46,353 nucleotides of DNA from positions 1 through 46,353 of the forward strand of contig JAWOFN010000123.1 of assembly GCA_046497505.1 (NCBI GenBank). The letters are read 5' to 3'. This document shows positions 1-46,353 of this stretch, in pieces. This DNA comes from JAWOFN01 sp046497505 [NCBI: bacterium] (GTDB taxonomy: Bacteria; Blakebacterota; Blakebacteria; Blakebacterales). The notes below the pieces were generated by a model. That model ran no database searches. It saw only the letters and a program-made list of their open reading frames with translations, and had not been told where the DNA came from. How positions within the stretch are numbered: the stretch's first letter is position 1; the number at the start of each line of letters is the position of its first letter. Made by a program: the position numbers and the translations under genes.

Positions 1-1052
1 CGCCGCTCAGGTTCTGCGGGTTCTGTCAGCCCCTGCTCTGGCGCGCAGTCTGTCAATTGCTGGCCGGCGGTATGTCGAAGTACACCACAGCTGGCGGTCG
101 AGTGCGCATCGGCTCGCGGGTGCCCCGGCACCCCCGCTTCCCACGCCCCGGCCAGCAGGCGGAGAGCGGTGTCCACCTCGCGCCCGCGGCCGGGAGCGGA
201 GATGAGGGTCAGCGTCGGTCCGGAGTCCCCGCCGATCCGCCCGGCGAGCTCGTCGAAGGAGAGGAACTCCCGCGCGGCCTCGTCCCCGGGGTACACCCGC
301 GGCTCTCCCGCCATCTCCTCCCAATGGGCCCGCAGCGCTCCGGCATAGGCCTCCGATTCCGGATACCACGGCAGGTAGAGCCCCCCAAGGCCCCCGGTGA
401 TCCAGGCGTCCAGGAGCGCCTGCTGCCCCCCGGTCACGTCGTAGAAGCCGTACACCCGGATCCGCTGCGGGGGCACGGGCCCGCCCCGGACCTCCGCCGC
501 CTCCCGGAGCAGGGACTCGTCGTCCACCGCGTCCCGGGCCTCCAGTCCGGAAAGGTAGCCTTCCAGGAGCTCCGCCACCGCACGGAGACGGTCCGACGAG
601 CGTCCGCCGCCCCCCCGTGCCAGGCCGCGGACCTCGTCGGGGTCCACCCCGGCCTCACGGAGGTCGTAGACCGATTTCGCAGCCGCCTCCAGCAGGGAGG
701 GGGTGACCTCCAGGTCGGTTCCCAGCAGACCGCGGAGCCGGCCCATGCGCTCCCGGAGGACCCCTCGGAGGAGGAGGTCGCGGCCCAGCAGGTCCAGCCG
801 CCTGGAGCTCCCCCCCCCCTCCCCGGAGCGGATCCGCTCCGCCGCCTCCTCGAGACGGATCACCCTCAGCCCGGCGACCGCTCCCAGCCCCGAGGCGAGG
901 AGGTGCTGGAGGTGCCGCACCAGGCCGACATGGGGGACCACCACCCAGTGTTCGGTGAAGAGACCCCCCTCTCGATGCTCTTCCCGGATCCCCTCCAGCA
1001 GCGCCCCTTCCAGGGCCTCCCACGGCCCTATATGCAGTCTCTCGCCGCTCAT
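1..1052 (-). CDS. AddB-like PD-(D/E)XK nuclease/helicase subunit, N-terminal part only
   Basis: The frame opens at ATG 1052 and stays open to the left edge, giving about 350 residues of a longer protein. The start reads like the degenerate UvrD-like N-terminus of AddB-type exonuclease subunits: a beta-strand 'HWVVVPHVGLVRHLQ' around residues 35-50, then an 'AGLRVIRLEEAAERI' segment, and near residue 215 the 'RVYGFYDVTGGQQALLD' stretch typical of the family. No Walker A motif is visible, as is common in this group. The C-terminal nuclease motif would lie outside the window. Members process DNA ends for recombination repair. The ATG overlaps the TGA of the glycosyltransferase gene by four bases, so it is the last visible gene of a three-gene operon. 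The final 40 residues before the edge look unlike the family, so a frameshift or poor end sequence near position 130 is possible. Confidence 0.6.
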   Translation of the reverse strand, partial: MSGERLHIGPWEALEGALLEGIREEHREGGLFTEHWVVVPHVGLVRHLQHLLASGLGAVAGLRVIRLEEAAERIRSGEGGGSSRRLDLLGRDLLLRGVLRERMGRLRGLLGTDLEVTPSLLEAAAKSVYDLREAGVDPDEVRGLARGGGGRSSDRLRAVAELLEGYLSGLEARDAVDDESLLREAAEVRGGPVPPQRIRVYGFYDVTGGQQALLDAWITGGLGGLYLPWYPESEAYAGALRAHWEEMAGEPRVYPGDEAAREFLSFDELAGRIGGDSGPTLTLISAPGRGREVDTALRLLAGAWEAGVPGHPRADAHSTASCGVLRHTAGQQLTDCAPEQGLTEPAEPER

Positions 1053-2137
1053 GTGCCCTCCAGGATGATCTCACAGGCCCGACGCGCGGACTCCCGGGGC
1101 CGATAGCCGATCGGTATCCCCCCGCTCTCCCGGGCCCGCTCCAGGTCCCGGGGAAGGTCCATCTCGGCCTGCTGGACGGTGTGCACCCATCCCCTCCGGG
1201 CCGCACGGCGGGCCAGGTAGAGCTGTTCGGTCTGCCCGGGGGTGGGGACCAGCAGCGCCTTCCCCCCGAGTGCTGCCAGTTCCATCAGGGTACTGTAGCC
1301 TGACCGGCAGACCACCATCCGGGCACGCCGCATCCTGCTCAGCATGGCGTCGGCGTCCAGGTACTCGTGCACGACCAGGCCCTCTTCCGGCTCCTCGCGC
1401 CCCGTCCCCCCGGGGAGCCCCAGGGCCACCTCCCTGCGTCCGGGCAGCGACCGGATCTGCTGCATGACCAGGTGTTCCAGGATGGTGCGCTGGGGCTCGG
1501 GACCCGAGATGCTGACGAAGAGGTCGAGGGGCCCGCCCTCTTCTCCCCCCTCGCCGGGGACGAGACGGGAAAGGGGCCCTGTGAACACGTGCCGTGATCG
1601 GTCGGCACCGCGGTGTCCGCGGGTCAGGCGCCCCGAGAGGAGTCCCCCCTCCTCATCCGGGAGGTCGGGGACCAGCACCCTCTCGAACCGCCTGTGGTAC
1701 CGGGCGTTGAAGAGCCCCCCCACCACCTCGAAGGGGCGCAGGGTCCCCGGAGCGATGAAGCGAAGCTGGTGGGTCAGGAAATAGCTCGGGACCCCGGGAT
1801 GCCAGCATCCGTACCGGTGGTCGCTCACCACCCGTTCGGCCCCCAGCTCCTCGACCAGCCGAAGGAGGGTCTCGTGCTCCTGCTGTATCGTGCGCAGCAT
1901 CCGGGGGGCCTGGAGGATCAGCCCCGGGAGCCCGGCTCCTCTCCGACCGTAGCGGAGGGCGTAGGGGGGCAGCCCCACGCTCTCCCGGTCGGGACACTCC
2001 CTGCGCAGCAGGCTCAGCGCGCTGCCGGCACTCCCCACCGTCACCCGGCACCCCTCCTCCTCCAGGGCCCGGATCACGGGAAGGCTGCGGGTGGCGTGCC
2101 CCAGCCCCATGTCCAGTACCGCATAGAAGACTCTCAT
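1049..2137 (-). CDS. MJ1255/VC2487-type glycosyltransferase (GT28-like)
   Basis: A 362-residue protein with the start chosen at ATG 2137, because the family motif 'DMGLGHATRSLPVIRAL' must lie at the N-terminus; it begins at residue 9. This glycine-rich loop followed by a helix is the nucleotide-sugar transferase start seen in MurG-like enzymes. The C-terminal half has the second Rossmann domain, with 'VVCRSGYSTLMELAALG' and 'PTPGQTEQLYLARRAA' near residues 285-325, the usual donor-binding region of the GT28/GT1 fold. It fits the MJ1255/VC2487 family of uncharacterised glycosyltransferases. The donor and acceptor cannot be told from sequence. It starts seven bases after the hydrolase stop and overlaps the next gene by four bases, so all three should be co-transcribed. 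Confidence 0.8.
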   Translation of the reverse strand: MRVFYAVLDMGLGHATRSLPVIRALEEEGCRVTVGSAGSALSLLRRECPDRESVGLPPYALRYGRRGAGLPGLILQAPRMLRTIQQEHETLLRLVEELGAERVVSDHRYGCWHPGVPSYFLTHQLRFIAPGTLRPFEVVGGLFNARYHRRFERVLVPDLPDEEGGLLSGRLTRGHRGADRSRHVFTGPLSRLVPGEGGEEGGPLDLFVSISGPEPQRTILEHLVMQQIRSLPGRREVALGLPGGTGREEPEEGLVVHEYLDADAMLSRMRRARMVVCRSGYSTLMELAALGGKALLVPTPGQTEQLYLARRAARRGWVHTVQQAEMDLPRDLERARESGGIPIGYRPRESARRACEIILEGT

Positions 2138-2144
2138 GCCCTCA

Positions 2145-3059
2145 TCACCCGGCTCGCTCCGATCCCTGCGTGATGAAATCCACGGCCCGCGAGACCACCT
2201 CCGGGTCCCGGAGGATCTTCCGGTGTCCCAGCCCCCGGGTCTCCACCAGTCCCGCACCCTTCCATGCCTCCACCACCCTTCGGGCGTGCTCCTCGGGGAC
2301 CACCGAGTCCTCCTGGTCGTGGAAGACCAGCAGGGGCGGCGGGTCGGGGGGTGCCATCCGCTCCGGCTGGAGCGTGTCCCAGGGCACACCGGTGCGCTCA
2401 CGGAAGACCTCCTCCATCCTCTCCCTCACCTCATCGGTGAAACCCATCTGTCGGGTGAAGAATACGGCGAAGTAGTCCAGGTCCCCCGGAGGACTCACGA
2501 ACACCGCGCGCCGGACCCCCAGCCCCCTCCGCATGCCCACCGCCGCGGCCCAGCAGCCCACGCTGTGGGCGATGATGCCGTGGAACCCGCCCAGCTTCTC
2601 CTCCAGTTCCACCAGGCCCCTTCCGATGTCCGGCGCCGTGGTGGTCCGCCCCTCGGAGTCACCGTGGGCCGGAGCGTCATAGGTGATCACCTGGAAGCCG
2701 CGGGAGGTGATCGGTACCACGAAGGGCACCATCCGGCTCCCCCTGCTCCCCCAGCCGTGATGGAGGAATACGATGGGCCCCTCGCCCCACCGCCAGCAGG
2801 CGAGCTGCCGCCCCTCGACCTCCATGCGGAAGGCGCGGGCGCCGGCCAGGGTCTCTTCCTCCTCCGGGCGCACCTTCCCCCGCCGGGGACGGCCGAACAG
2901 ATAGGTAGCGAGGCGCACGGCCGCGGGCGGGGCGAGACGGGAGAGCCCCCCGAGCAGCATCCGCACCGGTGCGGGCGCCCGGTAGAGGTCGGCGGCTGGC
3001 TGTTCCCTTCTGTCCTGGCTGCTTGAAGACACGGCCCGGTCCCTGATACAGGTTCCCAT
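2145..3059 (-). CDS. alpha/beta hydrolase
   Basis: A single-domain alpha/beta hydrolase of 304 residues from ATG 3059. The oxyanion-hole region is 'HHGWGSRGSRM' (H100-H101-G-W), the nucleophile is S166 in 'IIAHSVGCWAAAV', the acid is probably D251 in 'FHDQEDSVVP', and the base is H279 in 'GLGHRKIL'. All catalytic positions are therefore present. No signal peptide is evident, so it should be cytoplasmic; the substrate is unknown. A shorter start at ATG 2960 would give a protein beginning 'MLLGGLSRLAPP', which resembles many family members, and neither start has a convincing Shine-Dalgarno sequence. It is the first gene of the operon with the glycosyltransferase and AddB-like genes and is divergent from the symporter gene. 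Confidence 0.8.
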   Translation of the reverse strand: MGTCIRDRAVSSSSQDRREQPAADLYRAPAPVRMLLGGLSRLAPPAAVRLATYLFGRPRRGKVRPEEEETLAGARAFRMEVEGRQLACWRWGEGPIVFLHHGWGSRGSRMVPFVVPITSRGFQVITYDAPAHGDSEGRTTTAPDIGRGLVELEEKLGGFHGIIAHSVGCWAAAVGMRRGLGVRRAVFVSPPGDLDYFAVFFTRQMGFTDEVRERMEEVFRERTGVPWDTLQPERMAPPDPPPLLVFHDQEDSVVPEEHARRVVEAWKGAGLVETRGLGHRKILRDPEVVSRAVDFITQGSERAG

Positions 3060-3147
3060 AGGTCGATCGAGGGGCGTGCCCTGAGCGACACCCCGACAGG
3101 CTACTAGATACCGGCACCCCCGGACACCCCCGGCAGCGGATGTGCGC

Positions 3148-4737
3148 ATGCAGACCCTGGACTGGCTCATCATCGCTTTTTACGCGGCGGGCATGATCCT
3201 GCTGGGGTGGTACGTGGGGCGGAACCAGGCCAGCGGTGAGGACTACTACCTGGCAGGCCGCCGCCTCGGGTGGTTCCCGGTGGGGGTGTCCACCATGGCC
3301 ACCCAGCTCGGCGCCATCTCCTTCATCTCGGCCCCCGCCTTCGTGGGGCTCCGGCCGGGCGGGGGCCTGATCTGGCTGGGCTACGAACTGGCGGTGCCCG
3401 CGGCGGTCCTCCTCATCATGGCCGTGGTCCTCCCGGTCTACCATTACATGCGGGTCACCAGTGTCTACGAGATGCTGGAACGGCGCTTCGACGTGCGGGT
3501 GCGGGTGACGGTGAGCCTCATCTTCCAGATCAGCCGCGGTCTGGCCACCGGGGTGACCATATACGCGGCGGCCATCGTGGTCTCGGTCACCGCCGGGATA
3601 CCCCTCTGGCTCACCATCGTGCTCACCGGGGCGGTGGCCATGGTGTACGAGCTCTTCGGCGGTATCCACATCGACATCCTCTCCGACACGATCCAGATGA
3701 TCATCCTCCTCTTCGGGATCCTCCTGGTGGGGGTGGTGGGCCTCTCGGCGGTGGGCGGATGGTCCGCCGTGCAGGCGGCCCTCGACCCCGCCCGGTTCCA
3801 GGCGGTGGACTTCACCGCCCACGGTCTCGGGGACGGCCGGGACTTCGGCTTCTGGCCCCTCTTCTTCGGCGGTCTCTTCCTCTACCTCTCCTACTACGGG
3901 AGCGACCAGAGCCAGGTGCAGCGGGAACTCTCCACCCGGAGCCTGGACGCGGCCAAGGGGTCCCTCCTCTTCAACGGACTGGCTCGCTTCCCCATCGTCC
4001 TGGCCTACTGTACGGTGGGACTGATCCTGGGAGCCTGGGCGGCGAACCATCCCGAGTTCCTCGCCACGCTCCCCGGGGGGAACGTGGACTACATGCTCCC
4101 CATGTTCATCCGGGAGCACCTGCCAGTGGGGCTCACCGGCTTCATCTTCGTGGCCATCTTCGCAGCGGCCATGTCGAACCTGGACTCCTCCATCAACAGC
4201 CTGAGTGCCGCCACCATGGAGGACGTCTACAAGAAGCTGCGTCCCGACCGCCTGACCGAGGCGCAGGAACTCCGGCTGGGCAAGCTCTTCACCCTGGGCT
4301 GGGGGGTCTTCTGCGTGGGCTTCGCCTTCTACGCCGGGGACATCTCCCCCACGGTCATCGAGAGCATCAACAAGATCGGCTCCGCCTTCTACGGTCCGGT
4401 CTTCGCCGTCTTCCTCACCGGCATCGTCTTCCGCCGGGCCGCCCCCGCCGGGGCGCTTACCGGACTGGTCCTGGGGGTGGGGACCAACCTGGCCCTCTGG
4501 CTCTTCGCCCCCGGTGTCTCCTGGCTGTGGTGGAACCTCTTCGGCTTCCTGCTGGCCGCGGTCAGCGTGATGCTCTGGCCCCGGGTCCGGGGTGAGGCAC
4601 ACGCTGCGGCCGACGAGGTCATCTTCCCCATGCCGGGGGAGCGCCCGATCTGGCGGCGTTCCTACATCCTGCTGGCCCTCTATACGGCTCTTCTCATCCT
4701 CGTACTCCTCCTGCTCCCCTCCCTCATGGCCGGCTGA
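3148..4737 (+). CDS. sodium:solute symporter (SSS family)
   Basis: An integral membrane protein of 529 residues with about 13 hydrophobic segments. The N-terminus 'LDWLIIAFYAAGMILLGWYVG' is the first helix, followed by 'GEDYYLAGRRLGWFPVGVS', the classic SSS signature after helix 1. The loop 'AAAMSNLDSSINSLSAATMEDVYKK' near residue 350 contains the serine/asparagine sodium-site helix of the family. Length and topology match full-length SSS transporters, which couple sodium entry to uptake of sugars, amino acids or organic acids; the substrate cannot be assigned. GTG 3142 is an alternative start six bases upstream. It is a single gene, divergent from the hydrolase operon, and is followed by 373 bases of noncoding DNA ending in a strong terminator. 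Confidence 0.9.
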   Translation: MQTLDWLIIAFYAAGMILLGWYVGRNQASGEDYYLAGRRLGWFPVGVSTMATQLGAISFISAPAFVGLRPGGGLIWLGYELAVPAAVLLIMAVVLPVYHYMRVTSVYEMLERRFDVRVRVTVSLIFQISRGLATGVTIYAAAIVVSVTAGIPLWLTIVLTGAVAMVYELFGGIHIDILSDTIQMIILLFGILLVGVVGLSAVGGWSAVQAALDPARFQAVDFTAHGLGDGRDFGFWPLFFGGLFLYLSYYGSDQSQVQRELSTRSLDAAKGSLLFNGLARFPIVLAYCTVGLILGAWAANHPEFLATLPGGNVDYMLPMFIREHLPVGLTGFIFVAIFAAAMSNLDSSINSLSAATMEDVYKKLRPDRLTEAQELRLGKLFTLGWGVFCVGFAFYAGDISPTVIESINKIGSAFYGPVFAVFLTGIVFRRAAPAGALTGLVLGVGTNLALWLFAPGVSWLWWNLFGFLLAAVSVMLWPRVRGEAHAAADEVIFPMPGERPIWRRSYILLALYTALLILVLLLLPSLMAG

Positions 4738-4920
4738 TCCAGGCCCCTCCCCGGGCAGGCCTTGAACCTGTCACAGCCATGATGTACATAGGGGGTGAGA
4801 TCGATCCGCGACCGTCCCGCAGCGACGGGGCCGGCGCGGCGGTACCCCCGGGATCTCGGGCGGTTCCGGGGACCGGGCGGGTGTGGGTCCCGCCGATGTG
4901 GATACGTCCGGGGAGGAGGT

Positions 4921-5016
4921 GATCCAGCCAGTGGATAATCAACGGTACGGCTTAGCGGAGGTGGCGACCCCGTAAGGGGGACCTCCCGAGCGCACGTGGC
5001 GCCACTGGAGGGGATC
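4921..5016 (+). ncRNA. candidate structured RNA between convergent genes
   Basis: This 96-base stretch folds by inspection into a long closed structure. The outer stem pairs GATCC (4921-4925) with GGATC (5012-5016), and after a small AG/AGG internal loop CCAGTGG (4928-4934) with CCACTGG (5002-5008). Inside is a second helix, GGAGGT (4957-4962) with ACCTCC (4981-4986), whose internal loop leads to CCCC-GTAA-GGGG (4968-4979), a GNRA tetraloop. The GA pairs on both sides of that internal loop resemble a kink-turn, with one extra base. No matching open reading frame is present. A possible promoter lies upstream (TTGAAC at 4752, 17 bases, TACATA at 4775), and a terminator follows at 5045-5100. It may be an independent small RNA, or the 3' untranslated region of the symporter mRNA. 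I could not match it to 5S, 4.5S/SRP, RNase P or tmRNA. Confidence 0.45.
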
Positions 5017-5044
5017 CCCTGGACACGGGGTGACCCACGCCACC

Positions 5045-5100
5045 GCTGCAAAGCTCAAGGGCTCCGGGGCTTCGTCCCCGGGGCCCTTCTTGTTTGCAGC
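5045..5100 (+). terminator. intrinsic terminator, probably bidirectional
   Basis: A 13-bp stem (one T-G wobble) runs from 5057 to 5088 with a CTTCGT loop and is followed by TTCTTGTTT. It is flanked by a further 8-bp inverted repeat, GCTGCAAA (5045-5052) and TTTGCAGC (5093-5100). It lies between the convergent symporter and propeller genes and can serve both strands. Confidence 0.85.
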
Positions 5101-5110
5101 TCCCTGCACC

Positions 5111-6346
5111 TCACTCCGGGTAGTGGAAGCCCTCCACTGCCGGACGCATCCGGAAGACCACCAGCTCCTGGGCACCCGTCTCCTCGTCCTCGATCACGCT
5201 CAGCACGTGACCGTGCATATGCTGACTCCTCCGGGCAGGATATGCAGCCTCACCGAGGTACTCCCCTTCCGGGCTGAAGACCTTCAGTACCGGGGAAGAC
5301 TCCGGGGCGAACGGGTTGGGACCCGCAGCCCACAGGTATCCCCTGTCGTCCACCCTCACCCCGCTCCAGAATCCTTTCGGGTCCTGGAACTCCGCATGCT
5401 CGATCCGTGCCTCGGCCATCCTCCGGCGGGAATCGTCGCGGGCCTCTTCCACAGCGCCCCGAAGGTCTTCCATGATCGCCTCGCGCTCCTCGGTCGCCAC
5501 CGACTCCGGCTGTGCGTCCAGGCGGATCCGCCGCTGCAGCCGTCCGTCCAGGCCGTAGTATCCGATCACCGGATCACGTCCGGTGGTCATGACCAGCCCG
5601 TGGTCAGGATGGTAGTCCACACCTGGCCTGCCGCTGAAGTAGATCGGTGCCATACCTCCCACCCTGATATCGGGGAGGAAGATCTGGAAGGAGACCCGAA
5701 CGCTGTCGGAGAGCACGGAAGCCAGGGTGTCGCCGTCCGCCGAGAGGATCACCGCCGCGGCCGTGTTGTGACGGTACTCGTTCATCGAACCGCGCTGGTA
5801 GTCCCCGAGGAGCATCCGTTCGTCCCCTGGACCGAACCGGAACCGTTGGATCGTCATCCTGGACCGGGTGAGGGGCACAGAGTCGATGAACGTCCCGTCG
5901 GTCTTGAAACGTGATGCCCGGAAGAGCCTTCTGTCGAAGACCGTCACCACACCCTTCTCGACCGCCTCCACGGAAGGGAACCGGAACTCACCCGGCCCCT
6001 CCCCCTCCCTGCCGATGTCGTGACTATACCGTCCTGTCGGGCCGAAACAGGCGATCCTGCTCTGTCCCCAGTCCGTCACGTAGAACCAGCCCCCCTCGTC
6101 CATGACGAAGTAGGAGGGGCGGGAGAGGAGACTCTCGGGCCGCTCCTCGTCCTGCTGGAGGCGGAGGACCTCTTCATAGGTGAAGAGCGGCTCCTCATAC
6201 AGCGGGCCGCCTGAGGTGACGGCGGTGGCCACCCCCTCTTCCATCACCACCTCGAAAGCGTGGACGGCCGGTTCTTCCTGCGACCCGCAGCCGGTCATGA
6301 TGCCGGCGATGAGGAGCAGCGCGACTCGCCTCGCTGATCGGTTCAT
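5111..6346 (-). CDS. 6-bladed beta-propeller lipoprotein
   Basis: A 411-residue secreted lipoprotein: basic N-terminus, hydrophobic core 'RRVALLLIAGIMTGCG' and lipobox cysteine C20. The mature part carries propeller-like repeats of about 40-60 residues with blade motifs such as 'GWFYVTDWGQSRIACFGPTG' and 'GYLWAAGPNPFAP...VLKVFSPEGEYLG'. The segment 'GREGEGPGEFRFP' is typical of the 6-bladed propeller family common in Bacteroidota and Gemmatimonadota. A charged helical insertion (residues about 285-325) interrupts the blades. Such proteins usually bind ligands at the cell surface; no enzymatic motif is visible. It is divergent from the serine hydrolase gene. Confidence 0.75.
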   Translation of the reverse strand: MNRSARRVALLLIAGIMTGCGSQEEPAVHAFEVVMEEGVATAVTSGGPLYEEPLFTYEEVLRLQQDEERPESLLSRPSYFVMDEGGWFYVTDWGQSRIACFGPTGRYSHDIGREGEGPGEFRFPSVEAVEKGVVTVFDRRLFRASRFKTDGTFIDSVPLTRSRMTIQRFRFGPGDERMLLGDYQRGSMNEYRHNTAAAVILSADGDTLASVLSDSVRVSFQIFLPDIRVGGMAPIYFSGRPGVDYHPDHGLVMTTGRDPVIGYYGLDGRLQRRIRLDAQPESVATEEREAIMEDLRGAVEEARDDSRRRMAEARIEHAEFQDPKGFWSGVRVDDRGYLWAAGPNPFAPESSPVLKVFSPEGEYLGEAAYPARRSQHMHGHVLSVIEDEETGAQELVVFRMRPAVEGFHYPE

Positions 6347-6491
6347 GTCCGACTCCTGTTTTTATCGGGGGAACGGTGGGCGTTCCATGGACTGCTCATG
6401 CACCTGGGTCGTTTAGTGACAACGGGATGAACATACGCTCGGGGGTGGCTGTAGGAGGAGACGGCACCCGACGCTTTGCAGGAGGACCGAC

Positions 6492-7739
6492 ATGCGGCCC
6501 CGACACCTGTTCCCGACCCTGATCGCTGCTCTGCTTTTCATCCTGCAGGGCTCCAGCCCCCTCCACCAGGACCACCGCTACTTCCCAGATCCCGGGCCCT
6601 CGTGGGAGCATCGGGCTCCCTCCGAGGTGGGCATGGACGCCGGCCGGGTCGAGGAGGCTGTGGCCTTCGCCCAGGAGATCGAGACCTCCGGGAGCGCGGA
6701 CCTGGAGGCGGCCCATCTCACCGGCTTCGGTCGGGAGCCCCTGGGGGACGCGGTGGGTCCCTTCCGGACCCGGGGTCCGGCCAGCGGGGTCATCGTGCGG
6801 AAGGGCTACATCGTGGCCGAGTGGGGAGATCCTCACCGGGTGGACATGACCTTCAGCGTGACGAAGAGCTTCCTCTCCTCCACCGTGGGCGCGGCCTTCG
6901 ACCGGGGCCTGATCCGGAGCGTGCAGGACACGGTGGCGGACTACATGGCCCCGATCCATGCCCTGGACCCCGCCTCGGTGATGGCCCGGGACGATCGGGG
7001 CCGTTTCCCCCGGCGCTCCCAGCCCTTCATCCCCTTCGCCTCCGAGCACAACCGGAGGATCACATGGGAGCACCTGCTCCGGCAGACCAGCGACTGGTCG
7101 GGGACCCTGTGGGGGAAACCGGACTGGGCCGACCGCCCTGCCCGGGACCCCGGGCAATGGCTCGATCGGGAACTCCGGGAGCCGGGGACGGCCTACGAGT
7201 ACAACGATACCCGGGTGAACCTGCTGGCCCTGGCGGCCACGAACGTCTGGCGACGGCCGCTCCCCGGGGTGCTGAGGGAGTACGTGATGGATCCCATCGG
7301 GGCCTCCCCCACCTGGCGCTGGCACGGCTACGAGAACTCGTGGGTCCTGCTGGACGGTCTGGAGGTCCAGGTCCCCAGCGGCGGGGGCCACTGGGGGGGC
7401 GGCATGTTCATCAGCGCCCGCGACATGGCCCGGTTCGGCTACCTGACCCTGAACGAGGGGCGATGGGGGGACCAGCAGGTCCTCTCGCAGGAGTGGATCG
7501 GGATGGCCCGGAGCCCGGAACCGGCGAACCCCGGGTACGGGTTCATGAACTTCTTCCTCAACACGGGGCAGCGCCGGCTCCCCTCCGCACCGGAGGAGGC
7601 CTTCGTCCACCTGGGCGCGGGGACGAACATGGTCTACGCGGACCCGGTGAACGACCTGGTCATCGTGGCCCGCTGGATCGACCAGCGGAGGATGGACGAG
7701 CTGGTGGAGGCGGTGATCGCATCGATCGATGAGAGGTGA
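6492..7739 (+). CDS. secreted serine hydrolase, beta-lactamase family
   Basis: A 415-residue protein with an N-terminal hydrophobic segment (residues 7-20) suggesting export. The catalytic S-x-x-K is S122-V-T-K125 in 'MTFSVTKSFLSS'. A Y237-N-D motif in 'PGTAYEYNDTRVNLLA' sits where the family usually has Y-x-N, and 'HLGAGTNMVYADP' near the C-terminus stands in for the KTG/HxG motif. These place it in the class C beta-lactamase/DD-peptidase fold (Pfam Beta-lactamase), whose members are often esterases or peptidases rather than true beta-lactamases. A good ribosome-binding site (AGGAGG) precedes the ATG by six bases. No regulator is adjacent. Confidence 0.85.
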   Translation: MRPRHLFPTLIAALLFILQGSSPLHQDHRYFPDPGPSWEHRAPSEVGMDAGRVEEAVAFAQEIETSGSADLEAAHLTGFGREPLGDAVGPFRTRGPASGVIVRKGYIVAEWGDPHRVDMTFSVTKSFLSSTVGAAFDRGLIRSVQDTVADYMAPIHALDPASVMARDDRGRFPRRSQPFIPFASEHNRRITWEHLLRQTSDWSGTLWGKPDWADRPARDPGQWLDRELREPGTAYEYNDTRVNLLALAATNVWRRPLPGVLREYVMDPIGASPTWRWHGYENSWVLLDGLEVQVPSGGGHWGGGMFISARDMARFGYLTLNEGRWGDQQVLSQEWIGMARSPEPANPGYGFMNFFLNTGQRRLPSAPEEAFVHLGAGTNMVYADPVNDLVIVARWIDQRRMDELVEAVIASIDER

Positions 7740-7783
7740 CTCCATCGGGACGCCGTCGTGGAGGATACACGCCGTCCGAGGAT

Positions 7784-8281
7784 TCAGCCACTCCGGGCAT
7801 GCTCGTCCACGACCCGCAGCAGGGTGGGGATGCGGTGGGGACCGTGCATCTCCGCGACCCGTCGGGCGGCCTCATCCAGATCGCAGCCGATAGCGGAGAC
7901 GTAGAGGGGGCGGCGGCTGCGGCCCCTGAGGACCGGCACGAAGTCGGCCGCTACCCCCAGGGTGTTCTTGGCCACACCGATCACCACGGGCCGGTACGGC
8001 AGCGCCTCGTGCAGGTGGGTTCCCAGTCCTTTGCCCGCCTCCTCCTCCAGGTGGACATACCCGTCGATGACCAGGGCCTCGAAGTCCCGGCCCGCTGCTT
8101 CCAGCACGGCCAGCAGCGGGCGCAGTTCACGCTCGAAGAAGCGGCCCGGGCGGTACGCGGCCTCGACGGGCAGCTCGATCCGCAGCAGCTCTGCGGGGTC
8201 AGGGTCTTCCCATTCACGGAAGAGGGCACAGGCCGCCAAGGCCTTTCCTTCCCGATAGTGCACATCCAGGACCGCATTCAT
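7784..8281 (-). CDS. nfi: endonuclease V-like protein, short form
   Basis: A 165-residue protein matching the endonuclease V core. D6 in 'AVLDVHYREG', E52 in 'YRPGRFFERELRP', D73 in 'ALVIDGYVHLEE' and K105 in 'VVIGVAKNTL' occupy the catalytic or conserved positions. Endonuclease V cuts one strand near deaminated bases, especially inosine. Classical enzymes are about 220 residues; here the roughly 40 residues before the first catalytic Asp are absent, and the usual 'GxGxxHPR' loop reads 'GYVHLEEEAGKGLGTHL'. The frame does continue upstream without family similarity, so ATG 8281 is preferred. It lies 38 bases downstream of the ADOP permease gene on the same strand. Confidence 0.75.
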   Translation of the reverse strand: MNAVLDVHYREGKALAACALFREWEDPDPAELLRIELPVEAAYRPGRFFERELRPLLAVLEAAGRDFEALVIDGYVHLEEEAGKGLGTHLHEALPYRPVVIGVAKNTLGVAADFVPVLRGRSRRPLYVSAIGCDLDEAARRVAEMHGPHRIPTLLRVVDEHARSG

Positions 8282-8319
8282 CGAGGACCATCCACCCACG
8301 GGCTGTCTGCTGTCCGCTC

Positions 8320-10785
8320 CTACTTCGGGCTCAGGGCCACCACCGGGTCCACCACCGAGGCCCGCCGGGCCGGGACCAGACAGGCGGCCAGGCCCACCAG
8401 GGCCAGGATGCCCGCCACCGCCCCGAAGACCGCCGGGTCGGCGGGCTGGACCCCGTAGAGCTGGGACCGGATCAGCCGCACCAGGGCGAAGGAGCCAGCG
8501 GCCCCGATGACCAGACCCAGCCCCACCAGTCTCAGGCCCTGCACGACCATGAGACGGAACAGCCGTCCCGTACTGCTCCCCAGGGCCATGCGCACCCCCA
8601 GCTCGCGGACCCGCTGGCTCACCGTATAGGCCAGTACGCCGTAGATCCCCACCGCCGCCAGGAAGAGGGCCACCCCTGCGAAGATGAGCAGCAGGAGCAT
8701 GGAGGAACGCCGGCTGGCCAGGGATTCCTCGATCCTCTCCCGCATGGTTTCCACCCCGTAGAAGGGCAGGTCGGGATCGAGACGGGAGACCGTACTCCGG
8801 ACCGCCGAGGTCACCGAGGTGGGTTCGACGGCCGTGCGCACGGCCAGGTAGGTGGAGGTCAATCCGTACTGCTGCAGGGGCATGTAGTAGGCCCCGAAGG
8901 AGCGCTCGCTGGCCAGGTCGTCGAACTCGATCTCCCCCACCACGCCGACGACCCGCATGTAGCGGATGTCCTCCTCCGCCATCCCGGGAGCCCCCATGTA
9001 CATCCGCTTGCCCAGCGCGCTCTCGTCCGGCCAGTATCGATCCGCGAGCCACGCGTCGATGATCATGACCGGCTCGGAGTCCGCATCGTCCGAGGGCTCG
9101 AAGGTCCGTCCCTCCAGCAGCGGGATCCCCATGGCCCGGTGATAGCGCGAGCTGACCCAGTTCGTCCGGGGGGCCAGCAGGCTCTCCCCGGGCTGGGGCT
9201 CGTACCCTTCCGGGATGACCACACTGCTGTTGTTGTTCCCCGAGAAGGGGAGCTGGTTCGCCAGACCGGCGTACTCCACGCCCGGGATGGCCTCCACCTC
9301 CTGGAGGAGCTGGCGCTGGAAGGTCCGGACCGCCTCGTCGTTCGGATAGTCCTCCCCCGGCAGGTTGACCATCCCCGTGAGGACACCGTCCGGCTGGAAC
9401 CCGGGGTCCACCTCCATGACGTTCCGGAAGCTGGAGAACATGAGGCCCGCACCGATGAGCAGCGCGAAGGCGATGGCCACCTGTCCCACCACCAGCCCGC
9501 TGCGGAGCAGCATGGTGGTCCGGCCAGCCGTCCCGGTCCGTCCCTCGTCACGGAACACGCCTCCCAGGTCGGTCCGGGAGACCTGCAGCATGGGGATGAC
9601 GCCGAAGAGCGCCCCCGCCCCCACGGCCAGGGCCAGGGCGAAGAGGACCACGGGGACCGAGATGGCGATCTCGGTGCCGCGGGGCATCTGGTCCGCCCCC
9701 AGGGTCTCCAGGAAGCGGATCCCTGCGGCCCCGATCCCGATGCCCGCCAGGCCGCCGAGCACGGCCAGCAGGGTGCTCTCGGTGACCAGCTGGCCCATGA
9801 GCCGCCTGCGGTCCGCCCCCAGGACGAACCGGGTGGCCAGCTCCCCCATCCGGGTGTTGGAGCGCGCCAGCATCAGGTTGGCGATGTTCACCACCCCGAT
9901 GATGAGCACGAAGAACACCCCCGCCCAGAGCATGTAGAGCATGGGCCGGATGTCCCGGACCAGCCACTCCTGCAGCGGGTGCACCTGGGTGTGGAAACCC
10001 GCGTCCTCCAGCACCTGCCGCGAGTTCGGAAGGGGCCACTCGTCGATGAGTCGCTGGTTGAGGGCGTCGATCTGGCTCCGGGCCTGCTCCAGGCTCGCAC
10101 CTTCCGCCAGCCGCCCGATCATCTGCCAGCTGTTGCTGTGAAGCGACTCCACGGTACGCTGCTCGGGGGTGAAGGGCGTCGGCACCAGCAGGCGGGGATC
10201 CTGGTTGCCGATGAAGCGGAACCCCTCGGGCAGGATGCCCACGATGGTGAAGGGCCGGCTGTTCATGCGCATCGTCTCACCCAGCACGGAGGGATCGGCG
10301 TCGAAGCGCTCCTGCCACAGCCCGTGGGTGAGGATCACCACCTGATGGCTGCCCGGGTCCATCTCCTCCTCGGCGAAGTTGCGGCCCATGACGGGCGCAT
10401 AGTCCAGCAGGGGGAGCAGCTCGGGGGTCACCCGCAGGCCGGAGACCCGCTCGGGGTGTCCCTCCTCGCCCACCGTGAAACCCGCACCCTGGAAGGCCGC
10501 CACGTACTCGAGGGCATCGACCTCCTCGCGGCGGAAGAAGTAGTCCCCCGCGGCGTTCGAGCCGATCTCCGCCCCCGCCTGGGGATAGGAGTTGTACATG
10601 ACCACCAGCCGGTCCGATTCCGGGTAGGGAAGCGGACGCAGCAGTACCGTGTAGATAGCGCTGAAGATGGTCGTGTTGGCCCCGATGCAGACCGCCAGGG
10701 TCAGCAGGGCGGTGATCGTGAAGAGCTTGTTCTTCCAGAGGACTTTGAGACCGAACTTCAGGTCGTGACGGAAGGTGTCCAGCAC
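8320..10785 (-). CDS. ADOP-type ABC transporter permease (MacB/FtsX family)
   Basis: An 821-residue permease with the duplicated MacB_PCD-FtsX architecture. The first hydrophobic helix is 'FTITALLTLAVCIGANTTIFSAI', followed by 'YTVLLRPLPYPESDRLVVMY', a signature of the Acidobacterial duplicated orphan permease family. FtsX-type helices follow at about residues 285-430 and again at the C-terminus ('LFLAAVGIYGVLAYTVSQRVRELGVRMALGS'). I chose GTG 10785 because it gives the family N-terminus 'LDTFRHDLKFGLKVLWKNK' and has GGGAG eight bases upstream; the in-frame ATG 10899 would add 38 unrelated residues. As usual for ADOP proteins, no ATPase gene is adjacent. Substrate is unknown; relatives act in export or lipoprotein/cell-envelope handling. 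Confidence 0.9.
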   Translation of the reverse strand: MLDTFRHDLKFGLKVLWKNKLFTITALLTLAVCIGANTTIFSAIYTVLLRPLPYPESDRLVVMYNSYPQAGAEIGSNAAGDYFFRREEVDALEYVAAFQGAGFTVGEEGHPERVSGLRVTPELLPLLDYAPVMGRNFAEEEMDPGSHQVVILTHGLWQERFDADPSVLGETMRMNSRPFTIVGILPEGFRFIGNQDPRLLVPTPFTPEQRTVESLHSNSWQMIGRLAEGASLEQARSQIDALNQRLIDEWPLPNSRQVLEDAGFHTQVHPLQEWLVRDIRPMLYMLWAGVFFVLIIGVVNIANLMLARSNTRMGELATRFVLGADRRRLMGQLVTESTLLAVLGGLAGIGIGAAGIRFLETLGADQMPRGTEIAISVPVVLFALALAVGAGALFGVIPMLQVSRTDLGGVFRDEGRTGTAGRTTMLLRSGLVVGQVAIAFALLIGAGLMFSSFRNVMEVDPGFQPDGVLTGMVNLPGEDYPNDEAVRTFQRQLLQEVEAIPGVEYAGLANQLPFSGNNNSSVVIPEGYEPQPGESLLAPRTNWVSSRYHRAMGIPLLEGRTFEPSDDADSEPVMIIDAWLADRYWPDESALGKRMYMGAPGMAEEDIRYMRVVGVVGEIEFDDLASERSFGAYYMPLQQYGLTSTYLAVRTAVEPTSVTSAVRSTVSRLDPDLPFYGVETMRERIEESLASRRSSMLLLLIFAGVALFLAAVGIYGVLAYTVSQRVRELGVRMALGSSTGRLFRLMVVQGLRLVGLGLVIGAAGSFALVRLIRSQLYGVQPADPAVFGAVAGILALVGLAACLVPARRASVVDPVVALSPK

Positions 10786-10929
10786 GTCATACGCTCCCGA
10801 TCCGCGGAGGGTCCTCCGCAGGTCCCCACGGCCTGCGGCAGAGTGGTTCTCGGCTCTTGATACGGGCCGCCGGGGCGGTGTGTTTCGACCGCCCCGCACA
10901 CACCCGTCTCAACACATCACGGTCCGCCA

Positions 10930-12852
10930 TCAACGCTCCGGAGGCAGCACCCCCACCTGGATCCGGGAGGGATAGGTCCGCATCCGGTAGACCCGGTGTT
11001 CCGCGGCGGTGAAGTCCCCTGCCTCCGCCTGGTAGATGTTGTCCACCCACTTCTGGGGGTTCCGATCCACCAGGGGGAACCAGGTGCTCTGGATCTGGAT
11101 CATGATCCGATGCCCCGGCCGGAAGGTGTGCAGCACGTCCTGCAGCGGGACCCGGACCCGGCTGGGCTCCCCCGGGGTGAAGGGCTCGGGACGGGAAGGA
11201 TCTTCCCGGAACCGTCCCCGCAGCACCTCGCTCCGCACCATCATCTGGTAGCCCCCCGTGTGCATGCCGGGATCCAGGTCGGGGAAATCCTCAGCGTCGG
11301 GGGGGAACTCGTCGATGACCTTGACCACCCAGTCCGCGTCCTGCTGGCTGGTGGACACCCACAGGTCGGCCACGATGGGACCGGCCAGTGTCACCGGCTC
11401 CTCCAGCACCTCGCTCCGATAGACCAGCACATCGGGACGGCGGGCGGCGAAGCGCTGGTCCTCGGTCATGTAGGTGCGGTTCATGCCCTGGGTGATCTCA
11501 CGCGTGTGCGGCACCGGCTTCGCCGGGTCGCTGATGTAGGCGTCGTAGCCGCGGTCCGCGCTCGGGCGGCTCCAGGACAGGCTCCCCCCGTCCCGCATGA
11601 AGAGCGAGCGGGATGCCGCCTCCGCCGGCGGCCACTGGTCGAAGGTCCGCCAGGTGTTCGAGCCGGTCTCGAACATCGTGGCCTCGGCCAGCTCGGGGGC
11701 CGGGGCCCCCTTCAGGTAGTGCTGGAAGAAGGGGAACTCGACCTGTTCCAGGAAGAACCGGGAGGTCTGTTCCTCGAAGTAGGCGTCCCCCAGCTGGTCG
11801 CCGGCCGAGCGGTGCCAGCCGCCGTGGGCCCAGGGGCCCTTCACCAGGACGTTGAAGATGTCCGGGTTGTTGGCCTCCACCGCCCGGTAGATGTTCAGCG
11901 GACCGTAGAGGTCCTCGGCGTCGTACCAGCCGCCCACGGTCAGCACCGCCGGGGTGACCCCGTCCAGGTGGGGGATGATGTTCCGGCGCTGCCAGAACCG
12001 GTCGTAGTTGGGATGCTCGACGATATCGTTCCAGAACGCGATGCGGCCCTCCAGGTAGCGTTCGTTCGCGTTCTTCAGCGGCCCCATGTCCATGTAGAAG
12101 AGATAGCCGTCCGGGGTCCAGATATCCACGATCCGTCCCGGCCACTCGGTGCCCTGCCCTTCGTGGCTGAGACCGAAGAAGCTCAAGAACCCGAAGGCGT
12201 GCGGGAGGAAGAAGGCCCCGTGATGGTGGAAGTCGTCGTACCACCAGTCCGCGATGGGAGCCTGGGGAGAGACGGCCACCAGGGCGGGGTGGGCATCGAT
12301 CATACCGGCGGCCGTGTAGAACCCCGGATAGCTGATACCCCACTGCCCCACCTTCCCGTTGTTGTCCGGCACGTTCTCCACCAGCCACGCCACCGTGTCG
12401 TAGGTGTCGGTGCTCTCGTCCACGTCGGTGCTGTCCTGCTTCTCCTCGATATGGGGGGTCATGTTGATGAACTCGCCCTCGGAGAGGAACTGCCCCCGCA
12501 CGTCCTGGCTCACGAAGATGTAGCCCTCCCGCACGTACCGCTCATCCGGCCCCAGACCCGCCGGGTAGGCGTCCTCCCCGTACGGTCCGGAGCTGTAGGG
12601 GGTCCGGATCATGAGGAAGGGGAACCCGCCCTTGTGGTCGAAGACCGGGGAATCGGGCTTCGGGGCATAGATGGCCGTGTAGAGCCGGATCCCGTCCCGC
12701 ATGGGGATCATGGCCTCGGTCTTCTCGTAGTGGGTCCGGATGAACGCCGCCTGGTCCGATTCCTGGACCGCAGGGCCGCAGGATGCCAGGAGAAAGGTGA
12801 GGAGCCCGAGGAGAGGGAAAAGAAGACGCTTTCGAGACGGTCTGGGGATCAT
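10930..12852 (-). CDS. CocE/NonD-type S15 hydrolase, lipoprotein
   Basis: A 640-residue protein with a lipoprotein signal ending 'LLASC25'. The S15 catalytic triad is visible: nucleophile S174 in 'VGQWGISYPGF', acid D311 in 'VGGWYDAED', and base H343 in 'KGPWAHGGWH'. The C-terminal third ('PVTLAGPIVADLWVSTSQQDADWVVKV') is the jelly-roll X-Pro dipeptidyl-peptidase C-terminal domain. Length is right for the CocE/NonD group, which hydrolyses esters or acylated peptides, so a surface-attached X-Pro peptidase or esterase is likely. It is upstream of, and co-directional with, the ADOP permease (144-base gap). Confidence 0.88.
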   Translation of the reverse strand: MIPRPSRKRLLFPLLGLLTFLLASCGPAVQESDQAAFIRTHYEKTEAMIPMRDGIRLYTAIYAPKPDSPVFDHKGGFPFLMIRTPYSSGPYGEDAYPAGLGPDERYVREGYIFVSQDVRGQFLSEGEFINMTPHIEEKQDSTDVDESTDTYDTVAWLVENVPDNNGKVGQWGISYPGFYTAAGMIDAHPALVAVSPQAPIADWWYDDFHHHGAFFLPHAFGFLSFFGLSHEGQGTEWPGRIVDIWTPDGYLFYMDMGPLKNANERYLEGRIAFWNDIVEHPNYDRFWQRRNIIPHLDGVTPAVLTVGGWYDAEDLYGPLNIYRAVEANNPDIFNVLVKGPWAHGGWHRSAGDQLGDAYFEEQTSRFFLEQVEFPFFQHYLKGAPAPELAEATMFETGSNTWRTFDQWPPAEAASRSLFMRDGGSLSWSRPSADRGYDAYISDPAKPVPHTREITQGMNRTYMTEDQRFAARRPDVLVYRSEVLEEPVTLAGPIVADLWVSTSQQDADWVVKVIDEFPPDAEDFPDLDPGMHTGGYQMMVRSEVLRGRFREDPSRPEPFTPGEPSRVRVPLQDVLHTFRPGHRIMIQIQSTWFPLVDRNPQKWVDNIYQAEAGDFTAAEHRVYRMRTYPSRIQVGVLPPER

Positions 12853-12949
12853 CGGGACGAGACCTCCGATTCAGAGGGCCGGTGTGGACATGTCATGGGC
12901 CGGGAAAGCATGATGCAAGTCCTGCTCTCCCGCAAGCACCTGGCCCCGA

Positions 12950-13215
12950 TCAGGGGTAGGTCAGACCTCCCGCTGCCGGTACGATCCGATAGACTACCGG
13001 GTGCCGGGCAACGGTCTCCTCGTGCATCTCCCAGGCGAGGAGGTGCCCCCGCATGACCCTCCCCATGAACTGAGGCCAGGTCGAATCGCCCGGGGACGGT
13101 CGTCCTCGGCCTCCGCGACATCGCGCTCGATGCCCTGGCGGATAGCCGCCCGCTCCTCGGAGGTGACCGGTTCCGACTCGGCATCCCGTCGCACGATACC
13201 GGTCCGGGATGGCAT
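12950..13215 (-). pseudogene. small frameshifted gene, unknown family
   Basis: Two consecutive frames look protein-coding and would join with a single-base shift around 13085-13105, at a CCCGGGG run. The first part starts at ATG 13215 ('AESEPVTSEERAAIRQGIE' and 'RDVAEAEDD'); the second ends at TGA 12950 ('MRGHLLAWEMHEETVARHP' and 'VVYRIVP'). Joined, they give roughly 87 residues. Neither part was recognised. Either a decaying gene or a sequencing error is possible. The rest of the 465-base gap between the S15 hydrolase and thrC holds only the likely thrC promoter region. Confidence 0.4.
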
Positions 13216-13317
13216 ATGCGGTCCGTGCGGGGGACGCAGGTCAAAGGGATAGGTTTATCCCGGTGCGGTCCGGCACTACATTCGATGGCAGGATGGGACT
13301 CCGGCCGGGAGCAGACC

Positions 13318-14844
13318 ATGCGGTATCTGAGCACACGGGATGGATCCGACGCACCGGCTTCCTTCGACGAGGTGGTCCGCCAGGGGACGGCTCCGGACGG
13401 GGGCCTCTATGTCCCGGACGAGATCCCCGTACTGCCCCCTGAAGAGCTGGAAGGACTCGCCGCCCTCTCCTACGCGGAGGCCGCGTTCCGGGTGATCTCG
13501 GCCTTCCACCCGGGCCTGCCCGATCAGACCCTGCGGGACATCCTCTCCGCCGCCTACCCCGGTGCCTTCCAGGAGGACGAGCCGGCACCGCTCCGCGCCG
13601 ACCGCAGCGGGTGCTGTCCGGTCCTGGAACTCTGGCACGGCCCCACCGCGGCCTTCAAGGACCTGGCCCTCCAGGTCCTGCCCCGCTTCATGGCCGCCTG
13701 CTCGGATGAGGGCGAGGAACAGCTCGTCCTGGTCGCCACGAGCGGGGACACCGGCTCGGCTGCCCTGGAGGGATTCGCGGATCGCCCCGGGGTGCGCTGC
13801 GCGGTCTTCTACCCCGTCGAGGGGGTCTCCGGGCTGCAGCGCCTGCAGATGACCACTCGGGAGGCGGGGAACATCGAGGTCTTCGCCGTGGAGGGGGACT
13901 TCGATGCCTGCCAGCAGGGGGTGAAGGCGCTCATGGCCGACCCGTCCCTGACCGCCCGACTCCTGGACCGTCACGCCATCACCCTGGCCTCGGCCAACTC
14001 CATCAACTGGGGGCGCATCCTCCCCCAGATCGTCTACTACGCCGTATCGTGGTCGCACCTGCGGGCGGCCGGGCTCCTGGGGGAGGAGGAGGTCCTGGAT
14101 GTGTGCGTGCCCACCGGGAACTTCGGGAACATCCTGGCTGCCTGGTATGCGCGGCGGATGGGGATCCCCCTGGGACGGCTGGTCTGTGCCACCAACCGCA
14201 ACGATGTGCTGGCCGAGTTCCTGGCCACCGGCCGCTACGATACCGCCGGGCGGGACCTCCACCGCACCCCGACCCCTTCCATGGACATCCTCCGGGCATC
14301 GAACCTGGAGCGCCTCCTCTACCACCTGACCGAAGGGGACGGAGAGCAGGTACGTTCCTGGATGGGGCAGCTGGATGGGGAGGGGGAGTTCGAAGTCGAT
14401 CCCTCCACCCTGGCCCGGGTCCGGGAGACCTTCCTGCCTGCCTCGGCAGGGGACGACGAGATCCTGGAGACCCTCCAGCGCCGGCACGCAGAGACCGGCG
14501 AGATCATCGACCCCCACACCGCAGCGGCGCGGTACGCTGCCGAACACACCCACGGGGAAGAGACCATGCTGGTGGTCTCCACCGCCCATTGGTCGAAGTT
14601 CCCCGGGACGGTGGTGCGGGCCCTGGAAGGGATGCGGTTCGAAGAGCCGCTGCCTTCCCCCCTCCGGGGTCAGGATCCCTTCGGCCTGCTCCGGCACGTA
14701 GCCGCGAAGACCGGTGCGGAGATCCACCCGTCCATCAGGGCCCTGGAGGGGGCCCCCGAGGTGCACGACACTCCCCCCCTCCCCCCGGACGGCCTGGAGA
14801 TCGCTCTCCTTTCCTGGCTGGAGGAATTTCGCAGGGGCGTTTAA
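13318..14844 (+). CDS. thrC: threonine synthase
   Basis: A 508-residue PLP enzyme converting O-phosphohomoserine to threonine and phosphate, the last step of threonine synthesis. The PLP lysine is K114 in 'LWHGPTAAFKDLALQ', the diagnostic motif of the long (E. coli/yeast type) threonine synthases, and the N-terminus 'MRYLSTRDGS...PDGGLYVP' also matches that class. 'ATSGDTGSAALEGFADRPG' and 'ASANSINWGRILPQIVYY' supply cofactor-binding and substrate-binding segments. Start ATG 13318 has GGGAG seven bases upstream and excludes 34 spurious upstream residues. A possible promoter is TTTATC-N17-TACATT at about 13248-13276. It heads the plus-strand series thrC-gatD-gatE. Confidence 0.95.
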   Translation: MRYLSTRDGSDAPASFDEVVRQGTAPDGGLYVPDEIPVLPPEELEGLAALSYAEAAFRVISAFHPGLPDQTLRDILSAAYPGAFQEDEPAPLRADRSGCCPVLELWHGPTAAFKDLALQVLPRFMAACSDEGEEQLVLVATSGDTGSAALEGFADRPGVRCAVFYPVEGVSGLQRLQMTTREAGNIEVFAVEGDFDACQQGVKALMADPSLTARLLDRHAITLASANSINWGRILPQIVYYAVSWSHLRAAGLLGEEEVLDVCVPTGNFGNILAAWYARRMGIPLGRLVCATNRNDVLAEFLATGRYDTAGRDLHRTPTPSMDILRASNLERLLYHLTEGDGEQVRSWMGQLDGEGEFEVDPSTLARVRETFLPASAGDDEILETLQRRHAETGEIIDPHTAAARYAAEHTHGEETMLVVSTAHWSKFPGTVVRALEGMRFEEPLPSPLRGQDPFGLLRHVAAKTGAEIHPSIRALEGAPEVHDTPPLPPDGLEIALLSWLEEFRRGV

Positions 14845-14991
14845 CCTGCGTGGGGGCGGAGAAGATCATCGGGGTCGGCATCCTCTGGTTTTTCCTCTAT
14901 GCACGTCCCCCCCTCTCCTCAGCCCGGTTGCCCCTCCTTCCCGCATCGGCCATATTGGCCACGGTTCGGAACCTCTGAACGGAGCATCCGC

Positions 14992-16362
14992 GTGGCCTAC
15001 AAGGGTATCGCTCGAGACCTGCTGGACCGGCACGGCGCCGAGGTGGGAAGCCGCGTCCTGCTGCACTCCTCCAAGGGTGTCTACGACGGCATCATCATGC
15101 CCCGCAGCGAGCTGGGGGACGAGCATCACGTCATCATGAAGCTCGCCAACGGGTACAACGTGGGCGTCCGGGTGGACGGCTCGGAGACGATCGAGGTCCA
15201 GCGGGAGCGGAAGGACGTCGGATCGTATCAGGCCAGGGCCCCCGAGTTCGACCCGGATCGGCCCACCTTCTCCATCCTCCACACCGGCGGCACCATCGCC
15301 AGCCGTGTGGACTACAAGACCGGCGGTGTGGTCCCCGCCTTCACCCCCGACGAGATCCTGCAGCTCTTCCCCGAGCTGGAGGAGATCGGGAACTTCCGGG
15401 CCCGCATGGTCTCGAACATGTTCAGCGAGGACATCGAGTACGAGCACATCATCAACCTGGCGAAGGGGATCGAGGAGGAGATCGAGAAGGGGACCCGGGG
15501 CGTGGTCATCACCCACGGCACCGACACCATGCACATCTCCAGCGCCGCCCTCTCCTTCGTGGCCCAGGGCCTCCCCATCCCCGCCGTCTTCGTGGGGAGT
15601 CAGCGCTCCAGCGACCGTGGGTCCAGCGACGCCAAGATGAACCTGATGTGCGCCGCCCGCTTCGCCACACAGGCCGATTTCGCTGGCGTGGGCCTCTGCA
15701 TGCACGAGGCGATGGACGATATCTCCTGCCTGGTGCACGAAGGTACCAAGGTCAAGAAGATGCACACATCCCGGCGCGACTCCTTCCGGAGCATCAACCA
15801 GCACCCCTACGCCAGGGTGTGGCCGGACGGGCGGCACGAGTTCCTCAGGGAGGACCGGCCCCGCCGCGACCCGGGCCGGGATCCCTCCTTCTTCTACGAC
15901 TTCGAGCAGAAAGTGGTGCTGCTGAAGAGCTACTGCGGCTTCCACCCCGAACTGATCCGTTTCGCCCACGAGAAGGAGTACCGGGGGATCGTCCTGGAGG
16001 GGACCGGCCTGGGACACATCCCGGTGAACGATTTGGACGCCTACACCGCCCCCCACCCCGAGACGCTGAAGGCCCTGGCGGACTTCATCGACGACGGGGG
16101 CGTGGCGGTGATGACCAGCGCCTGCATGTTCGGCCGCATCAACATGAACGTCTACAGCACCGGACGCTACCTGCAGGACATCGGGGTGATCCCCGGGGGC
16201 GACATGCTGAGCGAGGTGGCCACCGTGAAGCTGAAGTGGGTGCTGGGCCAGACCCGCGACCCGGAGGAGGCCGAGGAGATGATGGTCCGCTCCTACGCGG
16301 GTGAGATCACCGAACGTACCCGCTCCGATGTCTACTTCCCCCAGTTCGGGAAGGAGGCGTGA
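14992..16362 (+). CDS. gatD: Glu-tRNA(Gln) amidotransferase subunit D (archaeal type)
   Basis: A 456-residue L-asparaginase-like subunit that releases ammonia from an amide donor for GatE. After an N-terminal small barrel ('GSRVLLHSSKGVYDGIIMPR'), the asparaginase core has 'ILHTGGTIASR' (T98, T101), 'ITHGTDTMHIS' (T177, D178) and the lysine in 'GTKVKKMHTSRRDSFR' (K256), matching the Thr-Thr-Asp-Lys set. The N-terminal extension and the 'KMHTSRRD' motif separate GatD from plain asparaginases. GTG 14992 (GGAG upstream) is preferred over ATG 14899, which adds 31 unlike residues. Its stop shares one base with the gatE start, so translation is coupled. GatDE is known as the archaeal Gln-tRNA(Gln)-forming enzyme, so a bacterial copy is unusual. 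Confidence 0.93.
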   Translation: MAYKGIARDLLDRHGAEVGSRVLLHSSKGVYDGIIMPRSELGDEHHVIMKLANGYNVGVRVDGSETIEVQRERKDVGSYQARAPEFDPDRPTFSILHTGGTIASRVDYKTGGVVPAFTPDEILQLFPELEEIGNFRARMVSNMFSEDIEYEHIINLAKGIEEEIEKGTRGVVITHGTDTMHISSAALSFVAQGLPIPAVFVGSQRSSDRGSSDAKMNLMCAARFATQADFAGVGLCMHEAMDDISCLVHEGTKVKKMHTSRRDSFRSINQHPYARVWPDGRHEFLREDRPRRDPGRDPSFFYDFEQKVVLLKSYCGFHPELIRFAHEKEYRGIVLEGTGLGHIPVNDLDAYTAPHPETLKALADFIDDGGVAVMTSACMFGRINMNVYSTGRYLQDIGVIPGGDMLSEVATVKLKWVLGQTRDPEEAEEMMVRSYAGEITERTRSDVYFPQFGKEA

Positions 16363-18239
16363 TGACCGCCCCCCTCGACTGGGAGGAGATCGAGTTCCGG
16401 GGCGGGATCGAGATCCACCAGCAGCTCGATACCCGCAAGCTCTTCTGCGAGTGTCCCACCGGGGTCCGGAGCGAGGAGCCCGACCTCACCACCACGCGCC
16501 GGCTCCATGCCGTGGCCAGCGAGATGGGTGAGTACGACCCGGCCGCCCTCCATGAGGCCCGCAGGGCCCGCACCTTCCACTACCAGTCCTACTTCGACTC
16601 GGTATGCCTGGTCGAGCTGGACGAGGAACCCCCCCACCCGGTGAACAGGGAGGCCCTGGAGATCTGTGTCCAGGCCGGGCTCATGCTGGACGCCCGGATG
16701 GTGGACGAGATCCAGGTCATGCGGAAGACGGTCATCGACGGCTCCAACACCGCCGGATTCCAGCGCACCATGCTCGTGGCCACCGACGGCGTGGTGGAGA
16801 CCTCCGAGGGCCCCGTGAACCTGATGTACTTCTGCCTGGAGGAAGACGCCGCACGGATCATGCACGCCGGGGACCAGGAGGTGGTCTACCGCCTGGACCG
16901 GCTGGGTATCCCGCTGCTGGAGATCGTCACCGGACCGGTCTTCATCAGCCCCGCCCAGGGGGGCGAGGTGGCGGACAGGCTGGGCCACCTGGTGCGATCC
17001 CTGAACGTGCGGAGGGGTATCGGCAGCATCCGCCAGGACGTGAACGTCTCCACGAAGTACGGGACCCGCATAGAGATCAAGGGCGTGCAGCGGCACCGGA
17101 TGGTACCCGCCATCATGGACTGCGAGGCGCGCCGGCAGGTGAACCTCTGGCGGATCGCCGAGGGACTGAACAGCCGGATAGACCCCTTCGAGGCCTCCGA
17201 CCTGGCGGGACGGACCGCCGACCTCACCCGCCTGTTCGAGCGGACGGAGGTGAAGCCCCTGCGTGGGCGCCTGGAGCGGGGAGACGTGGTCATCGCCATC
17301 GGGGTCCCCGGCTTCCGCGGGCTCTTCGGGACCGAGCTCTGTCCCGGCAAGCGCCTGGGCACCGAGATGAAGGAACAGGTCCTCACCCTGGGTATACGGG
17401 GGATCATCCACTCCGACGAGTCGCGGCGTGACCTGGGCTTCCGGGAGGACGAATGGGAGGCGGTCCGCTCCGAGCTGGGAGTGGGGGAAGAGGACGCCTT
17501 CCTGCTCTTCGCCGCTCCCCCTTCCCTGGTCGATAAGGCACTGGAGAAGCTGCACCCCCGCCTGGCCCACTGCTTCCTGGGTGTGCCCAAGGAGAGCCGC
17601 CGGGCAATGGGGGACGGCAACAGCCAGTACATGCGTCCCCTGCCGGGGGAGGCCCGGATGTACCCGGAGACCGACATCCCCCCGGTGGTACTGAGCCGGG
17701 CCTACCTCGAGGAGGTCCGCGGGGAGCTCCCGGAGATCCTGGAGGAGAAGCTGGAACGGCTGACCGAGCGCTTCGCCCTTCCCCTGCACGACCTGAGGAA
17801 GATCGCCGGCTACGCGGACGTGCTGGAGCGGGCGGCCGGGGAGATGGACCTCGATCCCTCCTGGACATTCAACGTCCTGGCGAGCAATGTGACCGACGTG
17901 CGGCGCCGCACAGGGGTCGAACCCTCCCCGGAGGACCTCGACGTCCTCTTCCGGCTGGTGGCCCGCAGGGGACTCTGCCGGGAGGCGGTGCTCCCCGTGC
18001 TGGAGGAGATGGCCGGGGGCAGTACCCCGGAGGAGGCCGCCGAGCCGTATCTCGAGACCGAGGTGGATCTCCAGGAGGAGGTCCGTCGGGTCGTCGCCGA
18101 GAACGGGGAATACGCGGAGCACCCGAAACGCTTCGAGATCCTCATGGGCCCCCTGATGGAACGGCTCCGGGGGAAGGTAGAAGGTGCCCGGGCCGCCCGG
18201 GCCCTCCGGGAAGAACTGGAGCAGGCGGCGGCGCGCTGA
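16362..18239 (+). CDS. gatE: Glu-tRNA(Gln) amidotransferase subunit E (archaeal type)
   Basis: A 625-residue subunit that binds Glu-tRNA(Gln), activates the glutamyl group with ATP and amidates it with ammonia supplied by GatD. The N-terminal kinase-like GatB/E core opens with 'GGIEIHQQLDTRKLFCECP' and continues with 'RKTVIDGSNTAGFQRTMLV' and 'RLGIPLLEIVTGP'. Residues about 275-425 form the AspRS-like (GAD) insertion that marks GatE rather than GatB. 'GNSQYMRPLPGEARMYPETD' returns to the core, and the C-terminal 130 residues form the YqeY-like tRNA-binding tail. AAGGAGG at 16351-16357 precedes ATG 16362. Together with gatD this is a complete heterodimer; no gatA, gatB or gatC is present in the window. 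Confidence 0.95.
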   Translation: MTAPLDWEEIEFRGGIEIHQQLDTRKLFCECPTGVRSEEPDLTTTRRLHAVASEMGEYDPAALHEARRARTFHYQSYFDSVCLVELDEEPPHPVNREALEICVQAGLMLDARMVDEIQVMRKTVIDGSNTAGFQRTMLVATDGVVETSEGPVNLMYFCLEEDAARIMHAGDQEVVYRLDRLGIPLLEIVTGPVFISPAQGGEVADRLGHLVRSLNVRRGIGSIRQDVNVSTKYGTRIEIKGVQRHRMVPAIMDCEARRQVNLWRIAEGLNSRIDPFEASDLAGRTADLTRLFERTEVKPLRGRLERGDVVIAIGVPGFRGLFGTELCPGKRLGTEMKEQVLTLGIRGIIHSDESRRDLGFREDEWEAVRSELGVGEEDAFLLFAAPPSLVDKALEKLHPRLAHCFLGVPKESRRAMGDGNSQYMRPLPGEARMYPETDIPPVVLSRAYLEEVRGELPEILEEKLERLTERFALPLHDLRKIAGYADVLERAAGEMDLDPSWTFNVLASNVTDVRRRTGVEPSPEDLDVLFRLVARRGLCREAVLPVLEEMAGGSTPEEAAEPYLETEVDLQEEVRRVVAENGEYAEHPKRFEILMGPLMERLRGKVEGARAARALREELEQAAAR

Positions 18240-18284
18240 GAGAGGACATCTGCTGCGATCACCGGGCATGCGAGGGACGATGAC

Positions 18285-18435
18285 ATGCCGAGAACATCAT
18301 CGAGCGTGCTGCTCTCCTCCCTCCTGCTCGTACCGCTGCTCGCGGGGTGCGGAGGGGGAGGACATGGAAACGATCCGCGCCCTCGGTGAACGGGTGTATC
18401 CCGCCTACCAGGACGTGGAGTCCATCTTCGACTGA
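18285..18435 (+). CDS. tiny lipoprotein, probably frameshifted
   Basis: ATG 18285 begins a clear lipoprotein signal, 'VLLSSLLLVPLLAGCGG', with lipobox cysteine C22. As written, this frame stops at 18389 after 34 residues. A different frame then reads 'EDMETIRALGERVYPAYQD' and 'VESIFD' before TGA 18433-18435. Removing one G from the G5 run at 18354-18358 would join them into a 49-residue lipoprotein. Small size and position 14 bases before the fusion gene suggest an accessory of that gene or an entericidin-like peptide, but no family is recognised. Confidence 0.45.
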
Positions 18436-18449
18436 CGGGGAGAGGGGTC

Positions 18450-21400
18450 TTGGCGGATACCGAGCAGGGACTGGCGAGGAAGCTGGACGAGCTGGAGGAG
18501 GCCCTGGGGTCCGGGGCCCCCTCCCCCGAACGGGCGGCCGCCCTTCTGGACGAGGCGGAGGCACTCGTACAGGAAGCAGACTTCGAGGCGGTCCGCGCCG
18601 ACGAGACCCGGCGGCACCGCTGGGAGCGCTACCTGGACCTGACCCGTCTCAGCCCCTTCCTGAAGGCACTGGGATCCCCCGATGCGCGGGAACGGTGGGC
18701 GGAGACCACCTTCCCGGTGCTCCGGGGGATCGACTTCGGCCTGAGGGGGCTCTTCCTCCAGCGGGTCGAGCGCCACCCGGAACGCACCTTCCTGCAGGAG
18801 ATGGAGGGACGCACCCCCCAGCGCTGGAGCTACGAACAGGTGTGGCGGCGGGCCGTCTCCCTCGCCGCCCTCTTCTACCGGGCGGCCGAAGGCCCCCCTC
18901 GGGTGGCGCTCTTCGCCGAGAACCGCCTCGACGGTGCCGTGAGCGACCTCGCCTGCCTGACCCACGGGATCCTGGTCACCCCCCTCAGCACCCACCTGGA
19001 CCATGAGGCCCTCACATGGATCTTCGACCGCCTGGGGATCACCGTGGCCGTGGCGGACCTGCCGGAGCGGCTTGAGATGCTCCGGGATATCCAGGAGGAG
19101 GTGGAGACCCCCTTCACTCCCTTCCTCATCCAGCCCCAGCGCCGGCGGCGCATGACGGAGGTCCGGATCCTGGAGGAGGAGCTGGCCCGTCTCGATCCTC
19201 CCGAGGTGGCCGCGATCCTCGAGGATCGCACGCGTCCGGCGGTGGACGACGATGCCACCGTGCTCTTCACCTCCGGCAGCACGGGAGAGCAGAAGGGCGT
19301 GGTCTTCACCGACTTCAACATGCTGAGCAAGCGCTTCGCCCGGGCCGCCGCCCTCCCCGATGTGGGCGAGGAGGAGTCCCTGGTGGCCTACCTCCCCCTC
19401 TACCACACCTTCGGGCGCTACCTGGAGCTGCAGGGGATGCTCTTCTGGGGAGGGACCTACACCTTCACGGGAAGCACCAGTGCCGACAGGCTCTTCGGTC
19501 TCATCGCCGACCTCCATCCCACCGGGCTCATCAGCGTCCCGGCCCGCTGGGCCCAGCTCCACGAGCGCTGCCTGGAGCAGATGAGCGGCGAGAGAGCCCC
19601 GGAGAAGCGCGAGGAGCGATTCCGGGAGGTGACGGGCGGACGCCTGCGATGGGGACTCTCCGCAGCCGGATACCAGGAGCCTGCGGTCTTCAACTTCTTC
19701 CACCGGCACGGCGTCGAGATGTGCAGCGGCTTCGGCATGACCGAGGCCACCGGGGGGGTCACCATGACCCCGCCCGGGGCGTACGAGGAGGATACGGTGG
19801 GCCTCCCCCTGCCGGGCGCCCATATCCGCCTCACCGAGCGGGGGGAACTCCAGGTCACCGGGCCCTATGCGGCCCGCTACCTCGATCCGGACGAGGGACG
19901 CACCGTCCAGGAGGGGGAGACGCGCTGGATCGCCACCGGCGACCTCTTCGTGGAGCGGGAGAGCGGATACCTGGAGATCGTCGACCGGATCAAGGACATC
20001 TACAAGAACAGCCGGGGGCAGACCATCGCCCCCCTGAGGGTCGAACGGCTCTTCGACGGCGTGCCCGGCATCAAGCGGACCTTTTTGGTGGGGGATGGTC
20101 GGGACTACAACGTCCTCCTCATCGTGCCCGACCCCCAGGACCCCGTCCTCACCGGTTCGGGACAGAGCGAAGCGGACCGCGAGTACTTCCACCGCATCGT
20201 GGCCGCCGCGAACCAGGAACTCGCGCCCTACGAGCGGGTGGTCAACTTCTCCGTGCTGGACCGGGACTTCGAGAAGGAGCGGGGGGAACTCACACCCAAG
20301 GGGTCCTACCGCCGGAAGCGGATCGAGGAACACTTCAGCGAGGTCATCGAGCCGCTCTACGAGCGCACCGCCGAGGAGATGGAGGTGGGCCCGTGGCGGG
20401 TGCGGGTCCCCAGATGGTTCTTCCGCAACCTCAGCATCCTCGAGGACGACATCCATCCCGAGGAGGACGCCCTGTACAACCCCCGCTCGAAGGTGCGTCT
20501 GAGGGTGCGCCCCGTCGGCGAGGGCGAGGTCCAGGTCGGCGACCTGGTATACCGGGTGGAGGGGGATGTGGTCGACCTGGGCCTCTTCGCCCGGCAGCCC
20601 CACCTCTGGCTGGGGAACCCCTCGCTGGTGGCCTTCTCACCCTGCCGGGAGGACTGGGACATCCCCCTGGAAGGTGTGGACCGGCAGGTCCGCATCCCCT
20701 GGCGTGAGGAGGAGCAGGACCCCGCTCCGGCGGCCCTGACCGACGCCCCGCGCCTGGACACCCGGCTGGCCTCCCTCCACCGTCTCTTCGTGCGGGCACT
20801 CTTCGGACCCGCACAGGACGCCCTGTCGGCCATCGACCGCCTGGAGCAGGAACTGGTGGACGCCTCCCTCCGGGTGGCCGACGCCATCCGCCGCCGGCTG
20901 GAGGCCCTGGCCCGGCACCCGGTCCTGGAGGTCCGCTGTCTCGCCTACCGGGTCCTCCTGCTGGACGAGCCGGTCATGGACTACAACAAGGTGCTTCCCA
21001 CCTTCATCGCCTCCGGTCTCCCCTTCCTGAGCCGGGAGAGCATCGAATCGATCGCCCAGGCGGACCTGGAACAGAGCAGGCTGGAGGCCTTCCGGAAGAG
21101 GCTCCACACCTATCGCCGCCAGCTGGACTGGCCCACCGACGAGAAGACCCGGGACCTCTTCCGCGACATCTTCGCCCTGCTGGAGGACTTCGCCCGCTAC
21201 CACCCGGGATATTACGGCACCATACGGAGTGAGCTGATCTCCTGGGCCCTCCACGACGCGGACCCCGACCTGGCCCGGGCGGCCAGGGACCACTTCGGAC
21301 GCCTGGGCACCTGGTTCGAGGAGCGCATCGCCCAGCGCTCGGAACGGTTCCGCTCTCCGGCCTGGACGGGCAAGCTCGTCTTCCAGGAGGGGCTGGGGAC

Positions 21401-23078
21401 CGGGGAGATCGAGACTCTGAGGGAGGTCCTGGTGGGGACCCCCTTCCTGACCGAGTCGATCATGCTGGCCTTCGACCGCCCCGGATTCGACCTCCACGAC
21501 GTCCCGGAAGGGGGCATCTGGATCAGCAGGATCCTGAGTCTCAAGCAGCACCAGCTCTACCGGGTGTGCGTCAACACCACGCAGGGACAGCACTACGACC
21601 TGCTCATCGTGCTGCGTACCGACCTGGACCGGACCTCCATCCAGGAGACGAACTACTGGATGATCGCCCTCCACGGCCACCCCTATGGACCGCCCGTGGT
21701 CCCCCAGTTCGGCTCCAGCCGGGCGGAACTCGGCGCCTTCAGCCTCCAGTACCTCGGAGAACTCACCGTGTGGGAACGCATCCGGGAGTTCAGCGGCTGG
21801 AGGGACGAGGACTCCTCCCGGCCGGCCCGGGTGGACTGGAGGACCCTCTTCGTCAAGGCGATGTCCGCTTTCTTCACCGGCTGGAAGAACAGCGACGGGC
21901 GCATCATCCCGGGGACGGTCGCTCCCAGCAACGTGGTGGTCCCGGAACCGGACTACCGGGAAGGCACCAGCATCCTCAGCCTTGCCGGCTGGCGACGGTA
22001 CGACGGACCCGTGAGCCTGGTGGAGCCGCTGGTGCTGAACTTCTACCGGCAGACGGTGAGCCACTATCCCCGCACGAAGGAGAGGCTGGAACCGGGCTGG
22101 ATCTTCGACGGGGCGGTGGAGGCCCTCGGGATCCCCGGTGCACGCCGATTCCTCACCGAACTCCAGGGTGAGCTGAGCTACCGCACCATTCCCTGCGACA
22201 TCGAGGAGTTCTCCGATACGCTCGACCGCTACCTGGAGGAACTGGGCAGCGCCTACCACCCCCCCCTCGCCCTCCGCTGCGCCGTGGAACGCTACCATGA
22301 CTGGCAGCAGATCAACCCTCAGGCCACCGACCGGGCACGGGGCGACCTGGTGGCCGAACTCCATCTCCTCTACCGGCTGGACCGCCACCCCGATATCGCC
22401 CGCTACCACCTCTACCGTCACACCTACTTCGCCGGCTCCGACGAGGCCATCACGGGAACCCTCGACCAGCTCATGGACCGCATGTTCCGGAACCCGGACC
22501 GCCGTCCCACCCAGATGGTCGAACTGAGCGACCTGCAGGCGGCCATAACCTCACCGGAGGACCGCCTCGTCTTCACCAAGCTGGTCTTCCCCGCCGGGGA
22601 GCCGGAGCACCCCCTTGAGGTGCTCTCCACCGGGGAGGAGGCCCGGAAGGAGGTGGTGGTCCAGACCCACATCACCGATAAGCTGGGTGATGTCTATACC
22701 GTCCGCACCACCACCGACCCCGCCGAGGTGGGACTCCTCTACCGTATCTTCATCCGCTCGGGGTATCCCATCGCCCTGGCCGAGGGGGCCCGCTATCTGC
22801 TGGTCATCGACGACCAGGAGCAGATCGTGGGCGGGCTCCAGTACCGGATCGAGGAGGGGGACGTGGCCCAGGTGGACGGACTCCTGGTCACCCATCCACT
22901 CACCGACCGGGGGATCAGCGGCAACCTGCTGGAGGACTTCTGTGCCCGCATGGAGAGCCAGGGGATCCACGTGGTGAAGACCTACTACCACTTACAGCAG
23001 TTCTTCCTCCATCACGGTTTCCAGGTCCACAAGCGGTGGGGCGGGCTGGTCCGCTTCCTCGGGGAGGGTGAGGCATGA
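18450..23078 (+). CDS. acyl-CoA synthetase - unknown domain - GNAT acetyltransferase fusion
   Basis: A 1542-residue protein starting at TTG 18450 with a GGGGAGAGGGG Shine-Dalgarno. Residues about 95-630 are an AMP-forming acyl-CoA synthetase with all core motifs: ATP loop 'FTSGSTGEQKGVV' (273-285), 'GFGMTEATGG' (428-437), 'TGDLF' (496-500), hinge 'DRIKDIYKNSRG' (512-523) and catalytic lysine K617 in 'TPKGSYRRKR'. Residues about 640-1390 form no family I know; segments such as 'YHPGYYGTIRSELISWAL' and 'DGRIIPGTVAPSNVVVPEPD' look conserved, and a kinase-like fold is a guess. The last 150 residues resemble a GNAT acyltransferase ('VDGLLVTHPLTDRGISGNLL'), so it may activate an acyl chain and transfer it to an acceptor. 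It overlaps the NhaC gene by four bases. Confidence 0.85.
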   Translation: MADTEQGLARKLDELEEALGSGAPSPERAAALLDEAEALVQEADFEAVRADETRRHRWERYLDLTRLSPFLKALGSPDARERWAETTFPVLRGIDFGLRGLFLQRVERHPERTFLQEMEGRTPQRWSYEQVWRRAVSLAALFYRAAEGPPRVALFAENRLDGAVSDLACLTHGILVTPLSTHLDHEALTWIFDRLGITVAVADLPERLEMLRDIQEEVETPFTPFLIQPQRRRRMTEVRILEEELARLDPPEVAAILEDRTRPAVDDDATVLFTSGSTGEQKGVVFTDFNMLSKRFARAAALPDVGEEESLVAYLPLYHTFGRYLELQGMLFWGGTYTFTGSTSADRLFGLIADLHPTGLISVPARWAQLHERCLEQMSGERAPEKREERFREVTGGRLRWGLSAAGYQEPAVFNFFHRHGVEMCSGFGMTEATGGVTMTPPGAYEEDTVGLPLPGAHIRLTERGELQVTGPYAARYLDPDEGRTVQEGETRWIATGDLFVERESGYLEIVDRIKDIYKNSRGQTIAPLRVERLFDGVPGIKRTFLVGDGRDYNVLLIVPDPQDPVLTGSGQSEADREYFHRIVAAANQELAPYERVVNFSVLDRDFEKERGELTPKGSYRRKRIEEHFSEVIEPLYERTAEEMEVGPWRVRVPRWFFRNLSILEDDIHPEEDALYNPRSKVRLRVRPVGEGEVQVGDLVYRVEGDVVDLGLFARQPHLWLGNPSLVAFSPCREDWDIPLEGVDRQVRIPWREEEQDPAPAALTDAPRLDTRLASLHRLFVRALFGPAQDALSAIDRLEQELVDASLRVADAIRRRLEALARHPVLEVRCLAYRVLLLDEPVMDYNKVLPTFIASGLPFLSRESIESIAQADLEQSRLEAFRKRLHTYRRQLDWPTDEKTRDLFRDIFALLEDFARYHPGYYGTIRSELISWALHDADPDLARAARDHFGRLGTWFEERIAQRSERFRSPAWTGKLVFQEGLGTGEIETLREVLVGTPFLTESIMLAFDRPGFDLHDVPEGGIWISRILSLKQHQLYRVCVNTTQGQHYDLLIVLRTDLDRTSIQETNYWMIALHGHPYGPPVVPQFGSSRAELGAFSLQYLGELTVWERIREFSGWRDEDSSRPARVDWRTLFVKAMSAFFTGWKNSDGRIIPGTVAPSNVVVPEPDYREGTSILSLAGWRRYDGPVSLVEPLVLNFYRQTVSHYPRTKERLEPGWIFDGAVEALGIPGARRFLTELQGELSYRTIPCDIEEFSDTLDRYLEELGSAYHPPLALRCAVERYHDWQQINPQATDRARGDLVAELHLLYRLDRHPDIARYHLYRHTYFAGSDEAITGTLDQLMDRMFRNPDRRPTQMVELSDLQAAITSPEDRLVFTKLVFPAGEPEHPLEVLSTGEEARKEVVVQTHITDKLGDVYTVRTTTDPAEVGLLYRIFIRSGYPIALAEGARYLLVIDDQEQIVGGLQYRIEEGDVAQVDGLLVTHPLTDRGISGNLLEDFCARMESQGIHVVKTYYHLQQFFLHHGFQVHKRWGGLVRFLGEGEA

Positions 23079-24592
23079 GCCGGCGGACCACGCTCCTCTT
23101 CGTCGCCGGGGTCCTGGCCGCGGGGGTCCTCCTCCGCCTGACCACCGACCTCTTCTCCCCCGCCGCCGGGGGCACCGACCATGGGGTATGGTCGCTGGTG
23201 CCCGCGGTGCTGGCCATCGCGCTCTGTTTCTGGACGCGGGAGGTGATCACCGCCCTCTTCGCGGGGATCGCCGCGGGCGGCCTGATAAGCGGTCAGTTCA
23301 ACATCATCCAGCACTACTTCTTCCCCGCCCTGGGCACCGAGTCCTTCGCCCAGATCCTCCTCGTCTACCTCTGGTGTCTGGGCGGTCTCATCGGGATCTG
23401 GACCCGGACGGGAGGAGCGGTGCACTTCGCCCGCTGGCTGGGGGACCGGATCGTCCGGGGACCGCGCAGCGCCAGGGTCTTCACCGTGCTCCTGGGCTCC
23501 CTCTTCCACCAGGGGGGGACCGTGAGCGCCATCCTCACCGGTTCCACCGCCCGACCCGTCTGTGACGAGGAAGGCCTCTCTCACGAGGAGACTTCCTTCC
23601 TCGTGGACGCTACCGCCTCGCCCATCGCCACGCTGATACCCTTCAACGTCTGGCCCGCCTACGTGGGGGCCTTCGCCGTGGGGACCGCACCCTTCCTGGC
23701 AGACATCGAATCGGCCAAGGCCCTCTTCTACGCCGCCGTCCCCTTCAACTTCATCGGCATCCTCGCGCTCCTCACCGCCCTCCTCTTCGCCCTGGAGATA
23801 CGTCCCTTCCCCTTCGGCCGGATGCGGGAGGCCGCCCGCAGGGCGCGGGAGACCGGGGCCCTGGACCGGGAGGGCTCGAAGCCGATGGCCTCCCGGGAGC
23901 TGAACGAGCTGAAGGTGCCCCCCGGCTACCGGACGGGGAACTCGGACTTCATCGTGCCGATCGGCACCCTCCTGGCTGTGGCCATCCTGCCCTGGATCCT
24001 CCCCCGCCTCACCGGGGATGCTTTCGGCAGCGTGGCCATCAGCGAAGCCTTCCTCCTGGCCATCCTGGCGGCCATGGTGACGGCGGCCGTGAAGGGGATG
24101 GCCCTGGAGGAGATCATCGAGGGGTTCCTGGACGGGGTGAAGGGGGTGTCGATCGGGGCCGTGATCCTCGCCCTGGCCGTCACGCTGGGCGAGGTGTCGG
24201 GCGCACTGGGAGCCGCTGACTTCCTGATCCGCACCACCGCGGGGCGCATCGTACCCTTCCTGCTCCCCGCCCTGCTCCTGACCGTCTCCCTTGCCGTCGC
24301 CTTCAGTATCGGATCCTCCTGGAGCATGTACGCGGTGGTGGTGCCCATCGCCCTGCCGCTGGCGTGGGCCCTCCTCCCCGAACCGGTCTTCCTCACCCTC
24401 TGCTACGCGGCGGTCATCGGCGGAGGGGCGTGGGGTGACTGGTGCTCTCCCATCAGCGACACCACCATCCTCTCCAGCCTCTCCACCGGGTCGGACCTCA
24501 TGGACCACGCTTCCAGCCAGCTTCCCATCGGGATACTGGTGGCCGCGGTGAGCCTCATCCTGTATGCGGCGGCGGGTCTGGCGGTCACCTGA
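23075..24592 (+). CDS. NhaC-family Na+/H+ antiporter
   Basis: A 505-residue membrane protein with about 12 hydrophobic segments. The NhaC-like features are 'LVPAVLAIALCFWTREVITALFAGI' at the N-terminus, 'LGSLFHQGGTVSAILTGSTARPVCD' with its charged half-helix, and 'GAWGDWCSPISDTTILSS' near residue 460, the family's ion-site signature. These carriers exchange sodium for protons, or sodium-malate for proton-lactate in the MleN branch. ATG 23075 overlaps the end of the fusion gene (ATGA), so expression is translationally coupled to it. It converges on the next gene with an 11-base gap and no room for a separate terminator. Confidence 0.85.
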   Translation: MSRRTTLLFVAGVLAAGVLLRLTTDLFSPAAGGTDHGVWSLVPAVLAIALCFWTREVITALFAGIAAGGLISGQFNIIQHYFFPALGTESFAQILLVYLWCLGGLIGIWTRTGGAVHFARWLGDRIVRGPRSARVFTVLLGSLFHQGGTVSAILTGSTARPVCDEEGLSHEETSFLVDATASPIATLIPFNVWPAYVGAFAVGTAPFLADIESAKALFYAAVPFNFIGILALLTALLFALEIRPFPFGRMREAARRARETGALDREGSKPMASRELNELKVPPGYRTGNSDFIVPIGTLLAVAILPWILPRLTGDAFGSVAISEAFLLAILAAMVTAAVKGMALEEIIEGFLDGVKGVSIGAVILALAVTLGEVSGALGAADFLIRTTAGRIVPFLLPALLLTVSLAVAFSIGSSWSMYAVVVPIALPLAWALLPEPVFLTLCYAAVIGGGAWGDWCSPISDTTILSSLSTGSDLMDHASSQLPIGILVAAVSLILYAAAGLAVT

Positions 24593-24603
24593 GGACCGGC
24601 CCC

Positions 24604-25377
24604 TCACTCCAGGTCCAGGTATTCGCAGATCGCCTCCGCGGCCCGCCGAGCATGCTCCTCCCGGTCCAGCAGGTGGTCGGCACCCTCCAGCCTGACCAGT
24701 TCGCTGGACCCGGGCGCCCACTCGTGCAGCTCCTCCGCGGCCGAGAAGGGCACGATCCGATCGTCCGGGCTGTGGAGTATCAGGAGGTCTGCATCCAGGT
24801 CCTCCGCCGCCTCCCGCAGGCTGAGTCCTTCGATATCGCGGAAGAAGTCGTTCCGCAGGCGGAAGGTCCGCCCCCCTACCTCCAGGGTACCCGTCCCCTC
24901 CCGCGCCGCCTCCTCCCGGGCACGGGAGAGGGCCTCCCCCATCCTCTCGGGCCGGCTGGGGGCGGCGATGGTAGCCACCATCCGGGCGGAGGGTACCTGT
25001 ACGGCGGCCAGCAGGACGGCGGCTGCGCCCAGGGAGTGGCCCACCAGCAGCCGGGGGGGGGCGCGGTAATCGCCGAGCCAGGCGGCCGCGTCCGCCACGT
25101 CCCCCGCGTTCCCCGAGAGGGTGGTCCGGGCGAACTCCCCCCCGCTGCGCCCGAGACCGGGGAAGTCGAACCGCAGGGTGGCCACCCCCCGTGCGGCCAG
25201 ATGACGGCTCACGTAGAGGGGCGCCTTGTATCCCTTGCTGCAGGTGAAGCAGTGGGCGAAGAGCGCGTAGGCCTTCGCCTCCCCCTCTCCGGGTCCCTCC
25301 AGCTCGGCGCTGAGTTCCACGTGATCCCGGTTCGGGAAGCGTATCCTCTCGGTGTCGGCTGCAGGCAGTCCGGACAA
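24604..25377 (-). CDS. alpha/beta hydrolase
   Basis: A 257-residue cytoplasmic hydrolase with a complete triad: S115 in 'LLVGHSLGAAAVLLAA', D206 in 'LHSPDDRIVP' and H235 in 'LEGADHLLD'. The N-terminal 'YALFAHCFTCSKGYKAPLYVSR' and 'VATLRFDFPGLGRSGGEF' are the hallmarks of the hydrolase group often fused to, or encoded with, an OsmC domain, but no OsmC domain is present. Substrate unknown. It is divergent from the eRF1-like gene across 169 bases containing an AT-rich ATCATAAT stretch that could be its -10 region. Confidence 0.85.
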   Translation of the reverse strand: MSGLPAADTERIRFPNRDHVELSAELEGPGEGEAKAYALFAHCFTCSKGYKAPLYVSRHLAARGVATLRFDFPGLGRSGGEFARTTLSGNAGDVADAAAWLGDYRAPPRLLVGHSLGAAAVLLAAVQVPSARMVATIAAPSRPERMGEALSRAREEAAREGTGTLEVGGRTFRLRNDFFRDIEGLSLREAAEDLDADLLILHSPDDRIVPFSAAEELHEWAPGSSELVRLEGADHLLDREEHARRAAEAICEYLDLE

Positions 25378-25546
25378 GGGTCCCTCCTCGATGGTCCGCG
25401 GTGCGGTGCCCGACGGTCGTGTGCATCATAATCGCCTCCCCCGGGGGGGGAAAACCCTGGACGGCCCGGGCACCCTCATGTGAGGTTACCGGCACACGGT
25501 TAGACACCATGGTTCCTCATCGCACTTACCTGGCTCGAGGTGGAGC

Positions 25547-26641
25547 ATGCTGACGTACGATGCACTGGCCGGACTGGACGAAGATCTTGAGGACCGGAAG
25601 GTCCTCAGCGTCTATCTTCGCGGGGGCACCGAATCGTTCGGCGAGCAGAAGGCGTGGAAAGTGGAGCTCAAGAACGAACTGGCCCGCCTGGAGGAGGAGA
25701 TGGAGGGGGCCGGCCGCGTCGAGCGGGAGGAGTTCGAGGCCGCTGCCAGGCAGCTGCGTGTCCTGTTGGAGAGCATGCCCGGTCAGCCTCCGCAGGGGGG
25801 CTGGGTGGCCTTCATCACATCGGAGGAGACCGTCCACGCCGACGCGGTACCCGCTCCCATGCCCACCCGGGCGATCTGGGGCGATGGGATCCACATCGCC
25901 CCCTACGTCCGCGTCCTGAAGCAGAACCGCCCCCTGGTGGCGGCGCTCCTCGACCGGGACCGCGTCCGCTTCTTCACCTACCGCCAGGGTGAGCTGACCG
26001 AGGAGACCGCCCTCCACTCCGACACCTACCTGGGCGACCTCACCGACTCCAACGAGTCGCGGCGGGCGGCGGGCCATACCGGCCAGCGGGGCAGCACCGG
26101 CACCGACAAGGCACAGCGCTATCTCGAGGTGGAACACGAGCGGATGATGCGCACCGCGACCGAGAAGCTCAAGGAACTCGCCGGGCGCTACGGATGGATC
26201 CTCCTCGGCGGCATCCCCGCGGTCATCAAGGAGCAGTCCCAGGCCCTGGGTGAGCAGTACGGACCGAGGGTGACGGAGATGCCCTCCCTCCAGATCGAGG
26301 ACCCCGATCCGAAGGTGGAGGAGGCGGCCAGGGAATCGGCCCACGAGCTGCGGCAGTTGGCCCAGCGGCGGGGCATATCCGAGGCGGCGGACGAGGCTCG
26401 CTCCGGGGGGCGCGGCGCCCTCGGTCCCGGCGACGTGGGCAAGGCCCTCGAGCGGGGTCAGGTGGAACACCTCTACCTGGGGCGCCGCTTCATCCTGGAA
26501 GAGAGCGAGGCGGCCGACGTTGCGGTACGCAGGGCCCTCCGACAGAATTCCTACCTGGAGGAGGTCTCGGGGCAGGCGGAGGAGACCCTGGACGAGGAGG
26601 CTTCCGGCATCGCGGCACGGCTCCGCTTCGTGGTGGGCTGA
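25547..26641 (+). CDS. bacterial archaeo-eukaryotic release-factor-like protein (baeRF)
   Basis: A 364-residue soluble protein resembling bacterial homologues of eRF1/Vms1. It starts 'LSVYLRGGTESFGEQKAWKV', the beta-strand plus helix typical of baeRF N-termini. It then has an RNase H-like middle region ('RPLVAALLDRDRVRFFTYRQGEL', residues about 125-148) and a C-terminal L7Ae-like part ('GDVGKALERGQVEHLYLGRRFIL', residues about 290-315). Family members are proposed to act on stalled ribosomes or to cleave peptidyl-tRNA, but most are untested. No GGQ tripeptide is visible in the expected region; the only similar sequence, 'HTGQRGSTGTDKA', may be its counterpart. Start ATG 25547 has GGTGGAG five bases upstream. 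Confidence 0.7.
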   Translation: MLTYDALAGLDEDLEDRKVLSVYLRGGTESFGEQKAWKVELKNELARLEEEMEGAGRVEREEFEAAARQLRVLLESMPGQPPQGGWVAFITSEETVHADAVPAPMPTRAIWGDGIHIAPYVRVLKQNRPLVAALLDRDRVRFFTYRQGELTEETALHSDTYLGDLTDSNESRRAAGHTGQRGSTGTDKAQRYLEVEHERMMRTATEKLKELAGRYGWILLGGIPAVIKEQSQALGEQYGPRVTEMPSLQIEDPDPKVEEAARESAHELRQLAQRRGISEAADEARSGGRGALGPGDVGKALERGQVEHLYLGRRFILEESEAADVAVRRALRQNSYLEEVSGQAEETLDEEASGIAARLRFVVG

Positions 26642-26659
26642 CCCGGGCCCTCCATCCGG

Positions 26660-26706
26660 TTGACGGGAGCACGGCCTCACACCGAGAATGGGGGGACCCG
26701 GTGTGA
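26660..26706 (+). promoter_or_regulatory. putative promoter with overlapping inverted repeat
   Basis: TTGACG (26660-26665), 18 bases, GAGAAT (26684-26689) is a fair sigma-70 promoter for the M14 gene. The -10 box lies within an 8-bp inverted repeat, TCACACCG (26677-26684) and CGGTGTGA (26699-26706), which could be an operator or a 5'-UTR hairpin. Confidence 0.4.
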
Positions 26707-26738
26707 ACCCGTACCACCCCTGAAGAAGGTGCTCCCGG

Positions 26739-29477
26739 ATGAGGAACCCCCGCCCGACGCTGCTGCTGACGATCCTCCTGTCCCTCACCCTCTCCCTCCC
26801 CGCCGCCCTGGAGGCCCAGAGCCCCCTCACCTCCCCCGAGGAGGCCCTTGGCTTCCGCGTCGGGGCGGACTATCACCTGGCCGACTACACCCAGCTCATG
26901 GCCTGGTGGGAGGTTCTCGCCCGGGAGTCGGACCGCATGACCCTCGAGGTCATCGGCCGTTCCGAACAGGGACGCCCCCAGGTCATGGCCATCATCACCA
27001 GCCCCGACAACCACCGCGCCCTGGACAAGTACCGCTCCATGAGCAGGCGGCTCGCCAAGGCCGAAGGGGTCGGCGAGGAGGAGGCGCGAAGACTGGCCGA
27101 GGAGGGGAGGGCGGTGGTCTGGATCGACGGAGGTCTCCACGCCACCGAGGTCCTGGCAGCCCAGCAGCTCATGGAGACGGTCTGGCAGCTGGTGAGCAGG
27201 GAGGACGCCGAGACGCTGCGCATCCTGGACGATGTGGTCGTCCTGGCCGTCCACGCCAACCCGGACGGTCACGAACTGGTAGCGGACTGGTACATGCGCG
27301 CCGAGGAGCCCTCGGAGCGCACCACCTCGGGGATCCCCGTCCTCTACCAGGAGTACGCGGGACACGACAACAACCGCGATTTCTACATGTCGAACCTGGC
27401 GGAGACCACGAACATGAACCGGGTCCTCTACCGCACCTGGTTCCCGCAGATCGTGTACAACCACCACCAGACGGGCCCGGCAGGCACCATCATGTTCGCC
27501 CCGCCTTTCCGAGACCCTCCCAACCACAACCTGGACCCCCTGATCATCACCAGCATCGAACAGGTGGGTTCGGCCATGCACGGCCGTTTCGTCGCCGAGG
27601 GCAAGGGGGGCACGACCATGCGGAGCGGCGCCTCCTACAGCACGTGGTGGAACGGGGGGCTCAGGACCACTCCCTACTTCAAGAACATGATCGGTCTGCT
27701 CACGGAGACCATCGGGCACCCCACCCCCATGGAGGTCCCCTTCCTGCCCCGACGGCAGATCTCCTCCAACGACCTCCCCCTCCCCGTGGAACCGGGCACC
27801 TGGCACTTCCGCCAATCGATCGAATACTCGGTGACCGCGAACTACGCCGTGCTGGACTACGCCAGCCGGAACCGGGAGCACCTCCTCTTCAACATCTGGC
27901 GGATGGGGATGAACAGCATCGAGCGGGGCAGCCGGGACAGCTGGACCGTACTCCCCTCGGAGATCGATGCGGCCCGGGAGCAGATGGAGGGGCGGAGGGG
28001 GGACCGGGAGGACTATGAGCGCCTCCTCCGGCGCCCGGAGGACCGGGAGGCCAGGGGATACATCCTCCCATCCGACCAGGGGGACTTCCCCACGGCGACC
28101 AAGTTCGTCAACGCATTGCTCATCAACGGGGTGGATGTCCACCGGGCCGAGGCTGATTTCACCGTGGAGGGGACCCGCTATCCGGCGGGCTCCTACGTCG
28201 TGAAGACGGCACAGGCCTTCCGGCCCCACGTCCTGGACATGTTCGAGCCCCAGGACCACCCGGATGACTTCGCCTACCCCGGCGCACCCCCCACCCCGCC
28301 CTATGACAACGCCGGCTGGACCCTGGCCTACCAGATGGGGGTGGACTTCGACCGTATTCTCGACGCTTTCGACGGGCCCTTCCAGCCGATCCAGGGGAAG
28401 GCATCGGTCCCCGCCGGTGAGGTCTCCGGACCCTCCCGCCCCGCCGGCTGGCTCTTCAGCCACGTCCCCCGGGACGCCTTCACCGCCGTGAACCGTCTGA
28501 CCGAGGCCGGCTGCCCCGTCTACTGGCTCACCGGGGACTTCAGCCAGGAGGGCCGTACCTGGCCGGCCGGCACCTTCTACGCCCCCGCCGGGGACGGGGC
28601 GGAGGAGATCGTCCGGGAGACCGCTCAGGGACTGGGGATCGACTTCGCGGGAACGGCCCGGTCTCCCTCGGCGCAGGCCCTCAGGCTGCGGCCGCCGCGG
28701 ATCGGGCTGTGGGACCGTTACGGGGGGAGCATGGATTCGGGGTGGATCCGGTTCATCCTGGATTCCTTCGAGTTCCCCTATGAACAGGTCTTCGCTCCGC
28801 GTCTGGACCGGGGTGGGCTGGCCGAGGACTTCGACGTGCTCATCTTCCCCGACGGTGCCATCCCCTCACCGGACCGCGGGACTCGCTCCTCCCGAAGAGG
28901 CACACCCGACCTCTCGGCGATCCCGGCCGAGTACCGCGACAGGGTGGGCCGGGTGACCGGGGAGGAGACGGTACCCCAAATCCTGGAGTTCCTGCGGGAG
29001 GGGGGGACGGTCATCACCATCGGCTCCTCCACCGCTCTGGCCTATCACACCGACCTGCCCCTCTCCGACCACCTGGTGGACCCCGAGACGGGTGAACCGC
29101 TCCCCTCCGAGGAGTACTACGTACCCGGTTCGGTCCTGGAACTGAAGCTGGAACACCGGAGTCCTCTCACCCACGGCATGGGGGAGCGCCTGGACGTGCT
29201 CTTCAGCCGCAGCCCGGTCTTCCGCGTACCGCAGGGGAGCGAGGAGGTCGTGATATCCGGGTGGTTCGACCAGGCCGACCCCCTGCGGAGCGGGTGGGCC
29301 TGGGGCCAGCATCACCTCGAGGGGGGGGTCGCGGTCGCTGAGGCACAGGTCGGTGAGGGACGGCTCTTCCTCTTCGGTCCCGAGGTCACCTTCCGCGGCC
29401 AGTCACACGCCGCCCTGGGACTCTTCTTCAACGGGATCCACTATGGGGCCTCCCGGCCGGGGACGATCAGGAGATGA
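26739..29477 (+). CDS. secreted M14-family zinc carboxypeptidase
   Basis: A 912-residue exported metallopeptidase with a signal peptide (residues 1-27, ending 'ALEAQ'). The zinc site is H134-A-T-E137 in 'IDGGLHATEVLA', with the third ligand at H242/H243 in 'VYNHHQTG'; 'ANPDGHE' and 'GHDNNRDFYMSN' are the usual M14 substrate-pocket segments. 'MIGLLTETIGHP' may hold the catalytic glutamate. The C-terminal half (from about residue 560) is an alpha/beta domain with 'GLWDRYGGSMDSGWIRFILD' and 'VLIFPDGAIPS', shared with the M14 protein at 40572-43193. It probably degrades peptides outside the cytoplasm. Its last 75 bases overlap the 3' end of the opposite HD-GYP gene. Confidence 0.9.
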   Translation: MRNPRPTLLLTILLSLTLSLPAALEAQSPLTSPEEALGFRVGADYHLADYTQLMAWWEVLARESDRMTLEVIGRSEQGRPQVMAIITSPDNHRALDKYRSMSRRLAKAEGVGEEEARRLAEEGRAVVWIDGGLHATEVLAAQQLMETVWQLVSREDAETLRILDDVVVLAVHANPDGHELVADWYMRAEEPSERTTSGIPVLYQEYAGHDNNRDFYMSNLAETTNMNRVLYRTWFPQIVYNHHQTGPAGTIMFAPPFRDPPNHNLDPLIITSIEQVGSAMHGRFVAEGKGGTTMRSGASYSTWWNGGLRTTPYFKNMIGLLTETIGHPTPMEVPFLPRRQISSNDLPLPVEPGTWHFRQSIEYSVTANYAVLDYASRNREHLLFNIWRMGMNSIERGSRDSWTVLPSEIDAAREQMEGRRGDREDYERLLRRPEDREARGYILPSDQGDFPTATKFVNALLINGVDVHRAEADFTVEGTRYPAGSYVVKTAQAFRPHVLDMFEPQDHPDDFAYPGAPPTPPYDNAGWTLAYQMGVDFDRILDAFDGPFQPIQGKASVPAGEVSGPSRPAGWLFSHVPRDAFTAVNRLTEAGCPVYWLTGDFSQEGRTWPAGTFYAPAGDGAEEIVRETAQGLGIDFAGTARSPSAQALRLRPPRIGLWDRYGGSMDSGWIRFILDSFEFPYEQVFAPRLDRGGLAEDFDVLIFPDGAIPSPDRGTRSSRRGTPDLSAIPAEYRDRVGRVTGEETVPQILEFLREGGTVITIGSSTALAYHTDLPLSDHLVDPETGEPLPSEEYYVPGSVLELKLEHRSPLTHGMGERLDVLFSRSPVFRVPQGSEEVVISGWFDQADPLRSGWAWGQHHLEGGVAVAEAQVGEGRLFLFGPEVTFRGQSHAALGLFFNGIHYGASRPGTIRR

Positions 29478-30602
29478 CCCGGAGGGGCCGGTCACGCTGC
29501 TCCTCCACTCGCGCATCATGCGTACGAAGCGGCCCACCAGGTCGGGGTCGAACTGGGTCCCCGCCTTCTTCATCAGGATGTCCAGGATCACCGCCTCCGG
29601 GAGGGCGTCCTCGAAGGGGCGCTTGGTGCGCATGGCATCGTATGCGTCACAGATGTGGATGAGCTGGCTGACCCTGTGGGGCACGCGGGGGTATTCCAGT
29701 CGCGGATAACCGCCGCCGTCCGGTGTCAGATGGTGTTCGTAGGCCGCGATGGCCGCCACGTCGAAGTCCTCTCCCGACTTGAGGAGGATCCGCGCTCCTT
29801 CCACCGGATGCTTCTGCACGTGCTCCCATTCCTTCCGACTGAGGGCCCCGGGCTTGTTCAGGATCTCCGCCGGGATCACCACCTTCCCCACGTCGTGGAC
29901 CAGCGCCGCCTCTCCCAGCTGCCGCACCTCCGGTGCGCTGAGCCGGAGGAACTCCCCCATGGCTATGGTCAGGACCGAGGTGTTCATGGAATGCACGGTG
30001 GTGTACTGGTCGAACTCCTTCAAGGGGGCCAGCGGGATGAGGACCCGTCCCTGGCTCCTGATCGTCCCCGCCAGGGTCCTGACCACCGACCCCACCAGCG
30101 TGGAGGAGACCTTCTGCTTCCGGGCAGCCTGGTCGTGGAGTTCCTCCACGTCGCTCATCTGCTCGTAGAGGTCGTAAGGGGTCTCACCCTCCCCCTCCTC
30201 CTCATCGCTCACCGGACCGTACCGTATGTGCGGGAAACGCCCCCCGTCCGTCGGCCTTCCGTCGGAGGCGGGGGCCCGCGTGAGGAGGGCGGCCATCTCC
30301 TCCAGGAACCGTCCCAGTTCCTCCACCCCAATCCCCGCTTCGAACTCGACCCTCTCCACCCCCCGGGCACCCAGACGCTCGGCCAGTACCCACTGCTTCA
30401 GCTCGCGGAGGGGCCGCCGGTCGAACACCACGTCATCGTCCAGGAAGGTGAACCCGGCCCGCTCCCGCTCCGACACCAGTTCGGTGAGGGCCCGGTGGGC
30501 CTCCTCGAGCCCCTTCCTCCGGGCGGGGTGGGACGGCGCATACAGCCCCACCGAGGAGAGGGCGTGGGCCAGCCTGGTGAGGAAGCGGGCGGCCGTGCTC
30601 AT
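29403..30602 (-). CDS. HD-GYP domain protein (possible c-di-GMP phosphodiesterase)
   Basis: A 399-residue protein. Residues 1-125 are a helical domain shared with the upstream gene product ('LYAPSHPARR', then 'HIRYGPV'). The HD-GYP domain follows: H236-D237 with K240 in 'LVHDVGKVVIP', 'HPVEGARIL', H290-H291 and 'DGGGYP' (295-300), and 'DAYDAMRTKRPF'. The usual HHERxDGxGYP reads HHLTPDGGGYP, so the E and R are replaced while histidines and the GYP stay. Activity on cyclic di-GMP is therefore likely but not certain. ATG 30602 overlaps the TGA of the HEAT-like gene by four bases. Confidence 0.85.
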   Translation of the reverse strand: MSTAARFLTRLAHALSSVGLYAPSHPARRKGLEEAHRALTELVSERERAGFTFLDDDVVFDRRPLRELKQWVLAERLGARGVERVEFEAGIGVEELGRFLEEMAALLTRAPASDGRPTDGGRFPHIRYGPVSDEEEGEGETPYDLYEQMSDVEELHDQAARKQKVSSTLVGSVVRTLAGTIRSQGRVLIPLAPLKEFDQYTTVHSMNTSVLTIAMGEFLRLSAPEVRQLGEAALVHDVGKVVIPAEILNKPGALSRKEWEHVQKHPVEGARILLKSGEDFDVAAIAAYEHHLTPDGGGYPRLEYPRVPHRVSQLIHICDAYDAMRTKRPFEDALPEAVILDILMKKAGTQFDPDLVGRFVRMMREWRSSVTGPSGSSPDRPRPGGPIVDPVEEESQGGV

Positions 30603-32521
30603 CCCCCTCCTCCCCTCCGGGCAAGGGCCTTCACCTGGGGGTCCTTGGAGCGAGCCGCCCGCGCCAGGACCTTTCTGGCCCGCTCGTCCTGCTGCCACCG
30701 TTCGGAGAGCACCCGGAGAGCCTCCAGCATCTCGGCCGACTTGGGCGTGAGACCGTGGAACCAGAGGAAGCGCCGCTTCCAGGTGAGCCTCAGCAGGGCA
30801 TGGAGGGCCTCCGGAGCGTCCACCGTTCCCAGCGCCCGGATGGCCGCCAGGCGGACGGAAGAGGGGCTGGACGATTGGAAGATGACGCTGACCAGGTAGG
30901 GGAGCACCTCCGGGGGACACTCCTCCTCCGCCTGCCGGATCCCCCACTGGACGATGCCGGGATCCGAGTCGCCCAGGGCCGCGGTGAGTACCATCTCCCG
31001 GTCCGCGAACCCCGACAGCCCCAGCTGCATGGCCTCGCGGCGGACCCCGGCGTCGGGATCCGCCATATAGGGCGCCGCGGTGAAATCACCGGGCAGGCCG
31101 CCCGCGCCTCGGAGGATGCGGAGCATGTCCCTGCGCATGAGGGGGTCATCCGAATCCAGACGTCCCATCGCGCCGGGCACCACACCGGGTCCCAGTCCCC
31201 CGAGACGGTCGGTGAGCGCTCCCCTCCTCTCCTCGGCCCCGGCGGTCCCTTCCAGGACCTCGAAGAGGGTCTCCGCGGCTTCCACACCCATCCGTGCGAG
31301 CAGCCTGTCCAGTGCCCCCAAGTCCACGGGATCCCGCTGGAGCAGGCGCCGGAGGGCGCGGGGGTGCGCCAGCCACTCCCAGACCCGCTCCACCGCGTCT
31401 ACCCCCTCCGGGGCTCCGTCCAGGATGTCAAGCAGGGCCCCGATCCGGTCGGAATCCACCATCTGACGGGCCGCGGCACGCGTGGGTGCCTCCGCCTCAT
31501 CCAGTTCCAGACTCATCTGGAGGACCCGCTCCGGGTCGGCACGGTCCACCCATACCGGTTCCCGGGCCAGTACCGAGCTCTTCCGGGAGAGACCGGTCAG
31601 GGCGGCACGATAGTCCCCGGGGTTGGGATCCTCCGCGTCCCATCCCGAGCCGAGCCGGCGTACCAGCTCGGACAGCGCCCCCGGACCCTCCTCGCCGGGG
31701 GCCCCCGGCGCGTCCTCCCCGTGCATCCCCAGCTTGGTGATGAGCCGCATCAGTTCCGCCGAAGGGTTCTCCCCATCCCGGGAGGCCGCCTCCCGGAGCA
31801 CCTGGGTGAGGGCGGCCACCATGGAGGGGTCAAGCCCCTCGGCGGGTGCCACCTCCGGCATGACACGGGTCAGCTTCTCGAGCGTGCCGGCATCCATGTC
31901 CAGGATCAGGCGGGCGATCTGCCTGCGAAGCGACTCCGCGTCCTCCTCCCCTCCCTCCTCGTCTCCCCCCTCGTACCCGTCCCCGAATGGCTGAACGGTC
32001 TCCGCTCCCTCCACCTGCCCGGCCTCCCTGCGCTCCCCCCAGTCCGCCGGGGCCTCGGACGAGGTCCCCTCTGCGTCGCCCCGCCCACGGGCGAGACTCA
32101 GCGCGTCGTACTCCACGGTCTCGACCCGTATGTGGGGCCACCGGCGCAGCTGCTCCGAGGGCCTCTCGCCCAGGGGCTCCCCGGTCTTGCCCGGCTGCAC
32201 GGAGACCGCTTCCAGGAACCCGTCCACCTCCTCCGGGGCCACACCCCGGAGGAACTCCACCACGGCCACCTCGTGCTGGTTGATCCTCCGGGCCAGGGCC
32301 GAGAGCAGCTTGTTGTCCGAGGGCGTGGGCTGACCATCGAAGAGGATCCGGCTCCGCGTGAACTCGAAGGGGAGTGCCTGGTGGGTCTCGTGGAGGCGGT
32401 TCAGGTGTCCGATGAACTGGGAAGCGGTCTCACGGCGGGCAGGATGTCCCCGGGGATACATCCCGAAACGCTGGATGGAACGGGCCAGCTCGACCAGTAT
32501 GGCGGCGATCTCCGGCGGCAT
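30599..32521 (-). CDS. HEAT-repeat-like protein sharing its N-terminal domain with the HD-GYP partner
   Basis: A 640-residue soluble protein. Residues 1-130 match the N-terminus of the adjacent HD-GYP protein: 'GMYPRGHPARRE' and 'HIRVETVEYDAL' correspond to 'GLYAPSHPARRK' and 'HIRYGPVSDE'. An acidic low-complexity stretch (residues about 150-215) leads to a long helical C-terminal region with HEAT-like repeats ('DPDAGVRREAMQLGLSGFAD', 'SDPGIVQWGIRQAEEE', 'SSVRLAAIRALGTVDAPEAL'). HEAT solenoids act as protein-binding scaffolds, so a role in positioning or sensing for the HD-GYP protein is an inference. No catalytic motif is visible. A possible promoter and 20-bp palindrome lie upstream. Confidence 0.75.
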   Translation of the reverse strand: MPPEIAAILVELARSIQRFGMYPRGHPARRETASQFIGHLNRLHETHQALPFEFTRSRILFDGQPTPSDNKLLSALARRINQHEVAVVEFLRGVAPEEVDGFLEAVSVQPGKTGEPLGERPSEQLRRWPHIRVETVEYDALSLARGRGDAEGTSSEAPADWGERREAGQVEGAETVQPFGDGYEGGDEEGGEEDAESLRRQIARLILDMDAGTLEKLTRVMPEVAPAEGLDPSMVAALTQVLREAASRDGENPSAELMRLITKLGMHGEDAPGAPGEEGPGALSELVRRLGSGWDAEDPNPGDYRAALTGLSRKSSVLAREPVWVDRADPERVLQMSLELDEAEAPTRAAARQMVDSDRIGALLDILDGAPEGVDAVERVWEWLAHPRALRRLLQRDPVDLGALDRLLARMGVEAAETLFEVLEGTAGAEERRGALTDRLGGLGPGVVPGAMGRLDSDDPLMRRDMLRILRGAGGLPGDFTAAPYMADPDAGVRREAMQLGLSGFADREMVLTAALGDSDPGIVQWGIRQAEEECPPEVLPYLVSVIFQSSSPSSVRLAAIRALGTVDAPEALHALLRLTWKRRFLWFHGLTPKSAEMLEALRVLSERWQQDERARKVLARAARSKDPQVKALARRGGGG

Positions 32522-32598
32522 ACCCTGCTCCAGGCTCCCTTACCCCCAGGTTCACGGAGAGGCCACGGGGATCCCTGCCCCATCGGCCTCGGGACCCC

Positions 32599-32650
32599 AT
32601 AGTAAAGACGTTCTAGGACACCCTGGCAACGTGTCAGGGTCTCCTGACAC
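32599..32650 (-). promoter_or_regulatory. putative promoter and operator of the HEAT/HD-GYP operon
   Basis: On the minus strand TTGCCA (32629-32624) and TACTAT (32604-32599) are 19 bases apart. Just upstream is a perfect 8-bp inverted repeat, GTGTCAGG (32631-32638) and CCTGACAC (32643-32650), around GTCT. No T tract follows it, so an operator is more likely than a terminator. Confidence 0.35.
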
Positions 32651-32679
32651 CCGGGACCCCATGAAGAGAGGGCGGGACC

Positions 32680-33262
32680 GTCCCCGGTGAACCTGCCGGT
32701 GAAGGACTGCTGCTGCTGGCCCGGGATGTTGACCGTGACCACACAGCTGGTCTCCGCGACGCTGCAGGCAGACCAGTAGTCGACCCGGACGATATACTCC
32801 CCCGCAGCCGGCGTTCGAGTCCAGGTCGAGCTGTCCCCCCGCGGCGGAGGACTCGTTGCCGTAAAAGATCTCCTCACCGCCCGGCTCCACCAGATGCAGG
32901 TCCACATCCGATGCCGCGTCCCAGGACACGCTCACCTGGAGTTCACCGGTGCCCGCCGAGGCCACGCTCACGCTGTTCGAGACATAACTGCTGACCTCGC
33001 CGGCCTGGGTCATCGCGGCGAAGAGGATGTTGAACGAGGTCTGTGGGATCCCCGAACCCAGGTTGATCACCACACGGGCGGTGTCCTGGTCACTGGAGAA
33101 GCTGAGCTGGTAGTACCCGGCGACCTCCTCGACGGCGACGATGATGTGACGGAACGGGCTTTCCCCCCTGGGCGTCGCCAGGGAGGAACCGCCGTTGATG
33201 ACGGTACCGCCGCTGCTCTCCGGGGGTGACCCGGTCTGCTGGGAGGCCGTGAGGCGGGGGGC
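32680..33262 (-). pseudogene. decayed gene with DUF2135-like (YfaP-type) domain
   Basis: Coding-like sequence with no start codon and a broken frame. Reading begins in the same frame directly after the TGA of the esterase (33265-33263), with 'TVINGGSSLATPRGESPFRH'. It runs through 'VSVSWDAASDVDLHLVEPGG' and 'GGQLDLDSNAGC'; the next homologous segment, 'GEYIVRVDYWSACSVAETSC', is in another frame. Relatives normally have extra residues between those two parts, so about 15 codons plus a frame have been lost. The 'VDLHLVEPGGEEIFYGN' motif resembles DUF2135, a surface domain. Loss of the N-terminus and the frame break together argue for a real remnant rather than one sequencing error. Confidence 0.6.
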
Positions 33263-34900
33263 TCAGTACCGCCAGCGGTGCCGTGTGCCCTCCGGGGCGT
33301 TCCCCATCATGTGGTCCGCCATGATCCGCACCAGCTCCTCGCTGGACCACGGCCGCCAGCCGTGGCCCCCCCGCGCCCCGAAGGTGAAGGAGCCCTGGTA
33401 GTGGGGGTCGCGGGTGTTCTCCAGGAAGTCCTGCAGGTGGTAGCAGCCCACGTTCAGGTAGAAGTTGTCCATGTGTCCGGCGATGATGTGGATCTTCCCC
33501 ACCAGATCCGGTCCCACCTCCGACCAGTTGCTCTCCAGGTAGTGACGTATGTCGTAGTGCTCCTTCCAGTACGCCGCCACCTCCGGGTCCATCTCTCCGG
33601 TGCGCTTGTCGAAGAGGGGCTGGAAGTAGCCGTCCTCTCCCAGAGGTCCGAACACCGCGCTCCATATGTCGAGCTGCTCCCCGCTCCGTCCCCTGGTCCC
33701 CTTCACCAGCTCGTAGTAGTTCCGCTGGCGGGAGGTCAGCAGCACCTCCCCCTCGGTGGTCCTCGTGTTCGCGATGGGCACCTTCCTCCACTCGTGGATC
33801 TTGTAGAATGCGTTCTCATCCTCGTAGATGTCGATCCCCTCCACGTTGCGGAAATCCACCGGGTCGGGGGCGAAGCTCCAGGTCCCTCCGAAGAACCCCG
33901 GGTGCCATACCTGCAGGGCCAGCGATTCCCACCCTCCGGTGGAACCGCCGGTGAGGACCCGGGCCCAGGGGGCCTGGATGGCCCGGAAGCGCCGTTCGAA
34001 CTCGGGGATCAGTTCCTCCATGATGGCATCGCCGTACGGTCCCACGTTCACCGAGTTCACCGCGTAGGAGTCGTCGAAATAGGGTGTGGGATGCTGGAAG
34101 GTCACCGTGATGACCCGGGGGAACCCCTCCCCCGCCCAGGCGCGGGAGAGGGAGCCCGCCCGATCCGGGTGTTCCGCCGGGTCGACGAAGCCGAACGGGG
34201 GCCGCAGGCTGAAATGTCCCTGGTAGTAGATGGTGGGATACCGGGCATCGGGATGCTCCTCGTACCCCTCCGGCAGCAGCACGGTGGCCCCCAGGTAGAT
34301 GGGCCGGCCCCAGAACGCGCTCAGCATGGGGCTCTGGAACTTGAAGCGCTTCACGTACCGGGTGTCCTCCGGGACCTCGACGGGGGGGAGCTCCCGCTCC
34401 ACTTCCAGGTGCACCCTCCCCGTACGCCTCGGGTCCAGATGGATCGTACGCACCTCGCTCACCAAATTGCCCGGCGACCGGCGCCAGTCCTGTCCCTCCC
34501 AGCGGTCGTCGTGCATCCAGACCACATGCCCGTCCGCCCGCTCGAAGCGGCTGTAGATGTTGAAGAGGGCCTGCACGTGGTAATCCCCCGCCGGCAGGTC
34601 GGAGAGGGACTCCAGGGGGGAACCGAGGGTGCCGGCATCGATGACCGCCGTCTCACCCGGCTCCAGTCCTTCGATGTCCACCCCGAAGAAGGGCACGCCG
34701 TAGCGCCCCACCTGGAGCCTCGGTTCGGGGGTCTCCTCCCTGCTGATCATCACGAAGGCGCGGCCGGTGAGAGGCCCTTCACGGAGTGACTCGGGGAAGC
34801 TCACCTCGAACCGAAGGGACGTGGCCCCCGGTTCGGCACAGGAGGAGAGCAGCAGCAGGGGGAGGAGGAGGATGATGAGGGGGAGGGTCCGCCGCGGCAT
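33263..34900 (-). CDS. esterase-D-like lipoprotein
   Basis: A 545-residue secreted lipoprotein (signal 'LIILLLPLLLLSSC', C21). Residues 25-175 are a beta-rich N-terminal domain. The alpha/beta hydrolase domain has nucleophile S320 in 'VLTGGSTGGWESLALQ', a cap segment 'GPYGDAIMEELIPEFERRF' and a probable histidine in 'ARGGHGWRPW' near the C-terminus. It resembles the esterase D / enterochelin-esterase-like family. The natural ester substrate is unknown. The nearest upstream gene in the opposite direction is the S4 protein. The protein looks complete at its C-terminus, although the frame continues into the remnant beyond the stop. Confidence 0.8.
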   Translation of the reverse strand: MPRRTLPLIILLLPLLLLSSCAEPGATSLRFEVSFPESLREGPLTGRAFVMISREETPEPRLQVGRYGVPFFGVDIEGLEPGETAVIDAGTLGSPLESLSDLPAGDYHVQALFNIYSRFERADGHVVWMHDDRWEGQDWRRSPGNLVSEVRTIHLDPRRTGRVHLEVERELPPVEVPEDTRYVKRFKFQSPMLSAFWGRPIYLGATVLLPEGYEEHPDARYPTIYYQGHFSLRPPFGFVDPAEHPDRAGSLSRAWAGEGFPRVITVTFQHPTPYFDDSYAVNSVNVGPYGDAIMEELIPEFERRFRAIQAPWARVLTGGSTGGWESLALQVWHPGFFGGTWSFAPDPVDFRNVEGIDIYEDENAFYKIHEWRKVPIANTRTTEGEVLLTSRQRNYYELVKGTRGRSGEQLDIWSAVFGPLGEDGYFQPLFDKRTGEMDPEVAAYWKEHYDIRHYLESNWSEVGPDLVGKIHIIAGHMDNFYLNVGCYHLQDFLENTRDPHYQGSFTFGARGGHGWRPWSSEELVRIMADHMMGNAPEGTRHRWRY

Positions 34901-34988
34901 GGGGTCGGGCTCCTTGCTCGAGGGATGGGGAGAGGGGCCGAGGATGCATCTTAGCAGGAGCAGGCTCGCGCGGCCAGCACCTGCCCCT

Positions 34989-34994
34989 TATACT
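34989..34994 (+). promoter_or_regulatory. -10 box TATACT of a probably leaderless transcript
   Basis: TATACT lies only six bases before ATG 35001, leaving no room for a ribosome-binding site. No good -35 match was seen. Confidence 0.45.
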
Positions 34995-35000
34995 TCCCGC

Positions 35001-35426
35001 ATGATGACCGGGAAGAAGAGAGAACAGGACGAACCGGAAGAGGTCCGTCTCGACCGGTGGCTCCATGCCGCCCGTTTCTACAAGACCCGCTCCCGGGCCG
35101 CCCGCGCCGTGGACGGGGGGAAGGTGAAGTACAACGGCAGCCGTCCCAAGCGGGCCCAGCCCGTCTCGGTGGGAGACCGCCTGCGCATCCGCAAGGGGAA
35201 GTACGAGTTCCGGATCGTCGTGGAGGGGCTCTCCGAGAAGCGGGGACCCGCCTCCGAGGCGGAGAAGCTCTACCGGGAGACCGAGTCCTCGAAGAGGGAA
35301 CGGGCGGAGCTGAAGGAACAGCTCAAGGCCATGCCCACCCCCCGCTACGAGGGGAAGGGCCGTCCCACCAAGAAGGAACGCCGGGAACTGGAGGAGTTCC
35401 GCGAGAAGACCGGCTGGGGCACCTGA
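35001..35426 (+). CDS. S4-domain RNA-binding protein, Hsp15-like
   Basis: A 141-residue basic protein with an S4 domain at residues about 17-75: 'VRLDRWLHAARFYKTRSRAA' followed by 'GGKVKYNGSRPKRAQPVSVG' and 'DRLRIRKGKYEF'. This matches Hsp15 (HslR), which rescues ribosomal 50S subunits with a nascent chain stalled by heat. The lysine/arginine-rich tail ('GRPTKKERRELEEFREKTGW') is also typical. ATG 35001 and 35004 are both possible. It converges on the second NhaC gene with a 15-base gap. Confidence 0.88.
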   Translation: MMTGKKREQDEPEEVRLDRWLHAARFYKTRSRAARAVDGGKVKYNGSRPKRAQPVSVGDRLRIRKGKYEFRIVVEGLSEKRGPASEAEKLYRETESSKRERAELKEQLKAMPTPRYEGKGRPTKKERRELEEFREKTGWGT

Positions 35427-35441
35427 GGGCTCCGATACGGT

Positions 35442-36875
35442 TCAGCTCCCCGGAAGGGTCTGGTCCTCCCGGACCCTGGGCGCGATACCGATCCCGGTGG
35501 CACCGTACAGGAGGGCGAAGAGGAACCCGGTGTAGTTCATCACCGCCCACGGGATGTACGCGGTGGTGGACACATCCAGCGTGGCGGCCATGAACACCCC
35601 CGCCGCGCTCCACGGGACCAGGGGTACGATCACCGTCCCGCTGTCCTCGGTGGTCCGGCTCAGGTTCTTCGCTGCCAGGTCCCGTTTCTCGAACTCCTCG
35701 GCGTACAGTTCCCCCGGAACGATGATGGAGAGGTAGCTCGACCCGGTCACCAGGGCGGTGGTGATCCCGGTGGCCACCGCGGCCCCCACCAGACGGAAGG
35801 TGGACCGGATGTGGTCCCGCAGCGACTCGAGGATCCGGTCCAGCAGCCCGCACCGGGTCATGATCCCCGCGAAACCGAAGGCGCAGAAGACGATCAGCGT
35901 CACTTCCATCATGACCAGCATCCCGCCCCGAGCCAGCAGCCCGTCCACCTCCGCCACGCCCGTGGCGGGCTGATAGCCCTCCACGGAGGCCGCCGCCACC
36001 TCCACGGCGGGCATCCCCTGCATGAAGACCGCCAGCAGGGCGGCGATGAAGCTGGCCAGGAGCATGCCGGGCACGGTCGGGAGCTTGCGGAAAGCGAAGT
36101 AGAGCACGACGGCCAGGGGGAGCAGGAGCAGCAGGCTGAACCGGAACGAGTCCCGGAGCGCTCCCTGCAGGCTGCTCACGTCGGGCATGGCGGCCGGCAC
36201 CGAGCCCAGTCCCACCACCAGATAGACCAGCAGCCCCAGCAGCCAGGCGGGACCGGTGGTCCAGAGCATGTGGCGGATGTGGTCGAAGAGGTTGGCCCGG
36301 GCGATGACCGGCGCCAGGTTGGTCGTGTCGCTGAAGGGGCTCAGCTTGTCCCCGAAGTAGGCGCCCGAGACGATGGCACCCGCAGCGGCCCCCAGGGGGA
36401 TCCCCAGGCCGCCCGCCACACCCATCAGCGCCACCCCCACGGTGCCCACCGTCCCCCAGGAGGTGCCGGTGGAGATCGAGACGATCGAACAGATCACGCA
36501 GGCGGTGACCAGGAAGAAGCGGGGCGAGATGAGTTCCAGGCCCCAGCTCACCAGCATGGGGATGGTCCCGGCGGCGATCCAGGTGGCGATGAGGGCCCCC
36601 ACGGTGATCATGATGAGGATGGCCGGCATCGCCTTCCCCAGCCCCTGGACGACCCCTTCCTCCATCTCCTTCCACGACCACCCCAGCCGGCGGGCCACCA
36701 GGCCGGCGGTCACCGCCGCCCCGATGAGGACCACCTCGATCCGATAGCCCAGCCAGGCGTAGCCCACTCCCAGGAGCAGGGCCATCACCACCAGGGGGGT
36801 GAGGGCCTCGGTGAGGCTCGGCCTGCGGGGCGCGGCCGCCTGAGGGGTCTCCGATGCCGGGCGATCGTCTTCCAT
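35442..36875 (-). CDS. NhaC-family Na+/H+ antiporter (second copy)
   Basis: A 477-residue membrane protein. 'SWGTVGTVGVALMGVAGGLGI' and 'GAYFGDKLSPFSDTTNLAP' near residues 150-190 are strong NhaC signatures, and a matching 'TGSSYLSIIVPGELYAEEF' occurs near residue 390. It is closer to the classical NhaC layout than the copy at 23075-24592; the two are clearly diverged. It should extrude sodium in exchange for protons. It is divergent from the five-repeat lipoprotein gene. Confidence 0.93.
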   Translation of the reverse strand: MEDDRPASETPQAAAPRRPSLTEALTPLVVMALLLGVGYAWLGYRIEVVLIGAAVTAGLVARRLGWSWKEMEEGVVQGLGKAMPAILIMITVGALIATWIAAGTIPMLVSWGLELISPRFFLVTACVICSIVSISTGTSWGTVGTVGVALMGVAGGLGIPLGAAAGAIVSGAYFGDKLSPFSDTTNLAPVIARANLFDHIRHMLWTTGPAWLLGLLVYLVVGLGSVPAAMPDVSSLQGALRDSFRFSLLLLLPLAVVLYFAFRKLPTVPGMLLASFIAALLAVFMQGMPAVEVAAASVEGYQPATGVAEVDGLLARGGMLVMMEVTLIVFCAFGFAGIMTRCGLLDRILESLRDHIRSTFRLVGAAVATGITTALVTGSSYLSIIVPGELYAEEFEKRDLAAKNLSRTTEDSGTVIVPLVPWSAAGVFMAATLDVSTTAYIPWAVMNYTGFLFALLYGATGIGIAPRVREDQTLPGS

Positions 36876-36930
36876 GGCGATGCATGGTAGCGGCCGACGC
36901 CTTCTCCCTCAAGGGCGGGAAGCCCGGAAT

Positions 36931-36964
36931 GGGGGATGAATCCCCCTTCACCGGGTGCTATACT
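36931..36964 (+). promoter_or_regulatory. putative promoter with GGGGGA/TCCCCC inverted repeat
   Basis: An inverted repeat GGGGGA-TGAA-TCCCCC (36931-36946) precedes a -10-like TATACT (36959-36964). The repeat occupies the expected -35 position of the downstream lipoprotein gene, so it could be an operator. Confidence 0.35.
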
Positions 36965-37056
36965 CCTTCAAGCTGCCGCTCCCGGTGCTCTGCCTGCCCC
37001 GGATATCCAACCCCCACGCCATCGCCCTGCTGTGGGCGAATGGGAGGCAACCAGCC

Positions 37057-39023
37057 ATGTTCCGCAGGCGCCTGACGCCCCTTCTGCTCATGTTCCTCGC
37101 CGCCGTCCTGCTGGGCGGATGCGACCAGATCCTCGACAACGACGACGACGACGGGGGGGGGACACCTCCGGTCTCGTGGGGACCTGGAACGCAGTGACCT
37201 TCACCTTCACAAGCACCGCGGACCCGTCCCAGTCGGCGGAGCTCGTCTCCGCAGGCATGGTCATGAGTCTGACCCTCCGGGAGGATGGGAGCTTCACCGT
37301 CAGCCAGAGCTTCCCCGACTGGGGCTCGGAGACCACCAACGGTACCTGGACCGCCGACGACGACTCCCTGTACGTCACCGAGACGGGGTCGGGGACCGTG
37401 GGCATGGCGTATGCCCTCTCCGGAGACCAGCTCACCATCGAGCGCGGCGGTGAGGATTTCGACTTCGACGGTGACGGCACCCCGGAGTCGGCGACCCTGG
37501 TAATCGTCATGGAACGCGATACCGGCGCCAGCGACGAACTCGCATCGCTCGCAGGCACCTGGACGGCCTCCGAGTTCCTCTTCACCAACCCCACCAACGC
37601 CGAACAGACCTGGGACCTCGTCGCGTGGGGCGGAATCTTCGTCATCAAGGTGGACGCCGGAGGGACCTTCCAGCTCCTGAACGTCTGGCCGGATGACGAG
37701 GGCCCCGTGGAAGTGCAGTCAGGGCCCCTATCAGCCACTGCGGACAGCCTCACCGTGGTCACCCCGGACGGGGCCATGACGCTGGGGTACGAGGTGGACG
37801 CGGCCAACACCGACCGCATGACCCTGTCGATCTCCGCAGCGCTGTTCGACTGGGACGGTGACGGCACGGACGATCCCGCCGACCTCGCCATCGACCTCAC
37901 CCGGGGCACCGAACCCTTGCTGAGCGACATGGTCGGGCTGTGGCACTTCTCCAGCGGTGAAGCTGTCGACCTGGAGGACCCGGCGGCCGCGATCGGGTTC
38001 CCCCCGCTGGTCGACGAGGTGATCGACGTGCAGGCCGGGGGCGCCTTCACGCACTTCCGGATGGCCCCCTACGACTCCACCGTGGAGGACACCGGTACCC
38101 TGAGCGTCTTCGGCGAGGCCCTCATCGTCGACCCCGACGACCCGATGGGTGAGACCGACGCCATGCAGCTGGAGTTCACGGGGTCGCTCCTGACGGTCCG
38201 TACCATGGATTGGTTCGACTACGACCAGGACGGGATGGACGAACCGGTCCTGATGGAGACCAGTTTCGAACCGTACAGCGGCCCCTCCGTGGCCGACATA
38301 TCCGGACCGTGGGCGGCCAGCAGCTACACCGTCGACCCGCAGATCGACTGGTCCTCCCGGGAACTGGTCAGCGAGGGCGCCACCTTCACCCTGAAGCTGG
38401 ACTCGGCGGGGGACTATGAGATGATCCAGACCTACCCCGGCCGGGAGGACCACTTCAGCAACGGCACGCTGGAAGCCATCGGCCCTGTATTGCGGAGCAC
38501 CGAGTCCTCGGGACACGAGTCCTTCGTGTACCTGGACGACTGGACCGGCACGGTCATGGACATCATCAATCCCTACAGCTACTTCGATGTGGACGATGAC
38601 GAGTGGGATGACCTAGTGGTGGAGACCATCCAGTTCGAGACGGTGACCGAGACCCACCTTGATTCGCTGGTCGGGACCTGGACGGCCGCCAGCATGACCT
38701 TTCACGACCCGTACGACTACTACGCATCGTACGACATGATCACCGACGGGGGCACGTTCACCCTGACCGTGGAGGCGAACGCTTCCTACACCGTCCAGAT
38801 CACTCAGCCGGGAGGTGCCGAGGAGGTCAACACGGGCAGCCTGAGCATCATCGGAGACATGCTGAAGATCTACGACGATGCGGACATGACGTACTCGGCG
38901 GCCCAGTACAGCTTCCTCAGCAACACGCAGCTCCAGCTGATCCGCAACGACGAATCCCACGACTTCGATGGGGACGGCTACGATGACCCGGCCTACATGG
39001 TCCTCATCCTGAACGAGCAGTAG
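37057..39023 (+). CDS. five-repeat calcium-loop lipoprotein, signal peptide out of frame
   Basis: ATG 37057 (GGGAGG nine bases upstream) begins a lipoprotein signal, 'LLLMFLAAVLLGGC', but this frame stops at 37195-37197. From the poly-G tract a different frame runs to 39023. It carries five tandem repeats of about 120 residues, each opening with a 'LVGTWxA'-like strand and closing with an acidic loop: 'DFDGDGTPESA', 'DWDGDGTDDPA', 'DYDQDGMDEPV', 'DVDDDEWDDLV' and 'DFDGDGYDDPA'. The D-x-D-x-D-G loops suggest calcium binding, and the units look like lipocalin-like barrels. Ten Gs instead of nine would restore one frame of about 655 residues. A strong terminator follows. Confidence 0.7.
37153..37161 (+). 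repeat. G9 homopolymer at the frame break
   Basis: Nine consecutive Gs follow four GAC codons, just after the lipobox. With nine Gs the signal peptide frame ends after 46 residues; with ten it enters the repeat domains. Confidence 0.8.
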
Positions 39024-39072
39024 ACCGGGGGACGGCCTCTGGATCCTTCCCCGCGAAGGGAGCAGATACAGC

Positions 39073-39106
39073 AAGGGGCGCCTCATCGGAGGCGCCCCTT
39101 GTTTGT
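39073..39106 (+). terminator. intrinsic terminator
   Basis: A perfect 12-bp stem, AAGGGGCGCCTC (39073-39084) and GAGGCGCCCCTT (39089-39100), with loop ATCG, followed by GTTTGT. It ends the five-repeat lipoprotein gene, and its leading AA would give a short T run on the other strand. Confidence 0.9.
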
Positions 39107-39124
39107 AAGGTCCCTGCCGGCGGG

Positions 39125-39199
39125 TCAGTCGAAGGCCTCCTCCGGCTGCCGGCCCGAGGGAGTGACCTCGACGATCTTCCCGTTGGGATCGCTGAGCAT
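39125..39199 (-). pseudogene. short C-terminal gene fragment
   Basis: ATG 39199 to TGA 39125 reads 'MLSDPNGKIVEVTPSGRQPE' plus four residues; similarity-like sequence extends a little upstream ('CKEDGVPHP') without a start. The 'SDPNGKIVEV' motif occurs at the ends of glyoxalase/VOC proteins and in peroxiredoxin-like proteins, and I cannot choose between them. The rest of the gap from 39024 to 39292 holds only the terminator. Confidence 0.35.
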
Positions 39200-39292
39200 G
39201 GGATGAGGCACGCCGTCCTCCTTACAGGCAGCTGGACCGGGACATGGAGGACCCCGAGGAGACAGCGAGGATATCCGAACCGCGAGCAGCCT

Positions 39293-40249
39293 TCATCCGG
39301 TGCTCCCGCGGACTTCACCCAGCACCCTGCGGAGCCCTGCCAGATCCACGGTCACACGGGCCCCCGCCGCGGTGAGCTCCTCGGCGAGTTCCGCGGCGCC
39401 TGCCCCTCCCGCAACGAGGCCGCATCCCCTCGGAAGGTCCTCTGCCAGCCTCCTCACCTCGCGCACCACCGCTCCCCGGTCGACGGGATGGACGATGCTC
39501 ACCCCTGCCAGAGCGGCTCCTCTCCTCCGCACCAGCTCCGAGATCTCCCCGGCCGGCAGGTCCGGTCCCGCATAGAGCACGTCCCACCCCTCGACCACCG
39601 CCGTACAGGCGGCGAGAAGGGCCCCGATCTCGTGCCGTTCTCCCGCAGGGGCAGCGATCACCATGCGGGGCGCCTCCGGTGCCGACCATAGCCGGACCAG
39701 CAGGTCCATGAGGAAACGACGGACCACACCGCTGGCCACATGTTCCTCGCCCGGCCCCAGCCGTCCTTCCTGCCACCGTTCCCCTACGCGGTGCATGAGC
39801 CCCGCCACCAGCCCATCCAGCAGGTCCTCCGGACCCAGCAGCACCTGGGCCCGATCCAGACCCTCCCGCAGGCCGGAGGGGTCGAGATCATCCACGGCCT
39901 CCAGGGCCTGCTCGAGGTGGGGAGCCGCTCGCTCGGCCATCCCCCGTTCGACCCCCTCCAGGCGTGCCTCGGCCAGGCGGTCCTCCCGGACCATCCGGGC
40001 CAGTTCCCCGGTGGAACGTTCTGCGACGTCTCCTATACGGCGGCCCGCTTCGGTGACCTCCCTGAGGATCCTGAGGCGCTCGATGTCCTCGTCTGAGTAG
40101 CGCCGCTGTCCCCCGCCGGTACGATCCGGCTCCACGGCCGCGTACCGTTTCTCCCACGCCCTGAGGACGTCCGGTGAGAGCCCGCTCCGGTTGGCCGCCA
40201 CCTGGATGGGATGGCGCCGCTCCTCTCTGCGATCCTCGGTTCCGTTCAT
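39293..40249 (-). CDS. MerR-type regulator with B12-binding domain, CarH-like
   Basis: A 318-residue transcription factor. An N-terminal MerR helix-turn-helix is followed by a helical cap and a cobalamin-binding Rossmann domain. Key pieces are 'SGLSPDVLRAWEKRYAAVEP' and 'GGQRRYSDEDIERL'. Counted from the first ATG (40258), the cap has W162-x9-E172-H173 ('RWQEGRLGPGEEH'), the adenosylcobalamin photoreceptor signature of CarH, and the cobalamin-ligating motif is E207-R-H209-x-x-G212 (family D/E-x-H-x-x-G). CarH represses genes in the dark and is released by light. I favour ATG 40249, because the ATG at 40258 lies inside the -10 box. The usual carotenoid genes are not in this window. Confidence 0.85.
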   Translation of the reverse strand: MNGTEDRREERRHPIQVAANRSGLSPDVLRAWEKRYAAVEPDRTGGGQRRYSDEDIERLRILREVTEAGRRIGDVAERSTGELARMVREDRLAEARLEGVERGMAERAAPHLEQALEAVDDLDPSGLREGLDRAQVLLGPEDLLDGLVAGLMHRVGERWQEGRLGPGEEHVASGVVRRFLMDLLVRLWSAPEAPRMVIAAPAGERHEIGALLAACTAVVEGWDVLYAGPDLPAGEISELVRRRGAALAGVSIVHPVDRGAVVREVRRLAEDLPRGCGLVAGGAGAAELAEELTAAGARVTVDLAGLRRVLGEVRGSTG

Positions 40250-40256
40250 AGCCTCC

Positions 40257-40302
40257 ATCGTAACCCGACTGTTCAGGTTTTGTCAAATGCAATACCTGAA
40301 CA
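40257..40302 (-). promoter_or_regulatory. promoter and operator of the CarH-like gene
   Basis: On the minus strand TTGACA (40286-40281) and TACGAT (40262-40257) are 18 bases apart. A perfect 9-bp inverted repeat, TGTTCAGGT (40270-40278) and ACCTGAACA (40294-40302), flanks the -35 box. ATG 40249 starts eight bases past the -10 box, so the transcript is probably leaderless. Autorepression is the simplest reading. Confidence 0.7.
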
Positions 40303-40360
40303 TGCGCTCGATAATTCCTGTCGCACCCCGTATGTCCTTCGACAGGGGCTGTACGGCCAG

Positions 40361-40382
40361 GATCCCCGCCCGAGCGGGGATC
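40361..40382 (+). other. 9-bp hairpin in the M14 upstream region
   Basis: GATCCCCGC (40361-40369) and GCGGGGATC (40374-40382) enclose CCGA. There is no T tract. The 313-base gap between the CarH-like and M14 genes holds this, the operator and the promoter at 40482; no gene was seen in it. Confidence 0.35.
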
Positions 40383-40481
40383 GCCGAGAACATCGTGGAG
40401 GCAGCCCCCCAGCTCCTTCACCGCCCACCGGTCGTCGTTGCACTGGGGGAGGATGGCCGGCGCTGCTGTTTGTGGTTCGGA

Positions 40482-40510
40482 TTGCCCCGCAGCCCGCCTG
40501 CACCTAGACT
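40482..40510 (+). promoter_or_regulatory. putative promoter of the second M14 gene
   Basis: TTGCCC (40482-40487), 17 bases, TAGACT (40505-40510). It is 62 bases before the ATG at 40572. Confidence 0.4.
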
Positions 40511-40571
40511 CAGGACGTTCCAGCGAGAAGCAGACCGACCCTTCGAACGTCACGTGCAGGAGCGCCCGATC

Positions 40572-43193
40572 ATGCTCAATCGCCGCACTCCCCTCCTTCG
40601 TGTCCTCCCTTCGCTCCTCCTCTTCGGCTTCCTCTGCATGGCCCCCGGGACCGCCACGGCACAGCAGATACCCTCCCCGGACACCTTCCTGGGTTTCGAA
40701 CTGGGTGCCGACAACAAGCTGGCGCACTGGGACCAGATCCTCGAGTACCTGGAGACGACCGACGCCGCTTCGGAGCGCATCCAGCTGGTGGAACTCGGGA
40801 AGAGCACCCTGGGCCGGACCTTCCCCATGCTCATCATCACCTCGGCGGAGAACATGCGGGGGCTGGACCGGATCAAGGAGATCAACCGCAGACTCTACGC
40901 GCCGGAGAGCATATCCGGGCCGGATGAGGCCCGGCGGCTGATCTCCGACGGCAAGGCGGTGGTCTGCATCACCCTGAACATCCACTCCACCGAGATCGGG
41001 GCGAGCCAGATGGTCATGGAGGCGGTCCACCGCCTAGCCACCGAGCAGAGCGATTACATGCAGAACATCCTGGACAACGTGGTGCTCCTTCTCTTCCCCT
41101 CCCTGAACCCGGACGGACAGGCCATGGTGGTGGACTGGCACCGGGAGACCCTGGGGACCGAGTACGAGGGTTCCCGCATGCCCTGGCTCTACCACCTCTA
41201 CACGGGGCACGACAACAACCGGGACGCCTACATGTTCACCCAGGTGGAGACGCAGCACCTCGGGCGGGTGCTCTACCACGACTGGTTCCCCGAGATCTGG
41301 CTGGACGAGCACCAGATGGGCGGATCCGGCGCCCGCATCTTCCTGATGCCCGCCGCCGGCCCTCCCAACCCGAACGTGGACCCCTGGATCTACCGCACGG
41401 CGGGCCTCCTCGGTTTCGCCCAGGCCCAGGCCCTGGACATGGAAGGGAAACACGGCATCGTCTACGGTCAGACCTATACCTACTGGTGGCAGGGTGCGAT
41501 GGCGTGGACCGGCTGGTGGCACAACATGGTGGGGATGCTGAGCGAGGTGGCCTCCGCCGACCTGGCGGCTCCGGTCTACCAGGCGGAGGCCCCCCTGGGG
41601 TTGAGGCGGGGGGACGAGCTGCCCCCGGCCTACCGGGACTGGCCCGAGGGCTACCGTCCACCCCCCCGGGACACGGAGGTACGCCCCGAGTACCTGAGCC
41701 CGTGGACAGGCGGCAAATGGACCCTGCGGGACATCATCGACTACGAGAACATCATCACCTTCGCGCTGCTGGACGCAGCCGCCGACATGCGCGAGAACCT
41801 GCTGGAAGGCATCTACGAGGTGAACCGGCGCACCGTGGAGAAGGGGGAGGCCGGCGACCCCTACGCCATCCTGATCCCCGCAGACCAGCACGACGACCCC
41901 ACGGTGGTCAAGCTCGTGCAGACCCTCTTCATGGGCGGTGTGCGAATCGAACGGGCCACCTCCGACTTCACCGCGGACGGCCGCCGCTGGCCCGCCGGCA
42001 CCTACATCATCCCCATGGCCCAGGTCTTCCGAAACTACGCCAAGGACCTCCTGGAGCCCCAGGTCTACCCCTCCGAGATCCCACCCTACGACGTCTCCGG
42101 CTGGAGCCTCGGCATGCAGATGGGCGTGGAGACGGTGTTCGTCTCCGAACCCTTCTCCTGGAAGGGTGAGACGGCGGGCGCGGCCCCCATGCCGGCGGGT
42201 ACGATCCGCGGGAGCGGGGAGGTCTTCCTCCTCGATCCCCGCGCGAACGACAGCTTCACCGCGGCCCTCCGTCACCTGCGGGCGGGCCGCCGTGTGGGCC
42301 GGCTCCCCGCCTCCATCACCGCCTCCGGCATCGACCTCCCCCCCGGTGCCTTCGTGGTGGAGGGGGAAGGGGTCCGTTCCGAGGTGGAGGCGGCCGTGGA
42401 GGACCTGGGCATCGACGCCTTCGCCCTCCCTCGGACCCCTTCAGGGGTCCGCTGGCTGGATGGAGCCCCCCGGGTGGGTCTCTACCAGGGCTGGGGGGGC
42501 AACATGGACGAGGGCTGGACCCGCTACGTGCTGGAGGACTTCGAGTTCGACCCGATCGTGATCCGCCCGGAGGATATCCGGGACCAGAACGGCCTCATCG
42601 ACCGATACGATGTGATCCTCTTCCCCGATGACCGCTACCGCTCCATCCTCCGGGGCCGGATGGGTTCCAGCAGCCCTCCCCGATACCGGGGAGGCATCGA
42701 GGAGAGCGGGGAGGCCGCGCTGGTTGAGTTCGTGGAACAGGGGGGTACGCTGGTCACCCTGGGCGGGGCGACCGACCTGGCCCTCACCTCCTTCCGCGCC
42801 CCGTTCCGTCCCGCCCTGGGGGGAGTGGGCCGGGACGCGTTCTACTGCCCCGGCTCCCTCCTCCAGGTGGAGGTGGATCTCTCCCACCCCATCGCCTGGG
42901 GCATGCCGGAGAAGGCCGACGTGATGTATGCGATGGAGATGGTCCTCGACCAGGCCCCGGCCTTCGACCCGCAGGCGCGCCAGGTGGCCGTTCGTTTCGG
43001 CGGGGAGGATCCCCTCCGGTCGGGATGGCTCCGCGGATCAGAGCACATCCAGAACACCATCGGGGCCGCGACATACGCCTTCGGAGAGGGGGAGCTGGTG
43101 CTGCTGCCCCTGCGGGTCCAGCGGAGGGCACAGACCCACGGCACCTACAAGCTCCTCTTCAACCCCCTGCTGGGCAGTACCCTCCAGCGATAG
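40572..43193 (+). CDS. secreted M14-family zinc carboxypeptidase (second)
   Basis: An 873-residue exported peptidase, full-length paralogue of the protein at 26739-29477. The signal peptide ends near 'APGTATAQQ'. Zinc ligands are H138-S-T-E141 in 'TLNIHSTEIGAS' and H247 in 'IWLDEHQMGG'; 'SLNPDGQAM' and 'GHDNNRDAYMF' match the first paralogue. The same C-terminal domain follows ('VGLYQGWGGNMDEGWTRYVLE'). ATG 40572 was chosen because it starts the signal peptide; the frame is open far upstream without family similarity. It is a single transcription unit ending in a hairpin terminator. Confidence 0.92.
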   Translation: MLNRRTPLLRVLPSLLLFGFLCMAPGTATAQQIPSPDTFLGFELGADNKLAHWDQILEYLETTDAASERIQLVELGKSTLGRTFPMLIITSAENMRGLDRIKEINRRLYAPESISGPDEARRLISDGKAVVCITLNIHSTEIGASQMVMEAVHRLATEQSDYMQNILDNVVLLLFPSLNPDGQAMVVDWHRETLGTEYEGSRMPWLYHLYTGHDNNRDAYMFTQVETQHLGRVLYHDWFPEIWLDEHQMGGSGARIFLMPAAGPPNPNVDPWIYRTAGLLGFAQAQALDMEGKHGIVYGQTYTYWWQGAMAWTGWWHNMVGMLSEVASADLAAPVYQAEAPLGLRRGDELPPAYRDWPEGYRPPPRDTEVRPEYLSPWTGGKWTLRDIIDYENIITFALLDAAADMRENLLEGIYEVNRRTVEKGEAGDPYAILIPADQHDDPTVVKLVQTLFMGGVRIERATSDFTADGRRWPAGTYIIPMAQVFRNYAKDLLEPQVYPSEIPPYDVSGWSLGMQMGVETVFVSEPFSWKGETAGAAPMPAGTIRGSGEVFLLDPRANDSFTAALRHLRAGRRVGRLPASITASGIDLPPGAFVVEGEGVRSEVEAAVEDLGIDAFALPRTPSGVRWLDGAPRVGLYQGWGGNMDEGWTRYVLEDFEFDPIVIRPEDIRDQNGLIDRYDVILFPDDRYRSILRGRMGSSSPPRYRGGIEESGEAALVEFVEQGGTLVTLGGATDLALTSFRAPFRPALGGVGRDAFYCPGSLLQVEVDLSHPIAWGMPEKADVMYAMEMVLDQAPAFDPQARQVAVRFGGEDPLRSGWLRGSEHIQNTIGAATYAFGEGELVLLPLRVQRRAQTHGTYKLLFNPLLGSTLQR

Positions 43194-43217
43194 GGACCGG
43201 ACAGGAGCGATGAACGG

Positions 43218-43258
43218 GAGGCCGCCCGGCACGCAGCCGTCCGGGCGGCCTCTCCTTC
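43218..43258 (+). terminator. terminator between convergent M14 genes
   Basis: A perfect 12-bp stem, GAGGCCGCCCGG (43218-43229) and CCGGGCGGCCTC (43241-43252), with an 11-base loop and a weak TCCTTC tail. It may serve both genes. Confidence 0.7.
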
Positions 43259-43265
43259 ATCAAGG

Positions 43266-44855
43266 TCAGCGGTGCAGCGTGGTGGGGAGCGCCGCGGGCC
43301 GCAGCAGCTTGTAGACCGGCAACAGAGGGGCCTCGTCCGCCTCACCCGCTTTCCAGCGTTCCAGGCGGGGCTTGGGGAGCCACGCATCCATCCGGTTCCA
43401 CCGGAAGATGTTGTCGTTGGTCTCCGGCTCCATCAGGTGGGCCGCGACCCGGCCCATCACCTGGTCGGTGGGGATCACGTAGGTGCCCTCCGGGAACTCC
43501 TCCTCCACCGTGACGACCTCCCCCACCTCCACGATCACGGCCGCGTCGTGGTTGTACTCCCTGCGGTATCGCAGGTCCTCGAGACGGTAGGCCTGCACCT
43601 CGAGGGTGACGGCTTCCCGGAGGACCTCCACCGCGATGCCGTGCTCCAGGAGGAGCCGGGCGGCGTCCACCGCGTCACGGGGGAGCAGGTAGGCCCACGG
43701 CCGGTCCCGCCGGGCGGTGGGCACGGGCTCCTTGACGATCTTCCCGCCGGTGACCGTGACCAGCTCCCGCTCCTCCCTGGGGGTCCTCCGGTCACCGGAG
43801 AGGTACTGGTAGTCGACGGTCCACTCCTCGGGTGCGTATTCCATGGCCACCGTGACCTTCTCCCCCTCCCGAGTGCCCATGGCCACCGTCTCCCGGCGCA
43901 CCTCCGAGACCAGGGAGACCAGATGGTCCGCCCGGGTGCGGGCGAACTCGAGGACGGCACTGTAGGCCACCACGCCGCTCTCCACCGACGGCTCCATCTC
44001 CTGGCCGCCGGGGGACTCGAAGAGGATACCCACGGTGTTGGCCATACCCAGGTAGTTGCGGCCGATCCGCGGGTCGGACCCGCCCACGCGCCACCCCTCT
44101 TCGTTCCCCCCGCTGTAGTAGAAGCTCCTGTACCCCTGCTCCTCCATCCGGCGGTCGATGAGGGGGAAGATCTCCCGGTCACAGAGGTCCGTGATGGCCG
44201 GGGCCGAGGAATCGTTGCTGGGACCCTGGTAGCAGATATTGTAGGGGTAGGAACCGCCGTTGTGACCGTCCACCGCGAGGTGAGGATGCCAGCGGTTCAC
44301 CACGTTGCCGACGAAGTCGCGGAGGGCGGGCTGTTCGAGCTTCATGTAGTCCCGGTTCATGTCGATGCCCCACGCGTTCCCCCGGATCCCCCGTTCGGTG
44401 GCCTCGAAGCCGTCCGGGTTGATGGAGGGGACCACCAGGACCACCAGGTCGTCCAGCACGGCGTTCAGGGGGGTCCCCCGGGCGGCCAGGTCACGGATCA
44501 TGATGAGCAGGGACTCCCGCAGGGTCCGTTCGCCGCCGTGCACGTTCGCCGCCAGCAGCACCACCGGCCTGCCGCTCACCATGGCCTCCCGGGGGTCCCG
44601 GACGGCGGGGCGGCTGAAGACCGCGTAGGGAAGGGTGCGGCCCTGCCAGCTCTCGCCGTAGGTCCCCAGCCGCATGTCCAGGCTGCCCGCCTGGACCGCC
44701 TCCAGGTACTCCACCATCTCGGCAAAGGAGGTGTAGCGGGTGAATCCTGAGACCTCGGCGGGGGTCTGGATCTCCTGCTGTGCGGTCGCGTCCGCGGAGA
44801 CCGCGAGGGTCAGCAGCAGCCCCAGAACGCATGATGTGAGGGTCCGTGTCTTCAT
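43266..44855 (-). CDS. secreted M14-family zinc carboxypeptidase (third, shorter class)
   Basis: A 529-residue exported peptidase (signal residues 1-25, ending 'SADATAQ'). Zinc site H106-G-G-E109 in 'AANVHGGERTLRE' and H198 in 'VDGHNGGSYPYN'; 'PSINPDGFEATERG' and 'GIDMNRDYMKL' complete the carboxypeptidase fold. It differs from the two longer paralogues in using HGGE rather than HxTE and in lacking their large C-terminal domain, so it belongs to another M14 subgroup. ATG 44855 starts the signal peptide; an upstream in-frame extension to 45032 is spurious. It is divergent from the channel gene. Confidence 0.92.
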   Translation of the reverse strand: MKTRTLTSCVLGLLLTLAVSADATAQQEIQTPAEVSGFTRYTSFAEMVEYLEAVQAGSLDMRLGTYGESWQGRTLPYAVFSRPAVRDPREAMVSGRPVVLLAANVHGGERTLRESLLIMIRDLAARGTPLNAVLDDLVVLVVPSINPDGFEATERGIRGNAWGIDMNRDYMKLEQPALRDFVGNVVNRWHPHLAVDGHNGGSYPYNICYQGPSNDSSAPAITDLCDREIFPLIDRRMEEQGYRSFYYSGGNEEGWRVGGSDPRIGRNYLGMANTVGILFESPGGQEMEPSVESGVVAYSAVLEFARTRADHLVSLVSEVRRETVAMGTREGEKVTVAMEYAPEEWTVDYQYLSGDRRTPREERELVTVTGGKIVKEPVPTARRDRPWAYLLPRDAVDAARLLLEHGIAVEVLREAVTLEVQAYRLEDLRYRREYNHDAAVIVEVGEVVTVEEEFPEGTYVIPTDQVMGRVAAHLMEPETNDNIFRWNRMDAWLPKPRLERWKAGEADEAPLLPVYKLLRPAALPTTLHR

Positions 44856-44980
44856 GATCTTCCTCGTCGGCTCCCGGGTGGATGTCGTCGACCATATACC
44901 TCTCTTACACTCCCGGGGGCCGCTTCCTTGAAGTCCAATACACGTGATGCACGGGCTCTTTCGTGTCCCGGGGATCGGAC

Positions 44981-44986
44981 TATATT
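44981..44986 (+). promoter_or_regulatory. -10 box TATATT of the channel gene
   Basis: TATATT lies 30 bases before ATG 45016, which has GGAG eight bases upstream. No clear -35 box was found. Confidence 0.4.
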
Positions 44987-45015
44987 GTCCGGAGACCCGA
45001 GCATGGAGCCCGACC

Positions 45016-45900
45016 ATGACCCCTGTGACCACCAGCTATTCCTTCGACGCGCTCCTGCCCCCGGCCATGGCCGAGAAGGCGGAGGACGTGGGTGTCGGGA
45101 AGGCCAACCTGGACTTCTATCCCATGTTCTTCCTGGCCATCCTGGCGGGGGCGTTCATCGCCCTGGGAGCGGTGTTCGCCACCTCGGCGACCACCGGTGG
45201 GGCGGAACTCCCCTACGGTGTCAGCAAGCTCCTCGCCGGGCTCACCTTCTGCCTCGGCCTGATCCTCGTCGTGGTGGCGGGAGCGGAACTGTTCACGGGG
45301 AACAACCTGAAGGTCATGGCGTGGGCCAGCGGCAAGCTCAGCACGGGCACCCTGCTCCGGAGCTGGGCCATCGTCTACCTGGGGAACTTCGTCGGCTCGG
45401 TCCTGACCGCCTGGATGATGTTCCTGAGCGGTCAGTACGCCTTCGGCGGGGGGGAGGTGGGACTCAACGCCCTGGCCATCGCCGATGCCAAGACCGGCCT
45501 CACCTTCCTGCCCGCCTTCATGCTGGGTATCTTCTGCAACGCGCTGGTCTGCCTGGCGGTCTGGCTCTGCATGTCGGCGCGGAGCGTGACGGACAAGATC
45601 CTTGCCATCCTCTTCCCCATCACCGCCTTCGTGGCCGCGGGCTTCGAACACTGCGTGGCCAACATGTACTTCATCCCGGTGGGGCTCTTCATCAAGGAGG
45701 GGGCAGGGACCGGATTCTGGGAGACCACCGGACGGAGCGCCGCCGAATACGCCGACCTGACCTGGGGGAACTTCCTGGCCGGCAACCTGATCCCGGTCAC
45801 CCTCGGCAACATCATCGGCGGCTCGGTCATGGTGGGACTGGTCTACTGGTTCATCTACCGCCGCATGGGTGCGGGGAAGGCGGCGAGGAAGTCCGCCTGA
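45016..45900 (+). CDS. formate/nitrite transporter family (FNT) channel
   Basis: A 294-residue membrane protein with about six hydrophobic segments and a long cytoplasmic N-terminus ('SYSFDALLPPAMAEKAEDVG' is the family opening). 'GAELFTGNNLKVMAWASGKL' and 'LGNFVGSVLTAW' in the middle, and 'GFEHCVANMYFIPVGLFIKE' towards the C-terminus, are the FNT signatures around the pore. FNT pentamers move formate, nitrite or hydrosulfide; the substrate cannot be set from this sequence. No pyruvate formate-lyase or nitrite reductase gene is adjacent. Its stop abuts the stop of the M24 gene with no spacer. Confidence 0.92.
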   Translation: MTPVTTSYSFDALLPPAMAEKAEDVGVGKANLDFYPMFFLAILAGAFIALGAVFATSATTGGAELPYGVSKLLAGLTFCLGLILVVVAGAELFTGNNLKVMAWASGKLSTGTLLRSWAIVYLGNFVGSVLTAWMMFLSGQYAFGGGEVGLNALAIADAKTGLTFLPAFMLGIFCNALVCLAVWLCMSARSVTDKILAILFPITAFVAAGFEHCVANMYFIPVGLFIKEGAGTGFWETTGRSAAEYADLTWGNFLAGNLIPVTLGNIIGGSVMVGLVYWFIYRRMGAGKAARKSA

Positions 45901-46242
45901 TCACCGCACGTCCTGGAGGGCCCGGTCCATCTCCGTGACCACCTCGCCGCCCCCCGGACGGCAGATCACCGTGTCCTCCACCCCCACCCCGCCGTCCTCG
46001 AAGATCACCTTCGGCTCGATGGCCATGACCTGACCCTCCTCGAGGGGGCCGGTGAAGGGGCGGGCCAGGACGGGCCACTCGTCCATCTCCAGACCGATCC
46101 CGTGGCCCAGGAAGCGCACCTTGTTGGGGCCGCGGTTCATGAAGTGCTCGGCGAGCCCCGCCCGCTCCGCCTCCTCGAGGGCCCAGGCGTAGATCTCGGC
46201 CGGGATCGCCCCGGGCACGAATCGCCGTACCGTCTCTTCCAT
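45901..46242 (-). CDS. C-terminal part of an M24 (Xaa-Pro aminopeptidase-like) peptidase, truncated
   Basis: From ATG 46242 the frame gives 113 residues matching only the end of an M24 domain: H47 in 'FLGHGIGLEMDEWP', E76 in 'VMAIEPKVIF' and E90 in 'GVGVEDTVICRPG' are the last three metal ligands. The two aspartate ligands, and 250 or more upstream residues, are missing. Family-like sequence extends a little beyond the ATG ('KPSQRELM'), but an in-frame TGA lies about 43 bases upstream. As it stands it should be inactive. The upstream 110 bases differ in composition, so truncation by rearrangement or an assembly junction is likely. Confidence 0.6.
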   Translation of the reverse strand: MEETVRRFVPGAIPAEIYAWALEEAERAGLAEHFMNRGPNKVRFLGHGIGLEMDEWPVLARPFTGPLEEGQVMAIEPKVIFEDGGVGVEDTVICRPGGGEVVTEMDRALQDVR

Positions 46243-46309
46243 CAGTTCTCGTTGTGAAGGCTTAGTCGCGGCATATCGTTTGTTTCACCGGATCGGAGAC
46301 CGTGACTAT

Positions 46310-46353
46310 ATGAAGAAGACGTTCGAGTCCCTTTTTTACGGGATTACCTTTTT
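46310..46353 (+). CDS. start of an unidentified gene, cut by the right edge
   Basis: ATG 46310, with GGAG upstream (46293-46300), opens 'MKKTFESLFYGITF' and runs off the end. Codon use is AT-rich compared with the rest of the window. Too short to assign. Confidence 0.3.
   Translation, partial: MKKTFESLFYGITF

What the first reader, a model, noticed from the sequence alone, without database searches (positions are those of the whole stretch)
18450..23078. Giant fusion: acyl-CoA synthetase, 750-residue unknown region, GNAT
The ends are recognisable and the synthetase motifs are intact, but the roughly 750-residue middle has no family I recognise and contains highly patterned segments, with one resembling a kinase catalytic loop ('IIPGTVAPSNVVVPE'). 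An enzyme that activates a fatty acid and carries an acyltransferase on the same chain suggests a self-contained acylation machine. Coupling to NhaC and a preceding tiny lipoprotein makes it the best candidate here for an undescribed system.
Basis: partly seen in the sequence, partly recalled or inferred. Interest (0 to 1): 0.8.

Follow-up and report, generated by a model that had tools for sequence, protein, structure and literature searches.

The report
Acyl-CoA synthetase carrying its own acyltransferase
A very large microbial enzyme really does join a fatty-acid-activating domain, a long stretch of unnamed domains and an acyl-transfer domain on one chain, and the same chain is found intact in several distant groups, in one of them nearly always in front of a citrate-type synthase gene, which hints that it makes or controls acyl-CoA.

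Summary
The fusion is real: one 1542-residue ORF (18450-23078). It is no assembly artefact: 32 relatives of the same layout, intact, come from six phylum-level groups, five of them on contigs of 4.6-6.7 Mb. Every synthetase (ANL) motif tested is intact in the window, and the catalytic lysine K617 in 33 of 33. The C-terminal GNAT is genuine by family profile, but in the window and two near relatives it lacks the usual P-loop arginine. The 750-residue middle matches no named family: a beta-rich piece, a HEAT-like piece, and a kinase-like piece linked to a lone kinase-like ORF (hhalign 95%) but without conserved catalytic residues. All domains evolve under constraint in 11 pairs tested. The antiporter and lipoprotein link is local to the window. 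In the large phylum a homocitrate-synthase-type gene follows directly (23 of 25 loci; citrate synthase in one, contig end in one). I read it as an acyl-CoA synthetase with an on-board lysine acyltransferase, probably self-regulating (0.35); a self-contained acylation machine is the near-equal rival (0.30). No activity was tested. It looks undescribed in the open papers searched: a new layout of known parts around an unnamed middle. Side finding: archaeal-type GatDE in an apparent bacterium.

The parts
18450..23078 (+). giant gene, 1542 aa: ANL synthetase - unnamed middle - GNAT
   Evidence: 32 full-length relatives
18450..18740 (+). N-terminal leader, residues 1-97, least conserved part
18759..19853 (+). 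AMP-binding (ANL N-domain), residues 104-468
   Evidence: E=1e-50; motifs
20010..20369 (+). ANL C-terminal lid (AMP-binding_C_3), residues 521-640
   Evidence: E=7e-11
20298..20300 (+). codon of K617, the A10 catalytic lysine (invariant, 33 of 33)
   Evidence: A10 naming and role recalled
20370..20723 (+). beta-rich unnamed domain, residues 641-758 (GDL-Y, LW-GN conserved)
   Evidence: boundaries and secondary structure by eye
20724..21332 (+). helical, HEAT-like region, residues 759-961
   Evidence: HEAT_2 hits in 5 of 33 members, best E 0.003; boundaries by eye
21333..22409 (+). kinase-like region without conserved kinase catalytic residues, residues 962-1320
   Evidence: hhalign 95.2% to ORF L177:1432-2424:-; residue counts
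22410..22661 (+). linker, residues 1321-1404
   Evidence: boundaries by eye
22662..23072 (+). GNAT domain, residues 1405-1541; P-loop here T-x-x-G-x-S instead of R/Q-x-x-G-x-G/A
18285..18389 (+). 34-aa lipobox ORF (LLAGC); local neighbour, not shown to belong
   Evidence: no such ORF upstream of the other 33 copies with room
23075..24592 (+). Na+/H+ antiporter family protein (PF03553), start overlaps the giant gene by 4 bp; local neighbour
   Evidence: no relative in the other 37 loci

Best explanation
Shown: a conserved single-chain protein family made of an AMP-forming acyl-activating (ANL) domain with its catalytic motifs kept, an unnamed middle (beta piece, HEAT-like piece, kinase-like piece without conserved catalytic residues) and a C-terminal GNAT. 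Inferred: the ANL part turns a carboxylic acid, probably a fatty acid, into acyl-AMP and acyl-CoA; the GNAT uses acyl- or acetyl-CoA to modify a protein lysine, in the first place the synthetase's own catalytic lysine K617, so that acyl-CoA supply is switched off when acetyl-CoA is plentiful. The middle holds the two ends together and the kinase-like piece, if it binds anything, acts as a ligand sensor rather than a kinase. In the large phylum it would feed or tune the citrate/homocitrate-type synthase encoded directly downstream.
For: Ten of 11 ANL motif positions checked are invariant in 33 of 33 sequences, K617 among them; the 11th (K282) is kept in 31. The GNAT profile's best PDB match is a histone acetyltransferase, tGCN5, 3e-10, the next group at 9e-5. 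Many AMP-forming ligases are acylated at a conserved lysine (PMC11619455: start of abstract, one passage; PMC11255334: start of abstract); that K617 is the same position is recalled. A synthetase-like domain plus GNAT on one chain is the layout of Pat-type lysine acetyltransferases, where the synthetase part is thought to sense acetyl-CoA (PMC8556138, passages). The downstream gene is a homocitrate-synthase-type enzyme, -4 to +18 bp, in 23 of 25 large-phylum loci, and a citrate synthase about 260 bp away in one more; the 5 of these 23 proteins that were tested pass the TIGR02146 cut-off. Kinase catalytic residues are not conserved, which suits a sensor. All domains under constraint in 11 pairs.
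Against: K617 is needed for adenylation anyway (recalled), so its conservation does not show that it is modified. The window protein and its relatives in G001 and G002 lack the P-loop arginine, so the GNAT may be weak or dead there. The homocitrate-synthase-type neighbour is absent in the window (searched whole) and in the loci of the other five groups as far as flanks reach. Best PDB matches of the ANL part are carboxylic acid reductases; the acid it activates is unknown. No usable structure model (pLDDT 37 and 43). None of the selection pairs includes the window. Nothing was assayed.
Confidence: 0.35

Rival explanations
1. Self-contained acylation machine: the ANL domain makes acyl-AMP/acyl-CoA and the GNAT passes that acyl group to an amine of a metabolite, lipid or partner protein; the middle binds the acceptor.
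For: Middle-only search: of 29 strong hits 28 lie in open frames of at least 1544 residues and one is cut by its contig end, so the parts were not seen apart. Precedent for adenylation plus amine acylation by one enzyme: Ebony (PMC6070697, passages). Arylalkylamine N-acyltransferases (GNATs, recalled) can use long-chain acyl-CoA (same paper, passages). Acyl-CoA ligase gene directly downstream in 5 of 5 genomes of one group.
Against: No carrier-domain serine motif in any of 33 sequences and no carrier-domain Pfam hit. P-loop arginine missing in the window, G001 and G002. No acceptor or product suggested by a shared neighbour.
Confidence: 0.3
2. A plain acyl-CoA synthetase with structural appendages: GNAT and kinase-like parts are inactive scaffolds or ligand-binding modules.
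For: Kinase residues not conserved; GNAT P-loop arginine absent in 3 of 33, the window among them.
Against: P-loop arginine kept in 30 of 33 and glycine in 33 of 33; GNAT dN/dS at most 0.39 in 11 pairs.
Confidence: 0.2
3. Part of an aminoadipate/lysine-type or alkyl-citrate-type pathway: substrate or acceptor comes from the neighbouring (homo)citrate synthase.
For: Homocitrate-synthase-type gene directly downstream in 23 of 25 large-phylum loci; citrate synthase upstream in 3 of these (L071, L076, L078) and downstream in L092; an aconitase end further upstream in L071.
Against: No other aminoadipate-pathway gene was recognised nearby (only part of the neighbours were searched in libraries); link confined to one phylum; HMGL-family enzymes can also be Re-citrate synthases (recalled), so the name is not proof.
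Confidence: 0.08
4. Assembly or gene-calling artefact.
For: None found for the window. One relative (L014) has a broken frame near a contig end.
Against: Same fusion intact in 32 other genomes, five on contigs of 4.6-6.7 Mb.
Confidence: 0.01

Closest known systems
Type I/II GNAT protein acetyltransferases (Pat/PatZ/PatA)
   Same: synthetase-type domain and GNAT on one large chain; acetyl-CoA link
   Different: theirs is an inactive NDP-forming synthetase domain (PMC8556138, passages); here an AMP-forming ANL domain with kept motifs plus a 750-residue unnamed middle
Ebony (beta-alanyl amine synthase)
   Same: adenylation and amine acylation by one enzyme (PMC6070697, passages)
   Different: Ebony passes the acyl group to a phosphopantetheine (PMC6070697); its carrier domain and GNAT-like end are recalled; no carrier motif here
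Aas (acyl-[ACP]-phospholipid O-acyltransferase)
   Same: acyl-activating domain fused to an acyltransferase
   Different: acyltransferase there is PlsC-type (recalled); here GNAT. NCBIfam Aas models match only the ANL part, far below cut-off
Carboxylic acid reductase / FadD11-type ligases
   Same: among the closest named ANL relatives
   Different: no carrier or reductase domain found; middle and GNAT instead

Membership tests
ANL (AMP-forming acyl-activating) enzymes | AMP-binding domain above curated cut-off | tested here: met
   173 bits against 29.9; 8 of 8 members match
ANL (AMP-forming acyl-activating) enzymes | P-loop, A5 Glu, A7 Asp, A8 Arg, A10 Lys kept (motif names recalled) | tested here: met
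   33 of 33 at ten positions; P-loop Lys282 in 31 of 33, window included
ANL (AMP-forming acyl-activating) enzymes | acyl-AMP/acyl-CoA formation | not testable with these tools
   needs assay
GNAT acyltransferases | fold/profile match | tested here: met
   family profile to tGCN5 3e-10; 7 of 8 members hit Acetyltransf_1 at E<=10, best 6e-11; the window protein alone is below cut-off
GNAT acyltransferases | P-loop R/Q-x-x-G-x-G/A (as given in PMC8556138) | tested here: not met
   window has T-x-x-G-x-S; strict motif in 17 of 33, R at first place in 30 of 33
[quoted passage not shown]
   no such Pfam hit in 8 members; AMP-binding instead
NRPS-like amide synthase (Ebony) | carrier (PCP) domain with Ser motif | tested here: not met
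   0 of 33; no Pfam carrier hit
Carboxylic acid reductase | carrier and thioester reductase domains | tested here: not met
   PDB and NCBIfam reductase matches stop at about residue 647 (capped lists); no such Pfam hit in 8 members
Protein kinase-like fold (middle region) | sequence link to a kinase-like protein | tested here: inconclusive
   hhalign 95.2% to the L177 ORF, which shows kinase motifs by eye but has no Pfam hit itself; no match to an APH profile
Protein kinase-like fold (middle region) | catalytic Asp and Asn conserved | tested here: not met
   Asp 9 of 33, Asn 7 of 33
NhaC antiporter (neighbour) | TIGR00931 above cut-off | tested here: not met
   20.4 bits against 370; PF03553 family met

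The most novel reading that the evidence does not exclude
A carrier-free bacterial amide synthase: one chain adenylates a carboxylic acid and its own GNAT condenses it with an amine, the kinase-like and HEAT-like middle serving as the acceptor-binding part, with the acceptor or acid drawn in one phylum from the adjacent homocitrate/citrate-type synthase (an aminoadipate-like or alkyl-citrate-like product). The GNAT would then stand in a sixth layout beside the five listed bacterial GNAT types.
Probability: 0.12. Interest if true: 0.8.

Novelty: new variant of a known kind. Interest (0 to 1): 0.5.

Why it matters
A conserved 1500-residue protein with an active-looking AMP-forming synthetase and a GNAT on one chain gives a clean test of whether acyl-CoA synthetases can carry their own lysine-acylation switch, or whether activation and transfer can be joined without a carrier domain. 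Its unnamed middle is a new domain set for family libraries, and its near-constant pairing with a homocitrate-synthase-type gene in one phylum gives a concrete metabolic lead.

Tried and rejected
Relatives by peptide patterns in genome contigs and viral contigs: none for the giant protein. Plasmids by tblastn: none. PADLOC: no hit for the protein or its middle. Aminoglycoside-phosphotransferase (APH) profile against the kinase-like region: no match. In one search only 16 of the 30 fetched domains were used (11 lacked the motif I filtered on, 3 were not extracted): probability 2.1% for the kinase-like region, 5.9% for the linker stretch, controls up to 1.3%. In one search all 30: 0.5-0.6%, controls up to 1.0%. 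AlphaFold2 without an alignment: unusable, pLDDT 37 and 43, so no fold search was run. Antiporter, GatD, GatE, abhydrolase, baeRF and threonine synthase as conserved neighbours: no relative in the other 37 loci (DNA-level repeat for the first four). The lipoprotein query was void, since that ORF set held only ORFs of 90 aa or more; one search repeated it at DNA level (no hit) and as a lipobox scan (1 of 34 loci, the window). The weak middle hit in G019 is a glutamyl-tRNA-synthetase-like ORF (by eye): chance. Literature: searches gave no paper and three unrelated ones by their listing; subscription journals are not covered.

Full report
What is there. The ORF 18450-23078 (+) encodes 1542 residues from a TTG start with no internal stop. 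Pfam finds AMP-binding at 104-468 and AMP-binding_C_3 at 521-640; the GNAT is seen only weakly in this protein alone. NCBIfam's best rows for the ANL part are long-chain-fatty-acid ligases, FadD11 and carboxylic acid reductase, all far below cut-off (25 of 82 rows shown), and the best PDB rows are carboxylic acid reductases (60 of 92 shown). Residues 640-1440 match nothing of note in Pfam or, with the GNAT, in the PDB beyond weak GNAT rows.

It is a conserved family. No whole genome is held for the window. A peptide scan of genome contigs with the middle found nothing; a scan with part of the neighbouring GatE gave two MAGs titled 'bacterium', and both genomes carry full-length relatives of the giant protein (54 and 47% identity over about 1525 residues). 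Profile searches then found it in 7 of 290 relatives of G001, G001 itself and the incomplete G003 included (8 further matches there were weak and short), in 2 of 4, 1 of 6, 2 of 7, 5 of 5 and 1 of 2 genomes of five small phylum-level groups (some copies cut by contig ends), and in 25 of 193 genomes of one large phylum (26 matched; one was GNAT only). A middle-only profile matched 31 of 384 relatives of G183: 29 were the fusion (28 in frames of at least 1544 residues, one cut by a contig end; several already known), one a 336-aa frame in G103, one weak. Thirty-two relatives have complete ORFs over 1500 residues and with the window make the 33 rows used below; L014, with a broken frame at a contig end, and four contig-cut copies were left out. 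Five of the 32 lie on contigs of 4.6-6.7 Mb, so the fusion is not an assembly artefact. The tree puts the window next to G001 (long branches meet, so deep joins are unsure).

Condition of the domains. Of eleven ANL positions checked, ten are invariant in 33 of 33, including K617; the P-loop lysine is kept in 31, the window included. In the GNAT the P-loop glycine is invariant and arginine stands at the first place in 30 of 33; the window (T) and the copies of G001 and G002 (M, M) depart, and the strict R/Q-x-x-G-x-G/A motif is met by 17 of 33 because serine often takes the last place. The GNAT family profile matches Tetrahymena GCN5 at 3e-10. Per site, synonymous changes exceed non-synonymous ones in every domain of 11 pairs tested; whole-gene dN/dS is 0.11-0.31, the N-terminal leader highest at up to 0.72. 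None of these pairs includes the window.

The middle. With 33 sequences Pfam shows HEAT_2 in 5 of 33 members, best 0.003, and otherwise single stray hits; NCBIfam gives only stray single-member hits (best 0.0015) and the PDB nothing below 0.1. By eye that ORF has a beta-3 lysine, a hinge, a D-x-x-P-x-N-like loop and DLH, but Pfam and the PDB have no match to it at E up to 10, NCBIfam none at 1e-20 (the only cut-off tried), and neither it nor the kinase-like region matches an APH profile. In the giant family the catalytic Asp place is D in 9, E in 11 and others in 13 of 33, and the Asn place N in 7 of 33. So: probably a kinase-like fold, not a working kinase. Structure models from single sequences were useless.

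Surroundings. In the window the gene follows GatD-GatE and the lipobox ORF and overlaps a PF03553 antiporter by 4 bp. No relative of the antiporter, GatD, GatE or the abhydrolase lies in the other 37 loci (flanks 0 to 8.8 kb), and only the window among 34 loci with room has a lipobox ORF within 400 bp upstream. Instead groups have partners of their own. In the large phylum a homocitrate-synthase-type gene starts -4 to +18 bp downstream in 23 of 25 loci; the 24th (L092) has a citrate synthase about 260 bp downstream and the 25th (L098) is cut by its contig end. The five of these 23 proteins that were tested pass the TIGR02146 cut-off. Three of the 23 also have a citrate synthase upstream. In the G214 group an acyl-CoA ligase follows in 5 of 5 genomes (one of them checked against the libraries). 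In the G001 group hgcA lies upstream in both carriers, hgcA and hgcB of G001 passing their NCBIfam cut-offs.

How it most likely works. The activating half is very probably an AMP-forming acyl-CoA synthetase, by motif. The closest PDB match of the GNAT is a histone acetyltransferase; GNATs acylate the conserved lysine of many AMP-forming ligases (PMC11619455: start of abstract and one passage; PMC11255334: start of abstract in a search listing); and the pairing in one phylum is with a synthase of the kind that consumes acetyl-CoA. I therefore favour a synthetase with an on-board acylation switch (0.35) narrowly over direct acyl transfer to an amine (0.30). Steps shown: architecture, conservation, motif state, gene pairing. 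Steps inferred: substrate, lysine acylation, role of the middle.

Compared with the known. A review of bacterial GNAT types (PMC8556138, passages) lists five layouts; types I and II join a GNAT to an inactive NDP-forming synthetase domain. This family joins it to an AMP-forming one with kept motifs and adds a middle of no named family, so I call it a new variant, not a member. It lacks the carrier step described for Ebony (PMC6070697, passages). I found no paper on the fusion, which cover open-licence PMC papers only.

Side finding. GatD and GatE pass their archaeal-type cut-offs, and GatE is over the cut-off in 26 of 280 relatives of a genome titled 'bacterium' (27 matched at 1e-60; of 14 control genomes only four rang, all archaea; the tool does not state the domain of each relative). 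A 2022 review says GatDE is now found only in archaea (PMC9499178, passages).

Noticed in passing
window 14899-18239: Archaeal-type GatD (488.7 bits, cut-off 324) and GatE (635.5, cut-off 456) directly upstream in an apparently bacterial genome; GatE over cut-off in 26 of 280 relatives of G001, against a review statement that GatDE is found only in archaea (PMC9499178, passages).
   Followed up: partly
L012:11916-13309 (-): hgcA-hgcB mercury-methylation genes directly upstream of the giant gene in G001; an hgcA relative (79% identity) also upstream in G003, L014.
   Followed up: partly
L177:1432-2424 (-): Lone 330-aa ORF with kinase-type motifs by eye and no Pfam or PDB match; remote relative of the giant protein's middle.
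   Followed up: partly
L032:6216-8006 (+): 596-aa protein with a Rossmann-like start (by eye), no Pfam hit at 1e-3 or NCBIfam hit at 1e-5; relatives in L033, L094 and L097 of the same group (the tblastn table lists only L032 and L094).
   Followed up: no
window 35442-36875 (-): Second PF03553 Na+/H+ antiporter-family gene in the same window (214 bits).
   Followed up: no
window 25547-26641 (+): baeRF_family10 protein (47 bits, cut-off 27), relative of the MSMEG_1130 ribosome hibernation factor but far below that cut-off (88 against 480 bits).
   Followed up: no
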